From Leptolinea tardivitalis (GTDB taxonomy: Bacteria > Chloroflexota > Anaerolineae > Anaerolineales > Anaerolineaceae), in contig NZ_BBYA01000001.1 of the NCBI RefSeq assembly GCF_001050275.1, positions 186,001 through 250,000 on the forward strand: a stretch of DNA of 64,000 bases. Reading direction: 5' to 3'. Below the pieces are notes generated by a model. The model searched no databases. It was not told the origin of the DNA and saw only the letters and a program-made list of their open reading frames with translations. Positions within the stretch are counted from its first letter, which is position 1, and each line of letters begins with the position of its first letter. The translations under genes and the position numbers were made by a program. This document shows positions 1-64,000 of the stretch, piece after piece.

Positions 1-728
1 ACGATCGAAGCGGGAATATGGCCGAGGGCATACGTCATAAAAAAGTATCCGCACACCTGTGAAACAATTCCGGCACATAAGAAAAGAACCCAGGTTTTTG
101 GCGGGTAACCGCTGAGCGGGGCTCCACTCAACAGGCATATCACTAACAACGTTATGGCACTTCCGGCAGCGATCAAACCAGTGCTGGTAAGGGCATCTAC
201 TCTGGAACGCGATTTCTGGGTGATCAGGTAATATGCCGCGAAAAAAAATGAAGATAGCAGGGCAAGGGCATCACCTTTACTGAAAGCTGGATGCAAGAAC
301 AGGTTGGAACCAAAGATACAGGTGGTTCCAGAAATCACAAGGCAAAGACCTATCCAGAACCACCCCGGGAGCTTTTGTTTCCAAATAAGCCAGGAGATTA
401 ATGCCACCCAGATAGGGGCAATGTAGTTCAGCAGATTGGCATTGGCAATTGTAGTGTATGAGATGGCCGTGCTCCATGAGGCATGGTCAAGTGCTGTGAT
501 GAATCCGGCGGCCAGTGGGCCTAACAACCAGCGCTTATCGATTGTCGATTTCCCGCCGGATTTGAAATAAATTATCGGTAGAAGAATAATTGCCGCCGTA
601 GCCATCCGGTAGAAAGACGTTACCACGCCGGGTGCCTGGGCTGTGCGCACAAATATGGCGGACATGGATAAACATAACACACTCAGTCCAAGAGCAATAT
701 ACGGAACCGGTTTTCGGAATGCTGGCAT
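1..728 (-). CDS. EamA/DMT-family transporter, C-terminus cut by window edge
   Basis: Translating the minus strand from the ATG at 728 gives an open frame that runs off the window start (about 242 residues visible). It is strongly hydrophobic, with repeated transmembrane segments, and begins with a short Lys/Arg-containing tail followed by a first membrane helix. The pattern of two EamA repeats, the second starting near residue 150, is that of drug/metabolite exporters of about 300 residues. The substrate cannot be read from sequence. It is the last visible gene of the minus-strand operon that starts at the aldehyde dehydrogenase, 30 nt after the HAD gene, so it may export a product or intermediate of that pathway (inference). 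Confidence 0.85.
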   Translation of the reverse strand, partial: MPAFRKPVPYIALGLSVLCLSMSAIFVRTAQAPGVVTSFYRMATAAIILLPIIYFKSGGKSTIDKRWLLGPLAAGFITALDHASWSTAISYTTIANANLLNYIAPIWVALISWLIWKQKLPGWFWIGLCLVISGTTCIFGSNLFLHPAFSKGDALALLSSFFFAAYYLITQKSRSRVDALTSTGLIAAGSAITLLVICLLSGAPLSGYPPKTWVLFLCAGIVSQVCGYFFMTYALGHIPASI

Positions 729-758
729 GGTGGAAAAACTTTCAAAGGGAGGGATGGG

Positions 759-1511
759 TCAGAAAGGCCAGGTTTCCAATAAACCGGGAAGTTCTGAAAG
801 GGTGGCGATTGTCTGGTCTGGAAGGATGGTATCGACATGAGAATGGATTGCTGATTTGTTGACCCGCCGGGTAATCCAGACATTGTGCATGCCAAGATTT
901 TTGGATCCGAGGATATCAGCGGCCAGTGTATCACCGACCATCACCGATCGCTGTGGTGTAACGGACATTGCCTGGAAAGCCAGTTGAAAGATATAGGGAT
1001 GCGGTTTTCGAAACCCTGCCGCAGCGGATGTATTGATGTAGTCAAAAAATGGTCTGATGCCGGCATTATCCACCAGAACTTGAACATCCCAATCATCACC
1101 GGCGTTCGAAATAATACCCATCCGGTAACCGGCGTTTTTCAGTATTTTCAAAGTGTCAAGTGTGTCTTCTTCAATTTTCCAGCAGGCCTGTGTAACGGCA
1201 TACATCCGGGCGAGATGGGGACGCATCTGCTGGCTGGTAATACCGGTCAAACCCTGCCGTTCCAGTACAATCCGCAGAACCTGTTCGGTTGTAAATTCTG
1301 TTAACTCGGTTTCCCGTTCGGAATGATAGGCTTCGAGGCGGGAAAGGAATTCGGAAAGAAAAACATCTTTATTGAGGGTAAAACCACTCTCAAGCAATGA
1401 GGCGGCCAGCTCTTGATAGGCATGTGCCATTACATCGGGTAGGTACCCGTCGAAATAGATCAGAGTGCTGCCGAGGTCAAAAAAGATAACATCAATGTTC
1501 GGGTTTTTCAT
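759..1511 (-). CDS. HAD-superfamily hydrolase
   Basis: A 250-residue protein with the haloacid dehalogenase signatures: the nucleophile motif FFDLGSTL near residue 10 (D-x-G-x-T form), the motif III lysine in FRKPHPY, and motif IV MVGDTLAAD followed by a typical IWITR strand. The helical insertion between motifs I and II fits a C1-type cap, as in phosphoglycolate phosphatase or dehalogenase-like enzymes. It probably dephosphorylates a small cytosolic metabolite; the substrate is unknown. It lies 20 nt downstream of the D-2-hydroxyacid dehydrogenase gene and upstream of the EamA exporter, all in one direction, so it is likely co-transcribed with them. Confidence 0.85.
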   Translation of the reverse strand: MKNPNIDVIFFDLGSTLIYFDGYLPDVMAHAYQELAASLLESGFTLNKDVFLSEFLSRLEAYHSERETELTEFTTEQVLRIVLERQGLTGITSQQMRPHLARMYAVTQACWKIEEDTLDTLKILKNAGYRMGIISNAGDDWDVQVLVDNAGIRPFFDYINTSAAAGFRKPHPYIFQLAFQAMSVTPQRSVMVGDTLAADILGSKNLGMHNVWITRRVNKSAIHSHVDTILPDQTIATLSELPGLLETWPF

Positions 1512-1531
1512 AACCCGATAATTCTACCCGG

Positions 1532-2554
1532 TTAATACCCTTTTTCCGGATCAAACCGGTTGAACAATGGGACATTCTCGAGAAAACGCTGGATATTCGC
1601 GCAGAACAGGTCCACAGCGCGATTGTTGTAATGTGGACTGACGCCGCCGACATGGGGTGAAATAATCAGATTAGGCACCTTCCAGAGAGGGCTGTTGGCT
1701 GGCAGTGGCTCCTCTGGAAAAACGTCAACCGCTGCACCGGCGATAATTTTCTTCTCCAGGGCTTCCTTCAGGGCAGCCAGATCGGTTATGCCGCCGCGGC
1801 TCAAATCAATAAAGTAGGCTGAAGATTTCATGGCAGAAAACTCATCTGTGCTGAACAGATTGCGGGTCCCTGGTGTGAGCGGTAAAGCCAGAACGACAAA
1901 ATCACATTCCTTGATCATGGATTTCAACGCTTCGATGGGATAGAGGCGTGTGAAGAAATCACCGTCGGGGTCGCCCTGTCCGGCAGGGATATAGCCGTCA
2001 TCCTTGAGCAGTTTCAGGTCGCGTTTTGCCGCAAGAACCGTAACCTGATATGGCAGTAGAAGGCGGGCAAGTTCACGGTTGATGCTGCCATATCCAACCA
2101 GTCCAACAGTGCTGCCGCGTAATTCGTGCAGTTTGTAGAATTCCCACCGTTTGTCCGGCCAAAGTGATTTTGACTGATTCTCAACCATCAACTTGATATT
2201 GGACCCCAGCATCAGCATCATGGTCATGGCATACTCCGCCATTTGGGGGGCATTGGCACCACTCATGGTGGTGGCGGTCAGACCGGCCTTTGACATGATG
2301 GGTTTATTAATGGCATAGTCAATGCCTGTATAGTGAAATTGCACCCATTTCAGGTTGGGCGCCAGATCGGGTTCCGGCAGAACAGAATCGGTGTAGAGAA
2401 TATCAGTTTTTGACCAGACGTCATCCGGAATCTCTCCGGGCAAATGTGCACGAATAGCCGTAACTTTTAGCGAAGGGGAGATTGATTTTATCTTTTCAAT
2501 CTGTTGATCCGTAAAAGGCATGGTGATCAATACATGGAGAGTTTCAGCCGTCAT
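1532..2554 (-). CDS. D-2-hydroxyacid dehydrogenase (NAD-dependent)
   Basis: A 340-residue protein of the D-isomer specific 2-hydroxyacid dehydrogenase family. The Rossmann motif GLVGYGSINRELARLL is near residue 170, the catalytic Arg is in the LSRGG strand, the Glu in VFPEEPL and the His in ISPHVGG. Such enzymes interconvert 2-oxoacids and D-2-hydroxyacids with NAD(H). The start codon overlaps the stop of the CoA-transferase beta gene by 4 nt (ATGA), a translational coupling that suggests a shared pathway. The substrate is not readable: reduction of 2-oxoglutarate is one possibility given the neighbours, but the sequence looks like a generic glyoxylate/hydroxypyruvate-type member rather than a clear HgdH. 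Confidence 0.88.
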   Translation of the reverse strand: MTAETLHVLITMPFTDQQIEKIKSISPSLKVTAIRAHLPGEIPDDVWSKTDILYTDSVLPEPDLAPNLKWVQFHYTGIDYAINKPIMSKAGLTATTMSGANAPQMAEYAMTMMLMLGSNIKLMVENQSKSLWPDKRWEFYKLHELRGSTVGLVGYGSINRELARLLLPYQVTVLAAKRDLKLLKDDGYIPAGQGDPDGDFFTRLYPIEALKSMIKECDFVVLALPLTPGTRNLFSTDEFSAMKSSAYFIDLSRGGITDLAALKEALEKKIIAGAAVDVFPEEPLPANSPLWKVPNLIISPHVGGVSPHYNNRAVDLFCANIQRFLENVPLFNRFDPEKGY

Positions 2555-3318
2555 TTGAGATATATTCCTTCTGGGTCAAGTTCTTTTCGCAGAATACGAA
2601 TTTCCTCTTCTGTAGGAGGTTTCGTTATGGTTTCGCACCGATCACATTTCAACACCCAACCGGTATTATTTTTCGCTTCATCTAATGATCTTCCGGGATG
2701 AAGGGCGGTCAACACCAGCTCGCCAGATTCATCAGGTTGGAGGATGCCGATATCGGTCACCACCGCCTGTGGACCCTTGCCCCGAAGGTTTAATCGGTCT
2801 CGCTCACCCTGGCCTGTGAAAAAACCGGCAGATGTACAGAAGTCTACCTTTTCCGGGAAGCGGCGTTTCTGGTGAGGTGTGATGATATAGCAACGGTTAG
2901 CCCAGGCAGCGATTTCACGGGAGCCGCCTGAACCGGGCAGGCGGGTTTTTGGTTGCGCATAGTCGCCTATCACTGTGGCATTGATATTTCCAAACCGATC
3001 TATCTGTGCGCCGCCGAGAAATCCAACATCTACATTTCCGCGCTGCAGATAAAGCGTGAAAATATCATACATACTGCAAACGGATGTTGCACCTGACACA
3101 AGAGTGGGATCGCCAATGGATAAGGGCAGACGAGCCGGCCGGGCGCCAATTACCCCGGCTTCATAAATCATCTGCAAATGGGGTGCATGCGTTCGCTGGG
3201 CCAGATTACAGGCCAGATTGGGTAAGCCCACACCAACAAAAACCACATCTCCATCTTGTAAAAGACGGGCAGAATTAACGATCATCAATTCGGTGGAAGA
3301 ATAATCAATACTGGCCAT
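2551..3318 (-). CDS. CoA-transferase family I, beta subunit (GctB-like)
   Basis: A 255-residue subunit of a two-component CoA-transferase. The segment LGGAQIDRFGNIN followed by a GDYAQPKTR strand and a GSGG turn is characteristic of the glutaconate CoA-transferase beta subunit/IpdB group. The likely catalytic glutamate, which carries the CoA thioester, is in IYEAGVIGA near residue 55. The length is close to known GctB subunits. It overlaps the alpha-subunit gene by 14 nt and the dehydrogenase gene by 4 nt, so it is tightly coupled to both. The acid whose CoA ester is made is not determined: glutaconate, 2-hydroxyglutarate, or a 3-oxoacid all fit the family. Confidence 0.85.
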   Translation of the reverse strand: MASIDYSSTELMIVNSARLLQDGDVVFVGVGLPNLACNLAQRTHAPHLQMIYEAGVIGARPARLPLSIGDPTLVSGATSVCSMYDIFTLYLQRGNVDVGFLGGAQIDRFGNINATVIGDYAQPKTRLPGSGGSREIAAWANRCYIITPHQKRRFPEKVDFCTSAGFFTGQGERDRLNLRGKGPQAVVTDIGILQPDESGELVLTALHPGRSLDEAKNNTGWVLKCDRCETITKPPTEEEIRILRKELDPEGIYLK

Positions 3319-4207
3319 AGTTCACCGGAACACTCATCTGTTCATGGACGGCCAGTCGGGAATGGGTGGTTTCACCGAGTTTTTTCCAGTAGACATCCCG
3401 GTCGGGAACGCCATATACCCACTCATCCAGGTATTGCTGCACAGATTCAGACGTTTCACTGATTTTGTCCCATTCCAGATAAAACTCATTATCACGATCA
3501 TAATATCCCTGTGTATAGCTGGGATGGCTGCAAAATGGCACATGGCAAACGGCATCCACAATCAAATCGGGAATAATGGTGCGGTTGGGATCGGACCGGA
3601 TAACATCTTCCGGCACAATCTCTTCCACGGTCAGAATTACATGTTCAGCGGCAAAAGCGGCTTCCTTTTGTTCACCCAGAATGCCCCAAATCTGGGCGTT
3701 TCCATTGATGTCTGCCCTCTGGGCATGGATGATGGCAACATCTGGATTGAGCGGTGGAACAACCACCACTGATTTGCCGGAATAAGGATCCGTTACCCGT
3801 TTGAAATTTGGATTGACGTTTTCAAGATCGAAAGCCCCGGTTTCATTCATAGGTAAAAACGGCAAGCCGGAAGCTCCGGCCTGCAGACGGGTGATCATGG
3901 CAAAATGGGAATATTCTTCAATTTCCAGAAGTCCCTTTTCCACTAAAGATCGTAAATTCCGCAGTGATCCCACTCCGGGGTTGCCCATATAAGAAAAAAT
4001 GATCTTGCGGGCACACCCGGCAGCGGCCATCTGCTCATAAATCAGGTCAGGTGTGGCACGTGCCAGGGTAAGGTTCTTGCGGCCCTGACGGATAATTTCG
4101 TGCCCGGCGGCAAATGGAATCAGATGGGTAAACCCGGCCGCATAGACCAGGTCACCATCATGCACATATTGACTGACGGCTTCTTTGAGCGAACACAGTT
4201 TGCCCAT
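3305..4207 (-). CDS. CoA-transferase family I, alpha subunit (GctA-like)
   Basis: A 300-residue partner of the adjacent beta subunit. The N-terminus has the usual subunit-A pattern, SQYVHDGDLVYAAGFTHL (compare the V.DGD.ia.GG motif), followed by EIIRQGRKNLTL. Later residues include HAQRADINGNAQIWG, the conserved central strand-turn of CoA-transferase alpha subunits, and a C-terminal region with SHPSYTQGYYD. Length matches GctA/IpdA proteins. It sits 8 nt after the aldehyde dehydrogenase gene in the same operon. Together the two subunits should form a cytosolic enzyme moving CoA between carboxylic acids; specificity is an open question. Confidence 0.85.
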   Translation of the reverse strand: MGKLCSLKEAVSQYVHDGDLVYAAGFTHLIPFAAGHEIIRQGRKNLTLARATPDLIYEQMAAAGCARKIIFSYMGNPGVGSLRNLRSLVEKGLLEIEEYSHFAMITRLQAGASGLPFLPMNETGAFDLENVNPNFKRVTDPYSGKSVVVVPPLNPDVAIIHAQRADINGNAQIWGILGEQKEAAFAAEHVILTVEEIVPEDVIRSDPNRTIIPDLIVDAVCHVPFCSHPSYTQGYYDRDNEFYLEWDKISETSESVQQYLDEWVYGVPDRDVYWKKLGETTHSRLAVHEQMSVPVNYGQY

Positions 4208-4215
4208 GCGCGCCC

Positions 4216-5802
4216 CTAGGCTTTGCGGATGCGGGTGCGGATCTGTTCATGCATATAGAGTTGGACGTAATACAAACCTCCGGCGTTCTTTCCACTGGAA
4301 CCTGAACCTTTCCATCCGCCAAAGGGTTGGAAACCCGGCCAGGCGCCGGTTGTGGCACCCTGCGGCCGGTTGGCATAGTTCACACCTGCCTCGATTCGGT
4401 CAAAGAAAGTGGCAATTTCATCATCATTACCGTAAATTCCGGCAGTCAGGCCGTAGGAAACATTATTGGCATGCTGGATAGCTTCATCCAGATTTTTCAC
4501 TTTGCCGATAGTGGAAATGGGAAGGAACATTTCGTGTTTCCAGAGTTTATGGGTGTAGGGAAGGTTTTCAACCAACGTGGGAGCACAGAAGTAACCTTTA
4601 GCCAGGGCTCCATCTGTGAGTATTTTCCCGCCGGTGAGAATTTTTCCGGAATGTCTCAAGTCATCCACAAAGTTCTGAAAGTCGTTATAAGACTTCTTAT
4701 TAATCACCGGTCCCAGGGTGATTTTGCGGTCGGTAGGATCACCGATGGTCAATTTATTGGTGGCATCCACCAGTCTGGCTACCAGGGCATCGTATATCTG
4801 TTCTTCAATATAAATGCGGGATCCGGCGGAACACTTCTGCCCCTGCAACCCGAAAGCCGAGCGGATGATACCCACAGTGGCGGTCTCAAGATCGGCATGG
4901 CGGGTAACGATGACAGGGTTTTTGCCGCCCAATTCCAGAATGGCCGGACGGACCCATTGACCGGCGGCGAAATCACGGTACAGCTTCATCCCCACGTCAT
5001 ATGAACCAGTAAAGGTGACACCGGCAACATCCGGGTGTTCGATCAGGGCCTGGCCAAGTGTTGAGCCGCCTCCAGTAACATAATTGAAGACACCGGCGGG
5101 TAGACCGGCATCGCGGAAGCACTCTGCCAGCAGGCGTGCCGTCCAGGGTGTATCTGAAGCGGGTTTCATCACGATAGTATTACCGGCGGCCAGGGCGGCA
5201 CCGGCAGGACCGCCGGTGAGGGCACAGGGGAAATTGAATGGACTGATCACCAGCCAGACGCCATAGGGCCGCAGAACTGATATGTTGTCTGCCTTGTAGC
5301 CTACCAGTGGATCATGTCCCATTTCATATACAAAACCCTTATGGGCTTCTACCTGATCGCAGGCATACCGAATCAGATCAGCTGTTTCGGCTGCATCACC
5401 CAGTGCTTCCGTCCGGTTCTTGCCGACTTCCATGGCCATGACGGCACCAAATTCATAGATGCGTTCATCCATTAATGAGGCGGCTTTTCTGAGAAGCTCT
5501 ATTCGTTTTTCCCAGGGGGTATGCGACCAGCCCGGAAATGCCTTTTTGGCTGCTGCAATAGCCTGGTTGGCGGTTTCACTTCCACCTTTCTGAAAAACAC
5601 CCAGAACCACATCGGTATCCACCGGAGAAATATCGTTAAACTTTTCGTCTGTTTTTACATCTTTGCCATCAATGAACATGGCATGTTCTTCACCCAGATG
5701 GTTTTTCTTGTCTTTCAGCGCTTCTTCAAACCGGGTATGTAATTCTTCCGGGGGATTGAACATTGTTGCATAGGTCAACTTAAACGCGGACGATTCAGCC
5801 AT
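4216..5802 (-). CDS. pruA: L-glutamate gamma-semialdehyde (P5C) dehydrogenase-type aldehyde dehydrogenase
   Basis: A 528-residue NAD(P)-dependent aldehyde dehydrogenase. Visible features are the SPFNFP motif, the cofactor-binding FTGS turn, the catalytic Glu in LELGGKNP and the catalytic Cys in GLQGQKCSAGSR. The C-terminal FGGWKGSGSSGKNAGG and the overall arrangement match the 1-pyrroline-5-carboxylate dehydrogenase class (RocA/PruA2), which oxidises glutamate semialdehyde to glutamate in proline and arginine catabolism. The ATG at 5802 is chosen because GGAGG lies about 8 nt upstream; a GTG six codons earlier would absorb that site. First gene of the operon, behind a strong promoter at 5847-5875. 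No proline dehydrogenase is visible here, so a related semialdehyde substrate remains possible. Confidence 0.85.
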   Translation of the reverse strand: MAESSAFKLTYATMFNPPEELHTRFEEALKDKKNHLGEEHAMFIDGKDVKTDEKFNDISPVDTDVVLGVFQKGGSETANQAIAAAKKAFPGWSHTPWEKRIELLRKAASLMDERIYEFGAVMAMEVGKNRTEALGDAAETADLIRYACDQVEAHKGFVYEMGHDPLVGYKADNISVLRPYGVWLVISPFNFPCALTGGPAGAALAAGNTIVMKPASDTPWTARLLAECFRDAGLPAGVFNYVTGGGSTLGQALIEHPDVAGVTFTGSYDVGMKLYRDFAAGQWVRPAILELGGKNPVIVTRHADLETATVGIIRSAFGLQGQKCSAGSRIYIEEQIYDALVARLVDATNKLTIGDPTDRKITLGPVINKKSYNDFQNFVDDLRHSGKILTGGKILTDGALAKGYFCAPTLVENLPYTHKLWKHEMFLPISTIGKVKNLDEAIQHANNVSYGLTAGIYGNDDEIATFFDRIEAGVNYANRPQGATTGAWPGFQPFGGWKGSGSSGKNAGGLYYVQLYMHEQIRTRIRKA

Positions 5803-5846
5803 CGTTTCAAGCCTCCACACATGAATTTGTCGATAATAATATCTTC

Positions 5847-5875
5847 AGTATAGTCAAAGGGATGTCTCAAGTCAA
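5847..5875 (-). promoter_or_regulatory. sigma-A promoter of the aldehyde dehydrogenase/CoA-transferase operon
   Basis: On the minus strand, TTGACT (5875-5870) is followed after exactly 17 nt by TATACT (5852-5847). The expected start of transcription is near 5840, about 38 nt before the ATG at 5802. Both hexamers match consensus in five of six positions. Confidence 0.8.
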
Positions 5876-5893
5876 AAATTACGGACGATCTAT

Positions 5894-6235
5894 CTAGAGA
5901 CTGATCACCTTATCCGCTTTTTGAAGTGATTCAAGGATATCCGGCATGCCACCGATGATCCCGACTTTAACGTTATCTGTGACGCCGAATGTGTCGGTGC
6001 AGGTTTTGCAAATAATCAGGTTAACACCGCGTGATTCCATTTCTTTCAATTGAGGTAGAACGCGAGAGCCCTCGCAGGTCAGGTGTACTCCCTCGGTATA
6101 AAACAGAATCCGGTCAGGTAGAATACCTGAAGCCAGAGTAAGTGTCAGATATTTTTCAGTAAGAGCCTGTTGTAATTCAGCCGGGCCATCACCCATGCCA
6201 TTGCGTGTAAAAAGCAGTACAGTGGATTGTGTCAT
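5894..6235 (-). CDS. DsrE-family protein, resembling the C-terminal domain of YedF
   Basis: A 113-residue single-domain protein. The pattern ILFYTEGVHLTCEGS, then LKEMESRGVNLIICKTC, then VGIIGGMPDILESLQKADKVI corresponds to the C-terminal DsrE-like domain of the selenium-metabolism-associated protein YedF; the N-terminal TusA-like (SirA) domain found in full YedF is absent. Two cysteines sit together in ICKTC, a place where DsrE proteins carry sulfur. It may act as a sulfur- or selenium-handling partner, but no selD or tusA gene is visible nearby. RBS AAAGAGG lies 6 nt before the ATG. Its promoter is separate or weak; the operon promoter at 5847-5875 lies downstream of it. Confidence 0.75.
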   Translation of the reverse strand: MTQSTVLLFTRNGMGDGPAELQQALTEKYLTLTLASGILPDRILFYTEGVHLTCEGSRVLPQLKEMESRGVNLIICKTCTDTFGVTDNVKVGIIGGMPDILESLQKADKVISL

Positions 6236-6356
6236 GTTAACCTCTTTGGGATGGAATAATGAAATTTGTTGTTAATCAGTTTGATGATAATCCAATTCAA
6301 TTTCCTTCGAAACATAGAATTTGCGCATACGCATTGGTTCGATTAAACTGAATGCT

Positions 6357-7106
6357 ATGGCTGATTTTTCGACCTATATTGGAATTGACGTTCAGGCTGT
6401 TCAAAAGCCTTACTTTTACACGGCTTTAAACGGGAATCTGGAGACAATTGCCTGCGGTCATGGACGTTTGGGAGATGTACTGGCTTACCTCGCTGGGCAA
6501 TCAACGGCCCTTGTGGCTATTAATGCCCCGGTTTCAGCTCAAATACCAGAGGATAGTTTATACCAGGAAGGCTTGTTTTCACCGGAACAAATAAAACAAA
6601 CAGTTGTTGCCCGTACCGGTGATAGTGAACTTACCGCTCGGGGATTCCAATTTTTCCAGCCTGTTGGGAATGTGAAGAAACTTCCTTTGTGGGTGGAGCG
6701 CAGCCTGGAATTGACAGCTGGAATGAAACAACTTGGATATGATAATACCGGTGAAAGAAATAAACGATCTTTTTTTGAAACACAGAGTGATGCAGGTTAC
6801 TGGCTGGCAACCGGAACCATGCCGTATGAATCTCGGTCACTCGAAGGACGGCTTCAACGCCAACTTCTTTTGTATGAATTCGGTTTCCCCCTGAAAGACC
6901 CGATGGTTTTTCTGGAAGAATTTACCCGCTATCGCTTGCGCACATCCCAGGTTCCCATGGAGCAAATTCTCCCGGCGCATGAACTTCGGGCGATTTTTTC
7001 CGCAGCTACGGCATGGCTGGTAGATATGCGGCCTGACGCCGTGGAATGTGTGGGACAACCCGGTCAGGGGGAAATTATCATACCAAAAGAGTTTTCAAAG
7101 AAGTAA
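6357..7106 (+). CDS. DUF429-family protein
   Basis: About 249 residues. The N-terminus (YIGIDVQAVQKPY, then a strand ending ALVAINAPVSA) has the ribonuclease-H-like/actin-like fold pattern of DUF429 proteins, in which an early Asp and a later Asn/Asp sit close in the fold. Members often have FFETQ/E followed by a long helix, seen here as SFFETQSDAG. The family has no settled biochemical role; nuclease-like or nucleotide-related activity has been proposed on fold grounds only. The ATG at 6357 is preferred over a TTG at 6321, because the family motif begins right after it, but no clear RBS separates them. Divergent from the DsrE gene. Confidence 0.65.
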   Translation: MADFSTYIGIDVQAVQKPYFYTALNGNLETIACGHGRLGDVLAYLAGQSTALVAINAPVSAQIPEDSLYQEGLFSPEQIKQTVVARTGDSELTARGFQFFQPVGNVKKLPLWVERSLELTAGMKQLGYDNTGERNKRSFFETQSDAGYWLATGTMPYESRSLEGRLQRQLLLYEFGFPLKDPMVFLEEFTRYRLRTSQVPMEQILPAHELRAIFSAATAWLVDMRPDAVECVGQPGQGEIIIPKEFSKK

Positions 7107-7144
7107 TTCTGAGGGGAGCTCGTGGAAAGGGAAGATATGGATTT

Positions 7145-7167
7145 TTGAAATCATGTCGTGATTTCAA
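7145..7167. other. inverted repeat at the convergent gene junction
   Basis: TTGAAATCA (7145-7153) and TGATTTCAA (7159-7167) form a perfect 9-bp stem with a 5-nt loop. It covers the stop codon of the minus-strand gene that ends at 7151. There is no T-run on either side, so it is at best a weak terminator or an mRNA 3'-end stabiliser. Confidence 0.4.
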
Positions 7168-7942
7168 GATTTCTGATTTCCAACCAGGCAGACTGAGGAT
7201 TGGCTTCCAGGCCGAATCGGATGGCGCCGTTTGATGAATAACTGGCATACTGATTGTCGATCCAGATCACCAATCCGAGCGGCGGGCAGGGTGACAGGTT
7301 TGTATCACGGATCATTTTTTTATCGATCATAAATTGAACTTTGTCATCCAGCCAGATCAACTCATATTCATGCCAGTATGAGGGGGTAATATCTGCTTTT
7401 TGTGATTCTTCATGAATAAAACAGGATGTCAATCGGCGTAGTTGGCGTGAAACAGGGCGAAAGAATAACAAAGGTAAAACGGGCAGCCCAAATAGAAACA
7501 ATACAGGCGGGATTTTTCTTGATGAAAAAACAGAAGCCATCAGACCGTTGTTTTCTGTTTCTTGCGAAAAACTGAGATCGTTTTTAGGAGAACCGTAGAA
7601 AAACCAGGCCGCCTGCGGCAGGCAGGGAAGGCGCAATCCGGAACCTTTTATCCCGATGCCAGCGGAGAATGGATCATTCCACAGGCCAAATCCCCATGTC
7701 CCCGGAAGGATATTGTCACTCACACGGGCCTGTAAAGAAATTTTCACTGGCGGGTGGAATCTGAAGTTTTTCCGTTGAATGTGAGTACACGTATCCATCT
7801 GGGCCAGACGATACGTTTTTTGATCGCCTGCTGGAATGACAAATTGAAAAGTATTTCTCACGGAAGAATCGATCAGATTGACCTGACCGTGGAAATAATA
7901 GTTATCCGGGTGATCACCCATGTAAGATTGTGTCAGTGACAT
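7151..7942 (-). CDS. hypothetical protein with GH16/LamG-like jelly-roll pattern
   Basis: A 263-residue protein I do not recognise by name. The pattern VKISLQARVSDNILPGTWGFGLWND, then AAWFFYGSPKNDLSF, then SYWHEYELIWLDDKVQFMIDKK resembles concanavalin-like folds of glycoside hydrolase family 16/laminin-G type, where a WGFGLW-like strand and a WH.Y.l.W strand are hallmarks. The GH16 catalytic ExDxxE motif is not visible, so it is probably binding or structural rather than a hydrolase. An unusual hydrophobic stretch (IPPVLFLFGLPVLPLLFF, around residues 144-161) sits mid-protein and could be a membrane hairpin. No signal peptide is seen. The ATG at 7942 is the first available start. Confidence 0.55.
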   Translation of the reverse strand: MSLTQSYMGDHPDNYYFHGQVNLIDSSVRNTFQFVIPAGDQKTYRLAQMDTCTHIQRKNFRFHPPVKISLQARVSDNILPGTWGFGLWNDPFSAGIGIKGSGLRLPCLPQAAWFFYGSPKNDLSFSQETENNGLMASVFSSRKIPPVLFLFGLPVLPLLFFRPVSRQLRRLTSCFIHEESQKADITPSYWHEYELIWLDDKVQFMIDKKMIRDTNLSPCPPLGLVIWIDNQYASYSSNGAIRFGLEANPQSAWLEIRNLEITT

Positions 7943-8082
7943 AATGCCATTATTCTCATTATGGTTCTTTCTCGCAAATATACGTGAATGTTTACGACAA
8001 ATGAACCAGGCAAGTGACCCAAAAAGAAACCGTGAATTATTTTTCCTGCTTCATGGTTTCAATGATAAATGTATAAATGAAT

Positions 8083-10104
8083 TCAGGCCAATTGGAAACG
8101 CTCGACTATTCCGGATAGTTGATTCGCCAGTGTTGACAACCGTTTTGCCGAGGTGGAGACTTCCTGCACCTGGGCACTCATCTCTTCAGCTGAAGCAGAC
8201 ACTTCTTCAACAGCGGCTGAGTTTTGTTCAGAAACAGACGCGATATTCTCAATAGCCTGGGTGACTTCATTAGAACCGGCAGCCATTTCTTCTGTAGCGG
8301 CTGTGTTTTGTTCCACAACGGAGGAAACAGATTCAACAGCAGAAACCAGTTCAGAGGCTGATTTAGCCATGTTTTCTGCCGCAATTGCGGCTTCTCTGGC
8401 CTGAATACTGACTGTCTCATTGGATGTGAGAATTTCCTGGAGAGCAGCACCTGACTGATTAGCCAGTAAGACCCCGGCATCCACTTCTTTAGAGCCTTTT
8501 GTCATGGCTTCTACAGCTTCGGATACGGTTTGCTGAATATCTTTTACCAGATCAGCAATTTCGCGAGTGGAAGATGAAGACCGTTCTGCCAGCTTGCGAA
8601 CTTCATCAGCAACAACAGAAAAGCCTTTTCCAGCTTCGCCAGCGCGGGCGGCTTCAATGGCTGCATTGAGAGCCAGAAGATTTGTTTGTGAGGCGATATC
8701 TTCAATGGTTGTCACGATATCCCCGATTTGATCTGATCGTGAACCCATCTCCTGTACTTTGTTGGCTGAAAGGTCTACGGCTGTTTTTATAGATTGCATA
8801 CCGGCAAGTGTTTGGTTCACCGTTTCATATCCACGGCGGGCAGCATCGGCTGCGCCAGTGGAACCCTGTACCATTTGGTCAATGTTACCGGTAACCTGTT
8901 TTATAGCGTCAGACAACTGATTGGTGAGGGCAAATGCCCTGGCTGTGGCGGATGCCTGTTCTTCGGCACCTTTGGCGACACCGTCAATTGCCCGTCCCAT
9001 TTGTTCGATAGATGACGCCGTCCGGCTGATGGCTTCTGACTGTTGAGTTGTACCCGCCGCCACCTGCTGAATGGTAGTCGAAATCTGACTGGTAGCCAGT
9101 CCCGACTCGTGAGACGCATTGGCTAATTGCATCGATGCTTCCTGTACTCGCCGGGAGGCTTCTGCCACCTCGGCCAGGGTGGTGTTCAAGTTTTGAACCA
9201 TTTGCAGCAGGGTATTTCCCAGCTTGTCATCGGAATTCTTCGGTTGAACATTTATGGCAAGGTTGTTTTTGGCTATGGCATCTGCGATCTCGGACATTTC
9301 GGTCAAGTATTTTCGTGATGTGAGAACCCCCCTGGCCAACTCGCCGAATTCATCTTTTCTTGTCAGCAATTGATTCCGCAATTTGTCATTTGTGACCACA
9401 AGGGTGATGCTTCCCTGTTTCAATGTATTCAAGGCGCCTAGCACCGCTGACATGGGTTTATTGATGCTGTCTGTGATGGTATAGACAATCAATACCGCCA
9501 TGACAAGACAAATAATACATCCGCCAATGAGAATAATCAGCGTTTTCTGATGTGTGTCAACGGCGGAGTCATAGGATAGTTGAGCCTGTTTGGCACTTAA
9601 AACGTTCAAATCTGATATCGTTGCAGTCAGTTTTAATCCAATGGAAGATAATCTTCCATTCACAGCCAGACTCTTTTGGGCAGAAGATTTATCACCATTT
9701 GAGATAAATCTCATCACCTCGCTGGCTGCCGTTTTATACTCAGGCCATTGTTCTGTAAACTGGTTAATCAGGGTGGTCTCTTCCGCCGTTAATTTCTGGG
9801 TTGCCAGATAATCTAATATGGAATCAATTTTATATGTGGCAGATTTGTAATCAGATATGACCGTGGTATCTTCGGGGATGGCGATAAATTGGTAAATATC
9901 CCCCCTGATTTGACTGAGCCCATCGTTCATTTCATCGATTTTGTCGTAAACCATCTGCTGACGGCTGTACATCGAGTCTAGATTACTGCGGATATCTGTA
10001 ATTCCCTTCCCACCGAGCAACGCTATGACGATCATGAGGAAGATGAGGATACCAAAACCGCTGATCAATTTCGAAAATGTGCGTAAATTGTTGACAAATG
10101 TCAT
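8083..10104 (-). CDS. methyl-accepting chemotaxis protein
   Basis: A 673-residue receptor. Order of parts: TM1 near residues 12-32, an extracellular region of about 150 residues with the helical pattern of a four-helix-bundle (4HB) sensor, TM2 near 190-212, a HAMP linker, then a long coiled-coil signalling domain. The hairpin tip reads [22 protein letters not shown], with [15 protein letters not shown], the CheA/CheW-binding signature. It passes ligand information to a chemotaxis kinase; no che genes are in the window. The ATG at 10104 is chosen because GAGGTGG lies 5 nt upstream. The C-terminus lacks a CheR-docking pentapeptide (it ends VERFQLA). Confidence 0.9.
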
Positions 10105-10456
10105 CTTCCACCTCACTTCAGATCTATTGTCAACAGGAGTCGCAAATTGATGGTGCCTGCCTGCTAGAAGAGTGCAGACTGAAATTTCCCCTTTGACTTT
10201 TTACAATCGTACATGAATCGAGATAAATATCCTGTAAATCTCACATGTATTATGAATTAATATGTTTTTCAAATTTGATTGAGAAACACCCGGCGCAGGA
10301 AATTCAGCAACTCTTGAGGATACTATGCGTATACAGATTAATTGTTTGATGGTCAGCTGGCACAATCTTAGTTAAATGCCGGGTTGGGGTTGGGATTGGT
10401 TTCGATTTATAATACCGTATCTATTAAGATTATTTTCATGTTCAGGAGCAAGCCTC
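10105..10456. other. intergenic region between the divergent MCP and serS genes
   Basis: About 350 nt, AT-rich in the middle (10200-10300). A likely serS promoter sits near the right end. I found no sigma-28-type motif or convincing vegetative promoter for the receptor gene, and no RNA gene, tRNA or T-box element. Confidence 0.6.
10384..10413 (+). promoter_or_regulatory. probable serS promoter
   Basis: TATAAT at 10408-10413 is a perfect -10 box. TTGGGG at 10384-10389 is the best -35 candidate, with an 18-nt spacer. The predicted transcript starts near 10420, giving a short leader of roughly 37 nt; this leaves no room for a T-box, unlike ileS. Confidence 0.5.
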
Positions 10457-11725
10457 ATGTTGGATATCAATCTCATTCGTGAAAATCCCGATACCGTTCG
10501 AAAAGCCCTGCAGCTTCGGAATATGGATACAGAGGTCGTATCTCGCATTCTGGAGATTGACCAACAGCGCCGCAGCCTGTTGACCAAAGCGGAATCGCTG
10601 AAAAGCGAGCGGAATACCGTTTCAAAAGAAATTTCCCAGGTCAAGGATCCTGAACAGCGGAAGGCGAAAATTGAAGCCATGCGGGTAGTGGGCGATCAGA
10701 TTGCCGTTCTGGATGAACAAATTCGCAAGGTGGAAGCTGATCAGATCGACCTGCTTTCCGGCATCCCCAACCTGCCGGCGGATGATACTCCAATCGGTAA
10801 GGATGATTCTGAGAACATTGTTGTCAGAGTGATCGGCGAACAACCGAAATATGATTTCACACCGATTCCCCATTGGGATCTGGGTCCAAAGCTGGGAATT
10901 ATTAACTTTGACCAGGGTGTAAAGATCACCGGATCACGATTTTATGTACTATCCGGAGCGGGAGCCCGTTTACAGCGTGCATTGATCGCCTACATGTTGG
11001 ACCTGCACATTAAACAGGGTTACCGAGAGCAATACCTTCCCTTTATGGTGAAAGGGGATGTGCTTTACGGATCAGGTCAGCTTCCCAAATTTGCTGACAA
11101 TCTGTATCGCGACCATGAAGAAGATTTCTGGATGGTCCCCACGGCAGAAGTGCCGCTGACCGGCATTCACATGGGAGACATTCTGGATGATGCCAGTCTG
11201 CCGCTGCGGTATACCGCCTATACTCCCTGTTTCCGGCGCGAAAAAATGAGCGCCGGACGCGACGTTCGCGGAATTAAACGCGGCCATCAATTTGATAAGG
11301 TGGAAATGTACATTTTCTGCCGGCCGGAGGAGAGTGCCAGAGAACTGGATAAGATGGTGGCAGATGCCGAAGCCACCTGCAAAGGGTTGGGATTGACCTA
11401 CCGAATCAAACGGTTGTGCACCGGCGATCTCGGATTCAACGCCCGAATCACGTATGATGTAGAAGTCTGGGCGCCAGGCTGCGGTGAATGGTTGGAAGTC
11501 TCCTCGGTTTCCAATGTGGAAGATTTTCAGGCTCGTCGCGCTAACATCAAATATAAACCCGCTGATGGTGGAAAGAACCGTCTGGTTCACACCCTCAACG
11601 GTTCCGGTCTGGGTTTGCCGCGTACGTTGATCTCTGTGATGGAAACTTACCAGCAGTCGGATGGCAGTATTGCCATACCTGAAGTCTTGCGCCCCTGGAT
11701 GGGCGGCATTGAAGTAATCCGGTAG
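10457..11725 (+). CDS. serS: seryl-tRNA synthetase
   Basis: A 422-residue class II synthetase that charges tRNA-Ser in the cytosol. The N-terminus starts [18 protein letters not shown] and continues with the long antiparallel coiled-coil arm (about residues 30-100). Class II motif 2 is seen in [21 protein letters not shown] and motif 3 in [20 protein letters not shown], with TAEVPLTG before motif 2. The length equals that of bacterial SerRS. The ATG at 10457 is preceded by AGGAG, 9 nt upstream; an upstream in-frame extension of 27 codons is not SerRS-like and lies over the promoter. Confidence 0.97.
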
Positions 11726-11736
11726 TCCGTATTCTG

Positions 11737-12252
11737 ATGAACACAGTCGCACTGGCCATTTTTCAATCTGTTATCTTTACTGTCATGGTGCTGGGTCTGC
11801 TCAGCCTGCTGACAAACCTGGTTCCCGGGCTGGTGATCATCTGGGCGGGTGCGCTGGTTTACGGAATTTATGAGGTCATCACCAAAACCTATACAATCGG
11901 CGGAATCATCCTGTTTGTGGCGATTACCGGCCTGATGGCGTTTGGCAGTGTGGTAGATAATATTCTAATGGGCGCCACAGCCAAACAGGCCGGGGCATCC
12001 TGGCTGGCCATCGGCCTATCTATGCTGGCAGGTATTGCCGGAAGTTTTATCCCCTTCCTGTTTCCGTTTGGCGGTCTGGTCTGTGCACTGGCAGCCCTGT
12101 TCATTGTGGAAGTTATCCGATTGAAAAACTGGCGTGATGCTATGAAATCCACAAAGAGCATGATGGTTGGCTGTGGTTTCTCCATTCTAGCCCGGTTTGG
12201 AATTGGCATTTTGATGATCTTACTCTGGCTTATCTGGGTTGTTATTGGATAG
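11737..12252 (+). CDS. DUF456-family membrane protein
   Basis: A 171-residue, very hydrophobic protein with about five or six membrane segments. The central glycine-rich segment (LSMLAGIAGSFIPFLFPFGGLV) together with the preceding VDNILMGATAKQAGAS loop is the signature of the DUF456 family of small membrane proteins, whose function is unknown. It starts 11 nt after the serS stop codon and probably shares its transcript. A bidirectional-looking hairpin at 12300-12325 closes the unit. Confidence 0.75.
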   Translation: MNTVALAIFQSVIFTVMVLGLLSLLTNLVPGLVIIWAGALVYGIYEVITKTYTIGGIILFVAITGLMAFGSVVDNILMGATAKQAGASWLAIGLSMLAGIAGSFIPFLFPFGGLVCALAALFIVEVIRLKNWRDAMKSTKSMMVGCGFSILARFGIGILMILLWLIWVVIG

Positions 12253-12299
12253 ATTGCCATCATGTTCCCTGATGACAACAGGGGAAAATAAATAATAAA

Positions 12300-12325
12300 A
12301 TCCGTCCAAGATTCCTTGGACGGAT
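12300..12325. terminator. rho-independent terminator between convergent genes
   Basis: ATCCGTCCAAG (12300-12310) pairs with CTTGGACGGAT (12315-12325) across a 4-nt loop, a perfect 11-bp stem. On the minus strand it is followed by a T-rich tract (TTTTATTATTTATTTT), so it mainly terminates the ferritin gene; on the plus strand the tail is weaker. Confidence 0.85.
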
Positions 12326-12354
12326 GTATTTAAACCGACTGGTTGATTAGCTTT

Positions 12355-12843
12355 TTAACTTCTCTGCCCCAGCATGGCGTTGATCTGGAACAGGGCATTG
12401 GTTGAATCACCGCTCATTTTTAACCATTCCATAATTTCACTGGCATGTTTCTCTTCTTCCACCTGTTCAGCCACGAACCAGTTCAGAAAAGTTTGACTGG
12501 CATAATCATTGTCCTTTACAGCGATGCTGTACAAAAGATTGATCCGGGCGGTTACACTCTTTTCGTGTTCGAGAACCTGTTCAAAAACCGCCTGTGGCGA
12601 TTTGAATTCTGATGGCGGTTGATCTATGGCCTGTAAGATAACATGATCACCGCGATCATTGAGATATTCAAAAAACTTCAGGGCATGTTCCTGTTCTTCA
12701 CGGGCCTGTTTTTTCATCCATGAGGCGAAACCGGGAAGATTCTTGGCTTCAAAGTGAGCGGCCATGGAAAGGTAAAGATACGCAGAATACAACTCATGTT
12801 TGATCTGTGCATTCATTTCACCGGCTAAATTTTTGCTTAACAT
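12355..12843 (-). CDS. ftnA: bacterial non-heme ferritin
   Basis: A 162-residue ferritin, standard length, which stores iron as ferric oxyhydroxide in a 24-subunit shell. All ferroxidase-site residues are present at canonical positions: E17, E50, H53, E94, Q127 and E130. No methionine for inter-subunit heme (bacterioferritin) is evident. RBS GGAGG precedes the ATG. The gene is monocistronic, with its own promoter (12967-12995) and a strong terminator. I could not identify a convincing Fur or PerR box in the 240-nt upstream region. Confidence 0.95.
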   Translation of the reverse strand: MLSKNLAGEMNAQIKHELYSAYLYLSMAAHFEAKNLPGFASWMKKQAREEQEHALKFFEYLNDRGDHVILQAIDQPPSEFKSPQAVFEQVLEHEKSVTARINLLYSIAVKDNDYASQTFLNWFVAEQVEEEKHASEIMEWLKMSGDSTNALFQINAMLGQRS

Positions 12844-12966
12844 ATTTCCTCCATTTTTCCCTTTGGTTACTTATTGTCAATGAAATCTTATGAACATACT
12901 GAACTTAATCTTCCTGATCAGAGGGATATTATTCAGGTGGTTTCATCAAGAAACATCTTTATGTAT

Positions 12967-12995
12967 AGTATATAGAGTCAGGTGGGGAAATTAAA
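12967..12995 (-). promoter_or_regulatory. probable ferritin promoter
   Basis: On the minus strand TTTAAT (12995-12990), a 17-nt spacer, then TATACT (12972-12967). The -10 box is good and the -35 box weak, which would fit a gene needing an activator or having modest basal expression. The leader would be about 115 nt. Confidence 0.5.
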
Positions 12996-13004
12996 GCCAG
13001 CGTA

Positions 13005-13034
13005 CAACCATTCTTAGCGAAATCAGAATGGTTG
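13005..13034 (-). terminator. stem-loop after the rlmB operon
   Basis: CAACCATTCT (13005-13014) and AGAATGGTTG (13025-13034) form a perfect 10-bp stem with a 10-nt loop, about 50 nt after the rlmB stop on the minus strand. No T-run follows, so it may be a factor-assisted end or a processing structure rather than a classic terminator. Confidence 0.4.
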
Positions 13035-13083
13035 CAAATAAATATTTGATGGGGAAAAGTGGGAAAGTATTAATGGCATTCTT

Positions 13084-13812
13084 TTATCTTTTTCGGGAAG
13101 CCAGATACAGGGCGATGGATCCGGATACGGCGGCATTCAATGATTCGATATGACCGGTCATGGGCAGTCGGGCGATGGTGTCACAGGATCGGCGGACGAG
13201 TGGACGCATTCCTTCTGCCTCGCTGCCTACGACCAATGCCAGAGAACCATCCAACCACACATCCGCAATATCTACGGCATCCAAACCGGCATCCAGGCCG
13301 ATGACCCAGATATTGGCCTGTTTCAATTCGGAAATAGCCTGAGCAAGGTTTGTGGCTGCAATGAGCAGGTGCTCACAGGCGCCGGATGAGGCGTGTACAA
13401 CCGCCGGTGTTACACCCGCTGCGCTGTGCGCTGGAATGATCACACCATGTACACCGAAGGCTTCTGCCGAACGCAGCAGAGTTCCCAGGTTTTGAGGGTC
13501 CTGCAGGGTATCCAGAATCAAAATGAACGGGGGCTCCCCCTTCTTTTCTGCAGCCTTCAGGATGGCACGCAGGTCAACATAGGGGTAGGGGGATGTTTCC
13601 AGGGCGATTCCCTGAGGATTGCCCCCCAGGGAATCGATTTTCTGTCGATTTACACGCTCCACAGGAATTTTCATTCCACGGGCAAACGTAAGGATTTCAG
13701 CGATCACCCCTTTTTCATCAATACCTGTGGCCAGCATTAATCGGAAACACTGACGTCGATGAACAGATAATGTCTCAAAAACCGGGTTACGTCCGGTAAT
13801 CCATTCACGCAC
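13084..13812 (-). CDS. rlmB: 23S rRNA 2'-O-methyltransferase, RlmB/TrmH (SPOUT) family
   Basis: A 242-residue SPOUT methyltransferase. The N-terminal substrate-binding domain begins REWITGRNPVFETL. The three SPOUT motifs are DPQNLGTLLRSAEAFG, LALVVGSEAEGMR and NAAVSGSIALYLASRKR, which form the knotted SAM site. RlmB methylates G2251 of 23S rRNA; related TrmH enzymes act on tRNA, so the target is by family only. A GTG at 13812 is chosen as start: it puts the family's GRNPV motif at the N-terminus, comes right after the cysS stop and has AGGG upstream. An ATG at 13842 inside cysS is the alternative. Third gene of the PIN-cysS-rlmB operon. Confidence 0.85.
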   Translation of the reverse strand: MREWITGRNPVFETLSVHRRQCFRLMLATGIDEKGVIAEILTFARGMKIPVERVNRQKIDSLGGNPQGIALETSPYPYVDLRAILKAAEKKGEPPFILILDTLQDPQNLGTLLRSAEAFGVHGVIIPAHSAAGVTPAVVHASSGACEHLLIAATNLAQAISELKQANIWVIGLDAGLDAVDIADVWLDGSLALVVGSEAEGMRPLVRRSCDTIARLPMTGHIESLNAAVSGSIALYLASRKR

Positions 13813-13816
13813 GGAA

Positions 13817-15217
13817 TTATGCCCTGTGCCAGGTTGTACCATCTTTGCTGTCTTCGAGAACAATTCCCATAGAAGACAGACGGTCGCGGATTTGGTCGCT
13901 GAAGGCGAAGAGTTTTTGTTTACGCATCTCAGTGCGTAATTCCACCAGATAATCGATGAAGGGGGCAGCCGATTGGTCTTCTCCAGTTTCCTTTTCAAGA
14001 ATCAGGCCAAAAACGCCGCATAATTCATTTAAGACCGCCTGAGCCGGTTTGAGAATCTCATCGGAGGCGCCATCAGCCCGTGCCTGATTGATCACCCGCA
14101 CCAGATCAAACAGATTGCCCAACGCTCCGGCGCTGTTGAAATCATCATCCATGTTTTCGATAAAGGCATCGCGGGTCTTTTTAATTTGTTCGTCAAGCGA
14201 TTTCTTCACGTCTTCCGACGTATTAGAAGCACCGGGCAAAGCCGGTTTAAGAGCAGAACGCAGCCGTTCCAGGCCTTTTTCTGCCGCACCGATGACCTCA
14301 TCATTGAAGGTTAGTGGACTGCGATAACCGGAATTTAATACCATCAACCGCAGGGTACTGGCAGAATGTTTTGATAAAAATTCATCGATGGACACCAGGT
14401 TGCCAATTGATTTTGACATTTTTTCGCCAGAGAGCGTGAGCATGCCATTATGAACCCAATAGCGTGAGAATGGTTTTCCGGTGAACGATTCACTCTGGGC
14501 GATTTCATTCTCGTGATGTGGAAAAATCAGGTCATTGCCGCCGCCGTGAATGTCAATCTGTTCACCAAGATGTGCCAGATTCATAGCCGAGCACTCGATG
14601 TGCCAACCGGGGCGTCCGCGTCCCCAGGCGGTATCCCAGGCGGGCTCGTCGGGTTTGGCAGCTTTCCAGAGGGCGAAATCCATGGGATGTTCCTTGCGAT
14701 CGTCCACATCAATACGAGCACCTGCCTGCATTTCATCCAATTTACGGCCAGAGAGTTTGCCGTAATCCTCATCACGGGTGACCCGGAAATACACATCACC
14801 GTCTTTGGGATAGGCGTAACCTTTGTCGATCAATCCTTGAATCATTTCAAGGATCTGCGGCATCTCCTGTGTGGCACGCGGATTGAATGTAGCCGGCAGG
14901 ATATTCAGATCCGCCAGATGTCGGCGAAATTCTTTTATATATCCTTCGGCCAGTTCGAATGGGTCAACCCCCTGCTGATTGGCGCGGTTGATGATTTTGT
15001 CATCAACATCCGTAAAATTCATTACATGGTTGACCGAATAGCCGCGATATTCAAGGTAACGTTTGATGATGTCAAACACCAATGATGACATGGCGTGACC
15101 GATGTGGGCGTTGCTGTAAACCGTTGGTCCGCAAACGTACATGCGTACTTTATGCGGTTCAATGGTGACGAAATCTTCTTTTTTTCTCGTCAATGTGTTG
15201 TAAATCTTAATTCCCAT
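13817..15217 (-). CDS. cysS: cysteinyl-tRNA synthetase
   Basis: A 466-residue class I synthetase. The HIGH-type motif is in [16 protein letters not shown] near residues 29-44 and the KMSKS loop in [10 protein letters not shown] near 265. Cys29, Cys in HIECSAMN and the His/Glu of [10 protein letters not shown] match the zinc site that selects cysteine. Length is standard. The gene follows the PIN/TRAM gene by 5 nt and abuts rlmB, an arrangement (yacL-like, cysS, rlmB) also familiar from Firmicutes, where cysS and the rRNA methyltransferase gene are neighbours. Confidence 0.97.
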
Positions 15218-15222
15218 GAAAA

Positions 15223-16329
15223 TTACTCCTGGCTTGAATACAGCCGGTCCTCAGGCCTTGCAAAAATCATGCGGCCGGCGGCCGTTTGCAGTACTTTTGT
15301 GACAATGACATTCAATTGTTGGTTCAGACACCGCTGACCATTTTCAATTACAACCATTGTGCCGTCATCCATATACCCGACACCCTGCCCGGCTTCCTTG
15401 CCTTCTTGAATCACCCGAATGTTAAGAATTTCACCGGGCAGCAAAACTGATTTTACCGCATTCGCCAATTCGTTTACATTCAGGATGGTTACACCCTGCA
15501 ACTCCGCGACCCGGTTCAGGTTATAGTCATTTGTGAGAATCGGACAGCGGAGCTGACGTGCCAGGGTGATTAATTTATCATCCACCTCGCGGATCCCTTC
15601 CACATCAATATCGCTGATGCGTACCGGAATAGTCGGTTCCTTTTGGAGCTGAGACAGAACTTCCATCCCGCGGCGTCCGCGCTGGCGGCGCATACTGTCA
15701 GCCGAATCGGCGATGTATTGAAGCTCATTCAAGACAAAGCGGGGAATTAGCAGGGAACCGGGTAAAAAACCAGTGCGGGCAATATCGGCAATACGCCCGT
15801 CTATGATCACACTGGTATCCAGAAGGATCGTTCGGCTCTCTGCCCAGCCGGATCCGCCGGTGTCACTCGTATGTTCCGAATTGCCGCGTGGAAATACTCC
15901 GTGAAGCACAGAGTAGAGATCATTCTGTCTCATGACAAAGACAGAAATACCCAGGTAGCTGAATACCAGCACACCAATGAACGGAAGGACTTCTCCGAGG
16001 GGTTTGGGCAGCATCGAAAGAGGGAACGATGACAGAGCCGCAATAAGCAGCCCGCATACCAGGCCGGCCAGTCCGGCAAATAATTGCTGGGGTGACAGCC
16101 TTCCGAGCAGGCTCTTTACATCTCGAATGGGACGGGTGGTCAGGTAAGGCGTCAGCACGAGGCCTGCCAGTGCACCGACCAATCCAAATGTAAATGTATA
16201 TTGCTCTGTATTCAATGCCTGCATACCGCTAACCGGTGCAGCCATCTGTCCAAACGAAGAACCCCAATACACACCAAGAAAAGAAAAAGCAATCATTCCA
16301 ATGAGACGAATAATAAAATCAGAACTCAT
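15223..16329 (-). CDS. membrane-anchored PIN/TRAM-domain protein (YacL-like)
   Basis: A 368-residue protein. About four N-terminal membrane segments (residues 5-140) precede a PIN nuclease domain ([16 protein letters not shown] with the first acidic pair, then [18 protein letters not shown] and ILTNDYNLN) and a C-terminal TRAM domain ([32 protein letters not shown]). This order is that of YacL-type proteins. PIN residues that bind metal are kept, so it may be an RNase; the physiological substrate is unknown. RBS AGGAG is 7 nt before the ATG, and a strong promoter lies at 16396-16424. First gene of the operon with cysS and rlmB. Confidence 0.88.
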
Positions 16330-16395
16330 CGAGGTCTCCTGTTAAAGATTTTTGTTAATGTTCTGAATAAAAAATGAAAATAAAACCGTAAAACG

Positions 16396-16424
16396 ATGAT
16401 AGCATGCAACCAGAAGCGGGTCAA
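16396..16424 (-). promoter_or_regulatory. promoter of the PIN/TRAM-cysS-rlmB operon
   Basis: On the minus strand TTGACC (16424-16419), a 17-nt spacer and TATCAT (16401-16396). Start of transcription is expected near 16389, giving a leader of about 60 nt. Confidence 0.75.
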
Positions 16425-16521
16425 ATGGACAATTGGTTGTTTTTCGATGATTTTTCAGATTGCATCTGGTTCAGGTATTGAGAATTCGGCATGAAACAGG
16501 CTGCCATACTACAATGAGATA

Positions 16522-18513
16522 ATGAACAGCCTTGAACCAGATTATCTGCTGCATAACCGTTACCGAATCACCCGAATTCTGGGCAAAGGTGGTATGGGAA
16601 CGGTTTACCTGGCAAATGACCTTACTCTGGAAAAGGTGGCGGCGGTCAAAGAAAATATTAATCGGGGAGACGATAGCGCAAATCAGTTCCTCCTGGAAGC
16701 CCACCTGCTTGCGGCACTTCATCATCCCAATTTGCCGAGAGTGACCGATTATTTCATTGAAGGTTCCTATCAGTATCTGGTGATGGATTATCTGCCCGGT
16801 GATGATTTACAGTCCATCCTGGAACGTGAAGGACGCCAGCCGTTGGAAAAAGTGCTGGTCTGGGCGGACCAACTGGCTGATGCACTCATTTATATGCATT
16901 CCTGCAAACCGCCAGTCATTCACCGTGATATAAAACCGGCCAATATCAAACTTCAAGAGGATGGTTCGGCAGCTCTGGTTGATTTTGGCATTGCCAAAGT
17001 GGCTGAAGCATCTCAGAAAACCTCAGCAGGAGCAATGGGATTTACACCCGGTTTTGCTCCTCCTGAACAAACAGGTGGTGGACATACCGGCTCTTTTTCC
17101 GATCAATATGCCCTGGCGGCCACAATTTACACGCTGTTGACTGGAAACCGGCCAACAGATAGTGTCAGGCGGGCTCTGGAAGGTGAACAAGTCAAGCCAG
17201 CCCGATCTTTGAATCCTGAGATTCCGGAAAATATCTCGGATGCTCTGCATGTGGCTCTGGCTTTGAATCCGTCAGACCGATTCTCGTCTGTTCAGGAATT
17301 TAAAAAGGCATTGCATGATCCGGCATTTCGACTTAATGATCGTGCAGGTCAATCACCTGCCTTGCCTGACAACAAAAATAGACCCGTCTGGTTTGTTCCG
17401 GCTATGGTGTTAATAGGATTTCTGGTTCTGGCGATTGCCGTGTTTTCTCTTGCGGCCATGTTTAAACTTGTGTCATCACCTGCCAAAATGGTCATACCCG
17501 TTGAAAGCAATCCAGTTCACGAGACGATCCCCATAGAGACCGTCCAACGGTCAGCTGTATACAATCCTCCCAAAACATCGACAGAGATCATCCTTTCAGA
17601 GACTCTGCCGGCTGTGAATTCTTCTGTCGTCCCCAGACGGATAGGGGGTGGTAAATGGTTGGCTTATTCGAGTAATCAGGCAGATGAAAAAAACTGGCAA
17701 ATCTGGTTAATGCAAATCGGGTTGAATTCTGCCGGAAAACCCATTCCCCTGACTACCCGGCAGTTGACGTTTGATGCAGGAGATAAAACCACGCCTGCAT
17801 GGTCACCTGACGGCAAATATGTGCTCTATTCGGCTCTGGGAGCCGGTGATCAAAAACAACTGGGTTTGGATATTTGGAAAATTCCTGTTGACGGCGGCCA
17901 ACCAGTTGACATAACCAACAGGGAAGGGGATGATCTGTATCCCGCCTGGTCACCGGATGGAAAATGGATCAGCTTTTCCAATAACGGCCGTGAAGATGGT
18001 GTATCTCAGTTGTATTTTATGAATCCAGACGGGGGCGATCAAGAAAGAATCAGTTTAAATTACGAAGAAATGCAGGGCATCTGGACGCCGAATATGCAGA
18101 GCCTATTCTATGTGATTAATACCAATGGTCATCAATATTTTTATCTAAGGGATGCTGAAACAGCCTATAAAACCCCGCAACCATATGACCCGAATCAAGC
18201 GTTTGGTCGTTTGGGACAGGTCTTTGACCCTGCTTTTTCCCCGGATGGGAGTTTGCTGGCTTACACTCGCATCAAAGGGCGATTCAAGCAAATTGGTGTT
18301 GCCAGTTTCGCTCAACGAGGTGCTTCCACTTCACTGGTTACCACCAGCGGGCAGGATTATGATCCCTGCTGGTCGCCGGATGGAAGGTGGATTGCTTTTA
18401 CGTCGGAACGTGATGGTATACCGCAAATATATATCATGACCGCCGCCGGTTTGTTGCAAACGAATGTGAGCCATATGTCAGCCCGGGAGACTGCCCCTGC
18501 CTGGCAGCCGTGA
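16522..18513 (+). CDS. membrane Ser/Thr protein kinase with TolB-like beta-propeller sensor
   Basis: A 663-residue protein. The N-terminal Hanks-type kinase has the glycine loop GKGGMG (21-26), ATP-binding Lys in AAVKENI (K43), catalytic HRDIKPAN (135-142) and DFG (155-157). One membrane helix near residues 288-313 follows. The extracellular C-terminal half has at least four WSPDGK/FSPDGS-type repeats (around residues 425-650), typical of WD40/TolB propellers. The propeller probably senses an external ligand or cell-wall component and controls the cytosolic kinase, comparable in layout to PknD-type kinases. TACAAT lies just 7 nt before the ATG, and no RBS is seen. The stop codon abuts that of the convergent YgiT-type gene. 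Confidence 0.92.
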   Translation: MNSLEPDYLLHNRYRITRILGKGGMGTVYLANDLTLEKVAAVKENINRGDDSANQFLLEAHLLAALHHPNLPRVTDYFIEGSYQYLVMDYLPGDDLQSILEREGRQPLEKVLVWADQLADALIYMHSCKPPVIHRDIKPANIKLQEDGSAALVDFGIAKVAEASQKTSAGAMGFTPGFAPPEQTGGGHTGSFSDQYALAATIYTLLTGNRPTDSVRRALEGEQVKPARSLNPEIPENISDALHVALALNPSDRFSSVQEFKKALHDPAFRLNDRAGQSPALPDNKNRPVWFVPAMVLIGFLVLAIAVFSLAAMFKLVSSPAKMVIPVESNPVHETIPIETVQRSAVYNPPKTSTEIILSETLPAVNSSVVPRRIGGGKWLAYSSNQADEKNWQIWLMQIGLNSAGKPIPLTTRQLTFDAGDKTTPAWSPDGKYVLYSALGAGDQKQLGLDIWKIPVDGGQPVDITNREGDDLYPAWSPDGKWISFSNNGREDGVSQLYFMNPDGGDQERISLNYEEMQGIWTPNMQSLFYVINTNGHQYFYLRDAETAYKTPQPYDPNQAFGRLGQVFDPAFSPDGSLLAYTRIKGRFKQIGVASFAQRGASTSLVTTSGQDYDPCWSPDGRWIAFTSERDGIPQIYIMTAAGLLQTNVSHMSARETAPAWQP

Positions 18514-18810
18514 TCATTCCGGGTGGGTGGAGCGGGGACGTTTTTGTTGCGGTTTCTTTTTATTAATGCGATGTTTTCGAACGGCGGGCGTTGGTTTTCC
18601 GGCTGTAGGGTTAAGCAATAGATTTAATTGAAATATTGCCTGCCCGTCATATTCACGGCGGCCGCAAACATCACAAACCCAGGCAGGAAAATCAGGCACA
18701 GTGATCAAATCTTCGTTCAACCAGGTAAGATAGGTGATCTTGCGATAGTGCATGATACCCGCCTGACATTCAGAGCAGGGGATACCGCGTGCTTGTAAAT
18801 CGTCAACCAT
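18514..18810 (-). CDS. YgiT-type zinc-finger protein
   Basis: A 98-residue protein with two CxxC pairs, CSEC near residue 12 and CDVC near residue 46, separated by a strand-rich segment containing YLTWLNEDLITVPDFPAWVC. This is the YgiT/MqsA N-terminal zinc-finger pattern often found in antitoxins. The C-terminus is a strongly basic tail (KHRINKKKPQQKRPR), unlike the HTH of full MqsA, so it may bind nucleic acid nonspecifically. There is no recognisable toxin gene beside it. It overlaps the 3' end of deoC by 8 nt and is therefore likely translated from the same mRNA. Function is unknown. Confidence 0.75.
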   Translation of the reverse strand: MVDDLQARGIPCSECQAGIMHYRKITYLTWLNEDLITVPDFPAWVCDVCGRREYDGQAIFQLNLLLNPTAGKPTPAVRKHRINKKKPQQKRPRSTHPE

Positions 18811-19567
18811 CGATACCTACTTTCAATTTTTCTGCATCCGCTGATATGAGGGCTGCCTTGCTGGTACCCAAACGGTCTGCACCGGCATGGATTAACGCCA
18901 GGGTTTTTTCGAGCGTATGAATTCCAGCAGAAGCCTTCACCTTCATTGTAGTACCCACGACACGCCGCATCAAATCAACATCTTCCACAGTAGCTCCGGC
19001 ACTTGAAAAACCGGTGCTGGTTTTCACAAAATCAGCCTTACCGGCCTGCGCCAGAAGACAGGCTATGATCTTTTCATCTCTTGTGAGCAGCGAAGTTTCG
19101 AGAATCACTTTGATAATTTTACCTTTGGAATGCACGGCATCGGCAACGGCTGTAATATCGTCAAGTACTGCCTGATATTCTCCAGCTTTCAACTGGCCTA
19201 CAGACAGCACCATATCAATTTCTGATGCCCCCATTTCTATATAGGTAATTGCTTCAAAAACTTTCGTCTTGGTTAAAAACCCTCCCAGGGGAAAACCGGC
19301 AATGCTTCCTACTGTGATGGTGCTGTTTTTCAACAGATCAGCCACCAATGGCAGATAAACCGGGTTTGTATAGACTCCGGCAATATTCCATTGCAAAGCT
19401 TCTGCACAAAGTTTCCGTACGTCTTCAGGTGTAGCCTCTGGTTTATGCAGGGCAGAATCCAGATACCTGGCCACCGGCTGCACAAGAGCTCCGCAATTCG
19501 CCGGCAAAGGGGGAAGCTCCCGGCTGTATTCTTCAGCCTGCGAAATAATGTCAGATATGTTTTTCAT
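18803..19567 (-). CDS. deoC: deoxyribose-phosphate aldolase (divergent copy)
   Basis: A 254-residue TIM-barrel aldolase that would cleave 2-deoxyribose-5-phosphate to acetaldehyde and glyceraldehyde-3-phosphate. The Schiff-base Lys is in [14 protein letters not shown], the proton-relay Lys in MKVKASAGIHTLEKT, and the acidic residue in EIDMVLSVGQLKAGE. The phosphate-binding loop is unusual: GTSKAALIS instead of the common GTSSG. A second, more typical copy lies at 29799-30488. Start and stop overlap lepB (4 nt, ATGA) and the YgiT gene (8 nt), so it is embedded in the 3D/rsmA/lepB operon rather than in a nucleoside operon. Confidence 0.88.
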   Translation of the reverse strand: MKNISDIISQAEEYSRELPPLPANCGALVQPVARYLDSALHKPEATPEDVRKLCAEALQWNIAGVYTNPVYLPLVADLLKNSTITVGSIAGFPLGGFLTKTKVFEAITYIEMGASEIDMVLSVGQLKAGEYQAVLDDITAVADAVHSKGKIIKVILETSLLTRDEKIIACLLAQAGKADFVKTSTGFSSAGATVEDVDLMRRVVGTTMKVKASAGIHTLEKTLALIHAGADRLGTSKAALISADAEKLKVGIDG

Positions 19568-20202
19568 GGACCCTCATTCACAGCCGCTTTAACAATGTTC
19601 GGATGAGACAGGACATGGGCATTCTTCAATGGCCAATAGATGGCCAGTGCTTTACCAACGATTTTGTCCATTGTGACAAATCCCCAGGCATGAGAATCAG
19701 ACGATTGATTGCGATTATCACCCAGAACAAATACAGCACCTTCAGGCACTTCCCATACGCCATTATACGCAGGGGGTGCAGCGATATATGGTTCATCCAG
19801 CATAAAATCATTGACACTGACTTTACCGTTCGTCACTTTCACTACATCCCCGGGGAGACCAATTAGCCGTTTAATGTAATCTTCTGTAGGCGAATAATGG
19901 AAAACAATGATATCACCGCGGCTCATGGCATTTAATTTATAGGCCATTTTATTAACGAGCAAGAATTCACCTGGTTCCAGGGTGGGGCGCATGCTGATAT
20001 TTTCAACGCGGACCCGGGCTATGACTGTATCAATCAAAACATAGAGCACCACGGCAAGAACCAATGTTTGAACGAGTTCCAGCAAAAATGAAGCAAAAGG
20101 AGATTTTTTATAACCGGAAGCTGACTCAACAGATTGATCTGCCGTTGAGATTGGTGGTTCTAATGGTGCCGATTTCCCCTGTACGGGTTGTAAATTATCC
20201 AT
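19564..20202 (-). CDS. lepB: signal peptidase I
   Basis: About 212 residues. One N-terminal membrane anchor (LLELVQTLVLAVVLYVLI) follows a cytosolic stretch of some 45 residues. Catalytic Ser is in ENISMRPTL, catalytic Lys in DYIKRLIGLPGD, and the GDNRNQSSDSHAWG box E is present. It removes signal peptides from exported proteins at the outer face of the membrane. The ATG at 20202 is taken as start; a TTG at 20232 is possible, and neither has a clear RBS. The gene lies downstream of rsmA on the minus strand, and its last 4 nt overlap deoC. Confidence 0.93.
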   Translation of the reverse strand: MDNLQPVQGKSAPLEPPISTADQSVESASGYKKSPFASFLLELVQTLVLAVVLYVLIDTVIARVRVENISMRPTLEPGEFLLVNKMAYKLNAMSRGDIIVFHYSPTEDYIKRLIGLPGDVVKVTNGKVSVNDFMLDEPYIAAPPAYNGVWEVPEGAVFVLGDNRNQSSDSHAWGFVTMDKIVGKALAIYWPLKNAHVLSHPNIVKAAVNEGP

Positions 20203-20265
20203 ATGTTCTATATCGATTTTAGATCTCACCAATAGACTTCAAGCGCGATAGTGAGTTCATCTTTC

Positions 20266-21105
20266 TCAAGAATTTTTAGTTTCAAATACTTTTACCAGTT
20301 TCTCCCACTCGGGAATGGAAAGAGTTTCTGCCCGTCTCATGGGATCAATCCCGGCAGTGCTCAATAGTACCGCAGTTTTCTCTGGCTGTAAGGCCATTCC
20401 AGCCGATATGGAATTTCGCAGTGTTTTCCGTTTCTGACTGAATCCGGCTTTAATGACGCGAAAGAACAGGTCAAGCTGACCTTGTGAGATCAGCGGCTGG
20501 GGATGGATGTCTACCCGCACGCAGGCAGAATCAACAGCCGGAGGCGGATAAAATGCACCGGCAGGGAGCTTCCCGGTGATGGCTGGTTTGCCGTATACCT
20601 GAACACTCAACGCCAAAAGACTCATATCGCCAGGGGCGGCACAGATTCGCTCTGCCACTTCACGTTGCACCGTGAGAAACAGGCGAGCCGGTTTGATCGG
20701 AGATTCGAGAAGGTACCGGATAACCGCCGATGTGATGTAATACGGAATGTTCGCCACTACAAAATAACCTGGCTTAAGGGCGAGACCATCCAGTGGAATT
20801 TCCAGAATATCACCCTGAACAATGTGTACATTTTCACAGGGAGATAAGGCTTCATTCAGAACCGGGATCAGATTCTTATCAATTTCAATGGCTGTCACCT
20901 GATGGGCTGTTCTGGCGAGAGTCCAGGTCAGGCTGCCGAGGCCGGCACCAATTTCGAGGACATCCGTTTCTGGTGAAACACCGGACGATTGAACAATCTG
21001 GTTCAGGATGGACTGATCTAAAAGAAAGTTTTGCCCCAGCGATTTTCGTGGCTTAACATCAAACTTTTTCATCAAGGCAAAGTAATCTGGTGGTTGTATG
21101 GTCAT
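20266..21105 (-). CDS. rsmA: 16S rRNA (adenine1518-N6/adenine1519-N6) dimethyltransferase
   Basis: A 279-residue Rossmann-fold methyltransferase (KsgA). Motif X is KKFDVKPRKSLGQNFLLDQ, motif I VLEIGAGLGSLT and the catalytic motif IV NIPYYIT, with the C-terminal RKTLRNS helix typical of KsgA. It dimethylates two adjacent adenines in helix 45 of 16S rRNA during 30S maturation. The ATG at 21105 overlaps the stop of the upstream 3D-domain gene as ATGA and puts the family N-terminus in place; a longer in-frame extension lies inside that gene. Confidence 0.95.
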   Translation of the reverse strand: MTIQPPDYFALMKKFDVKPRKSLGQNFLLDQSILNQIVQSSGVSPETDVLEIGAGLGSLTWTLARTAHQVTAIEIDKNLIPVLNEALSPCENVHIVQGDILEIPLDGLALKPGYFVVANIPYYITSAVIRYLLESPIKPARLFLTVQREVAERICAAPGDMSLLALSVQVYGKPAITGKLPAGAFYPPPAVDSACVRVDIHPQPLISQGQLDLFFRVIKAGFSQKRKTLRNSISAGMALQPEKTAVLLSTAGIDPMRRAETLSIPEWEKLVKVFETKNS

Positions 21106-22349
21106 GGCAGCACATCCGGTACGTTGGCAGGGGCAGGATTGAGGAAGTAAATCGTGACCGTCTGATGCCAATTTACAAAGTCTTCTTCTCCATAACCCAG
21201 GTCAATCCAATATTTGCCCGGAATACCCCCGCCGGTATCAGCCACAGTGCCCACTCCATAACCGGGGATATAAATCTGTGTTCCGGCAAAAATTTTGTAC
21301 CAGGCAGGTGAAACGGCAATTACACCTTTTGCCAATGGGGTTCCACTGGCCGTTCCCGTACTGCAATGATCGTACCCCTGCCGGCAGGGGGAATACGATG
21401 TGGCATAAACCTCTTCTATGCGGTAGTAATCCAGTGATTCTGACCCGATATCCACCGACCGTACAACTGGTTTTGTTCCCACGTTGGTAATTTGCTTTAC
21501 TGGTTCACGGACTAAAACTTTTCCCTCGTCGTTGCGGCTGGTTTCTTCTCCATTCGTAAACTTCACGCGTTGTCTGAAGATCTCCAATCCATTTTCTCCC
21601 GCCTGAACGATTTCGCTTTCGCCCTGATTCATGTCTTCTTTATAAACCGGTTCATTTTTAAATGCTACTGCACTACCCATCAACTCCATGACTTCGCTGT
21701 TTCTGAAAATCTTTATTGGTTTTCCAACGGGAACGGGTTGATCGAAGGCTGGATCGGTTGTATCGAGGGCGGTCAGGGCATATCCGGTTTCCGCCAATGC
21801 TTCACCAACTGTTGCGGCGGCGGTGCGAATCTGTCGTGTGGTTTTTCCATCCTTTACCGGCACGGAACGGGTGCTGTTAATTGTCACGTTAAGATCACCC
21901 ACCAGAAGGGTATCTACCGATGGGTTAACTTTATCTACGGTTGTCAGGTGATAACCGGCTTCCCAAAGAGCCTGGCCAAGCGTGGCGGCTGAACTCAGAA
22001 ACGAAGATTGTTTGTTGTTCTGGTTAACTGTGACACGGGATGCCGGGATGATTTGAATCACCCGGTTGGATGCAGGCAGCAAAGGTTGGTCGGGCAGGTA
22101 GCGTTGACCGTCTACCAGAATCCTGTCACCGGGGTAAAGCCGGATGCCGGCTTTCTGTAAAATGTTCCCCGGCCGCAAGTCAGCTGATCGAACCGGCGGA
22201 AGTCCACCGGTGGAACGTACCAGAATTGTACTGGCTGGCAGGTCGGCATTGGGATCATAAGTCATTAACCACAGGCCAATCAGACCAATACCCAGAAAAA
22301 TACAGGCCAGTGAGATATTCTTTCCAAATTTCTCGAGCATATTTCGCAT
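21102..22349 (-). CDS. secreted/anchored protein with DUF348 repeats, G5 and 3D domains (YabE-like)
   Basis: About 415 residues. A membrane anchor (ACIFLGIGLIGLWLM) is followed by two or three DUF348/ubiquitin-like repeats (TLGQALWEAGYHLTT, TVGEALAETGYALTA), a G5-like region (VKFTNGEETSRNDEGKVLV) and a C-terminal 3D domain with YATSYSPC, then GVIAVSP and ADTGGGI, where the three Asp/Glu positions of the fold lie. Such proteins (YabE, resuscitation-promoting-factor relatives) cut or bind peptidoglycan; rsmA next to this gene also occurs in Firmicutes (yabE-rnmV-ksgA). The start is placed at 22349, after the tRNA terminator; 22340 is also possible. Confidence 0.85.
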   Translation of the reverse strand: MRNMLEKFGKNISLACIFLGIGLIGLWLMTYDPNADLPASTILVRSTGGLPPVRSADLRPGNILQKAGIRLYPGDRILVDGQRYLPDQPLLPASNRVIQIIPASRVTVNQNNKQSSFLSSAATLGQALWEAGYHLTTVDKVNPSVDTLLVGDLNVTINSTRSVPVKDGKTTRQIRTAAATVGEALAETGYALTALDTTDPAFDQPVPVGKPIKIFRNSEVMELMGSAVAFKNEPVYKEDMNQGESEIVQAGENGLEIFRQRVKFTNGEETSRNDEGKVLVREPVKQITNVGTKPVVRSVDIGSESLDYYRIEEVYATSYSPCRQGYDHCSTGTASGTPLAKGVIAVSPAWYKIFAGTQIYIPGYGVGTVADTGGGIPGKYWIDLGYGEEDFVNWHQTVTIYFLNPAPANVPDVLP

Positions 22350-22370
22350 TGTAACATGCCGGATTATCAA

Positions 22371-22396
22371 AAACACCCGGATTAATCCGGGTGTTT
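22371..22396 (-). terminator. terminator of tRNA-Phe
   Basis: A 26-nt perfect palindrome (AAACACCCGGATT / AATCCGGGTGTTT) followed on the minus strand by TTTTTGAT. It starts 2 nt after the mature 3' end of the tRNA and lies just before the 3D-domain gene. Confidence 0.88.
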
Positions 22397-22398
22397 AG

Positions 22399-22471
22399 TG
22401 CCGAGACTGGGAATCGGACCCAGGACACCACAATTTTCAGTCGTGTGCTCTACCAACTGAGCTATCTCGGC
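22399..22471 (-). tRNA. tRNA-Phe (anticodon GAA)
   Basis: Seventy-three nucleotides on the minus strand. The acceptor stem GCCGAGA pairs with TCTCGGC, with discriminator A. The D arm has AGTTGGTA, the anticodon loop is CTGAAAA with GAA, and the T arm is CTGGG-TCCGATT-CCCAG. CCA is not encoded. The gene is solitary, with its own promoter (22482-22510) and terminator (22371-22396). Confidence 0.96.
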
Positions 22472-22481
22472 AAGTGGGTGT

Positions 22482-22510
22482 ATTCTACATGAAGTAGGGG
22501 GGTGTGTCAA
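22482..22510 (-). promoter_or_regulatory. strong tRNA-Phe promoter
   Basis: On the minus strand TTGACA (22510-22505), exactly 17 nt, then TAGAAT (22487-22482). Transcription should begin near 22475, within a few nt of the mature tRNA 5' end. A GGGGGG/CCCCCC run lies in the spacer. Confidence 0.88.
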
Positions 22511-22524
22511 GCGATCAGGGAAAT

Positions 22525-23943
22525 TTACGAGCTTTTCTTCCAGACACGCTTAAGCGCTGAAAGCATTTCCCCGGCATGTTGATACCTGTCTGCCGGGTCA
22601 TTTTTTACTGCATGGTCAATGATCTCAGCAATTTCTGCCGGGATAGAGGCATCCCTCTGGCGAATGGGGATGATATCTCCATTTAAAATTACATCCAATG
22701 GATCTTTACCGTGACTGAAATTCCGGGGAAATTCACCGGTCAACAGGTTATACATGGTGGCACCAAGCGCCCAGATATCTGTTTCAGGCCGTGCATATTT
22801 AAAATCAATCACCTGTTCCCGGGGAATATATGGATAGGAGCCCATTGATGAGCCGGTGACCGTCATACCGCTCAACCCATTCATAATGAAGCTTTTCGAT
22901 AAGCCGAAATCGGAAACCTTGGTTACCAGATTTTTCCCTGATGTACTGAGCAGAATATTCTGGGGTTTGAGGTCGCGATGGATATGTCCTTCATTATGGG
23001 CAAAGGTTAATGCTTCAAGGGTTTGCAGCATGGAAAGGATAAGGAAATTCGCCTGGACCTTCCCACCGCGTCGAAGGGTTTCCAGGTTACCTACATTGCA
23101 GTATTCCATCACAAAATAGAAGATACCATTCCGGTAACCAGATTCAATGAAATCCACCATATTATGGTGTTTTATGTTTCTGGCTTCCATTGTTTCGGCA
23201 AGGAAGCGTTCTTGTCGTTCAACGCTGGCTGCCGTTTTGGGCAGCATGAGTTTCAAAACCGCCTGTTTTCCAGTTGAACGATGATTGATCAGGTAGGATG
23301 CGCCGAATACCCCGGCACCCAACACCCTGACAATATCGAAATCTGAGAATTCAACAGGTTTTTCCAGCGTAAATCCACGCTTTATCAAGTTTATGGTGAA
23401 ACTGCCGTCAGATTGCCGGATATGCCGGTTTTCTTCCAGGAATTGTTGCAGCAGGTCAAACGGGCTCGCATTTGCTGTCTTCTGGCAGATTTCGCAGATA
23501 TAGGTACCGCCGCGGGCAGCGCCTATTTCGGTAGAGACATCCCGGCCGCATTTCTGGCATCGTACCGGACTGGTAACCAAATCAGGAGATTGAATCATGA
23601 TATTAAACCGGGTATCTCCTGTTGTAATCACATCACCGTTCTTCAGGTCTACCCAGGGGAATTTGTAACGGGCAAGAGCTTGTTCCGGAGTCTCGTTGAC
23701 ATCCCTTCCGCCTACTTTTTTATTGTTTACATACGTCCCATTCAGGCTGCCCAGATCTTGCAGACGGACATTGGGAGGATTGACTTCCATGATGAAATGG
23801 TGGCGGGAAAGATAATTGTCATCTTCAATGCAGAGATGACAATCACTCATCCGTCCTACCATGAATGTGTCATGTTCTTCGTAAGAGAAAATCCTTTTTC
23901 TGCCCTGTGTGTTCGATACGTCGATCGTAACCTTTGCACCCAT
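22525..23943 (-). CDS. Ser/Thr protein kinase with N-terminal FHA domain and zinc ribbon
   Basis: A 472-residue cytosolic protein with no membrane segment. The FHA domain occupies about residues 5-120, with conserved G30-R31, S46-R47-H48 and the LGSLNGTYVN strand, which bind phosphothreonine. A zinc ribbon follows (Cys 129, 132, 150 and 153). The kinase has the loop GAGVFG (209-214), ATP-binding K231, HRDLKPQN (322-329) and a DFG motif. The FHA domain probably docks the kinase to phosphorylated partners or itself. RBS GGAGCGGGG precedes the ATG. The gene is divergent from the STAS-like gene 187 nt away. Targets are unknown. Confidence 0.92.
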   Translation of the reverse strand: MGAKVTIDVSNTQGRKRIFSYEEHDTFMVGRMSDCHLCIEDDNYLSRHHFIMEVNPPNVRLQDLGSLNGTYVNNKKVGGRDVNETPEQALARYKFPWVDLKNGDVITTGDTRFNIMIQSPDLVTSPVRCQKCGRDVSTEIGAARGGTYICEICQKTANASPFDLLQQFLEENRHIRQSDGSFTINLIKRGFTLEKPVEFSDFDIVRVLGAGVFGASYLINHRSTGKQAVLKLMLPKTAASVERQERFLAETMEARNIKHHNMVDFIESGYRNGIFYFVMEYCNVGNLETLRRGGKVQANFLILSMLQTLEALTFAHNEGHIHRDLKPQNILLSTSGKNLVTKVSDFGLSKSFIMNGLSGMTVTGSSMGSYPYIPREQVIDFKYARPETDIWALGATMYNLLTGEFPRNFSHGKDPLDVILNGDIIPIRQRDASIPAEIAEIIDHAVKNDPADRYQHAGEMLSALKRVWKKSS

Positions 23944-24130
23944 AAACCCCGCTCCTTCAGGATTTACTATTATAAGACCAATTGTATATTTTTTATCTCC
24001 ACTTTCAAATTGGGGGTGTCATTTCACACTGTCATTTATCACAACTCAAAAATAACCATAAAAAAACAAATATAATCAAAGAAATACCGATTGCGAAAGC
24101 GATTCAATAATCTCACGCCGGGAGGAAAGA

Positions 24131-24490
24131 GTGACGCGAGTATTCGTGGAGCAATACACCAGTAAAGAAATTGTAAATGTTGATGTTTCAGGATGCAATC
24201 CAGAAGATTGCATTCAAGTATTGAATGAAGCGACCAGGTTGATCAAGGAAAAACCACGCAATTCGGTGTTAATCCTGGCAAATGTTCAAGATACCCATTA
24301 CACAAAAGAAACCGTACTGGCCGTCAAGAATTTTGCCATGTCAAATACCCCGTATGTAAAAGGTTCAGCTGTATTGGGAATTGATGGAGCAAAACAGGCT
24401 ATTCTGGCAACGGTTCGATTCTTAACACTTCATGAGATCAAATCGTTTGATACCCGTGAAGAGGCCAAAGACTGGCTGGTCAGCCTGTAA
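24131..24490 (+). CDS. STAS/SpoIIAA-like protein
   Basis: A 119-residue protein starting at GTG with a strong RBS (GGGAGGAAAGA). The alternation of strands and helices (IVNVDVSGCN, SVLILANVQD, GSAVLGIDGAKQAIL) and the ending FDTREEAKDWLVSL are typical of SpoIIAA-like STAS proteins. The classic anti-sigma-antagonist phosphorylation Ser is not obvious. A regulatory or lipid-related role is possible. It is divergent from the FHA-kinase, which could be functional linkage or only neighbourhood. Confidence 0.6.
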   Translation: MTRVFVEQYTSKEIVNVDVSGCNPEDCIQVLNEATRLIKEKPRNSVLILANVQDTHYTKETVLAVKNFAMSNTPYVKGSAVLGIDGAKQAILATVRFLTLHEIKSFDTREEAKDWLVSL

Positions 24491-24524
24491 CCCCCGTGAT
24501 TTTTCAGGTAAAGCTGAATTGATT

Positions 24525-25388
24525 TTATCTGCCCAGTGCCCGGATTATCACAACCATCCAAAGACCTGCGACGGCACAAATTGTTTCTGTAGTTGATCCG
24601 GCAATTGCCAGCAGTGGACTGATCCATGAGTGCAGCAGCGCATACGGAGTGAGGCATGGAGAGGCTGCCATGGCGTATTCCACTCTATGTTTACGCATAG
24701 CCGCGGCGGTTAAAGCCAGCCCGATGGGGATGGACATGGGCCACAGGCTGGCATTCCCACCCAGCTCCAGGGCGGTAGAGAAGCGGAGCGGCCAAAAACC
24801 ATACATCAGGAATGAAATCACGAAAGCCAGAGTAACCGGCAAAAACACCCTGAAAACTTCTCTTATCCGGCCTTTCTGGTAGGCTTCCACCAGCCAGAAA
24901 ATACCCACTACCATACCTGTTTGAGGTTTTACTGCCAGTAGAAAAAGCCCGATTTGCGGCGGCAGGATGAATCCTAGAGCAACTATCCAATCAATATTTC
25001 CATCGAGCATCAGTTGAAACACAGGTGGTGATAACAGGATAAAAACGATACCAACGGGTCTGGCTCCAAATCGATGAGCTACAAGCACCAGTATAACCAG
25101 TGTGGCGACTGTCAAGATAGCACGACCGACTGCTTCGGGTAATAGGAGCAGAGGAATCATGGGGATCAACACCCAGGGAGCGTTATAAAAGATCGGGTTA
25201 TCAAATGGATTTTTCCCCTGGATCATGGCCAATGCCCCAGGGCGGTACAGGTTATGCCAGTCTGGCGCTTCTGGCAGAGTAAACGTTAATAGAATAACCA
25301 GACCGATGAATAACAATAGGCCAACGAGTATTGTTGATCTGTTTGACGTATGTAAAACAGATTTCCATTTTTCTACAATTTGATTCAT
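24525..25388 (-). CDS. GT87-like polytopic membrane protein
   Basis: About 287 residues with eight or nine membrane segments. After the first helix comes the loop PDWHNLYRPGALAMIQGKNPF, where an Asp-containing loop followed by a GKNPYD-like motif marks GT-C fold glycosyltransferases of family 87 (DUF2029), which use polyprenyl-phosphate-linked mannose or arabinose. The protein is shorter than most such enzymes (350-450 residues), and the C-terminal membrane region is reduced. The ATG at 25388 is preferred over 25457 because the upstream part is not conserved-looking; no RBS is clear. It may use the product of the polyprenol-phosphate sugar synthase at 30620. Confidence 0.6.
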   Translation of the reverse strand: MNQIVEKWKSVLHTSNRSTILVGLLLFIGLVILLTFTLPEAPDWHNLYRPGALAMIQGKNPFDNPIFYNAPWVLIPMIPLLLLPEAVGRAILTVATLVILVLVAHRFGARPVGIVFILLSPPVFQLMLDGNIDWIVALGFILPPQIGLFLLAVKPQTGMVVGIFWLVEAYQKGRIREVFRVFLPVTLAFVISFLMYGFWPLRFSTALELGGNASLWPMSIPIGLALTAAAMRKHRVEYAMAASPCLTPYALLHSWISPLLAIAGSTTETICAVAGLWMVVIIRALGR

Positions 25389-25496
25389 CTTGTGATCCCG
25401 AAAATGAAATAATTCGTGTATTTGAGTCTGCAAGTTACCTGCCAGCTGTGTTGACATACATGGACAAGAATATAGACAATTTTTATGATACCGGGT

Positions 25497-25525
25497 TTGA
25501 CTTTCATCTATACCACGGCTAGAAT
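25497..25525 (+). promoter_or_regulatory. promoter of the coaE-cdaA-cdaR-der operon
   Basis: TTGACT (25497-25502), a 17-nt spacer and TAGAAT (25520-25525). The start would be near 25532, about 47 nt before the coaE ATG. Confidence 0.82.
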
Positions 25526-25578
25526 CAAATTACCTTAAGATAACCGCGGGTTGGTCTCGTTCCTGCAACGGATCCACT

Positions 25579-26220
25579 ATGACTAAATGGAATAATAAAT
25601 TTATTATTGGCCTCACCGGGAATATTGGAACAGGGAAAAGTGAAGTCAGAAAGATTCTTCAGTGCCTTGGGGCACTGGGTATTGATGCAGACCTGATCGC
25701 GCGGCAAGTTGCAGAGCCCAACGGAAGCGCCTACGGTCCAATTCTGACCCATTTTGGCCCGGAATTTACCACACCTGACCAACGCCTTGACAGGGCAGCC
25801 CTGGCTAATCTTGTATTTCGCCAGCCAGAAAAATTGGCGGAATTGGAGAACATTATCCATCCGCTGGTTAAGGCTGAAGTGGATAGGATCATTGAGGAAA
25901 CCACATCCCCCGTAATTGTTATTGAAGCCATTAAGCTGATTGAATCCAGCCTGTCAAGTCAATGCGATGAACTCTGGGTAACCGATGCTCCTTTGGAAAT
26001 TCGACTGGCACGATTAACACTGTTCCGGGAAATGAGTGAGGAAGATGCCCGCACACGCATTCAGGCGCAGGCTCCGCAGGAAGAAAAATTGAAACTGGCT
26101 ACGGTAATTATTCAAAATGACGGCACACTGGAAGACCTGCTGCTTCAGGTGAAGCATGCCTGGGAGACCCATGTTCCTGATTCATTCCGTCTGGCCATAC
26201 AGGATGATAATTGTGTCTGA
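25579..26220 (+). CDS. coaE: dephospho-CoA kinase
   Basis: A 213-residue P-loop kinase that phosphorylates the 3'-OH of dephospho-CoA, the last step of CoA synthesis. The Walker A is GLTGNIGTGKSEV; then come the DADLIARQV motif and the LIHPLV-type helix (NIIHPLVKAEV), followed by the LID residues around RLTLFREMSEEDARTRI and QAPQEEKL. Length is standard. Its last codons overlap the start of cdaA. Together with panBEC at 36.8-39.5 kb, the window holds much of the CoA pathway. Confidence 0.95.
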   Translation: MTKWNNKFIIGLTGNIGTGKSEVRKILQCLGALGIDADLIARQVAEPNGSAYGPILTHFGPEFTTPDQRLDRAALANLVFRQPEKLAELENIIHPLVKAEVDRIIEETTSPVIVIEAIKLIESSLSSQCDELWVTDAPLEIRLARLTLFREMSEEDARTRIQAQAPQEEKLKLATVIIQNDGTLEDLLLQVKHAWETHVPDSFRLAIQDDNCV

Positions 26221-27100
26221 GTTTCTAAGCCAGCTTCTATTTCTTGTTCAGCGTCTGACCTGGTTGAGTGTATTAGATTTGACTTTGGTCACGTTGATCT
26301 TTTTTGCCATTCTACTGGTAGTGCGGGATACCCAAGCAGTGACATTGTTGCGCGGGGTGGTCTTGCTGATTATCCTGATCAGTTTGATGACCAGCTTGAT
26401 CAATCTGCCGGCATTTTCCTGGCTGGTGAAAAATGCCCTCCCAGTTTTATTACTCTCCATACCTGTTATTTTTGCACCAGAGATCCGGCGTGGTCTTGAG
26501 AAGTTGGGTAGAGCAGGTGGTGGTCCTGCCGGGATGCTTTCGCATCAAATTCCCGGCACAGACGGATCCCTTCAACAAACCGTCAAAGCTGTTACCACAG
26601 CCTGTGCCCGGCTTTCCGCCCGCCAACACGGAGCATTGATCATTTTACAGCGCGGCGATTCCCTGAGAGATTATATTCAGACCGGTGTTGTTCTTAATGC
26701 CCGGGTTTCACCTGAATTATTAATGCAGATTTTTTACCCGAATACACCTCTGCATGATGGTGCCGTAATTATCTCCAATAACCTGATTGTAGCCGGATCA
26801 TGCGTCATGCCGTTATCTGCCTCCGGTATTCTTAACCGAACACCTGACCGCCAGATGGGACTTCGTCACCGTGCCGCTCTGGGTATTTCAGAAGCCAGTG
26901 ATGCGGTGGCTGTGGTAGTCTCCGAGGAAACCGGGTCGATCTCCATTGCTCACGGAGGCCGGATGATCCGCCGCCTTGACAGTGAACGCCTGGAAAACAT
27001 TCTTCTGGCTTTTTACCGGCCGGAGGAGTCATCTTCGCGTAATAGTGGATGGTTGAAACGTGTTCTGCGTATTCCATCCATCAAACAGCCAGAGGATTAG
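26204..27100 (+). CDS. cdaA: diadenylate cyclase, CdaA type
   Basis: About 298 residues. Three N-terminal membrane helices (residues 20-90) precede a DisA_N domain with the two catalytic signatures, HDGAVII (DGA 185-187) and GLRHRAALG (RHR 221-223). The enzyme condenses two ATP to cyclic-di-AMP at the membrane. The chosen start, ATG at 26204, overlaps the coaE end by 17 nt; a GTG at 26216 is possible. The C-terminus has a charged tail of about 40 residues. The next gene encodes the YbbR-domain regulator, the conserved cdaA-cdaR pair. Confidence 0.95.
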   Translation: MIIVSEFLSQLLFLVQRLTWLSVLDLTLVTLIFFAILLVVRDTQAVTLLRGVVLLIILISLMTSLINLPAFSWLVKNALPVLLLSIPVIFAPEIRRGLEKLGRAGGGPAGMLSHQIPGTDGSLQQTVKAVTTACARLSARQHGALIILQRGDSLRDYIQTGVVLNARVSPELLMQIFYPNTPLHDGAVIISNNLIVAGSCVMPLSASGILNRTPDRQMGLRHRAALGISEASDAVAVVVSEETGSISIAHGGRMIRRLDSERLENILLAFYRPEESSSRNSGWLKRVLRIPSIKQPED

Positions 27101-27109
27101 TCCTGCCAA

Positions 27110-28372
27110 ATGCAAAAAATCACCCGCTATATTCCCACTTTTCTTCTAGCATTGGCTTTATCTGTTGCGGTATGGATTTTGGCCATCACAGCAGAAGACC
27201 CGGCTGAAGTGCGTGCATATCCATACCCGGTCTCTATTGAAATCATCGGGCAGGATCCTAGCTTTCTGTTGACCAATGAACCGGCTAAAACTCTGACCAT
27301 AAACCTGCGAGCTCCCCGTTCTATCTGGACGAACCTGCTTACAGATAAATCCTCTGTCCGGGCTGTGGTTGACCTATCTGGCATGTCGGCCGGTCCGCAT
27401 ACCGTGCCTGTTCAGATACAAATTGCACAAAGGCCGGTTGAAATCGTAAGCTATTCTCCGTCTAATGTGGATGTCAAACTTGAACCGCTGTCTAATCGAT
27501 CTCTACCGATAACACTTGTAGTGCGGGGTGACCCGGCTGTAGGGTTCAGGGCAGATACGCCTGAGATGAATAAAACCAGTACCATCGTTAGCGGGCCTGA
27601 AAGTACGGTCAAGCGTGTACAGGTGGTACGAGCCGTTCTGGATCAATCACAGGCTCATGAGGATATCGAACAGACAGTCACCTTGCAGGCATTGGATAAC
27701 AATGATCTACCTGTGAGCGGCGTGACACTTAACCCTGACCGGGTTCAAATAACCGAAAAAATCATCCAGCGCGGCGGTTACCGAAATGTGGTTGTAAAAG
27801 TGGAAACGACAGGTATTCTGGCCAATGGATACCGATTAACAAATATTTCCGCCTATCCACCTTCTGTCACCGTATTTTCAACCGATCCAAAAATTGTAGA
27901 CAGCCTGCCGGGGTATGTTGAGACAATTCCCATAAACCTGGCCGGTTTGAAAGAAGACAAGGACATGCGCATATCCTTAAACCTGCCGCCAGGTGTCTCC
28001 ATCGTGGGTGATCAGACGGTGAACGTTCAGGTCGGGGTATCCACGATCGACAGCAGTGTCACTTTGAATGGAATGCGAGTGGAGATAATTGGTGTCGGGC
28101 AGGGGTTGCAGGCTAAACCATCTCCGGAGTTTGTGGATGTGATCATTTCTGGCCCGATCCCCTTGTTGGATAACCTGCTGGCCAGTGATGTGCATGTCTA
28201 CGTAGATATGACGGATGACCTGGCAGGCACGTATCAGCGGAAACCGCAGGTGGAAGTGAGAATTCCGGATTTGAAACTCCAATCCATCATTCCGGGTTCT
28301 ATTCAGATCACTTTAGAGAGTAAAATAACCACCCTTACCCCAACTATTCCAAATGGAAAAGGTCCTGAATGA
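27110..28372 (+). CDS. cdaR: YbbR-domain protein, regulator of CdaA
   Basis: A 420-residue protein with an N-terminal membrane helix (FLLALALSVAVWILAI) and about four extracellular YbbR repeats of 80-90 residues, each seen as a P..V.V.G/ ..V.vdlsg pattern (for example ARPV...SPSNVDVKLEPL). CdaR proteins bind CdaA across the membrane and modulate c-di-AMP production. Start is 9 nt after cdaA; its 3' end overlaps der by 4 nt (ATGA). Confidence 0.9.
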   Translation: MQKITRYIPTFLLALALSVAVWILAITAEDPAEVRAYPYPVSIEIIGQDPSFLLTNEPAKTLTINLRAPRSIWTNLLTDKSSVRAVVDLSGMSAGPHTVPVQIQIAQRPVEIVSYSPSNVDVKLEPLSNRSLPITLVVRGDPAVGFRADTPEMNKTSTIVSGPESTVKRVQVVRAVLDQSQAHEDIEQTVTLQALDNNDLPVSGVTLNPDRVQITEKIIQRGGYRNVVVKVETTGILANGYRLTNISAYPPSVTVFSTDPKIVDSLPGYVETIPINLAGLKEDKDMRISLNLPPGVSIVGDQTVNVQVGVSTIDSSVTLNGMRVEIIGVGQGLQAKPSPEFVDVIISGPIPLLDNLLASDVHVYVDMTDDLAGTYQRKPQVEVRIPDLKLQSIIPGSIQITLESKITTLTPTIPNGKGPE

Positions 28373-29730
28373 CAAAACCTGTTGTTGCCCTGGTCGGGCG
28401 CCCAAATGTGGGAAAAAGTACTCTCTTCAACCGGTTATCCGGTGAACCGCGGGCTATTGTTGATAATATCCCCGGAACTACTCGCGACCGGCTGTTTGGT
28501 GAATCTTCCTGGAATGGAATTTCATTCGACATTATCGATACCGGAGGAATTGATCCTTCCAGCTCACGCAAAGATCCATTATCCATAGGTTCTTCTGATT
28601 ACATCAAACAAATCCGTTCACAGGCTGAAATGGCTGTGCAGGAAGCAGATGTGATTCTGTTTATCACCGATGCCTCAACGGGTGTGACACCTGCGGATAT
28701 TGAAGTAGCTGAAATGCTGCGACGCAATCAGAAAGAAGTGGACGGACGTTTTCGACCGCCGGTTCTACTGGTGGTCAATAAAGCGGATTCTGCCGGATTG
28801 CGGTCTAATGCGGTTGATTTTCACGAACTGGGTATGGGGGAACCTTACGCCATTTCGGCTGTTCATGGAACTGGTACCGGTGATCTGCTGGATGCCCTGG
28901 TGGCGGAATTCCCGGAAGCCGTGGAAGAGGAAGAAGACGATTCCATCAAAGTCGCCATCGTCGGAAAACCAAATGTGGGGAAATCCAGTCTGCTAAACAG
29001 ACTGGCCGGGGAGGAAAGGGCTATTGTCAGTCCAATTGCCGGCACCACCCGCGACGCCATCGATACACAAATTGAATACAACGGGATCAAACTTACTCTT
29101 ATCGATACAGCCGGCATCCGCAAGCGTGGGAAAGTGGAACCCGGAGTTGAAAAATTCAGTGTCATCCGGTCTATGCGTTCCATAGAAAGGGCTGATGTGG
29201 CCATTCTGGTTCTGGATGCCACCGAGGGATTAAGCGCACAGGATGCCCATATTGCCGGATACATCGTGGAAGCCTGGAAAAGCGCCGTGGTGGTGGTGAA
29301 TAAATGGGATGCTATTGAGAAAGACACCTATACGATGGCACAATACACTGCCAAGATACAGGAAGACTTGAAGTTTATGGATTATGTGCCGATCCTGTTT
29401 ATCTCAGCCAAAACCAACCAGCGGGTTGACCAGGTACTTCCCATGGTCATCCGTGTACAGGAAGAGCGTCTTGCCCGGCTGACCACTTCACAACTGAATC
29501 GGATTATTCAATCAGCACAGGATGCGCATGCTTCACCGGCACACAAAGGCCGCTCCCTGCGCATGTACTATGGAACACAGGTACGCAGCGATCCGCCGAC
29601 GTTCCTTATCTATGTCAACGATCCAGCCCTGGCGCATTTTACCTACATTCGCTATCTGGAAAATGCCATTCGGAAGGAATACAACTTCATAGGCACACCG
29701 ATTCGCGTAATCATGCGGCCGCGCCGCTAG
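28369..29730 (+). CDS. der: ribosome-associated GTPase Der (EngA)
   Basis: A 453-residue tandem GTPase. First G domain: GRPNVGKSTLFNRL, with DTGG (G3) and NKAD (G4). Second G domain: GKPNVGKSSLLNRL, with DTAG and NKWD. The C-terminal KH-like domain contains RSLRMYYGTQVRSDPPTF. It acts in 50S subunit assembly. Length and order are canonical. Last gene of the coaE-cdaA-cdaR-der operon, followed by a strong terminator. Confidence 0.97.
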   Translation: MTKPVVALVGRPNVGKSTLFNRLSGEPRAIVDNIPGTTRDRLFGESSWNGISFDIIDTGGIDPSSSRKDPLSIGSSDYIKQIRSQAEMAVQEADVILFITDASTGVTPADIEVAEMLRRNQKEVDGRFRPPVLLVVNKADSAGLRSNAVDFHELGMGEPYAISAVHGTGTGDLLDALVAEFPEAVEEEEDDSIKVAIVGKPNVGKSSLLNRLAGEERAIVSPIAGTTRDAIDTQIEYNGIKLTLIDTAGIRKRGKVEPGVEKFSVIRSMRSIERADVAILVLDATEGLSAQDAHIAGYIVEAWKSAVVVVNKWDAIEKDTYTMAQYTAKIQEDLKFMDYVPILFISAKTNQRVDQVLPMVIRVQEERLARLTTSQLNRIIQSAQDAHASPAHKGRSLRMYYGTQVRSDPPTFLIYVNDPALAHFTYIRYLENAIRKEYNFIGTPIRVIMRPRR

Positions 29731-29744
29731 AATGATTAAAAACG

Positions 29745-29777
29745 AAGGCGTACCTCAATACGAAGTACGCCTTTTTG
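29745..29777 (+). terminator. rho-independent terminator after der
   Basis: AAGGCGTAC (29745-29753) pairs with GTACGCCTT (29765-29773), followed by TTTTTG. The facing strand also ends with a T-run, so it may serve deoC from the other side. Confidence 0.9.
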
Positions 29778-29798
29778 TTGTTTACTCAAAAACAAATA

Positions 29799-30488
29799 CT
29801 AATAACCGCTTTTAATTTCGGCGCCTTCCATAATTTTTACACCGCCGCTCGTGCCAATACGCGTGGCCCCAGCTTCAATCATGGCCAGAACATCTTCACG
29901 GGTGCGAACACCGCCGGCCGCTTTAACGCCCATATCCGGGCCAACTGTTTTGCGCATAAGGGCAACATCAGCCACTGTAGCGCCGGCTGAATTGAATCCG
30001 GTAGAGGTTTTCACAAAATCGGCACCAACTTCCTTGCAGATCTGGCAGGCTTTGACTTTTTCGTCATCGGTCAGGAGGCAGGTTTCAATGATTACTTTGA
30101 CGATGACTTTATGGGCATGGGCAGCCTTGACCACGGCAGCAATGTCTTCTTTTACCAGAGCCAGGTTGCCAGATTTCATAGCACCTACATTCATGACCAT
30201 ATCAATTTCTGAAGCACCAGCGGCAATAGCCTGTTCAGTTTCGTAAGCTTTAACTGAGGGCAGGGTGGCACCCAGGGGGAAGCCGACCGTACTGCTCAAT
30301 TTGACATCTGTACCTTTCAACAATTTGGCGCACTGGGCGATATTGGTGGCATTCACGCAGATGGCTGCGAAGTTGTATTTTATGGCTTCTTCACATAATT
30401 TGGCGATTTGTGGAACAGAGGCTTCCTGTTTCAATAATGTGTGATCGATATATTTGGCGAGTTGGGCAGAAGTCAATTTAATAGTCAT
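29799..30488 (-). CDS. deoC: deoxyribose-phosphate aldolase (canonical copy)
   Basis: A 229-residue aldolase with all expected parts: [14 protein letters not shown], Schiff-base Lys in [14 protein letters not shown], relay Lys in [10 protein letters not shown], and phosphate loop RIGTSGGV. It breaks down deoxyribose-5-phosphate from nucleoside salvage. Monocistronic: strong promoter at 30525-30553, RBS GGAAAGAGGA just before the ATG, and a terminator next to der. Shorter by 25 residues than the copy at 18803 and closer to the standard phosphate-binding loop. Confidence 0.95.
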
Positions 30489-30524
30489 TTGATATTCCTC
30501 TTTCCAATAATAGGGTGTGAAATA

Positions 30525-30553
30525 ATTCTATACCTCTCGGTATTACGTGTCAA
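30525..30553 (-). promoter_or_regulatory. strong promoter of the second deoC
   Basis: On the minus strand TTGACA (30553-30548), a 17-nt spacer and TAGAAT (30530-30525), the same hexamers and spacing as the tRNA-Phe promoter. The leader is about 30 nt. No DeoR-like operator was recognised. Confidence 0.85.
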
Positions 30554-30569
30554 TTTGATATGAACAACA

Positions 30570-30598
30570 CTAGACCTCCTGGCAACCAGAAGGTCTAG
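30570..30598 (-). terminator. hairpin after the glycosyltransferase gene
   Basis: CTAGACCTCCTGG (30570-30582) and CCAGAAGGTCTAG (30586-30598) form a 13-bp stem with one mismatch and a 3-nt loop. It lies 21 nt after the stop on the minus strand. The tail (TGTTGTTC) is only weakly T-rich. Confidence 0.6.
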
Positions 30599-30619
30599 AA
30601 TTCGAGATTTTTTACGAAA

Positions 30620-31336
30620 TTACAGATCCCGGTACATACCGGGTAATTGCCACACGCGAACAGCGGCTTCAAGTTGAATACGGATTGACATTTTGGATTG
30701 GCCCCAGCGCCGGTCGGCGAAATAAATGGGGATTTCACTGAAATGGAAACCCAATTTGGTGGCTACGTAGACCATTTCAACCTGAAAGATATACCCGTTT
30801 GATCGGATTCGGTCCAGTGGCATGGCATTGAGTGTGCTGCTTTTCCACAGACGGAAGCCGCCGGTCACATCGCGGAGCTTCAAACCAAGAATTGTGCGTG
30901 CATAAAAATTCCCGAATCCTGAAAGAGCCTTCCGCCAGAGGGGCCAGCGTTCATCCAGTTTGCCGCCTGTCACATATCGGGAACCGAGTGCCATATCGCA
31001 GGTTTCGAGGGCTTTTACCAGTTCAACAACTTTTTCCGGTGGATGGGAAAAATCTGCATCCATCTGCCCAACGGCTTCCGCTCCGTTTTGAATGGCTTTC
31101 TGGAACCCTTGAATATAAGCGGAACCCAACCCCAGTTTGCCAGCCCGGTGCAATACACTGACGCGTCCGTCATATTTCTTTCCGAGTTCTTCGGCAATAT
31201 TACCGGTTCCATCCGGGCTGTTATCGTCTACCACCAGAATGGAAAGATCTGTTAGTGGAAGATTGAAAAGCTTTTCCACCAGAATAGGCAGGTTAACTGC
31301 CTCGTTATATGTGGGAATGACAATAGTTGTTTTCAC
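30620..31336 (-). CDS. polyprenol-phosphate mannosyl/glucosyltransferase (GT2)
   Basis: A 238-residue GT-A fold enzyme of glycosyltransferase family 2. VIPTYNEAVNLP opens the nucleotide-binding domain, VVDDNSPDGT is the DPM1-like motif, and QMDADFSHPPE holds the metal-binding DxD. FADRRWGQSKM is the conserved segment of dolichol-phosphate mannose synthases. There is no C-terminal membrane domain, as in soluble DPM1-type enzymes. It transfers a sugar from GDP- or UDP-sugar to polyprenyl phosphate, feeding membrane GT-C transferases. Own promoter at 31383-31411. Confidence 0.92.
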   Translation of the reverse strand: MKTTIVIPTYNEAVNLPILVEKLFNLPLTDLSILVVDDNSPDGTGNIAEELGKKYDGRVSVLHRAGKLGLGSAYIQGFQKAIQNGAEAVGQMDADFSHPPEKVVELVKALETCDMALGSRYVTGGKLDERWPLWRKALSGFGNFYARTILGLKLRDVTGGFRLWKSSTLNAMPLDRIRSNGYIFQVEMVYVATKLGFHFSEIPIYFADRRWGQSKMSIRIQLEAAVRVWQLPGMYRDL

Positions 31337-31382
31337 AATATATCCAGTACAAAAATAGTGACTTCATCAAGTAGGTGGCCTT

Positions 31383-31411
31383 ACTCTATCACAGCGGTTA
31401 ATCAGTGTCAA
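31383..31411 (-). promoter_or_regulatory. promoter of the polyprenol-phosphate glycosyltransferase
   Basis: On the minus strand TTGACA (31411-31406), a 17-nt spacer and TAGAGT (31388-31383). The leader would be about 40 nt. Confidence 0.8.
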
Positions 31412-31455
31412 GAAATGCCGGGATACCGGCAAAGGCGGGTGTCTTTTATAATGGA

Positions 31456-32892
31456 ATGGTGAGACCCATTTTCCAAAAATTTCTAATCGTTCTCTTTCTG
31501 ATATTGTGGGGGGTATTCTGTCAGTTTGATAATCGGATTTCAATACAATTACGACAGGCCGACCGCCTTATGACGGCAGGACAGGGTGAGGCAGCCGAGT
31601 CCATTTTGTTACATATACAGAAAGCTGAACCCTGGCGAAAGCTGAATTGGTCTCGGCTGGCCGGGCTTTATCTTCAGCAAGGGAAATGGGATAAGGCGGA
31701 ACGTGTGCTGGAACCGCTTGAAAAAAGACAGATGCTGGATTCAAATGGATGGTTAACCCTGGCATCAGTCTATTTGCACGAAGGCAAAGAGGATGAGGCG
31801 GAGAAAGGTCTTATAAGGGCTGTCTCAAAATCTCAAACAGTAGATGAATCGCAGTCGTCCGCTGGTGCATTAGTGCGTTTTTATCGATCAAAATTCAGGT
31901 TTGCAGAGGCTCTGACCGCTTTACGTGGTCTCTCCAAGAACTATCCAGAAACGGAAAAAAGCAGGGCTGAGGAAATATTTTTACAGACGGTTTTACAACC
32001 CGAAACCGGACTTGCTGAATGGGTTGCCTGGTCCGATAAGCCAGAATGGATGCAGGTGTGGGGACAGGCCATGAATGACGGAATCCGTACCGGGGATGAA
32101 ACTATGCGTTGGATGGCTTTTGGCCGGGCTTACGGAGCCGCGGGGCAGTGGGATCTGGCGGAATACTGCCTGGCAAAGACTGTCGAGATAACCCCGGATT
32201 ACGCGGAAGCCTACGGGCTTCTGGCTGAAGCCCGGCAACAACAGGGTAAAGACGGCCGCCCGGATATCGAAAAAGCCCTGCAGATTTCACCGAAATCAAC
32301 AGTCGTCCGACTCCTATCGGCCATTTTTTATCGGCGTCAGCATGCCTATACAACCGCTGTTGGTTTGCTGCAAGAGAATATCGATAATGAACCTGATAAT
32401 CCCATCTGGTTCCAGGAGATGGGTCAGACACTGGCTGAAGCAGGACGGCTAGAGGAAGCAGAAATGTATTACCAGAAAGCCATCGATCTGACTCCAACAG
32501 AAGTTTCCCGATATTTATCGGCTATAAAGTTCCATCTTCAATATGAATATCGGATCGATGAAGCGGCGCTACCTCTGGCGTTGCAGGCTGCCGCTCTGGA
32601 ACCAGACAGGGCGGATACCCAGGATGCTCTGGGTCAGGTCTATTTTGCCCTGGGGGATCTGACCAAAGCTGATGCTGCCTTTTCAACAGCGTGTCAAAAG
32701 GACGGAAGGTATGTGCCGGTCTGGCTCCATATCGGTCAATCTGCCATTGCCCGGAATAATTTTGCGCAGGCAAAAGATGCTCTTTTGAAAGTTATCTCGA
32801 TGGACAAAGAATCCACTGAAGGCCGGGTGGCCGCCCGATTGTTGAAACAGTATTTCGCTATTGGCGATGGCGGATCGGAGTCGCCAGATTGA
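31456..32892 (+). CDS. membrane-anchored TPR-repeat protein
   Basis: About 478 residues: one N-terminal membrane helix (FLIVLFLILWGVFCQF) followed by a tail made almost wholly of tetratricopeptide-like helices (for example W..LA.VYLHEGKEDEAEKGL, AEAYGLLAEARQQQGK, QDALGQVYFALGDLTKADAAF). It is probably anchored with the TPR part outside or inside the membrane (orientation unclear), acting as a protein-interaction scaffold. No enzyme motif. Start is taken as ATG 31456; a GTG 3 nt later is equally possible. Confidence 0.75.
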   Translation: MVRPIFQKFLIVLFLILWGVFCQFDNRISIQLRQADRLMTAGQGEAAESILLHIQKAEPWRKLNWSRLAGLYLQQGKWDKAERVLEPLEKRQMLDSNGWLTLASVYLHEGKEDEAEKGLIRAVSKSQTVDESQSSAGALVRFYRSKFRFAEALTALRGLSKNYPETEKSRAEEIFLQTVLQPETGLAEWVAWSDKPEWMQVWGQAMNDGIRTGDETMRWMAFGRAYGAAGQWDLAEYCLAKTVEITPDYAEAYGLLAEARQQQGKDGRPDIEKALQISPKSTVVRLLSAIFYRRQHAYTTAVGLLQENIDNEPDNPIWFQEMGQTLAEAGRLEEAEMYYQKAIDLTPTEVSRYLSAIKFHLQYEYRIDEAALPLALQAAALEPDRADTQDALGQVYFALGDLTKADAAFSTACQKDGRYVPVWLHIGQSAIARNNFAQAKDALLKVISMDKESTEGRVAARLLKQYFAIGDGGSESPD

Positions 32893-32943
32893 GTGTGTTA
32901 AAATTCGCCTTCTGCATAAGACTGACTTTTTTATCAGGTATGT

Positions 32944-34221
32944 ATGAAAGTTTTTTTTGATACAGTTGGCTGCCGCCTGAACCAGAGTGAGATTGAACGC
33001 ATGGCGCGGGAATTCCGTTTCGCCGGTCACACCATTGTTGGAAGCATGAATGAGGCTGATCTGGTGGTTGTAAACACCTGTTCGGTTACTTCACAGGCAG
33101 CTTCCGATTCGCGGCAAAAGATCAGACAGGCTGCGCGGATTTCACCCCGAGCTCAGATCATCGCCACCGGATGCTGGGCTACACTTGAACCGGATGCTGC
33201 TGCAGCCTTATCTGAATATACCCGTGTGGTTTTGAATGATAAGAAAGATGAATTGGCCGGGAATTTTCTGGGATTTGATTATGCGGCCATGGATCTCTCT
33301 TTGATCGAACGGGAAACCCTCCCCGGAACCAGGCACCGGACTCGGGCTTTTATAAAAGTTCAGGATGGCTGTGATGCCTTCTGTACGTTCTGTGTCACCC
33401 GGATTGCCCGGGGAAAATCACGTGGAGAGCCGGTTGACCGTATACTGGCCGATGTGCAGTCTGCGCTGGCTGGCGGGGCGAAAGAGATTGTGCTTACAGG
33501 TGTTCAACTTGGTTCCTGGGGAAAACATTTTTCCGAACCGAAGAATCTGTCAGAACTGGTCAGGTTAATTCTGGGGGAGGCAGATGTTCCGCGGCTGAGG
33601 TTTTCGTCCATTGAACCATGGGATATGGATGCTGAGTTTTTCCGTCTGTTTGATGACCGCCGAATCTGTCGTCATCTGCATATTGCCATTCAATCCGGAT
33701 CCGCTGCAACCTTGAAACGCATGGGGCGCCGGATAACGCCGTCAGAATTCATGATGTTGCTGGACCAGGCCCGTCAAATTGATGACAACTTTGCCATCAC
33801 CACTGATGTGATCGCCGGGTTCCCCGGTGAGACCCTCGCAGAATTTGAAGAAAGCCTGGATTTCATTCAAAAGGCTGCGTTTTCAGGGGGACATGTTTTT
33901 CCGTATTCTGCCCGGCAGGGTACACCGGCAGCCAGTTTCCCGGACCAGGTTCAATCAAAGGAACGGAAGATAAGAGCCGCCCGAGTCCGTGATGTGCTGG
34001 CTGAATCTACAAAACACTATCAACTTTGCCAGGTGGGTAAAACAGTCCAAGTTCTGTGGGAAGTTGCCCGGCCTCAAGATGGTGGATACATTCTGGATGG
34101 ATTTTGCGAAAACTATGTCAAAGTGCGCGCTTTTTCACGAGAAAAACGCATCAATTGTATTGACTCTGTTCACCTTGAAGGAGTAACCACATCAGCTATA
34201 AGCGGAGACATCTGCCCGTAG
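32944..34221 (+). CDS. mtaB: tRNA t6A37 methylthiotransferase, MtaB family
   Basis: A 425-residue radical-SAM methylthiotransferase. N-terminal UPF0004 domain with FDTVGCRLNQSE (Cys 10), NTCSVT (Cys) and TGCWA (Cys), which bind the auxiliary iron-sulfur cluster. The radical-SAM motif is CDAFCTFCVTRIARG (CxxxCxxC). The TVGCRLNQ form places it with MtaB rather than MiaB. A short TRAM-like C-terminus (KTVQVLWEVARPQDGGYILDGF) binds tRNA. It converts t6A to ms2t6A in ANN-decoding tRNAs. Confidence 0.93.
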   Translation: MKVFFDTVGCRLNQSEIERMAREFRFAGHTIVGSMNEADLVVVNTCSVTSQAASDSRQKIRQAARISPRAQIIATGCWATLEPDAAAALSEYTRVVLNDKKDELAGNFLGFDYAAMDLSLIERETLPGTRHRTRAFIKVQDGCDAFCTFCVTRIARGKSRGEPVDRILADVQSALAGGAKEIVLTGVQLGSWGKHFSEPKNLSELVRLILGEADVPRLRFSSIEPWDMDAEFFRLFDDRRICRHLHIAIQSGSAATLKRMGRRITPSEFMMLLDQARQIDDNFAITTDVIAGFPGETLAEFEESLDFIQKAAFSGGHVFPYSARQGTPAASFPDQVQSKERKIRAARVRDVLAESTKHYQLCQVGKTVQVLWEVARPQDGGYILDGFCENYVKVRAFSREKRINCIDSVHLEGVTTSAISGDICP

Positions 34222-34256
34222 AAAAAGCGGCCCCAATTTGCTGAACTGGGACCGCT
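34222..34256 (-). terminator. terminator of ldh (shared junction with mtaB)
   Basis: AGCGGCCCCA (34226-34235) pairs with TGGGACCGCT (34247-34256) except for one C/A mismatch. On the minus strand it ends in CTTTTTC, so it terminates ldh. On the plus strand no T-run follows. Confidence 0.82.
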
Positions 34257-34275
34257 CTGATTAGGAAAAAGTCGA

Positions 34276-35232
34276 TCAGAATTTGATGGTGCCGATGGTG
34301 TCTTTTAACACTGAAGCTGATCGTTTTAATCCGGCAATCTCTTCTTCATTGAGATCCAGATGAATGGTGCGTTCAATACCACCCTGGTCAATGACACTGG
34401 GGAGGCTCAAATACACATCCTTAATGCCGTAATAATCTTCAATATATGTAGAGACGGAAAGGACAGTGGCCTGATCGCGCAATATGGCTTCAACAATGCG
34501 CATTAACCCCGATGCAATGGCATAGTATGTGGAGCCTTTGCGGGTAATGATTTCGTAAGCGGCATCACGGGTTTGAGTGAAGATGGATTCCAGACCTTCC
34601 TGCCTGCAGCCCATATCATTCGCAGCGCAGTAATCTGGAAGGCGCATGCCGGCAATATTGGCCAATGACCAGACCGGGACTTCGCTATCCCCATGTTCTC
34701 CAATAATATAAGCATGGACACTGCGGGGATCCACTTCAAAAGTTTGACTGAGCAGGTAGCGGAACCGGGCGGTATCGAGAATCGTGCCGCTGCCAATCAC
34801 CCGGTTGGCGGGCAATCCGGAAAATTTCCAGGTGGCATAGGTTAAAACATCGACCGGATTTGTGGCCACAAGAATGATTCCACCTGGATTGTTTTTTACA
34901 ACATTTTCTACTATGGATCGGAAAATTCCAGCATTACGTTGGATTAAATCCAACCTGGTTTCTCCAGGACGCTGGGCGCTGCCGGCTGTTATCACGGTAA
35001 TTGCCGCACCGGCACAGTCCTCGTAACTGCCTGCCCAGATTCGGGTAGGGGAATGCATGGGTACCGCATGATTAAGGTCCATGGCTTCCCCCTCTGCCTT
35101 ACTTACATTGGCATCAATCAACACTATTTCTGATGCCAAACCACTCATTAATAGCGCATATGCAAATGTTGCGCCAACGTTTCCAGTTCCGACAACGGCT
35201 ACTTTTCTGGGATGGTGATTGGTTAGAACCAT
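34276..35232 (-). CDS. ldh: L-lactate dehydrogenase
   Basis: A 318-residue NAD-dependent dehydrogenase of the LDH/MDH superfamily. Cofactor loop VVGTGNVGATFA; specificity loop SAQRPGETR with Gln at residue 87, the residue that marks lactate rather than malate specificity; catalytic His 180 in IIGEHGDSEVP. It reduces pyruvate to L-lactate, regenerating NAD+ in fermentation. RBS GGAGG precedes the ATG. The promoter (35321-35349) overlaps an inverted repeat, suggesting repressor control. Monocistronic, with a terminator. Confidence 0.95.
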   Translation of the reverse strand: MVLTNHHPRKVAVVGTGNVGATFAYALLMSGLASEIVLIDANVSKAEGEAMDLNHAVPMHSPTRIWAGSYEDCAGAAITVITAGSAQRPGETRLDLIQRNAGIFRSIVENVVKNNPGGIILVATNPVDVLTYATWKFSGLPANRVIGSGTILDTARFRYLLSQTFEVDPRSVHAYIIGEHGDSEVPVWSLANIAGMRLPDYCAANDMGCRQEGLESIFTQTRDAAYEIITRKGSTYYAIASGLMRIVEAILRDQATVLSVSTYIEDYYGIKDVYLSLPSVIDQGGIERTIHLDLNEEEIAGLKRSASVLKDTIGTIKF

Positions 35233-35320
35233 ATTTGGAACCTCCGGGTAATTTATTCTATATGGTTGATCCGAATGAATTTATCCTATTTATTATATAT
35301 AAATAAGATAAACAATATCT

Positions 35321-35349
35321 ATTATACACAATTTCTTATATTGTGTAAA
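35321..35349 (-). promoter_or_regulatory. ldh promoter
   Basis: On the minus strand TTTACA (35349-35344), a 17-nt spacer and TATAAT (35326-35321). Transcription would start near 35314, giving a leader of about 80 nt. The spacer is almost wholly covered by an inverted repeat (next entry). Confidence 0.78.
35325..35347. promoter_or_regulatory. operator-like inverted repeat inside the ldh promoter
   Basis: TACACAAT (35325-35332) and ATTGTGTA (35340-35347) are perfect 8-bp arms 7 nt apart. They run from the -35 to the -10 box of the ldh promoter, the position of a classical repressor site. The half-sites face the opposite way from the Rex consensus, and the spacing is wrong for NrdR, so the regulator is unidentified. 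The site also lies about 100 nt upstream of the divergent FIST-like unit. Confidence 0.6.
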
Positions 35350-35446
35350 TCTTCCAAGATTTTATTAATCATAGATCGATATATAATTTAATAATTCGAA
35401 ATATTCGGGTTGTTGACAACGTAATTTTCATCATGAAAGGGGATAT

Positions 35447-35680
35447 ATGACAATACCACCGGTAACAGCTGATATTTGGAAAGAATTGATTCTTCGTAAG
35501 AAAGTATTTGAATTTGATTACCTTGCCCTGCAAATGCTGCTGGGCAAACTAGCGACCGATGTTCAGAAAGATCCTTCGCCCGCAAAAATCGAACAATCTG
35601 TAAGCCGCCTTTATGAATTGATGATCCTGAATCAGAATAATCCGGCTGCCAGGCGTGATTTACAGAAATTGAATGCTTAG
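35447..35680 (+). CDS. small helical hypothetical protein
   Basis: A 77-residue protein I do not recognise. It is predicted largely alpha-helical, without cysteines, membrane segments or a signal peptide; composition is mixed-charge (IWKELILRKKVFEFDY, then a helix SVSRLYELMILNQ). RBS AAAGGGG lies 6 nt before the ATG. It ends 12 nt before the FIST-like gene and is surely translated from the same mRNA, so it may be a partner or adaptor of that protein. Confidence 0.7.
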   Translation: MTIPPVTADIWKELILRKKVFEFDYLALQMLLGKLATDVQKDPSPAKIEQSVSRLYELMILNQNNPAARRDLQKLNA

Positions 35681-35692
35681 GGGGAAATAACC

Positions 35693-36715
35693 ATGATCAA
35701 GGTCCTGTATTCTGTCGATGAAGTCTCGGATATGATCAAACACGGAGCCCGATTGTTGTTAGCTGGAGATGAGACAGTATTAAGTCAATTACCCACAGGA
35801 AATTGGGTTGCCGGAACAAGTCCATATTTCATGGGAGACAATGGTGGCGAAACTTCAAAAGAAAAAATCATGGTCACCCAATTGCCAGAGTATGTCACAG
35901 AAACAAGCATAAAAACATACGATCGGCAATCCATTGCTTCTATTTACAGTGATATTCCTGCGAATGGTTTTGGCTTCCTGATTATCCCGGCTTTTACAGA
36001 AATTCATATGTCTTTCGCGATTAATGCCCCGGATTTTCCTGGATTTACCACAAAACCACTCCTTGGATGGGTATCTGGTGTGTTGCTGGATGACCTGGGA
36101 AAAACCACTCCCAAAGTGATCAACGGAAAAACCGGTGAAAAAATCGAGGATCGAGCCTTGATGATGGCTGTAACGTTGCCTGCCGACAAATTGGCCGATA
36201 TTCGAATGCTTAATATTTTCAAACAGGGAACCGGCGATTCCATTGTCTTCACTGTCGATGGTTTTGAGGTGACACAGGTAATTGTTGATGGCAAATCAAT
36301 GAATTTTGCAGATTATCTTGTCGAAAAGAGCATAGATACCAGACTGCCGTTGGTGGCAGATTATAGTGGGGCAGGGATCAACATCAGTATCAAATCCATC
36401 GATAAGGAGAAAAAGAGCGTTTCCTTCTATGCTCCGGTATTCAAGGATGTTCAATACCGGTTCGCCCAACCTGTTGACCAGTATTTCCAGGAATTTATGA
36501 CTCAGGTGCTGATTGATGATTATGCTGAGTTTTCATCATCGAACACCGCCAATCAGAAGACGATGCTTTTCTCATGCAATTGCATTCTCAATTATTTGTA
36601 TTCAAACCTTGAAGGAATGCGCACAGGAGATATGGTAGGACCGATCACATTCGGTGAGATTGCCTATCAATTGCTTAACCAGACATTGGTCTATCTGACA
36701 ATTCACTCGATCTAG
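35693..36715 (+). CDS. FIST-like uncharacterised protein (DUF6976-type pattern)
   Basis: A 340-residue soluble protein of unknown function. The N-terminus (LLLAGDETVLSQLPTGNWVAGTSPYFM) and the C-terminus (LFSCNCILNYLYSNLEG, then MVGPITFGEIAYQLLNQTLVYL) resemble the beginning and end of FIST sensory domains, where an FSC...R segment and a terminal ..TFGEI.....N.T. are conserved. I recall a family with this GNW/TxPYFM start annotated only as a DUF. No signalling output domain is attached. RBS GGGGGAAA lies before the ATG. Follows the 77-residue gene; a strong terminator comes 15 nt after its stop. Confidence 0.6.
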   Translation: MIKVLYSVDEVSDMIKHGARLLLAGDETVLSQLPTGNWVAGTSPYFMGDNGGETSKEKIMVTQLPEYVTETSIKTYDRQSIASIYSDIPANGFGFLIIPAFTEIHMSFAINAPDFPGFTTKPLLGWVSGVLLDDLGKTTPKVINGKTGEKIEDRALMMAVTLPADKLADIRMLNIFKQGTGDSIVFTVDGFEVTQVIVDGKSMNFADYLVEKSIDTRLPLVADYSGAGINISIKSIDKEKKSVSFYAPVFKDVQYRFAQPVDQYFQEFMTQVLIDDYAEFSSSNTANQKTMLFSCNCILNYLYSNLEGMRTGDMVGPITFGEIAYQLLNQTLVYLTIHSI

Positions 36716-36730
36716 ATTGGATCAACCTGA

Positions 36731-36766
36731 TGAGACCCCGGCCTGCTCCCGGGGTCTCTCATTTTT
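36731..36766 (+). terminator. terminator of the FIST-like unit
   Basis: GAGACCCCGG and CCGGGGTCTC (within 36732-36758) pair across a short loop, followed by ATTTTT. It isolates the two-gene unit from panB. Confidence 0.9.
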
Positions 36767-36841
36767 AATTAATCCAGGCAAATACAGTCTTATAATGAAG
36801 GACGTACAACAACAGGGTTTATGCAAGGAAAACACAATACC

Positions 36842-37708
36842 ATGTCTCAAATACCAGAACCGCCCAAAAAGAAGATTACCACCCAGACGTTCCTCCAGAT
36901 GAAGAAGAATGGGCAGAAAATTGCCATGATCACAGCCTATGATGCTCAGACAGCGGAAATTGCTGATGAAAGCGGCATACCATCAATACTGGTTGGTGAT
37001 TCTCTTGGCATGGTAGTGCTGGGTTATGAAACCACACTGCAGGTTACCATGGAAGATATGCTTCATCACTGCAAAGCTGTGGCACGTGGATCGAAAAATG
37101 CGCTTTTGGTTGGCGACTTACCCTTCCTTTCTTATCAGGTTTCGCTGGAAGAAGCTGTTCGAAATTCCGGCCGACTGTTGCAGGAAGGTGGAATGCATGC
37201 CGTTAAACTTGAGGGTGGACGTGAACGAGCGGATGCTGTGAGGGCCATCGTATCAACGGGGATTCCTGTCATGGGACATCTCGGTTTGACACCGCAATCA
37301 GTCAACAAATTCGGCGGATTTGGTGTACAGGCCAATACGGCTGCGGCAGCCCAACGTCTCCTGGAAGATGCTCTGATCCTGCAGCAATCCGGTTGTTTTA
37401 GCATTGTTCTTGAATCCATTCCGGCGCGGTTGGCAGAACTTGTATCCAAACGTTTGGATATCCCAACCATCGGCATTGGAGCTGGTGCCGGCTGTGATGG
37501 TCAGGTTTTGGTTTCACCAGATTTGCTCGGGCTCTTCAGCCGCTTTACTCCCCGTTTTGTGAAGAAATATGCCAATCTTCATCAGGATATTCAGAAGGCA
37601 TTTTCGGCTTATCTATTGGATGTTCAAAACGGAGTATTCCCTGGAGTGGAAAACTCGTATGAAATGTCTGATGTTGAGTGGGAAGAGACTTTACGAATAA
37701 TCCACTGA
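36842..37708 (+). CDS. panB: 3-methyl-2-oxobutanoate hydroxymethyltransferase
   Basis: A 288-residue TIM-barrel enzyme, first step of pantothenate synthesis (ketoisovalerate plus methylene-tetrahydrofolate to ketopantoate). Signatures: MITAYDAQTAEIADE, VGDSLGMVVLGYETTLQVTMEDM (metal Asp and substrate contacts), AVKLEGG, GHLGLTPQSVN and IGIGAGAGCDGQVLV. ATG 36842 is preferred (AAGGAA 11 nt before it); ATG 36821 is in frame as well. TATAAT at 36791-36796 may be its -10 box, but no good -35 is visible. First gene of panB-panE-panC. Confidence 0.95.
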   Translation: MSQIPEPPKKKITTQTFLQMKKNGQKIAMITAYDAQTAEIADESGIPSILVGDSLGMVVLGYETTLQVTMEDMLHHCKAVARGSKNALLVGDLPFLSYQVSLEEAVRNSGRLLQEGGMHAVKLEGGRERADAVRAIVSTGIPVMGHLGLTPQSVNKFGGFGVQANTAAAAQRLLEDALILQQSGCFSIVLESIPARLAELVSKRLDIPTIGIGAGAGCDGQVLVSPDLLGLFSRFTPRFVKKYANLHQDIQKAFSAYLLDVQNGVFPGVENSYEMSDVEWEETLRIIH

Positions 37709-37712
37709 TCCT

Positions 37713-38621
37713 ATGACTGAACCAATTTTAATGATCGGCACCGGCGCGCTGGCTTGCCTTTTCGCGGGGCGTCTCTCTCGCAGCGGCTTTCCCGTTGTGA
37801 TGACGGGGTCCTGGAAAACAGGACTTGAGGCTCTTCGCAAACAGGGCGTTATGCTCATTGAAGGAAAAGAGAAATCTGTCTTTCCGGTAGAAGTTCTGGA
37901 TATCACAGAGACTTCCAGATTCTTTCCGAGAGCATTATTACTGACAAAAGCCTATCAAACATTCGAAGCCCTGAAAAGAGTTCAACCTTTTCTTCCGGAA
38001 GATGGAACAGTACTTTCCCTTCAGAATGGGCTTACTGCCCGAAGTCTAATGGTAGAGGTTATCGGAGAATCCCGTGCCATATCAGGTATCACCACCTGTG
38101 CCGCCGAGCTGGTTGAACCGGGGATTGTGAATTTTCATGGAGGTTCTTCCATTTTTCTCGGATCACATCCAGCCGCCGCCTGGTATCGAGATGTATTTCA
38201 AGCTGCAGGATTTTCTGTATCCACCACGTCAGCCATTCAGAAAATGATATGGGAAAAAGCCATCATCAATTCTGCTGCCAACCCGGTTGGAGCACTCCTG
38301 CGGATGAAAAATGGCGAAATGAGTTGTTCTCAGGAAGTTGGATACCTGTTGGATGACCTCATTAATGAAGCCTGTCAGGTAGCAAACCTGGAAGGCTGCG
38401 ATATTAACCCGGCAGAAATCTCTATTCGATTGCAGACTATTCTCCGAGAGTCATCTGCCAATCGATGTTCCATGCTTCAAGATGTTCTACATGGACGGGA
38501 TACAGAAATCGAAGAAATTAATGGAGCGATTGTGTCTCTGGCGAAGAAACACGGCATTGATGTTCCTGTACAACGTACAATAACAAGACTGGTTAGGTCT
38601 ATTAATAGTGAGGTTGATTAA
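37713..38621 (+). CDS. panE: 2-dehydropantoate 2-reductase
   Basis: A 302-residue NADPH-dependent reductase that turns ketopantoate into pantoate. The N-terminal Rossmann fold starts ILMIGTGALACLFAGRL, with the LSLQNG strand in the middle. Catalytic Lys is in MIWEKAIINSAANPVGAL, the hallmark of the family, and the C-terminal helix has RCSMLQDVLHGRDTEIEEINGAIV with the substrate-binding residues. Four nt after panB, 2 nt before panC: clearly one operon. Confidence 0.94.
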   Translation: MTEPILMIGTGALACLFAGRLSRSGFPVVMTGSWKTGLEALRKQGVMLIEGKEKSVFPVEVLDITETSRFFPRALLLTKAYQTFEALKRVQPFLPEDGTVLSLQNGLTARSLMVEVIGESRAISGITTCAAELVEPGIVNFHGGSSIFLGSHPAAAWYRDVFQAAGFSVSTTSAIQKMIWEKAIINSAANPVGALLRMKNGEMSCSQEVGYLLDDLINEACQVANLEGCDINPAEISIRLQTILRESSANRCSMLQDVLHGRDTEIEEINGAIVSLAKKHGIDVPVQRTITRLVRSINSEVD

Positions 38622-38623
38622 TC

Positions 38624-39490
38624 ATGGAAATCGTAAGAACTCTGGAAGAATTGCATGCAGCCCGTAAAAAATTGGAAGGTACTGTTGGATTGGTTCCAAC
38701 CATGGGGTTCCTACATGCAGGTCATATTTCACTGGTGAAAAAAGCGGCAGAAACCTGCTCACATGTGGTTGTCAGTATTTTCGTGAATCCGACCCAATTT
38801 GGTCCAACGGAAGATTTCGCTGCATATCCTCGTGATCTTGATAAAGATGTGGCATTGTTAAAAGAAGCCGGAGTGGATATTGTCTGGGCTCCCACTGAAG
38901 ATGTCATGTATCCTGCCGGTTATCAGACCTACATCACGGTAGAAGATGTCACCCGTGTTTTGGAGGGTGCCATGCGGCCTACCCATTTCAAAGGTGTAAC
39001 GACAGTGGTGGCCAAATTATTCAATGCCGTTCAACCTGACAAAGCATTCTTTGGTCAGAAAGATGCCCAGCAGGTAGTGGTGCTCTCACGCATGGTGAAA
39101 GATCTGAACTACAACCTTGAGATGGTGGTCTGTCCGATTGTCCGGGAACAAGATGGACTGGCTCTTTCGAGCCGAAACACCTATCTTGACACCGCCCAAC
39201 GAAAAGCCGCTGTGGTGCTTTCGCGTTCCTTGCGCAAAGCGCGCGCCGTTTTTGCTTCAGGAGAACGTTCCAGCCGGGTGATTCGCGCCGAGATGGACAC
39301 TCTGTTCGCTGCCGAACCACTGGTAAAGGTTCAATACATATCCATCGCCGACCCGGACACTTTGCAGGAAGTGGAAAAAATTGACAGGCTGGCACTTGTC
39401 TCGATGGCAGTCTATGTGGGTAAAACCCGCCTGATCGATAATACAATCCTGGGAAAAATTGATACTGGATTGGATGATCTACACCCATAG
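38624..39490 (+). CDS. panC: pantothenate synthetase
   Basis: A 288-residue ATP-dependent ligase that joins pantoate and beta-alanine. The HIGH motif is in VPTMGFLHAGHISLV, FVNPTQFGPTEDF binds substrate, FGQKDAQQ and ALSSRN are the other conserved motifs. Length is normal. panD (aspartate decarboxylase) is not in the window, so beta-alanine must come from elsewhere. Confidence 0.97.
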   Translation: MEIVRTLEELHAARKKLEGTVGLVPTMGFLHAGHISLVKKAAETCSHVVVSIFVNPTQFGPTEDFAAYPRDLDKDVALLKEAGVDIVWAPTEDVMYPAGYQTYITVEDVTRVLEGAMRPTHFKGVTTVVAKLFNAVQPDKAFFGQKDAQQVVVLSRMVKDLNYNLEMVVCPIVREQDGLALSSRNTYLDTAQRKAAVVLSRSLRKARAVFASGERSSRVIRAEMDTLFAAEPLVKVQYISIADPDTLQEVEKIDRLALVSMAVYVGKTRLIDNTILGKIDTGLDDLHP

Positions 39491-39525
39491 TATAAGTTTG
39501 ATACCAAGATTACCCTTGATTTATC

Positions 39526-39554
39526 TTGTAGACAGTGATTGATGAATGTATAAT
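39526..39554 (+). promoter_or_regulatory. promoter of the KimA-like/trkA operon
   Basis: TTGTAG (39526-39531), a 17-nt spacer and TATAAT (39549-39554). The start of transcription would be near 39561, leaving about 27 nt to the ATG; that is too short for a ydaO-type c-di-AMP riboswitch. Confidence 0.72.
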
Positions 39555-39587
39555 CTATCGCTTTGTGGCAAAAAGTAAGAAGGAATT

Positions 39588-41570
39588 ATGGTGGAGAATA
39601 AAAGCCAGGATTCTGGCGGACATATGAATATCGAAGAAGATAGCGGCACTACCGTATTACGGCACGATTCAAAATACGTACCCAACCGTTCATTGCAAAC
39701 CATGCTCTTTGGACGTCCACTGGCAACAGCCGACGCACCAGATCAGACCATTGGGAAAGCCATTGGATTAGCCGTTTTCTCGTCGGATGCCTTGTCATCT
39801 GTGGCTTATGCCCCTCAGGAAATGCTAATAATTTTAGCTGCTGCTGGAACGACCGCTTTTGGTATATCGGTTCCTCTGGCTTTCGCTATTTGTATCCTGC
39901 TTGTAATTCTGACACTTTCTTATGAGCAAACCATCCATGCTTATCCAGGCGGCGGTGGAGCTTATATCGTCTCACGAGATAATCTAGGAGAAATGCCAGC
40001 GCAGATTGCGGCGGCAGCATTACTGACTGATTATATTCTGACAGTGGCTGTCTCTGTTTCTTCTGGTGTGGCACAGGTCACTTCAGCATTTCCAGATCTT
40101 TTACGTTTCAAAGTTGAGATTGGTGTTGCCATGGTTTTATTAATCATGATGATCAACTTGCGGGGCGTTAAAGAATCTGGATATGCTTTTGCTGTTCCAA
40201 CGTACTTTTTCCTGGTTTCAATGTTTATTACTATCGGGTTTGGTTTATTCCGTTACCTGACAGGTACTTTAGGTCAGGTTGTGGATCCCCCTCGTGATTT
40301 CATTGATACCCAGACAGTTCTGCAACCCATTACTCTGTTCTTGATTTTGAAGGCATTCGCCAGTGGCACCACTGCTCTTACCGGAGTTGAAGCCATATCC
40401 AATGGGATCATGGCTTTTAAGGAACCCCGAAGCTCAAATGCCGGTAAAACCTTGATCTTGATGGCTGCCATTCTTGGTTCCATGATGTTAGGAATTACTT
40501 TCTTAGCCAATCATATAGGCGCTTTACCCTCAGATGAAGAAACTCTCATTTCTCAACTGGCGCGTACGGCATTTGATTCGCGTGGAATTTTCTACCTGAT
40601 GGTTATTACCGCCACTACGGTTATTCTTGTCATGGCGGCCAATACGGCCTTTGCTGATTTCCCTCGTTTGAGTGCCCTGGTTGGTAAGGATGGTTTTCTT
40701 CCCCGGCAATTGGCTTTCCGCGGAAGCCGTCTGGTGTATTCCCGGGGTATCGTTGTGTTGGCCGGTATTGCGTCATTGCTGATCATCATCTTCCAGGCTT
40801 CTGTAACAAAATTAATCCCGCTGTACGCCATTGGTGTATTCTTGAGTTTTACCCTTTCTCAGGCTGGCATGGCTCATCGTTGGTGGAAGAGTGGAAAACT
40901 GAAACCCGGTGAAGAGATCGTCGAAAAAGGTTCTACCATTCATCATGATGACCGGTGGCTGTTTAAGATGATCGTGAATGGTTTTGGTTCTGTTTGTACG
41001 CTGGTTGTTATGGCGGTGTTCGCCATCACCAAGTTTACAGATGGCGCGTATGTCGTGATCATCTTGCTGCCTGTTCTGGTTTACATTTTTTATTCCATTC
41101 ACCGGCATTACCGGAATCTGGCGCAGCGTCTTTCGATGGATACATTCGTATCCGCCGGGCGGATTTCACGCCACCGGGTGATATTGCCGATTGGCGGTGT
41201 GCATCGCGGAACATTGGCTGCCCTCAGGTACGCCAAAACTTTGTCTGATGATATTACGGCTGTCCATGTCTCCATTGATGAAGAAGAGACAACTAAGATC
41301 AAACAGAAATGGGAAATCTGGGGTGATGGAACACGACTCGTGATCTTGGAATCCCCCTACCGGGTGTTCATTGAACCATTGTTGAAATACATTGATGAGA
41401 TTGATGAAACGCGGCAGGCGAATGATATTATCACTATTGTGGTACCAGAGTTCGTTCCACGGCATATGATGTCAAATGCCCTGCATACTCAAACAGCGGT
41501 TGAATTGCGTATGGCTTTGCGATTCCGCAAAGATATTGTGATCACCAATGTCCCATATCAGGTGGACTAG
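39588..41570 (+). CDS. APC-superfamily permease, KimA-like (probable K+ importer)
   Basis: A 660-residue membrane protein with about 12 transmembrane helices and a C-terminal cytosolic domain of about 150 residues. The first helix region GLAVFSSDALSSVAYAPQEM and the following YPGGGGAYIVSRDNLGEMP are typical of the KimA (YdaO) subgroup, high-affinity potassium importers controlled by c-di-AMP. The cytosolic domain starts RHRVILPIGGVHRGTLAALRYAK and is USP-like, as in KimA. It begins the operon with two TrkA-type RCK proteins. An amino-acid substrate is the alternative. Confidence 0.82.
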   Translation: MVENKSQDSGGHMNIEEDSGTTVLRHDSKYVPNRSLQTMLFGRPLATADAPDQTIGKAIGLAVFSSDALSSVAYAPQEMLIILAAAGTTAFGISVPLAFAICILLVILTLSYEQTIHAYPGGGGAYIVSRDNLGEMPAQIAAAALLTDYILTVAVSVSSGVAQVTSAFPDLLRFKVEIGVAMVLLIMMINLRGVKESGYAFAVPTYFFLVSMFITIGFGLFRYLTGTLGQVVDPPRDFIDTQTVLQPITLFLILKAFASGTTALTGVEAISNGIMAFKEPRSSNAGKTLILMAAILGSMMLGITFLANHIGALPSDEETLISQLARTAFDSRGIFYLMVITATTVILVMAANTAFADFPRLSALVGKDGFLPRQLAFRGSRLVYSRGIVVLAGIASLLIIIFQASVTKLIPLYAIGVFLSFTLSQAGMAHRWWKSGKLKPGEEIVEKGSTIHHDDRWLFKMIVNGFGSVCTLVVMAVFAITKFTDGAYVVIILLPVLVYIFYSIHRHYRNLAQRLSMDTFVSAGRISRHRVILPIGGVHRGTLAALRYAKTLSDDITAVHVSIDEEETTKIKQKWEIWGDGTRLVILESPYRVFIEPLLKYIDEIDETRQANDIITIVVPEFVPRHMMSNALHTQTAVELRMALRFRKDIVITNVPYQVD

Positions 41571-41582
41571 GGAGAAGAGAAG

Positions 41583-42248
41583 ATGAAAGTGATAGTTATT
41601 GGTTGCGGCCGGCTTGGTGCAGAACTGGCATATAACCTGTATAAACGCGGCCATGAAGTATCTGTGATTGATAATGTTCCTGCTTCATTCAACAATCTCC
41701 CTGCAGATTTCCAGGGGCGACTGAATGAAGGGGAAGCCCTCAGTCAGGATGTATTGCACAGGGCGGGCATTGAAAAAGCTGATGCGGTGGCGGCGGTCAC
41801 AAATTCGGATTCGTTGAATGCTGTGGCTGCTTATATTGCCCGATCGGTGTATAAAGTCCCGAATGTTCTGGCTCGCAATTACGATCCACGAACCCGAGAG
41901 TTATTTGAATATTTTGGACTACAAACCGTCAGCTCAACCAGTTGGGGGGCCCAGCGAATGGAAGAGCTAATATTCCATTCGGACATCAGAACCGTCTTCT
42001 CCGCCGGAAATGGAGAGGTGGAGCTCTACGAGGTGGTGATCAATGATATCTGGGATGGGAAGACTCTTAATGAACTGATTGATTGTGACGATTGTCTCCC
42101 AGTATCTTTGACTCGCGCCGGCCGGGCGGTTATTCCTTCTCGGGATACCAAAGTTCGCTCCGGTGATGTAGCGCTGTTCAGCGCAACGTTTGAAGGAATT
42201 GAAAACTTGCGCCGCCGTCTGAAGAACGTGGATAAGCAGGAGGCCTGA
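41583..42248 (+). CDS. trkA: TrkA-type RCK protein, first of pair
   Basis: A 221-residue cytosolic regulator. The N-terminal RCK_N domain has the dinucleotide motif VIGCGRLGAELAYNLYKRGHEVSVID and the NVLARNYDPRTRELFEYFG strand; the C-terminal RCK_C domain (around 140-215) has GKTLNELID and VIPSRDTKVRSGDVALF. RCK_C domains often bind c-di-AMP. RBS GGGAGAAGAG precedes the ATG. No TrkH/KtrB channel gene is present; its partner is plausibly the permease just upstream. One nt separates it from the second copy. Confidence 0.9.
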   Translation: MKVIVIGCGRLGAELAYNLYKRGHEVSVIDNVPASFNNLPADFQGRLNEGEALSQDVLHRAGIEKADAVAAVTNSDSLNAVAAYIARSVYKVPNVLARNYDPRTRELFEYFGLQTVSSTSWGAQRMEELIFHSDIRTVFSAGNGEVELYEVVINDIWDGKTLNELIDCDDCLPVSLTRAGRAVIPSRDTKVRSGDVALFSATFEGIENLRRRLKNVDKQEA

Positions 42249-42249
42249 C

Positions 42250-42927
42250 ATGTTTGTTGTAATTGTTGGCGGCGGTCGGACTGGAACCCAGCTTGCCAAA
42301 ACTTTAATCCAGCAGAATCATACAGTTCATGTCGTTGAGAACCGTTCTGATGTATTATCCATGATCCATCGGGAATTGCCTACAGAATCAGTATTCCAGG
42401 GCAATCCCATTGATCCAATCATCCTCGACCAGGCAGGTATTAAAGATGCCGATGTTCTGGCAGCCGTTACCACTCGTGATGAAGTTAATCTGGCTGTCTG
42501 TCATTACGCCCGCCTGAAATATAACGTCCCGCGGACAATTGCCCGTGTCAATAATCCACGCGATGCCTGGTTATTTGACGACGTATTCAGCGTGGATGTG
42601 TCTGTCAACCAATCGGCCATTATGTCACATATTATCGAAGAAGAAATGTCAATGGGTGACATGATGACTCTCTTGAAATTGCGCCGGGGAAATTATTCGC
42701 TGGTAACAGAAAAAATTCCCGAAGGAGCGAAAGCCATAGGCATGATGCTTAAGGATGCCGGTCTGCCTGAACATTGTGTTATTGCGGCCATCATTCGCAA
42801 AGGTGAAGTCATCGTTCCGCGGGGTGTTTCCGTTTTTGAGAAAGATGACGAAATCCTATCAGTGACCGATCCCGAAGGAGCATTGCAGCTCTCCGAGCTG
42901 TTTGATGCGCCCAAAAAAGCAAATTGA
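42250..42927 (+). CDS. trkA: TrkA-type RCK protein, second of pair
   Basis: A 225-residue RCK protein with VIVGGGRTGTQLAKTLIQQNHTVHVVE, then VARVNNP...LFDDVFSVDV, and a C-terminal RCK_C domain (KAIGMMLKDAGLPEHC, VIVPRGVSVFEKDDEIL). It differs from the first copy, so the two probably form a hetero-complex, as do CeoB and CeoC of actinobacteria. The spacing of 1 nt suggests coupled translation. Last gene before the rpmH promoter. Confidence 0.9.
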   Translation: MFVVIVGGGRTGTQLAKTLIQQNHTVHVVENRSDVLSMIHRELPTESVFQGNPIDPIILDQAGIKDADVLAAVTTRDEVNLAVCHYARLKYNVPRTIARVNNPRDAWLFDDVFSVDVSVNQSAIMSHIIEEEMSMGDMMTLLKLRRGNYSLVTEKIPEGAKAIGMMLKDAGLPEHCVIAAIIRKGEVIVPRGVSVFEKDDEILSVTDPEGALQLSELFDAPKKAN

Positions 42928-42973
42928 TCGGTACAGAAAGGTATGAGGCCCGATTCTGTCAGACGCATGAAAC

Positions 42974-43002
42974 TTGACTGACAGCCTTCCATCGGTTACA
43001 AT
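42974..43002 (+). promoter_or_regulatory. rpmH operon promoter
   Basis: TTGACT (42974-42979), a 17-nt spacer and TACAAT (42997-43002). The transcript should start near 43009, about 49 nt before the rpmH ATG. No DnaA boxes (TTATCCACA) were seen. Confidence 0.85.
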
Positions 43003-43057
43003 GCTACCTCTTGTACTGAGTTGTATTTGCAATCTTCCTTGTTTGAAAGGGTAAAGC

Positions 43058-43228
43058 ATGACCAAACGGACGTATCAACCCAAAATTCGCCGGCGTGTGC
43101 GCGTTCATGGATTCCGCGAACGCATGTCCACCGCAGATGGCCGCGAAGTATTAAAACGCCGCCGACTTAAAGGCCGCCATAAACTGACTGTATCGATGAA
43201 CAATCATGTGAAACGGATTCGCTGGTAG
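43058..43228 (+). CDS. rpmH: 50S ribosomal protein L34
   Basis: A 56-residue, very basic protein starting [20 protein letters not shown] and continuing [23 protein letters not shown], the L34 signature. It has an N-terminal 'TKRTYQP' core and an extended C-terminus ([12 protein letters not shown]), longer than the 44-46 residues of most bacteria. RBS AAAGGG is 8 nt before the ATG. First gene of the rpmH-rnpA-yidD-...-jag operon. Confidence 0.95.
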
Positions 43229-43314
43229 AGTGGATTCGATAATGTACCGGTTTCTCAATCAGAAATCAGTACAGGGAAATTTCCGTGTTGACGTTCAGGA
43301 AATAAGGTAGATGG

Positions 43315-43662
43315 GTGAAACGCAGGTTTCGCCTGACCCGATCCAACGATATCAAGCGGGTGCGGCGCGCAGGTAAATCGTATGCCCACCCGCTTGTCGT
43401 GTTGGTTGTTTCAACCGCTTCAGAGAATACTCATCGCATAGCCATCATTACAGGAAAATCTGTAGGCGGAGCGGTGGAGAGAAATCTTATCCGCCGGAGG
43501 TTGCGAGCTATATGCGATCATTTGTTACCAGAAATGAAACCGGGTTTTGAAGCCGTACTCATTGCCCGGGGACCATCGCAAAAAGCAGAGTTCCGTGATC
43601 TCGAGAATGTTGTAAGCAGTGTGTTTCAACGTGCTGGTTTGATCAATATTTCAAATGGATGA
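43315..43662 (+). CDS. rnpA: ribonuclease P protein component
   Basis: A 115-residue RNase P protein, starting at GTG with an AAGGTAG site upstream. N-terminal [24 protein letters not shown], then [16 protein letters not shown], the RNR motif that binds P RNA, and ...[20 protein letters not shown]. It assists the catalytic RNA in trimming tRNA 5' leaders. The 3' end overlaps yidD by 8 nt. Confidence 0.94.
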
Positions 43663-43948
43663 AGAATCTGAAGTCTTAGAACGGTATCACGACGAACCAC
43701 GAGTTCGTGACATCCCTTTAACAATCCAAAATGTTCCGCGTCTTATTCTGTGTGGATTGATCCGTGGATACCAGGCGATTATCAGTCCAGCGATGCCGCC
43801 TGATACCTGCCGATTTTATCCTTCTTGTTCGCATTATGGCTATCAGGCCATATACAAATACGGAGCATTCAAGGGAACAGGAATGGCGATCTGGCGGATT
43901 TTACGATGTAATCCATTCAATCCGGGTGGGTATGACCCGGTTCCTTAA
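43655..43948 (+). CDS. yidD: membrane protein insertion efficiency factor YidD
   Basis: A 97-residue protein with the YidD core: [32 protein letters not shown] with the CRFYPSCS cysteines, and [17 protein letters not shown] at the C-terminus. The N-terminal extension of about 25 acidic residues is unusual. YidD helps YidC-dependent membrane insertion. Between rnpA and the lipoprotein gene in the operon. Confidence 0.93.
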
Positions 43949-43978
43949 TTGAATGCACCTGGTGAAGAAAGTCAAAAA

Positions 43979-45094
43979 ATGCATAAGAGAAGAATTTCGT
44001 TATTACTCCTTTTTGTAACTTTTTCTTTTCTGCTGTCTGCCTGTGGTGGAACTCCGGCACCAGCATCCTGGCCGGAAAGCCTGGTTGTTGACAAAGCGAC
44101 TTTGCAGAAATTAACCACTGATCAGGCTATTGCAGACAAACAGGTCGATACGCTTTTTGTATCTTCCGGTTCATTTGTGTATGCTATCAATGCAGAAACC
44201 GGTCAGGAAATTGGAAGATATCCTGAAAAAGCGGAAGGCACCAATATGTATGCCTCTGCCCCCGCTTTATTAAATGGCTCTTTATATGTAGGTGACTATT
44301 CCTCACAATTCCATAGTATTGACCCGACAACCCGCCTGCAAAAATGGGTAAAGAAAGATGCCACCGGACGGTTTATCGCCTCGCCGGTGATGATCGATGA
44401 TCTTATTCTGGCGCCCAATGCCGATGGTCACCTGTATGCTTATAACAGTAACGGCGAAGTTCGATGGAAATTTGCCGCCTCCAATGGCATCTGGAGCACC
44501 CCGGTGACCGACGGAAAGACCGTATTTATCTCTTCAATGGATCGAAAATTGTATGCCATTGATCCCGGAGCAGAAGGGAAAGTCCTCTGGACGGTTGATC
44601 TGGGCGGTTCGGTGGTTTTCAGCCAGGTACTTGGCAAAGATGGAAACCTGTATATTGGTACATTAAATAATGAAATCTTCTCCATTGCATCTGACAGCGG
44701 CAAAATCAACTGGCAGGTGAAAACCAGTGGTGGTGTCTGGTCTCCTGTTGTGGTGGATAACGATAAGATATTCGCTGGTGATCAATCTGGAAAGGTTTTT
44801 GCCCTTTCTTCTAAAGATGGAAGCAAAATTTGGGAAACCGATGCCGGTTCTCCGGTTGTAGGTGGACTGGCTTTAACCGATAAAGGTCTGTTTGTTGGCA
44901 CTCAAAATGGTGATGCCCTGTGCATTTCTGTTAACGGCCAGAAGGTATGGACACAGACGGTTGGTGGTAAACTTTATGCCACACCTGTAGTCAGTGGCAA
45001 CAATGTCATTTTTGGCGTTTTTGAAGGCGACAAATCTCTGGCTGCGCTGGACGAAAACGGTAAACTGGTTTGGACCTTTACTCCCTCCAAATAG
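43979..45094 (+). CDS. PQQ-like beta-propeller lipoprotein (BamB-like)
   Basis: About 371 residues. A lipoprotein signal peptide (KRRISLLLLFVTFSFLLSAC, lipobox LSAC, lipidated Cys near residue 22) is followed by six or seven PQQ-type repeats such as GSFVYAINAETGQEIGR, RKLYAIDPGAEGKVLWTVD and GKVFALSSKDGSKIWETD. The fold is a beta-propeller anchored on the outer face of the membrane. BamB belongs to the outer-membrane BAM complex, but no outer membrane is evident here, so a role with YidC or SecYEG is a guess. It sits between yidD and yidC, 9 nt before the latter. Confidence 0.88.
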   Translation: MHKRRISLLLLFVTFSFLLSACGGTPAPASWPESLVVDKATLQKLTTDQAIADKQVDTLFVSSGSFVYAINAETGQEIGRYPEKAEGTNMYASAPALLNGSLYVGDYSSQFHSIDPTTRLQKWVKKDATGRFIASPVMIDDLILAPNADGHLYAYNSNGEVRWKFAASNGIWSTPVTDGKTVFISSMDRKLYAIDPGAEGKVLWTVDLGGSVVFSQVLGKDGNLYIGTLNNEIFSIASDSGKINWQVKTSGGVWSPVVVDNDKIFAGDQSGKVFALSSKDGSKIWETDAGSPVVGGLALTDKGLFVGTQNGDALCISVNGQKVWTQTVGGKLYATPVVSGNNVIFGVFEGDKSLAALDENGKLVWTFTPSK

Positions 45095-45103
45095 AGGATC
45101 AAT

Positions 45104-45877
45104 ATGTGGGATGCTTTTGTCGGTTTCATGATTAATGTTCTGCTCTATATCTACAGTCTACTGGGGCAGAACTTTGGTATTGCCATCATTGTCTTCACCA
45201 TCGTAGTCCGTCTGGCGACTCATCCTTTAACAGTAAAACAGTTGAAGGGTTCGACAGCCATGGCTGAGATGCAGAAAGATAAACGATGGATCGAAGCTCA
45301 AAAGAAATACAAAAATGATAAAGAGAAGCTATCACAGGAACAGATGAAGCTTTATCAGGAATTGGGAATCAATCCATTGGCAAGTTGTTTGCCCACATTG
45401 ATCCAATTGCCCATCATTATTGCCCTGTATCAGGCGGTCATTCAATCACTGACCAATTCTCCATTGGAAGTGCTCAAATTGACCAATCATATCTACACGG
45501 GTTTTTTGAATATTGGAACATTGCTCCCTCTGAACAATCGCTTCCTCTGGATGGATTTGGGAACACCTGATCTGATTCATATTCCTGGGTTGCCTTTCCC
45601 GATCCCCATTCTGGCCATTCTGGTGGTCATCACCACCTATATTCAATCCAAGCTGACCACCCCTCCTCCTGCCAGTCCGGATGACCAAAGTGCCCAGATC
45701 AGTGGCATGATGACCATTTATATGCCATTATTAATGGGATATATGGCTTTTACACTGGCTTCAGGTCTTTCTTTATATTTTGTAGCTTCAAATATCATTG
45801 GTATTCTGCAATATGCAGCTCTTGGCAAGGTCAATTGGAGAAATTTATTGCCTTCCCGTAAACCTGCCAAAGCCTGA
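45104..45877 (+). CDS. yidC: membrane protein insertase YidC (Oxa1 family)
   Basis: A 257-residue protein with five membrane segments, matching the short Gram-positive-type YidC/Oxa1 without the large periplasmic domain. Signatures: NFGIAIIVFTIVVRLATHPL with the hydrophilic-groove Arg, the cytosolic coiled hairpin (KKYKNDKEKLSQEQMKLYQE) and NPLASCLPTLIQLPIIIALY. There is no lipobox at the N-terminus. Followed 22 nt later by jag, the usual partner. Confidence 0.95.
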   Translation: MWDAFVGFMINVLLYIYSLLGQNFGIAIIVFTIVVRLATHPLTVKQLKGSTAMAEMQKDKRWIEAQKKYKNDKEKLSQEQMKLYQELGINPLASCLPTLIQLPIIIALYQAVIQSLTNSPLEVLKLTNHIYTGFLNIGTLLPLNNRFLWMDLGTPDLIHIPGLPFPIPILAILVVITTYIQSKLTTPPPASPDDQSAQISGMMTIYMPLLMGYMAFTLASGLSLYFVASNIIGILQYAALGKVNWRNLLPSRKPAKA

Positions 45878-45899
45878 CTTTTAGAACCTGGGAGCGAAC

Positions 45900-46646
45900 A
45901 TGGGACAAGAGAAAACTACACTCGAAATCATCGCCCCGACTGTGGATGAAGCTGTAAACCGTGGGGTTTCTCAACTTGGAATTACCCGCGACGCGGTAGA
46001 TGTTGAAATTCTAGATTCAGGAAGCAAAGGTCTGTTTGGTCTGGGTGGCCGGCAGGCAAGGGTGCGACTCGTATTAAAACAAGAATCTAGTGCAGAAGTT
46101 TCCGCGCCGGGCAGTTTTCCCGGGAAGAAAAGCACAATGCCTGCGGCGGAATCATCCACCATTGCTGCGAATGAAGATGCCGTGTTGCAGACATCCCGTG
46201 AGACGGTCAAAGAACTTTTGGAAAAGATGAAAGTCTTTGCCACTGTAACCGCACACTATACTGAACCGGAAGAATCTGGTGAAGAACGTCAGGTACTTGT
46301 GGATATCAATGGTGATGATCTTTCCATTTTGATCGGCCGGCGTACCGAAACGCTCAACGCCCTGCAATACATCGCCAGCCTGATTGTGAGCAAAAAACTG
46401 GAAAAATGGGTTCCCCTGGTGATCGATATTCAGGGGTACAGGTCACGGCGAACACGCCAGCTTCAACAATTAGCCCGCCGAATGGCCGAGCAGGCGGTTC
46501 ATACCGGAAAACGCCAGACACTTGAACCCATGCCGGCCAATGAACGCCGTATCATCCATATGGAACTTTCATCATTTGATCAGGTGATCACCGAAAGCAC
46601 GGGTGAAGAACCAAACCGCAAGGTAACGATCGTTCCAAAAAAATAG
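45900..46646 (+). CDS. jag: RNA-binding protein Jag/KhpB
   Basis: A 248-residue protein in three parts: an N-terminal Jag_N domain (AVNRGVSQLGI, GSKGLFGLGGRQARVRL), a linker of about 55 residues, a KH domain (VDINGDDLSILIGRRTETLNALQYIASLI) and an R3H domain with RRTRQLQQLARRMAEQAV and MPANERRIIHMELS. KhpB binds RNA together with KhpA and affects cell division and elongation. Start is 22 nt after yidC. Confidence 0.94.
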   Translation: MGQEKTTLEIIAPTVDEAVNRGVSQLGITRDAVDVEILDSGSKGLFGLGGRQARVRLVLKQESSAEVSAPGSFPGKKSTMPAAESSTIAANEDAVLQTSRETVKELLEKMKVFATVTAHYTEPEESGEERQVLVDINGDDLSILIGRRTETLNALQYIASLIVSKKLEKWVPLVIDIQGYRSRRTRQLQQLARRMAEQAVHTGKRQTLEPMPANERRIIHMELSSFDQVITESTGEEPNRKVTIVPKK

Positions 46647-46682
46647 CCAGCATTCATAGAAAAGAAAGCCGGAGGTATATTT

Positions 46683-48026
46683 ATGAATCCGACTCAATCT
46701 GATCAAAGCCCTCATCGACCGCTTCGAGCGGTCGATATCATTATCAAGAAACGCGACGGGCTGTCTCTTTCCAAGGAAGAAATTGATTTCTTCATTAAAG
46801 GATACACAGCCGGTGAAATCCCCGATTATCAGGCATCGGCTTTATTAATGGCCATTCTCCTGCGCGGTATGACTGACCAGGAAGCGACTGATCTAACGAT
46901 GGCCATGGCTCATTCCGGAGAAATCCTGGATCTGTCGCCCATTCTTGGCAATGCCGTTGACAAGCATTCCACCGGGGGAGTGGGAGATAAAACCACGCTG
47001 GTGGTTGAACCTGTTGTGGCGACCTGTGGTTTGAAAGTGGCAAAAATGTCTGGCCGGGGTCTGGGTTTTAGCGGCGGCACATTAGACAAACTTGAATCCA
47101 TTCCCGGTTATCGTGTGAATCTTTCACGCCAGGAATTTTTAGACCAGGTTTCTCGAATCGGGATTGTGTTATCCGGTCAAAGTGCCGATCTGGCTCCGGC
47201 TGATGGAAAGCTTTACGCCCTTCGAGATGTGACTGGAACAGTACCATCCATTCCATTGATTGCATCGTCCATTATGAGCAAGAAAATTGCCGCCGGCGCC
47301 CATACGATTGTTCTGGATGTAAAAACCGGCAATGGTGCTTTCATGGAAACGCTAGATGATGCACGGAAACTGGCACGTCTTATGGTGTCTATTGGACGGC
47401 TATCCGGTCGAAAAGTGATTGCTCTCTTGTCTGATATGAACCAACCGCTTGGTTGTGCTGTGGGAAATGCCCTTGAGTTGGCCGAAGCCATTGATACACT
47501 GCATGGCGGCGGTCCTCATGATTTCAGGGAACATTGTCTGGAGGCTGCCGGTTACCTGCTGGTAGCCAGTGGTAAATCTGCGAGTCTTGCCGAGGCTAAA
47601 TCAATGGCAGCCCGTGCTCTGTCAGATGATTCTGCATTTGAAAAGTTCCGTTTGCTTGTTCAGGCTCAGGGTGGGGATATCCGGGTGGTGGATGATCCTT
47701 CTCTGCTGCCAAAGGCAGCTGTAATCGAAACGATACGAGCCGAACAGGCTGGATGGATTTCTGGAATACATGCTCGAGTAATCGGTGAAACCGTCATTAC
47801 ACTGGGAGGCGGGCGCGCCAGAAAGACGGATTCGATTGACCATTCCGTCGGTGTTGTTGTCCATGTGAAGGTGGGAGATCAAGTAGAAGCCGGACAGCCT
47901 CTGGTGACTATTCACGCGAAGAATCAGGCAGATTTGGGGATAGCGAAAGACCGGATTCTTTCGGCCATTTCCTGGAGCGATCGGAAAACGGAATCTCTCC
48001 CATTGTTTTACGGGGTTATTGAATAA
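46683..48026 (+). CDS. pdp: pyrimidine-nucleoside phosphorylase
   Basis: A 447-residue enzyme of the thymidine/pyrimidine-nucleoside phosphorylase family. N-terminal IIKKRDGLSLSKEEIDFFIKGYT, the phosphate-binding KHSTGGVGDKTTLVVEP signature, KMSGRGLGFSGGTLDKLESIPG, and the C-terminal PYNP domain (HSVGVVVHVKVGDQVEAGQPLVTIHA). It splits thymidine, deoxyuridine or uridine with phosphate, giving (deoxy)ribose-1-phosphate; products go to DeoC after phosphopentomutase. RBS GGAGG precedes the ATG. The gene follows jag by 36 nt and may share its transcript. Confidence 0.93.
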   Translation: MNPTQSDQSPHRPLRAVDIIIKKRDGLSLSKEEIDFFIKGYTAGEIPDYQASALLMAILLRGMTDQEATDLTMAMAHSGEILDLSPILGNAVDKHSTGGVGDKTTLVVEPVVATCGLKVAKMSGRGLGFSGGTLDKLESIPGYRVNLSRQEFLDQVSRIGIVLSGQSADLAPADGKLYALRDVTGTVPSIPLIASSIMSKKIAAGAHTIVLDVKTGNGAFMETLDDARKLARLMVSIGRLSGRKVIALLSDMNQPLGCAVGNALELAEAIDTLHGGGPHDFREHCLEAAGYLLVASGKSASLAEAKSMAARALSDDSAFEKFRLLVQAQGGDIRVVDDPSLLPKAAVIETIRAEQAGWISGIHARVIGETVITLGGGRARKTDSIDHSVGVVVHVKVGDQVEAGQPLVTIHAKNQADLGIAKDRILSAISWSDRKTESLPLFYGVIE

Positions 48027-48037
48027 CAGAGACTGCC

Positions 48038-48922
48038 ATGAATTTTGCATCCAGGGCGGAATACCGCGATCGAATTGAAAAGGTGGTCATTTATATTCAT
48101 GACCACATCAGTGAACCGCTGGATTTGCATACTGTGGCGGAGGTCAGTCACTTTTCTCCTTACCATTTCCATCGAGTTTTTCATGGGGCAATGGGGGAAA
48201 CTCCGCAGGATTACATCAACCGGCTTCGGTTGGAACGGGCGGCGAATTATCTGACCAAAGCTCGCGAGATGTCCATCACCAATGTTGCTATGGCCTGCGG
48301 TTTTTCATCTCCTTCTACATTTGCCCGATCATTCAAACAACACTTTGGCGTGACCGCCCGTGAATACCTGCGCGGCTGGTATTTGAGTTCGCTCGCAGAT
48401 GCCTGCGGTTCTCAGGTTTGCACGATGACGGTAGAAGATCGTCACGAATGGAATGTCAATATTCGTGAAGTGCCTGCCATGCACCTGGCGTATCTGACGT
48501 ACTTGAAAGGGTACAACCCGGTTGAAATATGTAAAACCTGGGAACGATTGGATACCTGGGCAATTTCCCATTCTGCCTATACCGAATCAACATTGCGGCT
48601 GGGTATTTCAATGGACGACCCATTGATCACACCGGCAGGGAAATGCCGGTACATGGCCGCCATAACCATTCCACCGGCCATCAAAAAAGACCGGGTAATT
48701 GGGATTTTAGACGTGCCCGCCATGACGTGTGCCATTTTCCATGTAACTTGCCGAGGAGACGAGATTCAGAGGAATTATCAGGCCATTTATAAAGACTGGC
48801 TCCCCGACAGCGGTATGCAGCCGGCAGATTTCCCCTGTTATGAAGTTTATCGGGACGTATCCGAGGCAACGTACGACGGAATTTTCAACATGGATATTTA
48901 TATCCCATTGAAACCCATGTAG
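48038..48922 (+). CDS. AraC-family regulator with GyrI-like ligand-binding domain
   Basis: A 294-residue regulator. N-terminal two-HTH AraC domain (about residues 5-105): VAEVSHFSPYHFHRVFHGAMGETPQDYI and MACGFSSPSTFARSFKQHFGVTAREY. The C-terminal GyrI-like domain (about 130-290) has VREVPAMHLAYLTYLKGYN-like and FPCYEVYRD strands, the fold of multidrug-binding Rob/BmrR proteins. It starts 12 nt after pdp. The inducer is unknown; it may be hydrophobic or cationic compounds. A role in nucleoside-gene control is only suggested by position. Confidence 0.9.
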   Translation: MNFASRAEYRDRIEKVVIYIHDHISEPLDLHTVAEVSHFSPYHFHRVFHGAMGETPQDYINRLRLERAANYLTKAREMSITNVAMACGFSSPSTFARSFKQHFGVTAREYLRGWYLSSLADACGSQVCTMTVEDRHEWNVNIREVPAMHLAYLTYLKGYNPVEICKTWERLDTWAISHSAYTESTLRLGISMDDPLITPAGKCRYMAAITIPPAIKKDRVIGILDVPAMTCAIFHVTCRGDEIQRNYQAIYKDWLPDSGMQPADFPCYEVYRDVSEATYDGIFNMDIYIPLKPM

Positions 48923-49018
48923 CATCGCAAGAATTGCAAAATTTATCCCAAGATTTGGGAAGTTTTCGGCTGCCGAACACCTTACCATAGAGATCAATAC
49001 ATCTCAATTGGAGGAAGA

Positions 49019-50146
49019 ATGGAGTCTGTAAATAACATTCATGTGAAATTCCACCATGTGGTACTGCGTGGAAGCGCCGAAATGATTGGCCGTCAACAGG
49101 GTGAGATGATCCGTCCTGTTCCGGGTGCCGTCGAATACTTTGGTTCAGGTCCTGTCATACCGGCCAGCGCGCCAGTAGACAAAACTATCCGCCTGATGGA
49201 AACGTATTGCCCGGGATTGGTAGATGAGTTGACCGGTTTCAGCGAAGCGGCCGGATTCCCTCTGGAGAAACTTGTCTATCTTTCCATGACTCATATTGGC
49301 GGAACGTATTGCAGTCATTTTGCCGTACGACCGACGGTAACAACCACCGGGCATACGTTAATTGGGCGTAATTACGATTTCGGCCATAAAGTGGATGATC
49401 TTAAATTGACGACAGTTTTTCCCGAAGGGCGATATGCCAGCATGGGGTTCCCCACGTTGTTCTTTGGACGAAATGATGGTTTGAATGAAAAGGGTCTATC
49501 CATCACCATGTCTGTTGGAGGGATGCCGGTGGGTATCATGCCCGGGCAGCGGCCGCCCCTGCAGGAAGGTCTGCAATTCTGGGCGTTGGTCCGGACACTG
49601 TTGGATACCTGTAAAAATGTGGAAGAAGCGGAAGCCTGCTTTACTGAATTCCCGTGCAGTGGAAATCCGATCATAATCGCGGCCGATTCAAATGGAAATA
49701 TCTCTCGGATGGAAGCGCTGGGTCCGCACAAAACGATCAAGAGGGCAGAAAGTGCCACCCCGTTTATGGCGGCTACGAACCACTATCAATCTGTAGAACT
49801 GGCACAGCTTGATTCAACATGTATGGCAAATTCGGATGTCCGTTTGCAGGCCATCCACCGGTTCGTACAGGAAAATTCAGGCAAGATGACCCCGGAGAAA
49901 ATTAAAGACTTTCTGGGAACCCCATATCCTGCTGGATTGTGTACCCATTTCTATTCAGAGTTCTTTGGAACCCTGCATTCCTGTGTATTCGATTTGGAAG
50001 ATCGGTCTGCTGAAATAACCTTTGGCTCGCCAGCGGTGAATGAATGGCGCCGTTTTGACTTCAAGAATCCCCAGCCGGGTGAGTTTGATGTGGTTCTTCC
50101 AGACGAACATTCGACCAGAGAATTCTGGGCAGCAGAAAAGAAGTAA
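49019..50146 (+). CDS. C45-family peptidase / acyl-CoA:6-APA acyltransferase-like Ntn hydrolase
   Basis: A 375-residue protein of the linear-amide C-N hydrolase (Ntn) type. Self-processing nucleophile Cys98 lies in GTYCSHFAV; GRNYDF (116-121) and GRNDGLNEKGLSITMS follow, as in peptidase C45 proteins. After autocleavage at G-T-Y|C the Cys would be N-terminal; the pro-segment is about 97 residues. No signal peptide. Substrates may be acyl-amides, bile-acid-like conjugates or peptide-linked acyl groups, unresolved. Strong RBS GGAGG precedes the ATG at 49019; a bidirectional terminator follows. Confidence 0.82.
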   Translation: MESVNNIHVKFHHVVLRGSAEMIGRQQGEMIRPVPGAVEYFGSGPVIPASAPVDKTIRLMETYCPGLVDELTGFSEAAGFPLEKLVYLSMTHIGGTYCSHFAVRPTVTTTGHTLIGRNYDFGHKVDDLKLTTVFPEGRYASMGFPTLFFGRNDGLNEKGLSITMSVGGMPVGIMPGQRPPLQEGLQFWALVRTLLDTCKNVEEAEACFTEFPCSGNPIIIAADSNGNISRMEALGPHKTIKRAESATPFMAATNHYQSVELAQLDSTCMANSDVRLQAIHRFVQENSGKMTPEKIKDFLGTPYPAGLCTHFYSEFFGTLHSCVFDLEDRSAEITFGSPAVNEWRRFDFKNPQPGEFDVVLPDEHSTREFWAAEKK

Positions 50147-50158
50147 TTGACTGCGAAA

Positions 50159-50198
50159 AAATCGGGTGGTGGCATTTATAAGAAGCACCACCCGATTT
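50159..50198. terminator. bidirectional terminator, C45 gene and GGDEF gene
   Basis: AAATCGGGTGGTG (about 50159-50171) pairs perfectly with CACCACCCGATTT (50186-50198) across a 14-nt loop. A-tract upstream and T-rich tail downstream make it work for both converging genes. Confidence 0.85.
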
Positions 50199-50201
50199 CT
50201 G

Positions 50202-51191
50202 TTAATTCTTATGCAGATCGTCGCCGATCATGGAAAAGACTTCGTAGGTATTCTTGTTCTTTTTTGCCTGGTACATGGCATCGTCTGCAGAACCCAGAAG
50301 CCTGTTAGAGGTTGTACCGTGATGTGGATACAGGCTTATCCCGATGGATACGGTAACCTCTGGTTTTGTGGGATACAGGTCAATCCCTTTGTTGATATCC
50401 CTGACGATTCGATCGGCAATCTGAACAACCTCATCTTGTGTTTTTATTGATTCCATCAAGATGACAAATTCATCACCGCCAATCCGGGCGACAGTATCCA
50501 ATTCACGAACATGTTTCTGCAGTATTCCGGCAATCTGAACCAGAAGCAGATCACCGGCCGCATGTCCGCAAGTATCGTTGATTTTTTTGAAGTTATCCAG
50601 ATCTATAAACAATACGGCAATCATTGTTCCATACCGTTGAGCTCGGAAAATCGCCTGGTCGAGGCGGTCAAAGAGCAAAAAACGGTTGGGCAGAGATGTC
50701 AACACATCATGTGTAGCCAGGAATTGAAGATCGTTCTCAATCTGTTTTAGTTCGTTGATTTCCCGGGTAATGCCAAATAGACCGTAAATTTCCCCATTCT
50801 TCTTTCGTAAAGGGTGTTTGGTCGATGAGGTCCAGTTTTTCGTACCATCGGGCCTGTTAAAACATTCAACCAACCCGATGATCGGTTGACCTGTTTCCAT
50901 GATCCTCATTTCTTCCAAACGGGTTTTTTCTCCAAATTCCTGACCAAATAAATCGGTATCCGTTTTCCCGATCAGGTCTTCTGGATTCTCATAACCAAGC
51001 GAATTAGCCAACCGCCGGCTTACTCGCATCAACCTGCATTGCCGATCTTTAAAATAAACACTGTCCCCCATATTATCCATAATTGCCTGGAATAATTGAC
51101 TGGCATCATTGAAATCATCAGAGATTCCGGGGTGGGGCATAGTCAAATCCATTTGCACCTGCAATTCTGGATTAACCTGTGCAAAACACAT
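50202..51191 (-). CDS. PAS-GGDEF protein, probable diguanylate cyclase
   Basis: About 329 residues without membrane segments. A PAS domain (residues 30-140; NMGDSVYFKDRQCRLMRVSRR, WTSSTKHPLRKKNGEIYGLFG) precedes a GGDEF domain (175-325) with intact IDLDNFKKIND, the catalytic GGDEF in VARIGGDEF and the inhibitory I-site RxxD (RELD) five residues before it. So it should make cyclic-di-GMP and be feedback inhibited. ATG 51191 is preferred: AAAGG lies 8 nt upstream, whereas ATG 51215 has no RBS. The start region is covered by operator-like repeats. Confidence 0.9.
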   Translation of the reverse strand: MCFAQVNPELQVQMDLTMPHPGISDDFNDASQLFQAIMDNMGDSVYFKDRQCRLMRVSRRLANSLGYENPEDLIGKTDTDLFGQEFGEKTRLEEMRIMETGQPIIGLVECFNRPDGTKNWTSSTKHPLRKKNGEIYGLFGITREINELKQIENDLQFLATHDVLTSLPNRFLLFDRLDQAIFRAQRYGTMIAVLFIDLDNFKKINDTCGHAAGDLLLVQIAGILQKHVRELDTVARIGGDEFVILMESIKTQDEVVQIADRIVRDINKGIDLYPTKPEVTVSIGISLYPHHGTTSNRLLGSADDAMYQAKKNKNTYEVFSMIGDDLHKN

Positions 51192-51233
51192 TTTGTAAAC
51201 CTTTACAAAATTCATTATATTACAAATTTGTAA
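51191..51233. promoter_or_regulatory. two TTTGTAA inverted repeats at the GGDEF gene start
   Basis: Site 1 (51191-51210): TTTTGTAAA and TTTACAAAA arms, 9 bp each, 2-nt gap. Site 2 (51220-51233): the 14-bp palindrome TTACAAATTTGTAA. They share the half-site TTTGTAA and lie over the predicted start point and RBS, so the element looks like a dual repressor operator or a translation-blocking structure. Confidence 0.65.
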
Positions 51234-51237
51234 GGTT

Positions 51238-51266
51238 AGTATATAGTTATAAATAGGTTATGACAA
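51238..51266 (-). promoter_or_regulatory. promoter of the GGDEF gene
   Basis: On the minus strand TTGTCA (51266-51261), a 17-nt spacer and TATACT (51243-51238). Start of transcription is expected near 51231, within the TTACAAATTTGTAA palindrome. Confidence 0.75.
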
Positions 51267-51433
51267 TTGGAAAAATGGCACAATTATGTGAGTATTACAT
51301 CACTTTATTATTTGTTGAGCCTGTGATTTTTGTTTATGCCCTCGATCAGATGCATGCCTGTCAAGCAGCTGCATCAGGAAAATGTTTTATCTATGACTGC
51401 TCAGAATGATTGGAGTTGACTTATTCTGTTTCG

Positions 51434-51462
51434 TTGACCCTCATGCATTTCTATGGCATAAT
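51434..51462 (+). promoter_or_regulatory. promoter of the ileS T-box transcript
   Basis: TTGACC (51434-51439), a 17-nt spacer and CATAAT (51457-51462). The transcript would begin near 51469, giving a leader of about 280 nt before the ileS ATG. Confidence 0.8.
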
Positions 51463-51468
51463 CTGAAA

Positions 51469-51740
51469 CATAAATGCATTGATGGAAACGAGTATGTCTG
51501 ATATGTGGACGCAGCGAACCCGGGCAAGGTGAAAGCCGGGTGTCAACAACGGGCAGAAAATCCTTCCGGAGCAGCGATCTGAACACGGTGTTACCGCCAG
51601 TAAGGGAGCCGTCATTGCCAGACGTTATCCAGGGCACAGAGATAAATGCGTCTCTGACCGAGCGCCAGTTTTCTTACTGGAAGCAGGGTGGTACCGCGGG
51701 AATTTCTCCCGCCCCTGAATGGGGCGGGAGTTTTTATTTT
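51469..51740 (+). promoter_or_regulatory. T-box riboswitch (tRNA-Ile)
   Basis: The conserved T-box sequence AGGGTGGTACCGCGG lies at 51685-51699; its UGGU would pair with the ACCA end of uncharged tRNA with discriminator A, as in tRNA-Ile. Stem I features include ACGAGTA (about 51488-51494) and the AACCCGGGCAAGGTGAAAGCC region. The likely specifier codon is ATC (51560-51562), in the context AGAAAATCCTTCCGGAG. The terminator stem CTCCCGCCCC/GGGGCGGGAG with TTTTTATTTT is at 51706-51740. Uncharged tRNA-Ile should favour the antiterminator and let ileS be transcribed. Confidence 0.92.
51706..51740 (+). terminator. T-box terminator hairpin
   Basis: A perfect 10-bp GC-rich stem (51706-51715 with 51721-51730), a 5-nt loop and TTTTTATTTT. 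It competes with the antiterminator that contains the T-box sequence. Confidence 0.92.
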
Positions 51741-51751
51741 CTGGAGGCCGG

Positions 51752-54700
51752 ATGTTTAAAAATGTTTCACCAAAAGTAGATGTAGTCAAAATGGAAGAGG
51801 CCATCCTTCAAATGTGGAAGGAAAAAGACATTTTCCATAAATCCGTCAAACAACGTGAAGGCGGGCCCAGTTATGTGTTCTTCGAAGGTCCTCCGACGGC
51901 CAACGGACATCCCGGCGTGCATCATGTTCTGGCACGGTCATTTAAAGATATGTTCCCACGTTATAAAACCATGCGCGGTTACCACAGTATCCGCCGGGGT
52001 GGATGGGATACCCACGGTCTTCCGGTTGAAATAGAAGTGGAAAAGAAACTGGGCTTCACCAATAAACAGCAGATCGAAGCCTATGGAATTGACAAATTCA
52101 ATGCGCTATGCCGTGAGTCAGCTTTCTCCTACATTCAGGAATGGGAGAAAATGACCGACCGGATGGGTTACTGGGCAGACATGGAAACCGCCTATGTGAC
52201 CTACAAAAACAGCTATATTGAATCAATCTGGTGGATTCTGAAAAACTTCTGGGATAAAGATCTGCTCTACCAGGGTTTTAAAGTTGTACCTTATTGTCCA
52301 CGCTGCGGCACCCCGCTTTCAGACCATGAGGTCGCTCTGGGGTATGATGACGCCGAAGATCCGTCTGTGTTTGTGCGCATGCGCCTGATTGACGATCCAG
52401 ATACGTCGCTGTTGATCTGGACGACCACACCCTGGACGCTTCCTTCAAATGCCGCTGTGGCTGCCCATCCTGATGTAACCTATGTGGTGGTGGAACGCAG
52501 TCTGGAAGATGGCCGGAAAGAAAAATTAATCATGGCTGAGGCGCTTGTGGCAAAAGTCCTTGGCGATGAACCGTATACCATTGTCAAAAAGATGCCTGGC
52601 AAAGCTCTGGAGGGGATGAAGTATACGCCTCTCTACAATTTCATCAAGTTGGATAAACCCGCCCATTTTGTTGCGCTGGCAGATTATGTATCCACAGAAG
52701 ATGGCACCGGTCTTGTTCACACCGCTCCTGCCTATGGTGCAGAAGATATGATGTTGGGGAATGCCGTGGGGCTGCCGGTCATTCAGGCGGTTGGACCCGA
52801 TGGCAAATTCCTACCCGAGGTTACCCCGTGGGCCGGTGTGTTTATTAAAGACGCCGATCCATCGATCATGGATGATCTGAAAAAACGCGGATTGCTCTTC
52901 CGGCGCGGCACAATTGTACATACCTATCCATTCTGCTGGCGCTGCAAGACTCCGCTGTTGTATTTTGCCCGGCCAACCTGGTACATTCGCACCAGCCGCC
53001 TGAAAGACCGCCTTGTCGGATTGAACGACACTATCAACTGGTATCCCGGTCATATCAAGAATGGCCGGTTTGGCAACTGGCTGGCCAATAATATTGACTG
53101 GGCACTCGGCCGCGAACGTTACTGGGGAACTCCATTGCCCGTCTGGCAGTGCCAGGAGTGCGGCAAGCAGGAATGTATCGGCTCTGTGGAAGAACTCTCC
53201 AAAAAATCTGGCCGTGATCTGAAAGAACTGGACCTGCACCGGCCGCATGTGGATAACATCACATATACCTGCCCGGATTGCAAAGGTACCATGCATCGCG
53301 TACCGGAATTAATCGACGTCTGGTTCGATTCTGGATCCATGCCCTATGCCCAGTGGCACTATCCGTTTGAAAATCAAAAAGAATTCAAAGAGCAATTCCC
53401 GGCAGACTATATCTGTGAAGCGGTTGACCAGACGCGCGGGTGGTTCTATTCACTGCACGCCATAAGCACGTTATTGAATGATTCGGTTTGTTTTAAGAAC
53501 GTCATTTGCCTGGGTTTGATCCTGGATGGCGAAGGACAGAAAATGTCCAAATCCCGCGGCAACGTGGTCAGTCCGTGGGATATTCTGGATGTTCATGGTG
53601 CAGATGCCTTCCGTTGGTATCTGTATACCGCCAGCCCGGCCGGACAGGAACGCCGTTTCTCAGCAGATCTGGTAGGCGAGGTGATCCGCACGTTCACCCT
53701 GACCCTGTGGAACACTTATTCGTTCTTTGTTAATTATGCCAATCTGGATGGTTGGACTCCGGATAAGAACGCGAAGGTCGAATACAGTCCTTTGGATCAA
53801 TGGCTGCGGTCAGCACTGCATACCCTTGTCCGCGATGTGACCAATGCGTATGAGAATTATGACAGTCTGGCTGCTACCCGTCCGATTGAGACTTTTGTTG
53901 ACCAACTCTCCAACTGGTATCTACGCCGATCACGCCGCCGTTTCTGGAAGACCGAATCAGACGCTGACAAACAGGCAGCCTATGCCACTCTCTATGAGGC
54001 GTTGGTCACATTGAGCAAATTGCTGGCTCCGGCCATGCCGTTCCTGGCGGAAGAACTTTACCAGAATCTGGTTCGATCGTTTGATCCGAATGCTCCCGAA
54101 TCGGTGCATCTGGCAGATTGGCCTGAAGTTGACCTATCTGTGGTGGATGAAAAGCTGAACCGCGAAATGGCACTGGTGATGAAGCTGGCTTCACTTGGAC
54201 ATGCCGCCCGCAACAAAGCCAACCGGAAAGTTCGCCAGCCTCTGGCAGAATGTGCTTTCTCCACAGGTAGTGCTGAAGAAGGACGCATCATCAAGCAATA
54301 TGCCGATATCCTGACGGACGAATTGAACGTCAAGAAAGTACGCGCCCTGAATGCCGCCGGTGAAGCTGTCTCTTACTCGCTTAATCCGCTTCCAAAACAG
54401 CTGGGTCAAAAGTACGGTCCGAAATTCCCGGCCATCCGGCAGGCTGTTCTTGCGCTTAACCCGGAAGAAGCCGCCCGGCTGCTGTTGGAAGGTAAAAATG
54501 TGACAGTAAAGGCGGCAGGTGAATCCTTTGAACTGCTTCCGGACGAAGTCGAGGTGCGCGCCAATGCTCGCGAAGGTTTTGCCGTGGCAAATGAAGGTGC
54601 CTCTCTGGCCGCACTGGTGACTGATCTCAATGAAGACCTGATCCTGGAAGGATTGGCCCGCGAAGTCGTCCGCCGCATACAAGATTTGCGGAAGACGGCC

Positions 54701-54901
54701 GGTTTGGAAATCTCTGACCGGATTCAGGTGTTGTATACCGCCACACCGAAACTGGCACAGGCTGTTGAAGCATATAAAGAATACATCACAGCCGAAACCT
54801 TGACGGTGAAAATTGGTTCGGGAACACCCGCTCAAAACATGGCTGTTGTCACCGATTCGTTTGATGGCGAAACGCTTACGGTAGGTCTCGCCAAAGCATA
54901 A
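51752..54901 (+). CDS. ileS: isoleucyl-tRNA synthetase, long (type 2-like) form
   Basis: A 1049-residue class I synthetase. HIGH-type motif in NGHPGVHHVLARSFKDMF, the KMSKS loop in GEGQKMSKSRGN, the large CP1 editing domain between them, and CQECGKQEC, CPDCKGT metal-binding pairs. Length and motif context (YKTMRGYHSIRRGGWDTHGLPVE) resemble the Thermus-type/eukaryote-like IleS, not the approximately 930-residue E. coli type. ATG 51752 follows a GGAGG at 51743-51747; an in-frame upstream ATG would translate the terminator hairpin. Expression is governed by the T-box leader. Confidence 0.96.
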   Translation: MFKNVSPKVDVVKMEEAILQMWKEKDIFHKSVKQREGGPSYVFFEGPPTANGHPGVHHVLARSFKDMFPRYKTMRGYHSIRRGGWDTHGLPVEIEVEKKLGFTNKQQIEAYGIDKFNALCRESAFSYIQEWEKMTDRMGYWADMETAYVTYKNSYIESIWWILKNFWDKDLLYQGFKVVPYCPRCGTPLSDHEVALGYDDAEDPSVFVRMRLIDDPDTSLLIWTTTPWTLPSNAAVAAHPDVTYVVVERSLEDGRKEKLIMAEALVAKVLGDEPYTIVKKMPGKALEGMKYTPLYNFIKLDKPAHFVALADYVSTEDGTGLVHTAPAYGAEDMMLGNAVGLPVIQAVGPDGKFLPEVTPWAGVFIKDADPSIMDDLKKRGLLFRRGTIVHTYPFCWRCKTPLLYFARPTWYIRTSRLKDRLVGLNDTINWYPGHIKNGRFGNWLANNIDWALGRERYWGTPLPVWQCQECGKQECIGSVEELSKKSGRDLKELDLHRPHVDNITYTCPDCKGTMHRVPELIDVWFDSGSMPYAQWHYPFENQKEFKEQFPADYICEAVDQTRGWFYSLHAISTLLNDSVCFKNVICLGLILDGEGQKMSKSRGNVVSPWDILDVHGADAFRWYLYTASPAGQERRFSADLVGEVIRTFTLTLWNTYSFFVNYANLDGWTPDKNAKVEYSPLDQWLRSALHTLVRDVTNAYENYDSLAATRPIETFVDQLSNWYLRRSRRRFWKTESDADKQAAYATLYEALVTLSKLLAPAMPFLAEELYQNLVRSFDPNAPESVHLADWPEVDLSVVDEKLNREMALVMKLASLGHAARNKANRKVRQPLAECAFSTGSAEEGRIIKQYADILTDELNVKKVRALNAAGEAVSYSLNPLPKQLGQKYGPKFPAIRQAVLALNPEEAARLLLEGKNVTVKAAGESFELLPDEVEVRANAREGFAVANEGASLAALVTDLNEDLILEGLAREVVRRIQDLRKTAGLEISDRIQVLYTATPKLAQAVEAYKEYITAETLTVKIGSGTPAQNMAVVTDSFDGETLTVGLAKA

Positions 54902-54918
54902 AAAGAATATCTTTGCAG

Positions 54919-54954
54919 CCAGCCGGTTCTGATACTCGGAACCGGCTGGTTCTT
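54919..54954 (+). terminator. terminator after ileS
   Basis: CCAGCCGGTTC (54919-54929) and GAACCGGCTGG (54939-54949) form an 11-bp stem with a 9-nt loop, followed by TTCTTTATT. Confidence 0.85.
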
Positions 54955-55053
54955 TATTAAGTGAGTTCCAGGTTCTACCCAGTCAAACGGAAAATGTTTA
55001 CAATAACCTGACGTAAGGTTTGTTTGAGATAAGGTAAAATTGCATCCGCTGTT

Positions 55054-55605
55054 ATGGGAGATTTGTCATTGACTAAGACTATAAAAAATTACCTGTTTTT
55101 ATTTATCGTTTCGGGGGTGTTAACGGCACTTGACCAGTGGAGCAAATATGCCATTCGTACGAACCTTTCTCTTGGTGAGATCTGGTCTCCCTGGGATTGG
55201 ATGACTCCGTATGCCCGCTTTGTTCACTGGCAGAATACCGGTGTAGCTTTCGGCATGTTTCAGGGGAATGGAAATATCTTTGCGGTGCTTTCTGCCGCTG
55301 TCAGTGTGATCATCATCTATTATTACCCGCGGGTAATAGGTGACAGCAAGTTGCTGCGCCTGGTTACGTCAATATTACTGGCCGGGTCGCTCGGTAATTT
55401 CTTTGACCGGGTGACTGTGGGTTATGTAACTGATTTCATTTCCATTGGAAATTTCCCGGTTTTCAATATTGCCGATTCTTGCATCTCAGTGGGTGTGGTT
55501 ATATTGTTGATCTATGTCTGGTTCGAAGAACGTAAAGATAAGAAAAAACAACAGGCGGATGCTGTTCTTGAACCGGTTGATGACAAAGAAGACAGGGAAG
55601 ACTGA
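55054..55605 (+). CDS. lspA: lipoprotein signal peptidase (signal peptidase II)
   Basis: A 183-residue polytopic protease with four membrane segments. Catalytic Asp118 is in GNFFDRV and Asp141 in FNIADSC, and WQNTGVAFGMF is the conserved loop. It cleaves signal peptides before the lipidated Cys of prolipoproteins such as the BamB-like one at 43979. The C-terminal tail is charged (KDKKKQQAD...). First gene of an operon: rluD-like follows after 5 nt. Confidence 0.95.
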   Translation: MGDLSLTKTIKNYLFLFIVSGVLTALDQWSKYAIRTNLSLGEIWSPWDWMTPYARFVHWQNTGVAFGMFQGNGNIFAVLSAAVSVIIIYYYPRVIGDSKLLRLVTSILLAGSLGNFFDRVTVGYVTDFISIGNFPVFNIADSCISVGVVILLIYVWFEERKDKKKQQADAVLEPVDDKEDRED

Positions 55606-55610
55606 AACGA

Positions 55611-56534
55611 TTGACGGAAAAACGGACCACCTTCGTCTTTTCAGAAACACAACCCATGCGGCTGGATGTCTACCTGACCAGCCAACTGCCGCATCTTTCC
55701 CGCTCGCGGATTCAAAACCTGATCCGTGATTTTTGTATTGAAGTAAATGGCCAGCTTCCCCAGAAGACGGGTATGCTTCTGGAAGGTGGTGAAGAAATCC
55801 TGGTTATTGAACCTGAAATCGAGACAGCCTCCGTAGAGCCAGAGAATATCCCCCTCGATATCATTTTTGAGAACGATGACTTATTGATCATCAATAAACC
55901 AGCCGGAATGGTTGTGCATCCGGCCATAGGTCATTTCACCGGAACTTTGGTCAATGCCGCCCTTGGCCATGATCCTGACCTGGAAGGGGTGGGGGGAGAA
56001 AAACGACCAGGTATCGTTCACCGTTTGGATAAAGATACCTCCGGACTCATTGTGATTGCCAAGAATGACTCTGCCCATCAATGGCTGCAGGGACAGTTCA
56101 AGGAAAGGACTGTCAAGAAAACGTATATTACCCTGGTGGATGGACATCCGCGCACACCCAACGGCCGGATTGAAACCCCCATCGGGCGCGATCCATCACA
56201 CAGGCAAAAAATGGCCGTTACACCAGAGAGCCGCGGCAGGCCATCTGTAACCGAATATTTCACACGCGAGACCTTTCCACAGCATACGCTGCTGGAAGTG
56301 CATATCCTTACCGGGCGGACGCACCAGATCAGGGTGCACATGGCTTTTGTCGGCTGCCCGGTAGCTGGAGATACTGTGTATGGTCGAAAGAAAGTCACCC
56401 TGCCATTAACACGGCAATTTCTGCATGCTTCCCGGCTGGAAATCTGTCTGCCCGGCGAAAACCGGCCGCGCACTTTTGAAGCTCCGCTGCCGGTGGATCT
56501 GCAGACCTGTCTGGATGAGTTACGGAAGCAATAA
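55611..56534 (+). CDS. rluD: RluD/RluC-family 23S rRNA pseudouridine synthase
   Basis: A 307-residue enzyme. N-terminal S4 RNA-binding domain (LDVYLTSQLPHLSRSRIQNLI, then FCIEVNGQ) and a catalytic PseudoU domain with the aspartate in HRLDKDTSGLIVIAKN. NKPAGMVVHPA and RTHQIRVHMAF are other signatures. It makes pseudouridines in 23S rRNA; gene symbol by family. Start TTG 55611, with AGGGAAG 12 nt upstream, keeps the full S4 domain; ATG 55656 would cut it. Confidence 0.92.
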   Translation: MTEKRTTFVFSETQPMRLDVYLTSQLPHLSRSRIQNLIRDFCIEVNGQLPQKTGMLLEGGEEILVIEPEIETASVEPENIPLDIIFENDDLLIINKPAGMVVHPAIGHFTGTLVNAALGHDPDLEGVGGEKRPGIVHRLDKDTSGLIVIAKNDSAHQWLQGQFKERTVKKTYITLVDGHPRTPNGRIETPIGRDPSHRQKMAVTPESRGRPSVTEYFTRETFPQHTLLEVHILTGRTHQIRVHMAFVGCPVAGDTVYGRKKVTLPLTRQFLHASRLEICLPGENRPRTFEAPLPVDLQTCLDELRKQ

Positions 56535-56548
56535 ACCTGGAGGCAATA

Positions 56549-57586
56549 ATGGATGTTATAGATCTTCGCAGTGACACTGTAAGCCATCCTACTCCTGAAA
56601 TGCGGCAGGCTATGGCCAGCGCGGAAGTGGGCGATGATGTCTATGGAGACGATCCCACCGTCAACCGTTTGCAAGAGCTGGCGGCACGGAAGATGGGCAA
56701 AGAGGCTGCCCTGTTTGTCTCTTCGGGAACCATGGGAAACTTAATTGGTGTTCTGGCGCAATGCCAGCGGGGTGACGAGGCGATCATGGGAACATTGGCT
56801 CACACCTTTCTATTCGAACAGGGTGGAATCTCTGCGCTTGGGGGTGTGTTTCCACATACCATTCCCAATCAGCCCGATGGAACCTTGAAACTGGACGATA
56901 TTGAAAGCGCTATCCGCGGGGAAGATGTCCATTTCCCAATTTCCCGATTGATCCTTCTGGAAAACACGCATAACCGCTGCGGTGGCGTGGTGCTTACCCC
57001 CGACTATACACGGCAGGTGGCGGCACTGGCGAAGAAACACACTATGAATCTGCATCTCGACGGTGCCCGAATATTTAATGCGGCCGCCGCTCTGGGAGTT
57101 GAGGCATCTGAATTGGCAAAACCGGCAGATACTGTCACATTTTGCCTGAGCAAGGCATTATGTGCACCCGTTGGGTCGATGTTATGTGGATCCAAAGAAT
57201 TCATCTATAAAGCACGGCGTTTGCGGAAACAGCTTGGCGGAGGAATGCGGCAGGCGGGTGTTCTGGCGGCCGCAGGAATCATTGCCATTGAAAAAATGTC
57301 TTTGCGTCTGGGGGAAGATCATGCCCGGGCTCGCAGACTGGCTGAGGGAATGGCCAATATACCGGGTTTCCATTTGGATTTTGGAATGCCCTCCACGAAT
57401 ATGGTGTTTGTATCGGTGGATGAATCGATTAAATATTCAGCCCGTGAAATAGCTGAAAGATTATCTGCAGACGGAATTAAAGTCGGTGTGACCGGCGATC
57501 GGCGTTTTCGACTGGTTACCCATTATTGGATCAACGATGCGGCGGTGGAAAAAACACTCTCTGCATTCGCTCGGCTGAGTAAATAG
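56549..57586 (+). CDS. ltaE: low-specificity L-threonine aldolase
   Basis: A 345-residue PLP enzyme of the threonine-aldolase/beta-eliminating lyase family. IDLRSDTVSHPTPEM and DDVYGDDPTVN at the N-terminus, LENTHN, LHLDGARIFNAA (Asp binds PLP N1) and the Schiff-base Lys in FCLSKALCAPVGS. It splits threonine or allo-threonine to glycine and acetaldehyde. Good RBS (GGAGG, 7 nt). Same operon direction as lspA and rluD. Confidence 0.94.
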   Translation: MDVIDLRSDTVSHPTPEMRQAMASAEVGDDVYGDDPTVNRLQELAARKMGKEAALFVSSGTMGNLIGVLAQCQRGDEAIMGTLAHTFLFEQGGISALGGVFPHTIPNQPDGTLKLDDIESAIRGEDVHFPISRLILLENTHNRCGGVVLTPDYTRQVAALAKKHTMNLHLDGARIFNAAAALGVEASELAKPADTVTFCLSKALCAPVGSMLCGSKEFIYKARRLRKQLGGGMRQAGVLAAAGIIAIEKMSLRLGEDHARARRLAEGMANIPGFHLDFGMPSTNMVFVSVDESIKYSAREIAERLSADGIKVGVTGDRRFRLVTHYWINDAAVEKTLSAFARLSK

Positions 57587-57660
57587 GCAGGACGTTCCGT
57601 ACTATAATTCGCCGGTACCTAATCGCCGGTTTATACCAATAGTCAGGAAGAGGTGATCGA

Positions 57661-58500
57661 ATGAAGGAATACTTTACTTTCGAAGAAATTGATCTGGCTG
57701 CCCAGGCTGTTCAAAAGAGATTACATTACAAACCACGTGTCAGCCTGATTCTGGGTTCTGGATTGGGCGATATGGCCAATACGATTGAATCTCCGGATAT
57801 TATCCCGTTCAAAGATATTCCCAATTGGCCTGAAGCCACCGCACCCGGCCATGTCGGCCGGCTTGTGGTGGGAAAATTGGAAAATCAGGAAGTCATGGTG
57901 CTTCAGGGACGCCTGCATTACTATGAAGGCTATTCTATGGCAGAGGTGACTCTTCCCATCCGGGTGATGCAACGTCTGGGGATCGAAATCCTGGTTTTGA
58001 CCAATGCTGCCGGCGGAGTGAATCCCGGTTTTTCCGCCGGTGATGTAATGCTGATCACAGATCACATCGGGATGGTCACCATGACGGGACTTAACCCGTT
58101 ACGCGGTCCAAACCTGGATCAATTTGGCGTTCGTTTCCCGGATGTCAGTCAGGTGTATGACCGAAAGTTACAGGCTTTAGCCCGCAAGGCTGCCCAGGAG
58201 ACCAATACCCCGATGCAGGAAGGTGTTTATGTCAATCTGTCGGGTCCGTCATTTGAAACTCCTGCTGATTTACGTTTTCTTCGCACCATTGGCGCTGATG
58301 CAGTAGGTATGTCAACTGTTCCCGAAGCCATTGTGGCCGTCCACGGCCATACCCGTGTGCTCGGACTTTCCGGTATCAGTAATAAAGCCAGTCTGGATGG
58401 TTCAACTATAACCACTGGTGAAGAGGTACTGGAAGCAGGAAAAGTGCTGGTTCCAAAGATGGAGCGCATTATCCGGGCATTTTTACGCAACCTCGATTAA
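57661..58500 (+). CDS. punA: purine nucleoside phosphorylase (trimeric PNP type)
   Basis: A 279-residue protein. GSGLGDMANTIE (phosphate contact), PGHVGRLVVGKL, QGRLHYYEGY, TNAAGGVNP (active-site) and ITDHIG are the PNP signatures, and VYVNLSGPSFETPAD with MSTVPEA holds base- and ribose-contact residues. It phosphorolyses inosine and guanosine and their deoxy forms to base plus (deoxy)ribose-1-phosphate. RBS GGAAGAGG lies 8 nt upstream. TATAAT at 57603-57608 could be its -10 box, but the -35 is poor. Confidence 0.95.
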   Translation: MKEYFTFEEIDLAAQAVQKRLHYKPRVSLILGSGLGDMANTIESPDIIPFKDIPNWPEATAPGHVGRLVVGKLENQEVMVLQGRLHYYEGYSMAEVTLPIRVMQRLGIEILVLTNAAGGVNPGFSAGDVMLITDHIGMVTMTGLNPLRGPNLDQFGVRFPDVSQVYDRKLQALARKAAQETNTPMQEGVYVNLSGPSFETPADLRFLRTIGADAVGMSTVPEAIVAVHGHTRVLGLSGISNKASLDGSTITTGEEVLEAGKVLVPKMERIIRAFLRNLD

Positions 58501-58596
58501 CCTTTCGATTGGCATTATCCTTGCAGAAGGAATGTTATCCGTTTATCGGGCGGCCAGTTTTGTATTTAACTTATCGGCTGGGATGAGCATGCAGCG

Positions 58597-59277
58597 ATGA
58601 TCGAAACACTTGGATTCCTGACCAAAAATGAGGTCTGGATATATATACTTGCCGGGGGGATCGGGCTTCTTTACTTGCGCAAGGTTGTTCAGGCATTGGA
58701 AGAGCGGCGGGCCGCCGTTTTTGGTTTGGAACGCGAGAATGCCAACCGTCAACTGGCTTCAGCCGGTTCCATGTTCGGGTTGATGGTACTGCTGGCTGCT
58801 GCCGAATTTGTGCTGGTGACCTTCGTTTCACCGTTCATGCCTCAGGAAAAAATCCTGCCGACACCAACCATGAACCTGCTTGCAACTCCAACAGTCACCC
58901 TGCCTCCGGCCAGCGCCAGTCCGGCAGCTGCCGGAACAGGAACGCCGGTGCCAGCGAAGTCCAATGGCTGTATTCCAGGTCAATTGGAGTTTACGAATGT
59001 GGTTCCCGGACAGGAATTTAGCAAAACAATCAAACTGAAGGGCACCACAAATGTTCCGGGTTTCGGCTTTTATAAATATGAATACGGACAACCTGGGCAA
59101 AACAACTGGGTGACCATTGCTGCAGGCAATGAAATCAAAATTGATGCAGAAATTGGTGCCTGGAATATTTCCCAATTACCACAGGGAGATTATGAATTGC
59201 GGTTGGTAGTTATCAACCAGCAGAATGAATCCCTGCCGCCCTGTGTTGTACCGATTCGAATTCTGTCTTCCCAATAA
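58597..59277 (+). CDS. two-TM membrane protein with extracellular domain
   Basis: A 226-residue protein of unknown function. Two N-terminal membrane helices (WIYILAGGIGLLYL and FGLMVLLAAAEFVLVTFV) are followed by a linker rich in Thr, Pro and Ala (about residues 88-128) and an extracellular domain starting GCIPGQLEF. That domain has Cys pairs (GCIPG ... PPCVVPI), a pattern (EFTNVVPGQEFS, IKLKGTTNVPGFGFYKYEY, QLPQGDYELRLVVIN) like small beta-sandwich domains. Next to the GNAT gene, 15 nt downstream. Confidence 0.65.
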   Translation: MIETLGFLTKNEVWIYILAGGIGLLYLRKVVQALEERRAAVFGLERENANRQLASAGSMFGLMVLLAAAEFVLVTFVSPFMPQEKILPTPTMNLLATPTVTLPPASASPAAAGTGTPVPAKSNGCIPGQLEFTNVVPGQEFSKTIKLKGTTNVPGFGFYKYEYGQPGQNNWVTIAAGNEIKIDAEIGAWNISQLPQGDYELRLVVINQQNESLPPCVVPIRILSSQ

Positions 59278-59292
59278 CTGGAGGTTCTTTTC

Positions 59293-59844
59293 ATGCCTGA
59301 AGTCGAAATTCGCCCGGCAGTCGTAAGTGACCTGCCTTTGCTCAGCAACCTGGAACATCATTACCAGACCAATAAGGTCTGGCAGATGGAACGTTCAACA
59401 GCCGATGGGCAAATCAGAGTCCAATTCCGCGAGATAACTCTCCCAAGGAATATCCGGGTGGAGTATCCACACCAGCCAAACCTCGTTCACAGTCCGCAGA
59501 ATTCCTATTCTGTGGTTTTAGAAGCTGTGTTAAACAATACACCGGTTGGATATATCACCATCTGGCAGCAGCTTGCATCAAATGCAGCCTGGATTCGTGA
59601 TCTTGTCGTGCGAGAGCGTAATCGTCGGCAGGGAATTGGTACGGCGTTAATTCTAGCCGGGCAGGAATGGGCTGGCCGTAAACACCTGAAACGTATGATT
59701 ATCGAAATGCAAAGTAAAAATTATCCTGGTATTCAATTGGTGAGAAAACTGGGTTTTGATTTCTGCGGATACAATGATAACTACTTTGAAAATCAGGATA
59801 TTGCCATCCTGTTTTCACGGGTGATTAAAACATTGAATTCCTGA
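59293..59844 (+). CDS. GNAT-family N-acetyltransferase
   Basis: A 183-residue GCN5-related acetyltransferase. The acetyl-CoA-binding loop is seen as LVVRERNRRQGIGTALILAG (motif A: R/Q-x-x-G-x-G/A), with a preceding strand AAWIRDLVV and MIIEMQSKNYPGIQLVRKLGFDFCGY as the C-terminal motif B. RBS GGAGG lies 10 nt upstream of the ATG. Substrate unknown; small-molecule or protein amine. Confidence 0.88.
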   Translation: MPEVEIRPAVVSDLPLLSNLEHHYQTNKVWQMERSTADGQIRVQFREITLPRNIRVEYPHQPNLVHSPQNSYSVVLEAVLNNTPVGYITIWQQLASNAAWIRDLVVRERNRRQGIGTALILAGQEWAGRKHLKRMIIEMQSKNYPGIQLVRKLGFDFCGYNDNYFENQDIAILFSRVIKTLNS

Positions 59845-59850
59845 TTATTT

Positions 59851-61758
59851 ATGAATACCTGGGTAACCGGTCTTCTTGTTTTCTTCCGTACCACCAGCCA
59901 GATTCTCTCGGCGGGTATTGCTATTACAGCTTTTTCCCTGTTGCTGTATGGTCTGACATTTAACCTGCGCGATCGGGTTGCACGGACATTTGCTTTGATC
60001 ATGATCAGCGTGGCTGTCATATTTACGGGTGAAGCTCTGGCCAGTACATCCACTGATTTGGTAGAAGCCGAATTCTGGCTGAAGTTCTCTTATGTTGGAA
60101 TCACGCTTTTGCCCGCCATCTATTTGAATTTTTCTGATGCCATTCTGGCAACCACAGGACGGCCGAGCCGGTGGCGGCGTAAACTGGCTATTCGTATGTC
60201 TTATATTGCCAGTCTGGTCTTTCTTCTGGCTTTGCCCTTGGGTTTGCTAGTGGGAGAATCATCGTCGGAAATCTCAAGCGCACCGCATCTCAGCCCGACG
60301 ATTTTTACCGGATTCCTCTTCCTGTACTATTTTGTAACCATGGTAATGGCATGGATCAATTTTGTGCGTTCCTATATGCGCACCACCACACCGACCAGCC
60401 GCCGTCGAATGGCTTACCTTATCACCGGAGCACTGGCACCGGCCATTGGATCATTCCCATTTCTACTGTATAACTCGCAGATCGCTCTCGAGCATTCTCT
60501 GGCTTTCTGGACGATTTCTGCCCTGAGCAACTTGATCATGGGGGGATTGATTGTATTGATGGCTTATTCTGTAGCTTTCTTTGGTGTCCCCTGGCCAGAC
60601 AGGGTAGTTAAAAGCCGCCTGTTGAAGTGGATCATTCGCGGTCCAGTTACGGCAATTATTACACTTGGGCTGGTCACAGTTGTACGGCGGGCAGGGAATG
60701 TCTTTGGTAATCCGTACAGCGGTATGGTCCCGTTCATCATGGTAATTGCGATACTGCTATGTGAATACATGGTCACATTGTTTTCACCGGTATGGGAGCG
60801 GCTGCTTTTTTATGGAAATGATCAGAAAGACCTGGAGTTACTCAATAATCTGGAACAACGGCTGGTCACCCGCAATGACCTCAGCCAATTCCTTGAAATG
60901 ATCCTGGCTGCCGTCCGCGACCGACTTCAAGCAGGCGGAGCATTTATTGCCGCCATCAATGGAGACGGCATGGAGCTGGTCAAAACGACAGGCAATATCG
61001 ATTGGTTGGATGAAGAAAACAGTTCTGTTGAACTTGTTGAGCTTGTCCGTCAGACGAACAATTCAATGGAAACGTTCCTGTGGAATAAAACCCTGATACT
61101 TCCGCTTTATCATCAGGAAACAGATGATTCTTCTGAGTTGCTGGGTTTGCTGGGTGTAACAGGGATAAAATCGGAACATCTGGAACTCGAACAAAAACAA
61201 AGTCTGGAACAACTGGCTTTCCGGGCGACCATTGCGCTACGTGATCGGCATATTCAACAACAATTATTCCGCTCGCTTGAACAATTAACACCGGATATTG
61301 ATTATCTGTCAGAGTTACGGGCTGCCGGACGGTATGAACCAGAGCATGTACTTGATATTACCCGTCCAGTGGATGAAGAGATGACCACCTGGGTCAAAGA
61401 TGCCCTGACGCATTACTGGGGTGGTCCTCGCCTTACGGAGAGCCCGTTGTTAAGCCTCAAAATTGTTCAAGATATGCTGGAGACGCATGATGGTAATTAT
61501 CCGAATGCACTCCGTGCGCTCTTAAAAACTGCCATCGAAAAAGTCCGCCCCGGTGGAGAACGACGGTTTACCGGTGAATGGATGTTGTATAACATTCTGG
61601 AAATGAAATTTCTCGAAGGTAAGAAGGTGCGTGAAATTGCCACAAAGCTTGCGATGTCAGAAGCTGATTTATATCGCAAGCAGAGGGTAGCATTGGAAGC
61701 AGTCGCAAGAGAAATCGCACAAATGGAAAAAGAAGCCAGGGAATCTCACACAAATTGA
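59851..61758 (+). CDS. multi-TM GAF-domain sensor-like protein without kinase domain
   Basis: A 635-residue protein. About nine membrane segments (residues 10-315) resemble the N-terminal multi-TM sensor regions of some histidine kinases. A coiled region (LELLNNLEQRLVTRNDLSQFLEMI) leads to a GAF-like domain (about 350-470: RDRLQAGGAFIAAI, LILPLYHQE, SLEQLAFRATIALRDR). After it there is no HisKA/HATPase, GGDEF or EAL domain; instead a helical C-terminus (500-635) ends with a possible HTH (VREIATKLAMSEADLYRKQRVALEAVAREI). It may be a membrane-tethered regulator that binds DNA or a protein partner. 6 nt after the GNAT gene. Confidence 0.7.
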   Translation: MNTWVTGLLVFFRTTSQILSAGIAITAFSLLLYGLTFNLRDRVARTFALIMISVAVIFTGEALASTSTDLVEAEFWLKFSYVGITLLPAIYLNFSDAILATTGRPSRWRRKLAIRMSYIASLVFLLALPLGLLVGESSSEISSAPHLSPTIFTGFLFLYYFVTMVMAWINFVRSYMRTTTPTSRRRMAYLITGALAPAIGSFPFLLYNSQIALEHSLAFWTISALSNLIMGGLIVLMAYSVAFFGVPWPDRVVKSRLLKWIIRGPVTAIITLGLVTVVRRAGNVFGNPYSGMVPFIMVIAILLCEYMVTLFSPVWERLLFYGNDQKDLELLNNLEQRLVTRNDLSQFLEMILAAVRDRLQAGGAFIAAINGDGMELVKTTGNIDWLDEENSSVELVELVRQTNNSMETFLWNKTLILPLYHQETDDSSELLGLLGVTGIKSEHLELEQKQSLEQLAFRATIALRDRHIQQQLFRSLEQLTPDIDYLSELRAAGRYEPEHVLDITRPVDEEMTTWVKDALTHYWGGPRLTESPLLSLKIVQDMLETHDGNYPNALRALLKTAIEKVRPGGERRFTGEWMLYNILEMKFLEGKKVREIATKLAMSEADLYRKQRVALEAVAREIAQMEKEARESHTN

Positions 61759-61766
61759 AACATTAA

Positions 61767-61796
61767 TGAACATTCTGGCGTAGATTAAGCTATAAT
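61767..61796 (+). promoter_or_regulatory. possible promoter of the S1-domain gene
   Basis: TATAAT at 61791-61796 with TGAACA (61767-61772) 18 nt upstream. Start expected near 61803, about 41 nt before the ATG at 61844. Confidence 0.5.
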
Positions 61797-61843
61797 TATT
61801 CGGAGTTTTTTACTGGCTTTATTGTCAGTCGGAGGGTTTTTAT

Positions 61844-62788
61844 ATGGTGGGGAAACCTCAAACAATCCCGATAGAAATTATGCAGGATGAAATGGACGAA
61901 GGTTGGTGGGCAGCCGTTCTGGCTGACGAGGAAAGCTCTACAAGCGATTTCACAGACACACCCGTTATGGCTCAACAATCAACAGAACTTATGCTGGTTG
62001 ACTGGAAACGGGTTAAATCCATCTTTGAAAACGATGAGATCATTGAACTTCAGGTTTATGGATATAACCGTGGCGGTCTTCTGGTTCAAGATCATGGAAT
62101 TCAGGGATTTGTACCTGTTTCGCATCTGATTGAAATGCCTTGCGGTGTGGATGAAGAAGAACGAAAAGCCACACTATCAGAATACATTGGCCGTTCATTG
62201 AGTTTGAAAGTTATTGAATGCGAACCATCATTGGATCGGATTGTTCTTTCCGAGCGGGCGGCTCAGGCTGGTGAAGGCCGACGGAAGCAACTTTTCAGCA
62301 GCTTGAAAATTGGCGATGTTGTTAAAGGGAAAGTCACTAACATTACGGATTTCGGTGTTTTCCTTGACCTGGGCGGTGTGGAAGGTTTGATTCATGTTTC
62401 AGAGCTTTCCTGGGGACGTGTCCAACACCCCGGTGATATTCTCTCCATCGGCGATTGTGCTGAAGCCATGGTTTTACAGATCAACGAAGAGACATCAAGG
62501 GTAGCCCTGTCTTACAAACGGCTGCAAAAAAACCCTTGGGATTTGGTTTCAGCGAAATATGTACCTGGTGATGAAGTACCGGCTTTTGTAACCACGATCA
62601 CCCGCTTTGGGGTGTTTGCCCGTCTTAACGAAGGTATTGAGGGATTGATCCATATCTCATCAATCGAGTTTGATCAGACCTCCCAGACTCTTGAAGAGTT
62701 ATTCTCTCCTGGAATGCCCATAAAGGTACAAATCTTGCATATAGATCCAGACCGACGAAGACTCGGTCTGGGATATATACAGAACTGA
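61844..62788 (+). CDS. S1-domain RNA-binding protein (ribosomal protein S1-like)
   Basis: A 314-residue protein with three S1 repeats, roughly residues 62-135, 150-220 and 234-306. The second is the clearest: GDVVKGKVTNITDFGVFLDLGGVEGLIHVSELS; the third has ITRFGVFARLNEGIEGLIHISSI. The N-terminal 45 residues are acidic. It probably binds mRNA at the ribosome like the short S1 proteins of Gram-positive bacteria. RBS GGAGGG is 8 nt before the ATG. Last bases overlap the ftsK start as TGATG. Confidence 0.9.
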   Translation: MVGKPQTIPIEIMQDEMDEGWWAAVLADEESSTSDFTDTPVMAQQSTELMLVDWKRVKSIFENDEIIELQVYGYNRGGLLVQDHGIQGFVPVSHLIEMPCGVDEEERKATLSEYIGRSLSLKVIECEPSLDRIVLSERAAQAGEGRRKQLFSSLKIGDVVKGKVTNITDFGVFLDLGGVEGLIHVSELSWGRVQHPGDILSIGDCAEAMVLQINEETSRVALSYKRLQKNPWDLVSAKYVPGDEVPAFVTTITRFGVFARLNEGIEGLIHISSIEFDQTSQTLEELFSPGMPIKVQILHIDPDRRRLGLGYIQN

Positions 62789-64000
62789 TGATTTCAAACA
62801 TTCCTGAAGACGAAAATCCCTCCGGCGAAATACCTGCCGAAGAGATCGATACAGCATCTCTGCCTGTTTTTACCGATACCCATGATGCAGGTTTTGAGTG
62901 GACCGGTAAAGACGGTATAGGTGTCATTCTTATCATAACCAGTATACTGATCTTGTTTGGTCTGACACAGATCAGCTCAGGTGCATTCCTTACTCCTTTC
63001 ACGGCATTCTTGAGGCGTTGGCTGGGATGGGGCAGTGTGTTATTTGCCCTGCAATGCGGTTATGCCGGTGTGGCGGCTCTCCGTCAACCACATGGTACAC
63101 GTTCATATCCTTTGATTCAGATTCTCGGGGCTGAAGGAATGTTGTTTTCCCTGATGGCTCTATTATCCGTGTGGGGTGGTAATTCGGTTGACCGGGCAGC
63201 GGCCGGACAGGACGGCGGTCTGGTGGGTTGGGGATTGGCGCGTATGGGCGAATTTCTCCTTCCCGGTGTTTTTAATATACTGCTCTGGTTCAGTCTGCTC
63301 ATCGTAACAACAGTCGCCACCTTATGGCCAATACGACACAGCATTGTAAAAAAGGCCGTTGTCCGGATGACACCTCCTCAAGCCAGATCGCAACAACCAC
63401 TGCATACAAAACAGCCTTCACCGGTCGAAGAAGAACCCCCAATACAGAAACCCATTCCCCATTCATTAGACAGCCTGGCAGAAATCCTCAAAGAGGATGA
63501 AATGACGAATGATGCAGCCCCTGCACAGGCAGATATCATTCATACGGCTGAATCAGGGAAGAATGGTATCGTCCGCCTCCCTCCAATAAATTTGCTTGCC
63601 CGCGAACAGGTGGAGAAACCCGATCCACAGGTGATTCACCAATTGGCGGAACAAATTGAAGTAACCCTCAATGAATTCGGCGTACCGTCAACAGTCACCG
63701 GATATCGGATCGGCCCTACGGTGACACAATTTGCCGTTGAGCCCGGCTTTATTGAAAAAGTTGGAATAGACGGCAATATTACCCAGCAGAAAATCCGGGT
63801 AGCTCAAATATCCGCTCTGTCACGTGATCTGGCATTGGCGCTTAAAGCCAAACGTTTGCGAATTGAAGCGCCAGTTCCCGGCCAATCATTTCTCGGAATT
63901 GAGATTCCCAATACCAATAATACTGTCGTGCGGCTTCGGCCCATCCTTGAATCTGAGTTATTTACCAGAACCAAATCCCCGTTAACTCTTGCACTGGGCA
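62788..64000 (+). CDS. ftsK: FtsK/SpoIIIE-type DNA translocase, truncated by window end
   Basis: The frame opens at ATG 62788 and is open to the window end (about 404 residues visible). The cytosolic N-terminus is acidic, with membrane segments following around residues 45-65, 75-95, 109-126 and 155-180. A Pro-rich linker follows, then the FtsK alpha domain: LPPINLLAREQV, TVTGYRIGPTVTQFAVEPG, KIRVAQISALSRDLALALK, and FLGIEIPN. The sequence stops at TLALG, just before the expected Walker A (GKDxxG). It pumps DNA during chromosome segregation. Overlap with the S1 gene by 1 nt suggests co-translation. Confidence 0.93.
   Translation, partial: MISNIPEDENPSGEIPAEEIDTASLPVFTDTHDAGFEWTGKDGIGVILIITSILILFGLTQISSGAFLTPFTAFLRRWLGWGSVLFALQCGYAGVAALRQPHGTRSYPLIQILGAEGMLFSLMALLSVWGGNSVDRAAAGQDGGLVGWGLARMGEFLLPGVFNILLWFSLLIVTTVATLWPIRHSIVKKAVVRMTPPQARSQQPLHTKQPSPVEEEPPIQKPIPHSLDSLAEILKEDEMTNDAAPAQADIIHTAESGKNGIVRLPPINLLAREQVEKPDPQVIHQLAEQIEVTLNEFGVPSTVTGYRIGPTVTQFAVEPGFIEKVGIDGNITQQKIRVAQISALSRDLALALKAKRLRIEAPVPGQSFLGIEIPNTNNTVVRLRPILESELFTRTKSPLTLALG

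Follow-up and report, generated by a model that had tools for sequence, protein, structure and literature searches.

Leptolinea tardivitalis encodes a receptor with nine transmembrane (TM) helices that is probably a membrane-embedded one-component transcription regulator, whose sigma-4/ArpU-like helix-turn-helix (HTH) would bind one conserved DNA site; we give this reading a probability of about 0.75. The gene lies in the window, which is the whole 64,000-nucleotide stretch of DNA that was analysed. The computations show the architecture of the protein, its topology pattern, the HTH-type fold of its modelled C-terminus, its class-wide presence and an invariant recognition-helix segment. The gene and its parts, in positions of the window, are these:

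59851..61758, + strand: receptor gene (ATG start, 635 aa), with nine TM helices, a GAF-like domain, a long helix and a sigma-4-like HTH module
59854..60807, + strand: nine-TM region, HisKA_7TM-like (residues 2-319; Pfam, model and loop charge)
60871..61185, + strand: GAF-like domain (residues 341-445; model; GAF_2 in 14 of 48 sequences, the window protein itself having none)
61186..61335, + strand: long helix after the GAF-like domain (residues 446-495; model)
61375..61752, + strand: C-terminal module, widespread in the phylum (residues 509-634; profile matches and model)
61573..61704, + strand: sigma-region-4-like HTH (residues 575-618; fold and profile matches)
61657..61704, + strand: recognition-helix segment (residues 603-618; best conserved of the segments compared)

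The full-length AlphaFold2 model, built from 80 sequences with the window protein included, has a mean pLDDT of 81.4. In it, nine long membrane helices are followed by a GAF-like alpha/beta domain and then a long helix, and the C-terminus is formed by a helical module. The Pfam family HisKA_7TM (PF16927) matches residues 25-211 with an E-value of 1.6e-11 and 44.9 bits, above its cut-off of 28.6. The GAF-like fold at residues 341-445 comes from the model, where secondary structure was read by eye; a Pfam GAF match is absent from the window protein up to an E-value of 1. The helix at 446-495 is possibly a coiled-coil signalling helix. When the window protein and 47 orthologues were scanned against Pfam at E ≤ 0.01, HisKA_7TM was found in 42 of the 48 sequences, GAF_2 in 14, GAF in 12, GAF_3 in 9, Sigma70_r4 and DUF1492 in 4 each, Sigma70_ECF in 1, and two odd families in 1 each. 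None of these nine families is a kinase, cyclase or phosphodiesterase, such families being matched by 0/48 sequences at an E-value of 0.01, and a HisKA/HATPase_c transmitter, the mark of a sensor histidine kinase, was found in 0/48 at E ≤ 0.01. For the window protein, NCBIfam gave nothing above any cut-off. PADLOC gave no match. The sequence-only reading had described a nine-TM/GAF protein lacking kinase, cyclase or phosphodiesterase output, and the open reading frame, the model, the loop charges and the absence of enzyme families from all 48 sequences confirm that description.

In the AlphaFold2 model, the nine membrane helices span residues 2-34, 42-66, 70-100, 108-127, 151-177, 181-206, 216-245, 250-285 and 292-319. 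Across 80 sequences, window included, the mean number of lysines plus arginines is 1.96, 4.64, 5.85, 5.15 and 2.42 in the five inside segments and 0.00, 0.30, 1.18, 0.29 and 0.03 in the five outside segments, with borders set by hand and segments of unequal length (9-23 residues). By the positive-inside rule, the N-terminus is outside, and the GAF-like domain and the C-terminal module are cytoplasmic. A Foldseek search with the full-length model returned mainly GPCRs, with E-values of about 1e-3, none at E ≤ 0.001, and an rmsd of mostly 6-9 Å; these rows are taken as reflecting a generic 7TM bundle.

The HTH-like segment that had been proposed from the letters of the helical C-terminus corresponds to residues 596-615, which fall inside the HTH of the model. 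Modelled alone (residues 455-635), the module reached a pLDDT of 85.7 and a pTM of 0.68, and the proposed structural comparison with sigma-like HTH domains yielded a sigma region 4-like fold. Sigma region 4 domains made up the top PDB rows in Foldseek (3hug, probability 1.00, E 0.26), with KorA and others ranking below them, and no PDB match reached E ≤ 1e-3. The top rows in VIA-align were structures of phage 21 Q (6p18, Z 8.7 over 100 aa at 4.1 Å; 6p1b, Z 8.5 over 99 aa at 3.2 Å), and sigma region 4 was represented by SigL (6dv9, Z 7.9, 73 aa, 3.1 Å), BldN (6dxo, Z 7.2, 59 aa, 1.4 Å) and WhiG (6pfj, Z 7.2, 60 aa, 1.4 Å). Since helical models can attain such Z scores by chance, the case for the HTH rests on agreement with sequence profiles. 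Among 80 C-terminal sequences, the profile phrog_36 (transcriptional regulator) matched all 80, the window protein with an E-value of 3.9e-6 over residues 581-628 only, while phrog_248 (transcriptional activator) matched 77, a phage sigma family 23 and phrog_79 (“anti-termination protein Q-like”) 7. In a mixed set of 25 module sequences, phrog_248 matched 17, phrog_36 14 and phrog_79 7, and at E ≤ 0.01 the NCBIfam models sigma70-ECF and phage_arpU (TIGR01637) matched 13 and 4, respectively, with the window protein below the curated cut-offs. As a test for an ArpU/RinA-type phage regulator, TIGR01637 finds some module sequences and not the window protein.

Below the Pfam cut-offs, the window protein matches Sigma70_r4_2 at residues 582-605 (E 0.019, 15.0 bits against 25.7) and, slightly better, Nterm_IS4 at residues 570-621 (E 0.013, 16.2 bits against 25). 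A known non-DNA-binding domain at the C-terminus would have spoken against the HTH, and none was found there above a curated Pfam cut-off; nor were kinase remnants found at the C-terminus of any of the 48 sequences. A sequence search of the PDB with orthologues alone gave nothing significant, the best matches being alginate lyases (E 0.09-0.18), with sigma at 0.54; with paralogues added, the best E-value was 0.0023 (Lin0861), with sigma at 0.02. A search for viral relatives gave nine pattern matches, of which none was confirmed; since the patterns were built on motifs specific to the orthologues, this search would not catch a distant phage relative.

Conservation is concentrated in the module. 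Among the 48 sequences, which share 28-82% identity with the window protein, mean conservation is 0.853 for residues 603-618, 0.682 for 571-602, 0.648 for 509-570, 0.509 for the TM region and 0.426 for the GAF-like domain; of the segments compared, the linker at 496-508 has the lowest value (0.284). S603, E604, D606, Y608, R609, K610, Q611 and A614 are invariant in 48/48, and so are W523, G524 and G525 in the 509-570 part. In 20 paralogues of the module, positions 606, 608, 610 and 611 vary (the commonest residues being T/Q, Y/H/R, D/E/A and R/Q/H, respectively), whereas L583 and A614 are present in 20/20, Y580 and P567 in 19/20 and R609 in 17/20. Eight positions of the recognition-helix segment are invariant in orthologues while the segment varies in paralogues, the pattern expected if the protein reads a single, unchanging DNA site; this descriptive contrast between exposed helix and core takes exposure from the sigma-4 analogy and sets orthologues beside paralogues that are more diverged overall. 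The invariance could also stem from a protein partner.

All 61 genomes of relatives searched, the source genome included, contain a match, which is partial in two (59 residues in G008, 272 in G025) and in two pieces in three others (G046, G053, G058). Within a sample of the class, 193 of 199 genomes match at 1e-5, as do 129 of the 131 good genomes, and the best E-value is 3e-40 or better in 188 (table read by eye); five weaker matches (G101, G121, G166, G216, G248) may be fragments or module paralogues. In a sample of the phylum, 82 of 301 genomes match, same-class genomes counted in; out-of-class matches over most of the length occur only in families f76, f77, f87, f113 and f116, the others covering the C-terminal module only. 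Among the best 80 of 570 confirmed relatives, those with names are Anaerolineales: two Leptolinea MAGs share 82 and 81% identity with the window protein, and Longilinea arvoryzae, Levilinea saccharolytica, Anaerolinea thermolimosa and Thermanaerothrix daxensis share 53-56%. The receptor protein is single-copy in the source genome. One contig of Levilinea saccharolytica (NZ_LGCM01000042.1; L118 and L119) holds two equal-scoring gene copies in opposite orientation, either an assembly artefact or an inverted duplication. Three genus-level comparisons give a dN of 0.12-0.15 where synonymous sites are close to saturated, and the GAF region changes fastest. Orthologues throughout the class, together with purifying selection, indicate that the architecture is more than chance.

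The module is also found on other proteins. A profile of the orthologue C-terminus matches a protein in each of 20 loci, which were taken from C-terminal matches among the relatives and the phylum sample and ten of which were Pfam-scanned. The module lies N-terminally in receiver proteins (L185, with the receiver C-terminal, and L189), in STAND-type ATPase-TPR proteins (L183, L187, L197) and in a TPR protein (L184). It lies C-terminally in a protein with HisKA_7TM just under the cut-off (L182, 5.4e-6), in one with a weak GAF_3 (L193) and in two that have no Pfam match and, by eye, membrane helices (L192, L198). A protein terminus is a usual place for a DNA-binding domain. Across the phylum, the module is matched at 1e-3 in 134 of 251 genomes, and the weakest of these matches may be sigma factors. 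Five of the genomes have 11-17 matches each, 17 being a lower bound because the scoring covered 17 candidates per genome. These expansions are in G349, G372, G393, G444 and G473, of phylum families f102 and f109.

The source genome carries a second copy of the module (L231:5025-6923, - strand, contig G000:C12), on a BPD_transp_2 sugar ABC permease with a GAF domain. The fusion gene is flanked by genes for a binding protein and an ABC ATPase, and the permease-GAF-HTH protein is possibly a transporter that also acts as a regulator. Its GAF-module part, from about residue 292 on, has some match in 25 of the 61 genomes, nearly all of them short; whole-query matches to this part occur in three (the source genome, G003 with an internal TGA, and G005). 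Elsewhere, the source genome encodes a HisKA_7TM-PAS-PocR-GGDEF protein (L232:1721-4966, - strand, contig G000:C13), with the same sensor domain and an enzyme output.

The receptor gene stands in a recurrent block, of which the window contains the following genes:

57661..58500, + strand: pnp, purine nucleoside phosphorylase (name by eye; 75 of 79 loci)
58597..59277, + strand: 226-aa conserved protein (76 of 79 loci; no Pfam family at E ≤ 0.1)
59293..59844, + strand: GNAT acetyltransferase, next upstream gene (Pfam; 77 of 79 loci)
61844..62788, + strand: S1-domain protein, next downstream gene (Pfam; 77 of 79 loci)
62788..63999, + strand: ftsK-like gene, which runs off the window (name by eye; 64 of 79 loci)

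In 79 named loci, the recurrent order is lspA-rluD-ltaE-pnp-226aa-GNAT-receptor gene-S1-ftsK, with ltaE found in 63 loci, lspA and rluD in 53 and ileS in 18; except for GNAT and S1, the genes were named by eye, and many loci stop at a contig end or flank limit. The receptor gene is separated from GNAT by a median of 23 bases and from S1 by a median of 22. The 226-aa protein appears, by eye, to have a membrane anchor and an extracytoplasmic domain, and it is a candidate partner of the receptor. In the wider class, BLAST at 1e-5 places GNAT, S1 and ftsK near the gene in many loci, not all; they were not found near it in, for example, L071, L072, L076, L089, L091, L093 and L094. At the same threshold, 11 out-of-class loci (L060-L070), extending as far as 5 kb to either side of the gene, yielded none of the nine block genes. 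There, a receiver-domain protein adjoins the gene in L061, L062, L065 and L070, with GGDEF or hybrid-kinase genes in some of these four, and a pyridine-nucleotide oxidoreductase adjoins the gene in L063 and L068. From the eight loci listed, ten neighbouring proteins of six were scanned, and the out-of-class neighbourhood is in part a signalling setting.

Phylogenetic footprinting of the regions upstream of nine block genes (52 to 78 regions per gene, against a first-order resampled background; ileS, with 11 regions, was left out) revealed no clear operator. Any region of 40 bases or more was retained, including those that extend into the gene upstream, which means that some words can be coding. 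The strongest words are GATATAAT, an extended -10 present before pnp in 41 of 75 regions, GGTAAAAT, which precedes lspA in 22 of 52, and words resembling a Shine-Dalgarno sequence, which precede S1 in 12 of 77. Weaker words that exceed the shuffles, of which those before the 226-aa gene, lspA and GNAT come from loci L100-L179 and may be coding or regulatory, are CGCGGCGT before the 226-aa gene (11/75), GCGCGTGT- and GGCACGAA-type words before lspA (8/52 each), GTGCGGGT before GNAT (7/76), TGGG-type dyads before ftsK (8/64) and GGAAGGTT before the receptor gene itself (6/78). In the window, the -10 site is this:

57600..57608, + strand: -10-like element upstream of pnp, where extended -10 words are conserved in relatives

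In the Anaerolineales loci, the extended -10 words upstream of pnp (TCTGATATAAT-like) occur without a conserved -35, and when 63 of 73 pnp regions, the window included, were aligned on the -10, no conserved columns were found beyond it and a few adjacent bases.

Transmembrane transcription regulators (TTRs) such as ToxR, TcpP and CadC are the nearest known proteins in kind. The sequence-only reading had proposed a membrane-bound regulator that binds DNA directly and had called such proteins unusual. The HTH part of that interpretation is upheld by the fold, the phage regulator profiles, the weaker ArpU and sigma models and the partner domains of the module; the word “unusual” does not stand, since the available part of a Pfam-based 2023 census counts 50,302 TTRs (PMC10269533). 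In that part, 56% are single-pass, and apparently 17% have two TM regions and 27% more (PMC10269533). It names Chloroflexota among the groups rich in hybrid TTRs, which have two-component domains, and states, of hybrids alone, that they are not conserved at the genus, class or phylum level (PMC10269533). Lacking any two-component domain, the receptor does not belong to the hybrid TTRs. Its nine helices and positive-inside pattern give it the at least one TM region of a TTR, but Pfam does not recognize a DNA-binding domain in it, as the census would require, Sigma70_r4_2 lying below the cut-off; the HTH is indicated instead by the fold and other profiles. Regulators of the ToxR type have one TM helix, an N-terminal DNA-binding domain and a periplasmic sensor, according to the available part of PMC5936718, whereas the receptor has nine TM helices, a GAF-like domain and a C-terminal, cytoplasmic sigma-4-like HTH module, a topology that rules out the ToxR family. 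Its occurrence in almost every genome sampled from a class also sets the receptor apart from known TTRs.

With HisKA_7TM proteins, the receptor shares the N-terminal 7TM sensor domain, mentioned as a kinase sensor domain in the available part of PMC5847659, but the HTH module replaces the enzyme output. The module resembles the phage regulators of phrog_36, phrog_248 and, in some module sequences, ArpU (TIGR01637) in its HTH profile, and phage 21 Q in a similar fold over about 100 residues; in contrast to these phage regulators, it is joined here to a membrane receptor, and the profile match is confined to residues 581-628. The HTH fold is also like that of sigma-70 region 4 (59-60 residues at 1.4 Å to BldN and WhiG). 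Since no region-2 family was matched (Pfam, window and 48 sequences) and the fold is like that of region 4 only, the receptor is not a sigma factor. No description of the 9TM-GAF-HTH architecture, and no paper on a Chloroflexi HisKA_7TM protein with an HTH, was found in the open-access literature; the available parts of PMC1183210 and PMC7159879 contain nothing on this architecture.

The fold permits readings other than DNA binding. Sigma region 4 binds polymerase as well as DNA, and the sigma-like domain of PhyR binds an anti-sigma-like partner. It is conceivable, though unlikely, that the module is a sigma mimic whose target is a protein (RNA polymerase or an anti-sigma-like factor) and not DNA, with the receptor sequestering or recruiting this partner at the membrane. 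An HTH alone does not explain the 509-570 part and its invariant W523, G524 and G525, which would suit such a role. However, a sigma mimic would be expected to lose its DNA contacts, and the invariants of the recognition helix include R609, K610 and Q611. Rather less probable is a Q-like antitermination activity, in which the module would load onto RNA polymerase at a DNA element and alter termination from the membrane. Phage 21 Q (6p18) heads the structural matches and gives the longest of them, and phrog_79 matches 7/80 and 7/25 sequences, but the lead of 6p18 over 6dv9 is 0.8 in Z, a tie by VIA-align, and phrog_36 and phrog_248 match more members and match them better.

Two other readings keep the domains but change their fate. 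Proteolytic release is known for some membrane-bound regulators, and the poorly conserved linker at 496-508 might let proteolysis free a soluble GAF-HTH part for action in the cytoplasm. No conserved cleavage motif is apparent in that linker, however, and CadC acts uncleaved, according to the available part of PMC5936718. Release from a tethered precursor is very improbable. We reject a decayed sensor histidine kinase without function, the least credible reading of all: the N-terminal domain is indeed the HisKA_7TM sensor domain, but kinase remnants are found in none of the 48 sequences, conservation is highest in the C-terminal module, dN is 0.12-0.15 against nearly saturated synonymous sites, and 193 of 199 class genomes have a match.

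The preferred reading is thus that of a membrane-embedded one-component regulator, for which we infer DNA binding, dimerisation, a signal, activation or repression, and targets. The nine-helix HisKA_7TM-type receptor and its cytoplasmic GAF-like domain would sense a signal, and the change would be relayed through the long helix 446-495 to the C-terminal module. The sigma-region-4/ArpU-like HTH of the module would then bind one conserved DNA site, altering transcription at promoters brought to the membrane. A domain with the shape of the part of sigma factors that binds promoters, in a protein nearly universal among the sampled genomes of its class, suggests that the receptor probably switches genes directly from the membrane. 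More tentatively, and with somewhat less than even odds, the module may be a DNA-binding module of the Chloroflexota that is carried on receptors, an ABC permease, receivers and STAND ATPases, with the 9TM-GAF version, as a core gene, reading one site and coupling the state of the envelope to the housekeeping block that includes S1 and ftsK.

The invariant recognition-helix segment leads to the prediction of one DNA motif for the whole class. Since the HTH falls below Pfam cut-offs, the receptor, and possibly much of the module family, could escape Pfam-based surveys. The deep conservation of a membrane regulator is worth notice because hybrid TTRs, as the census has it, are not conserved at the genus, class or phylum level. 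If the preferred reading is true, a multi-pass receptor would be its own transcription factor, kept in almost all the sampled genomes of a large and little-studied class.
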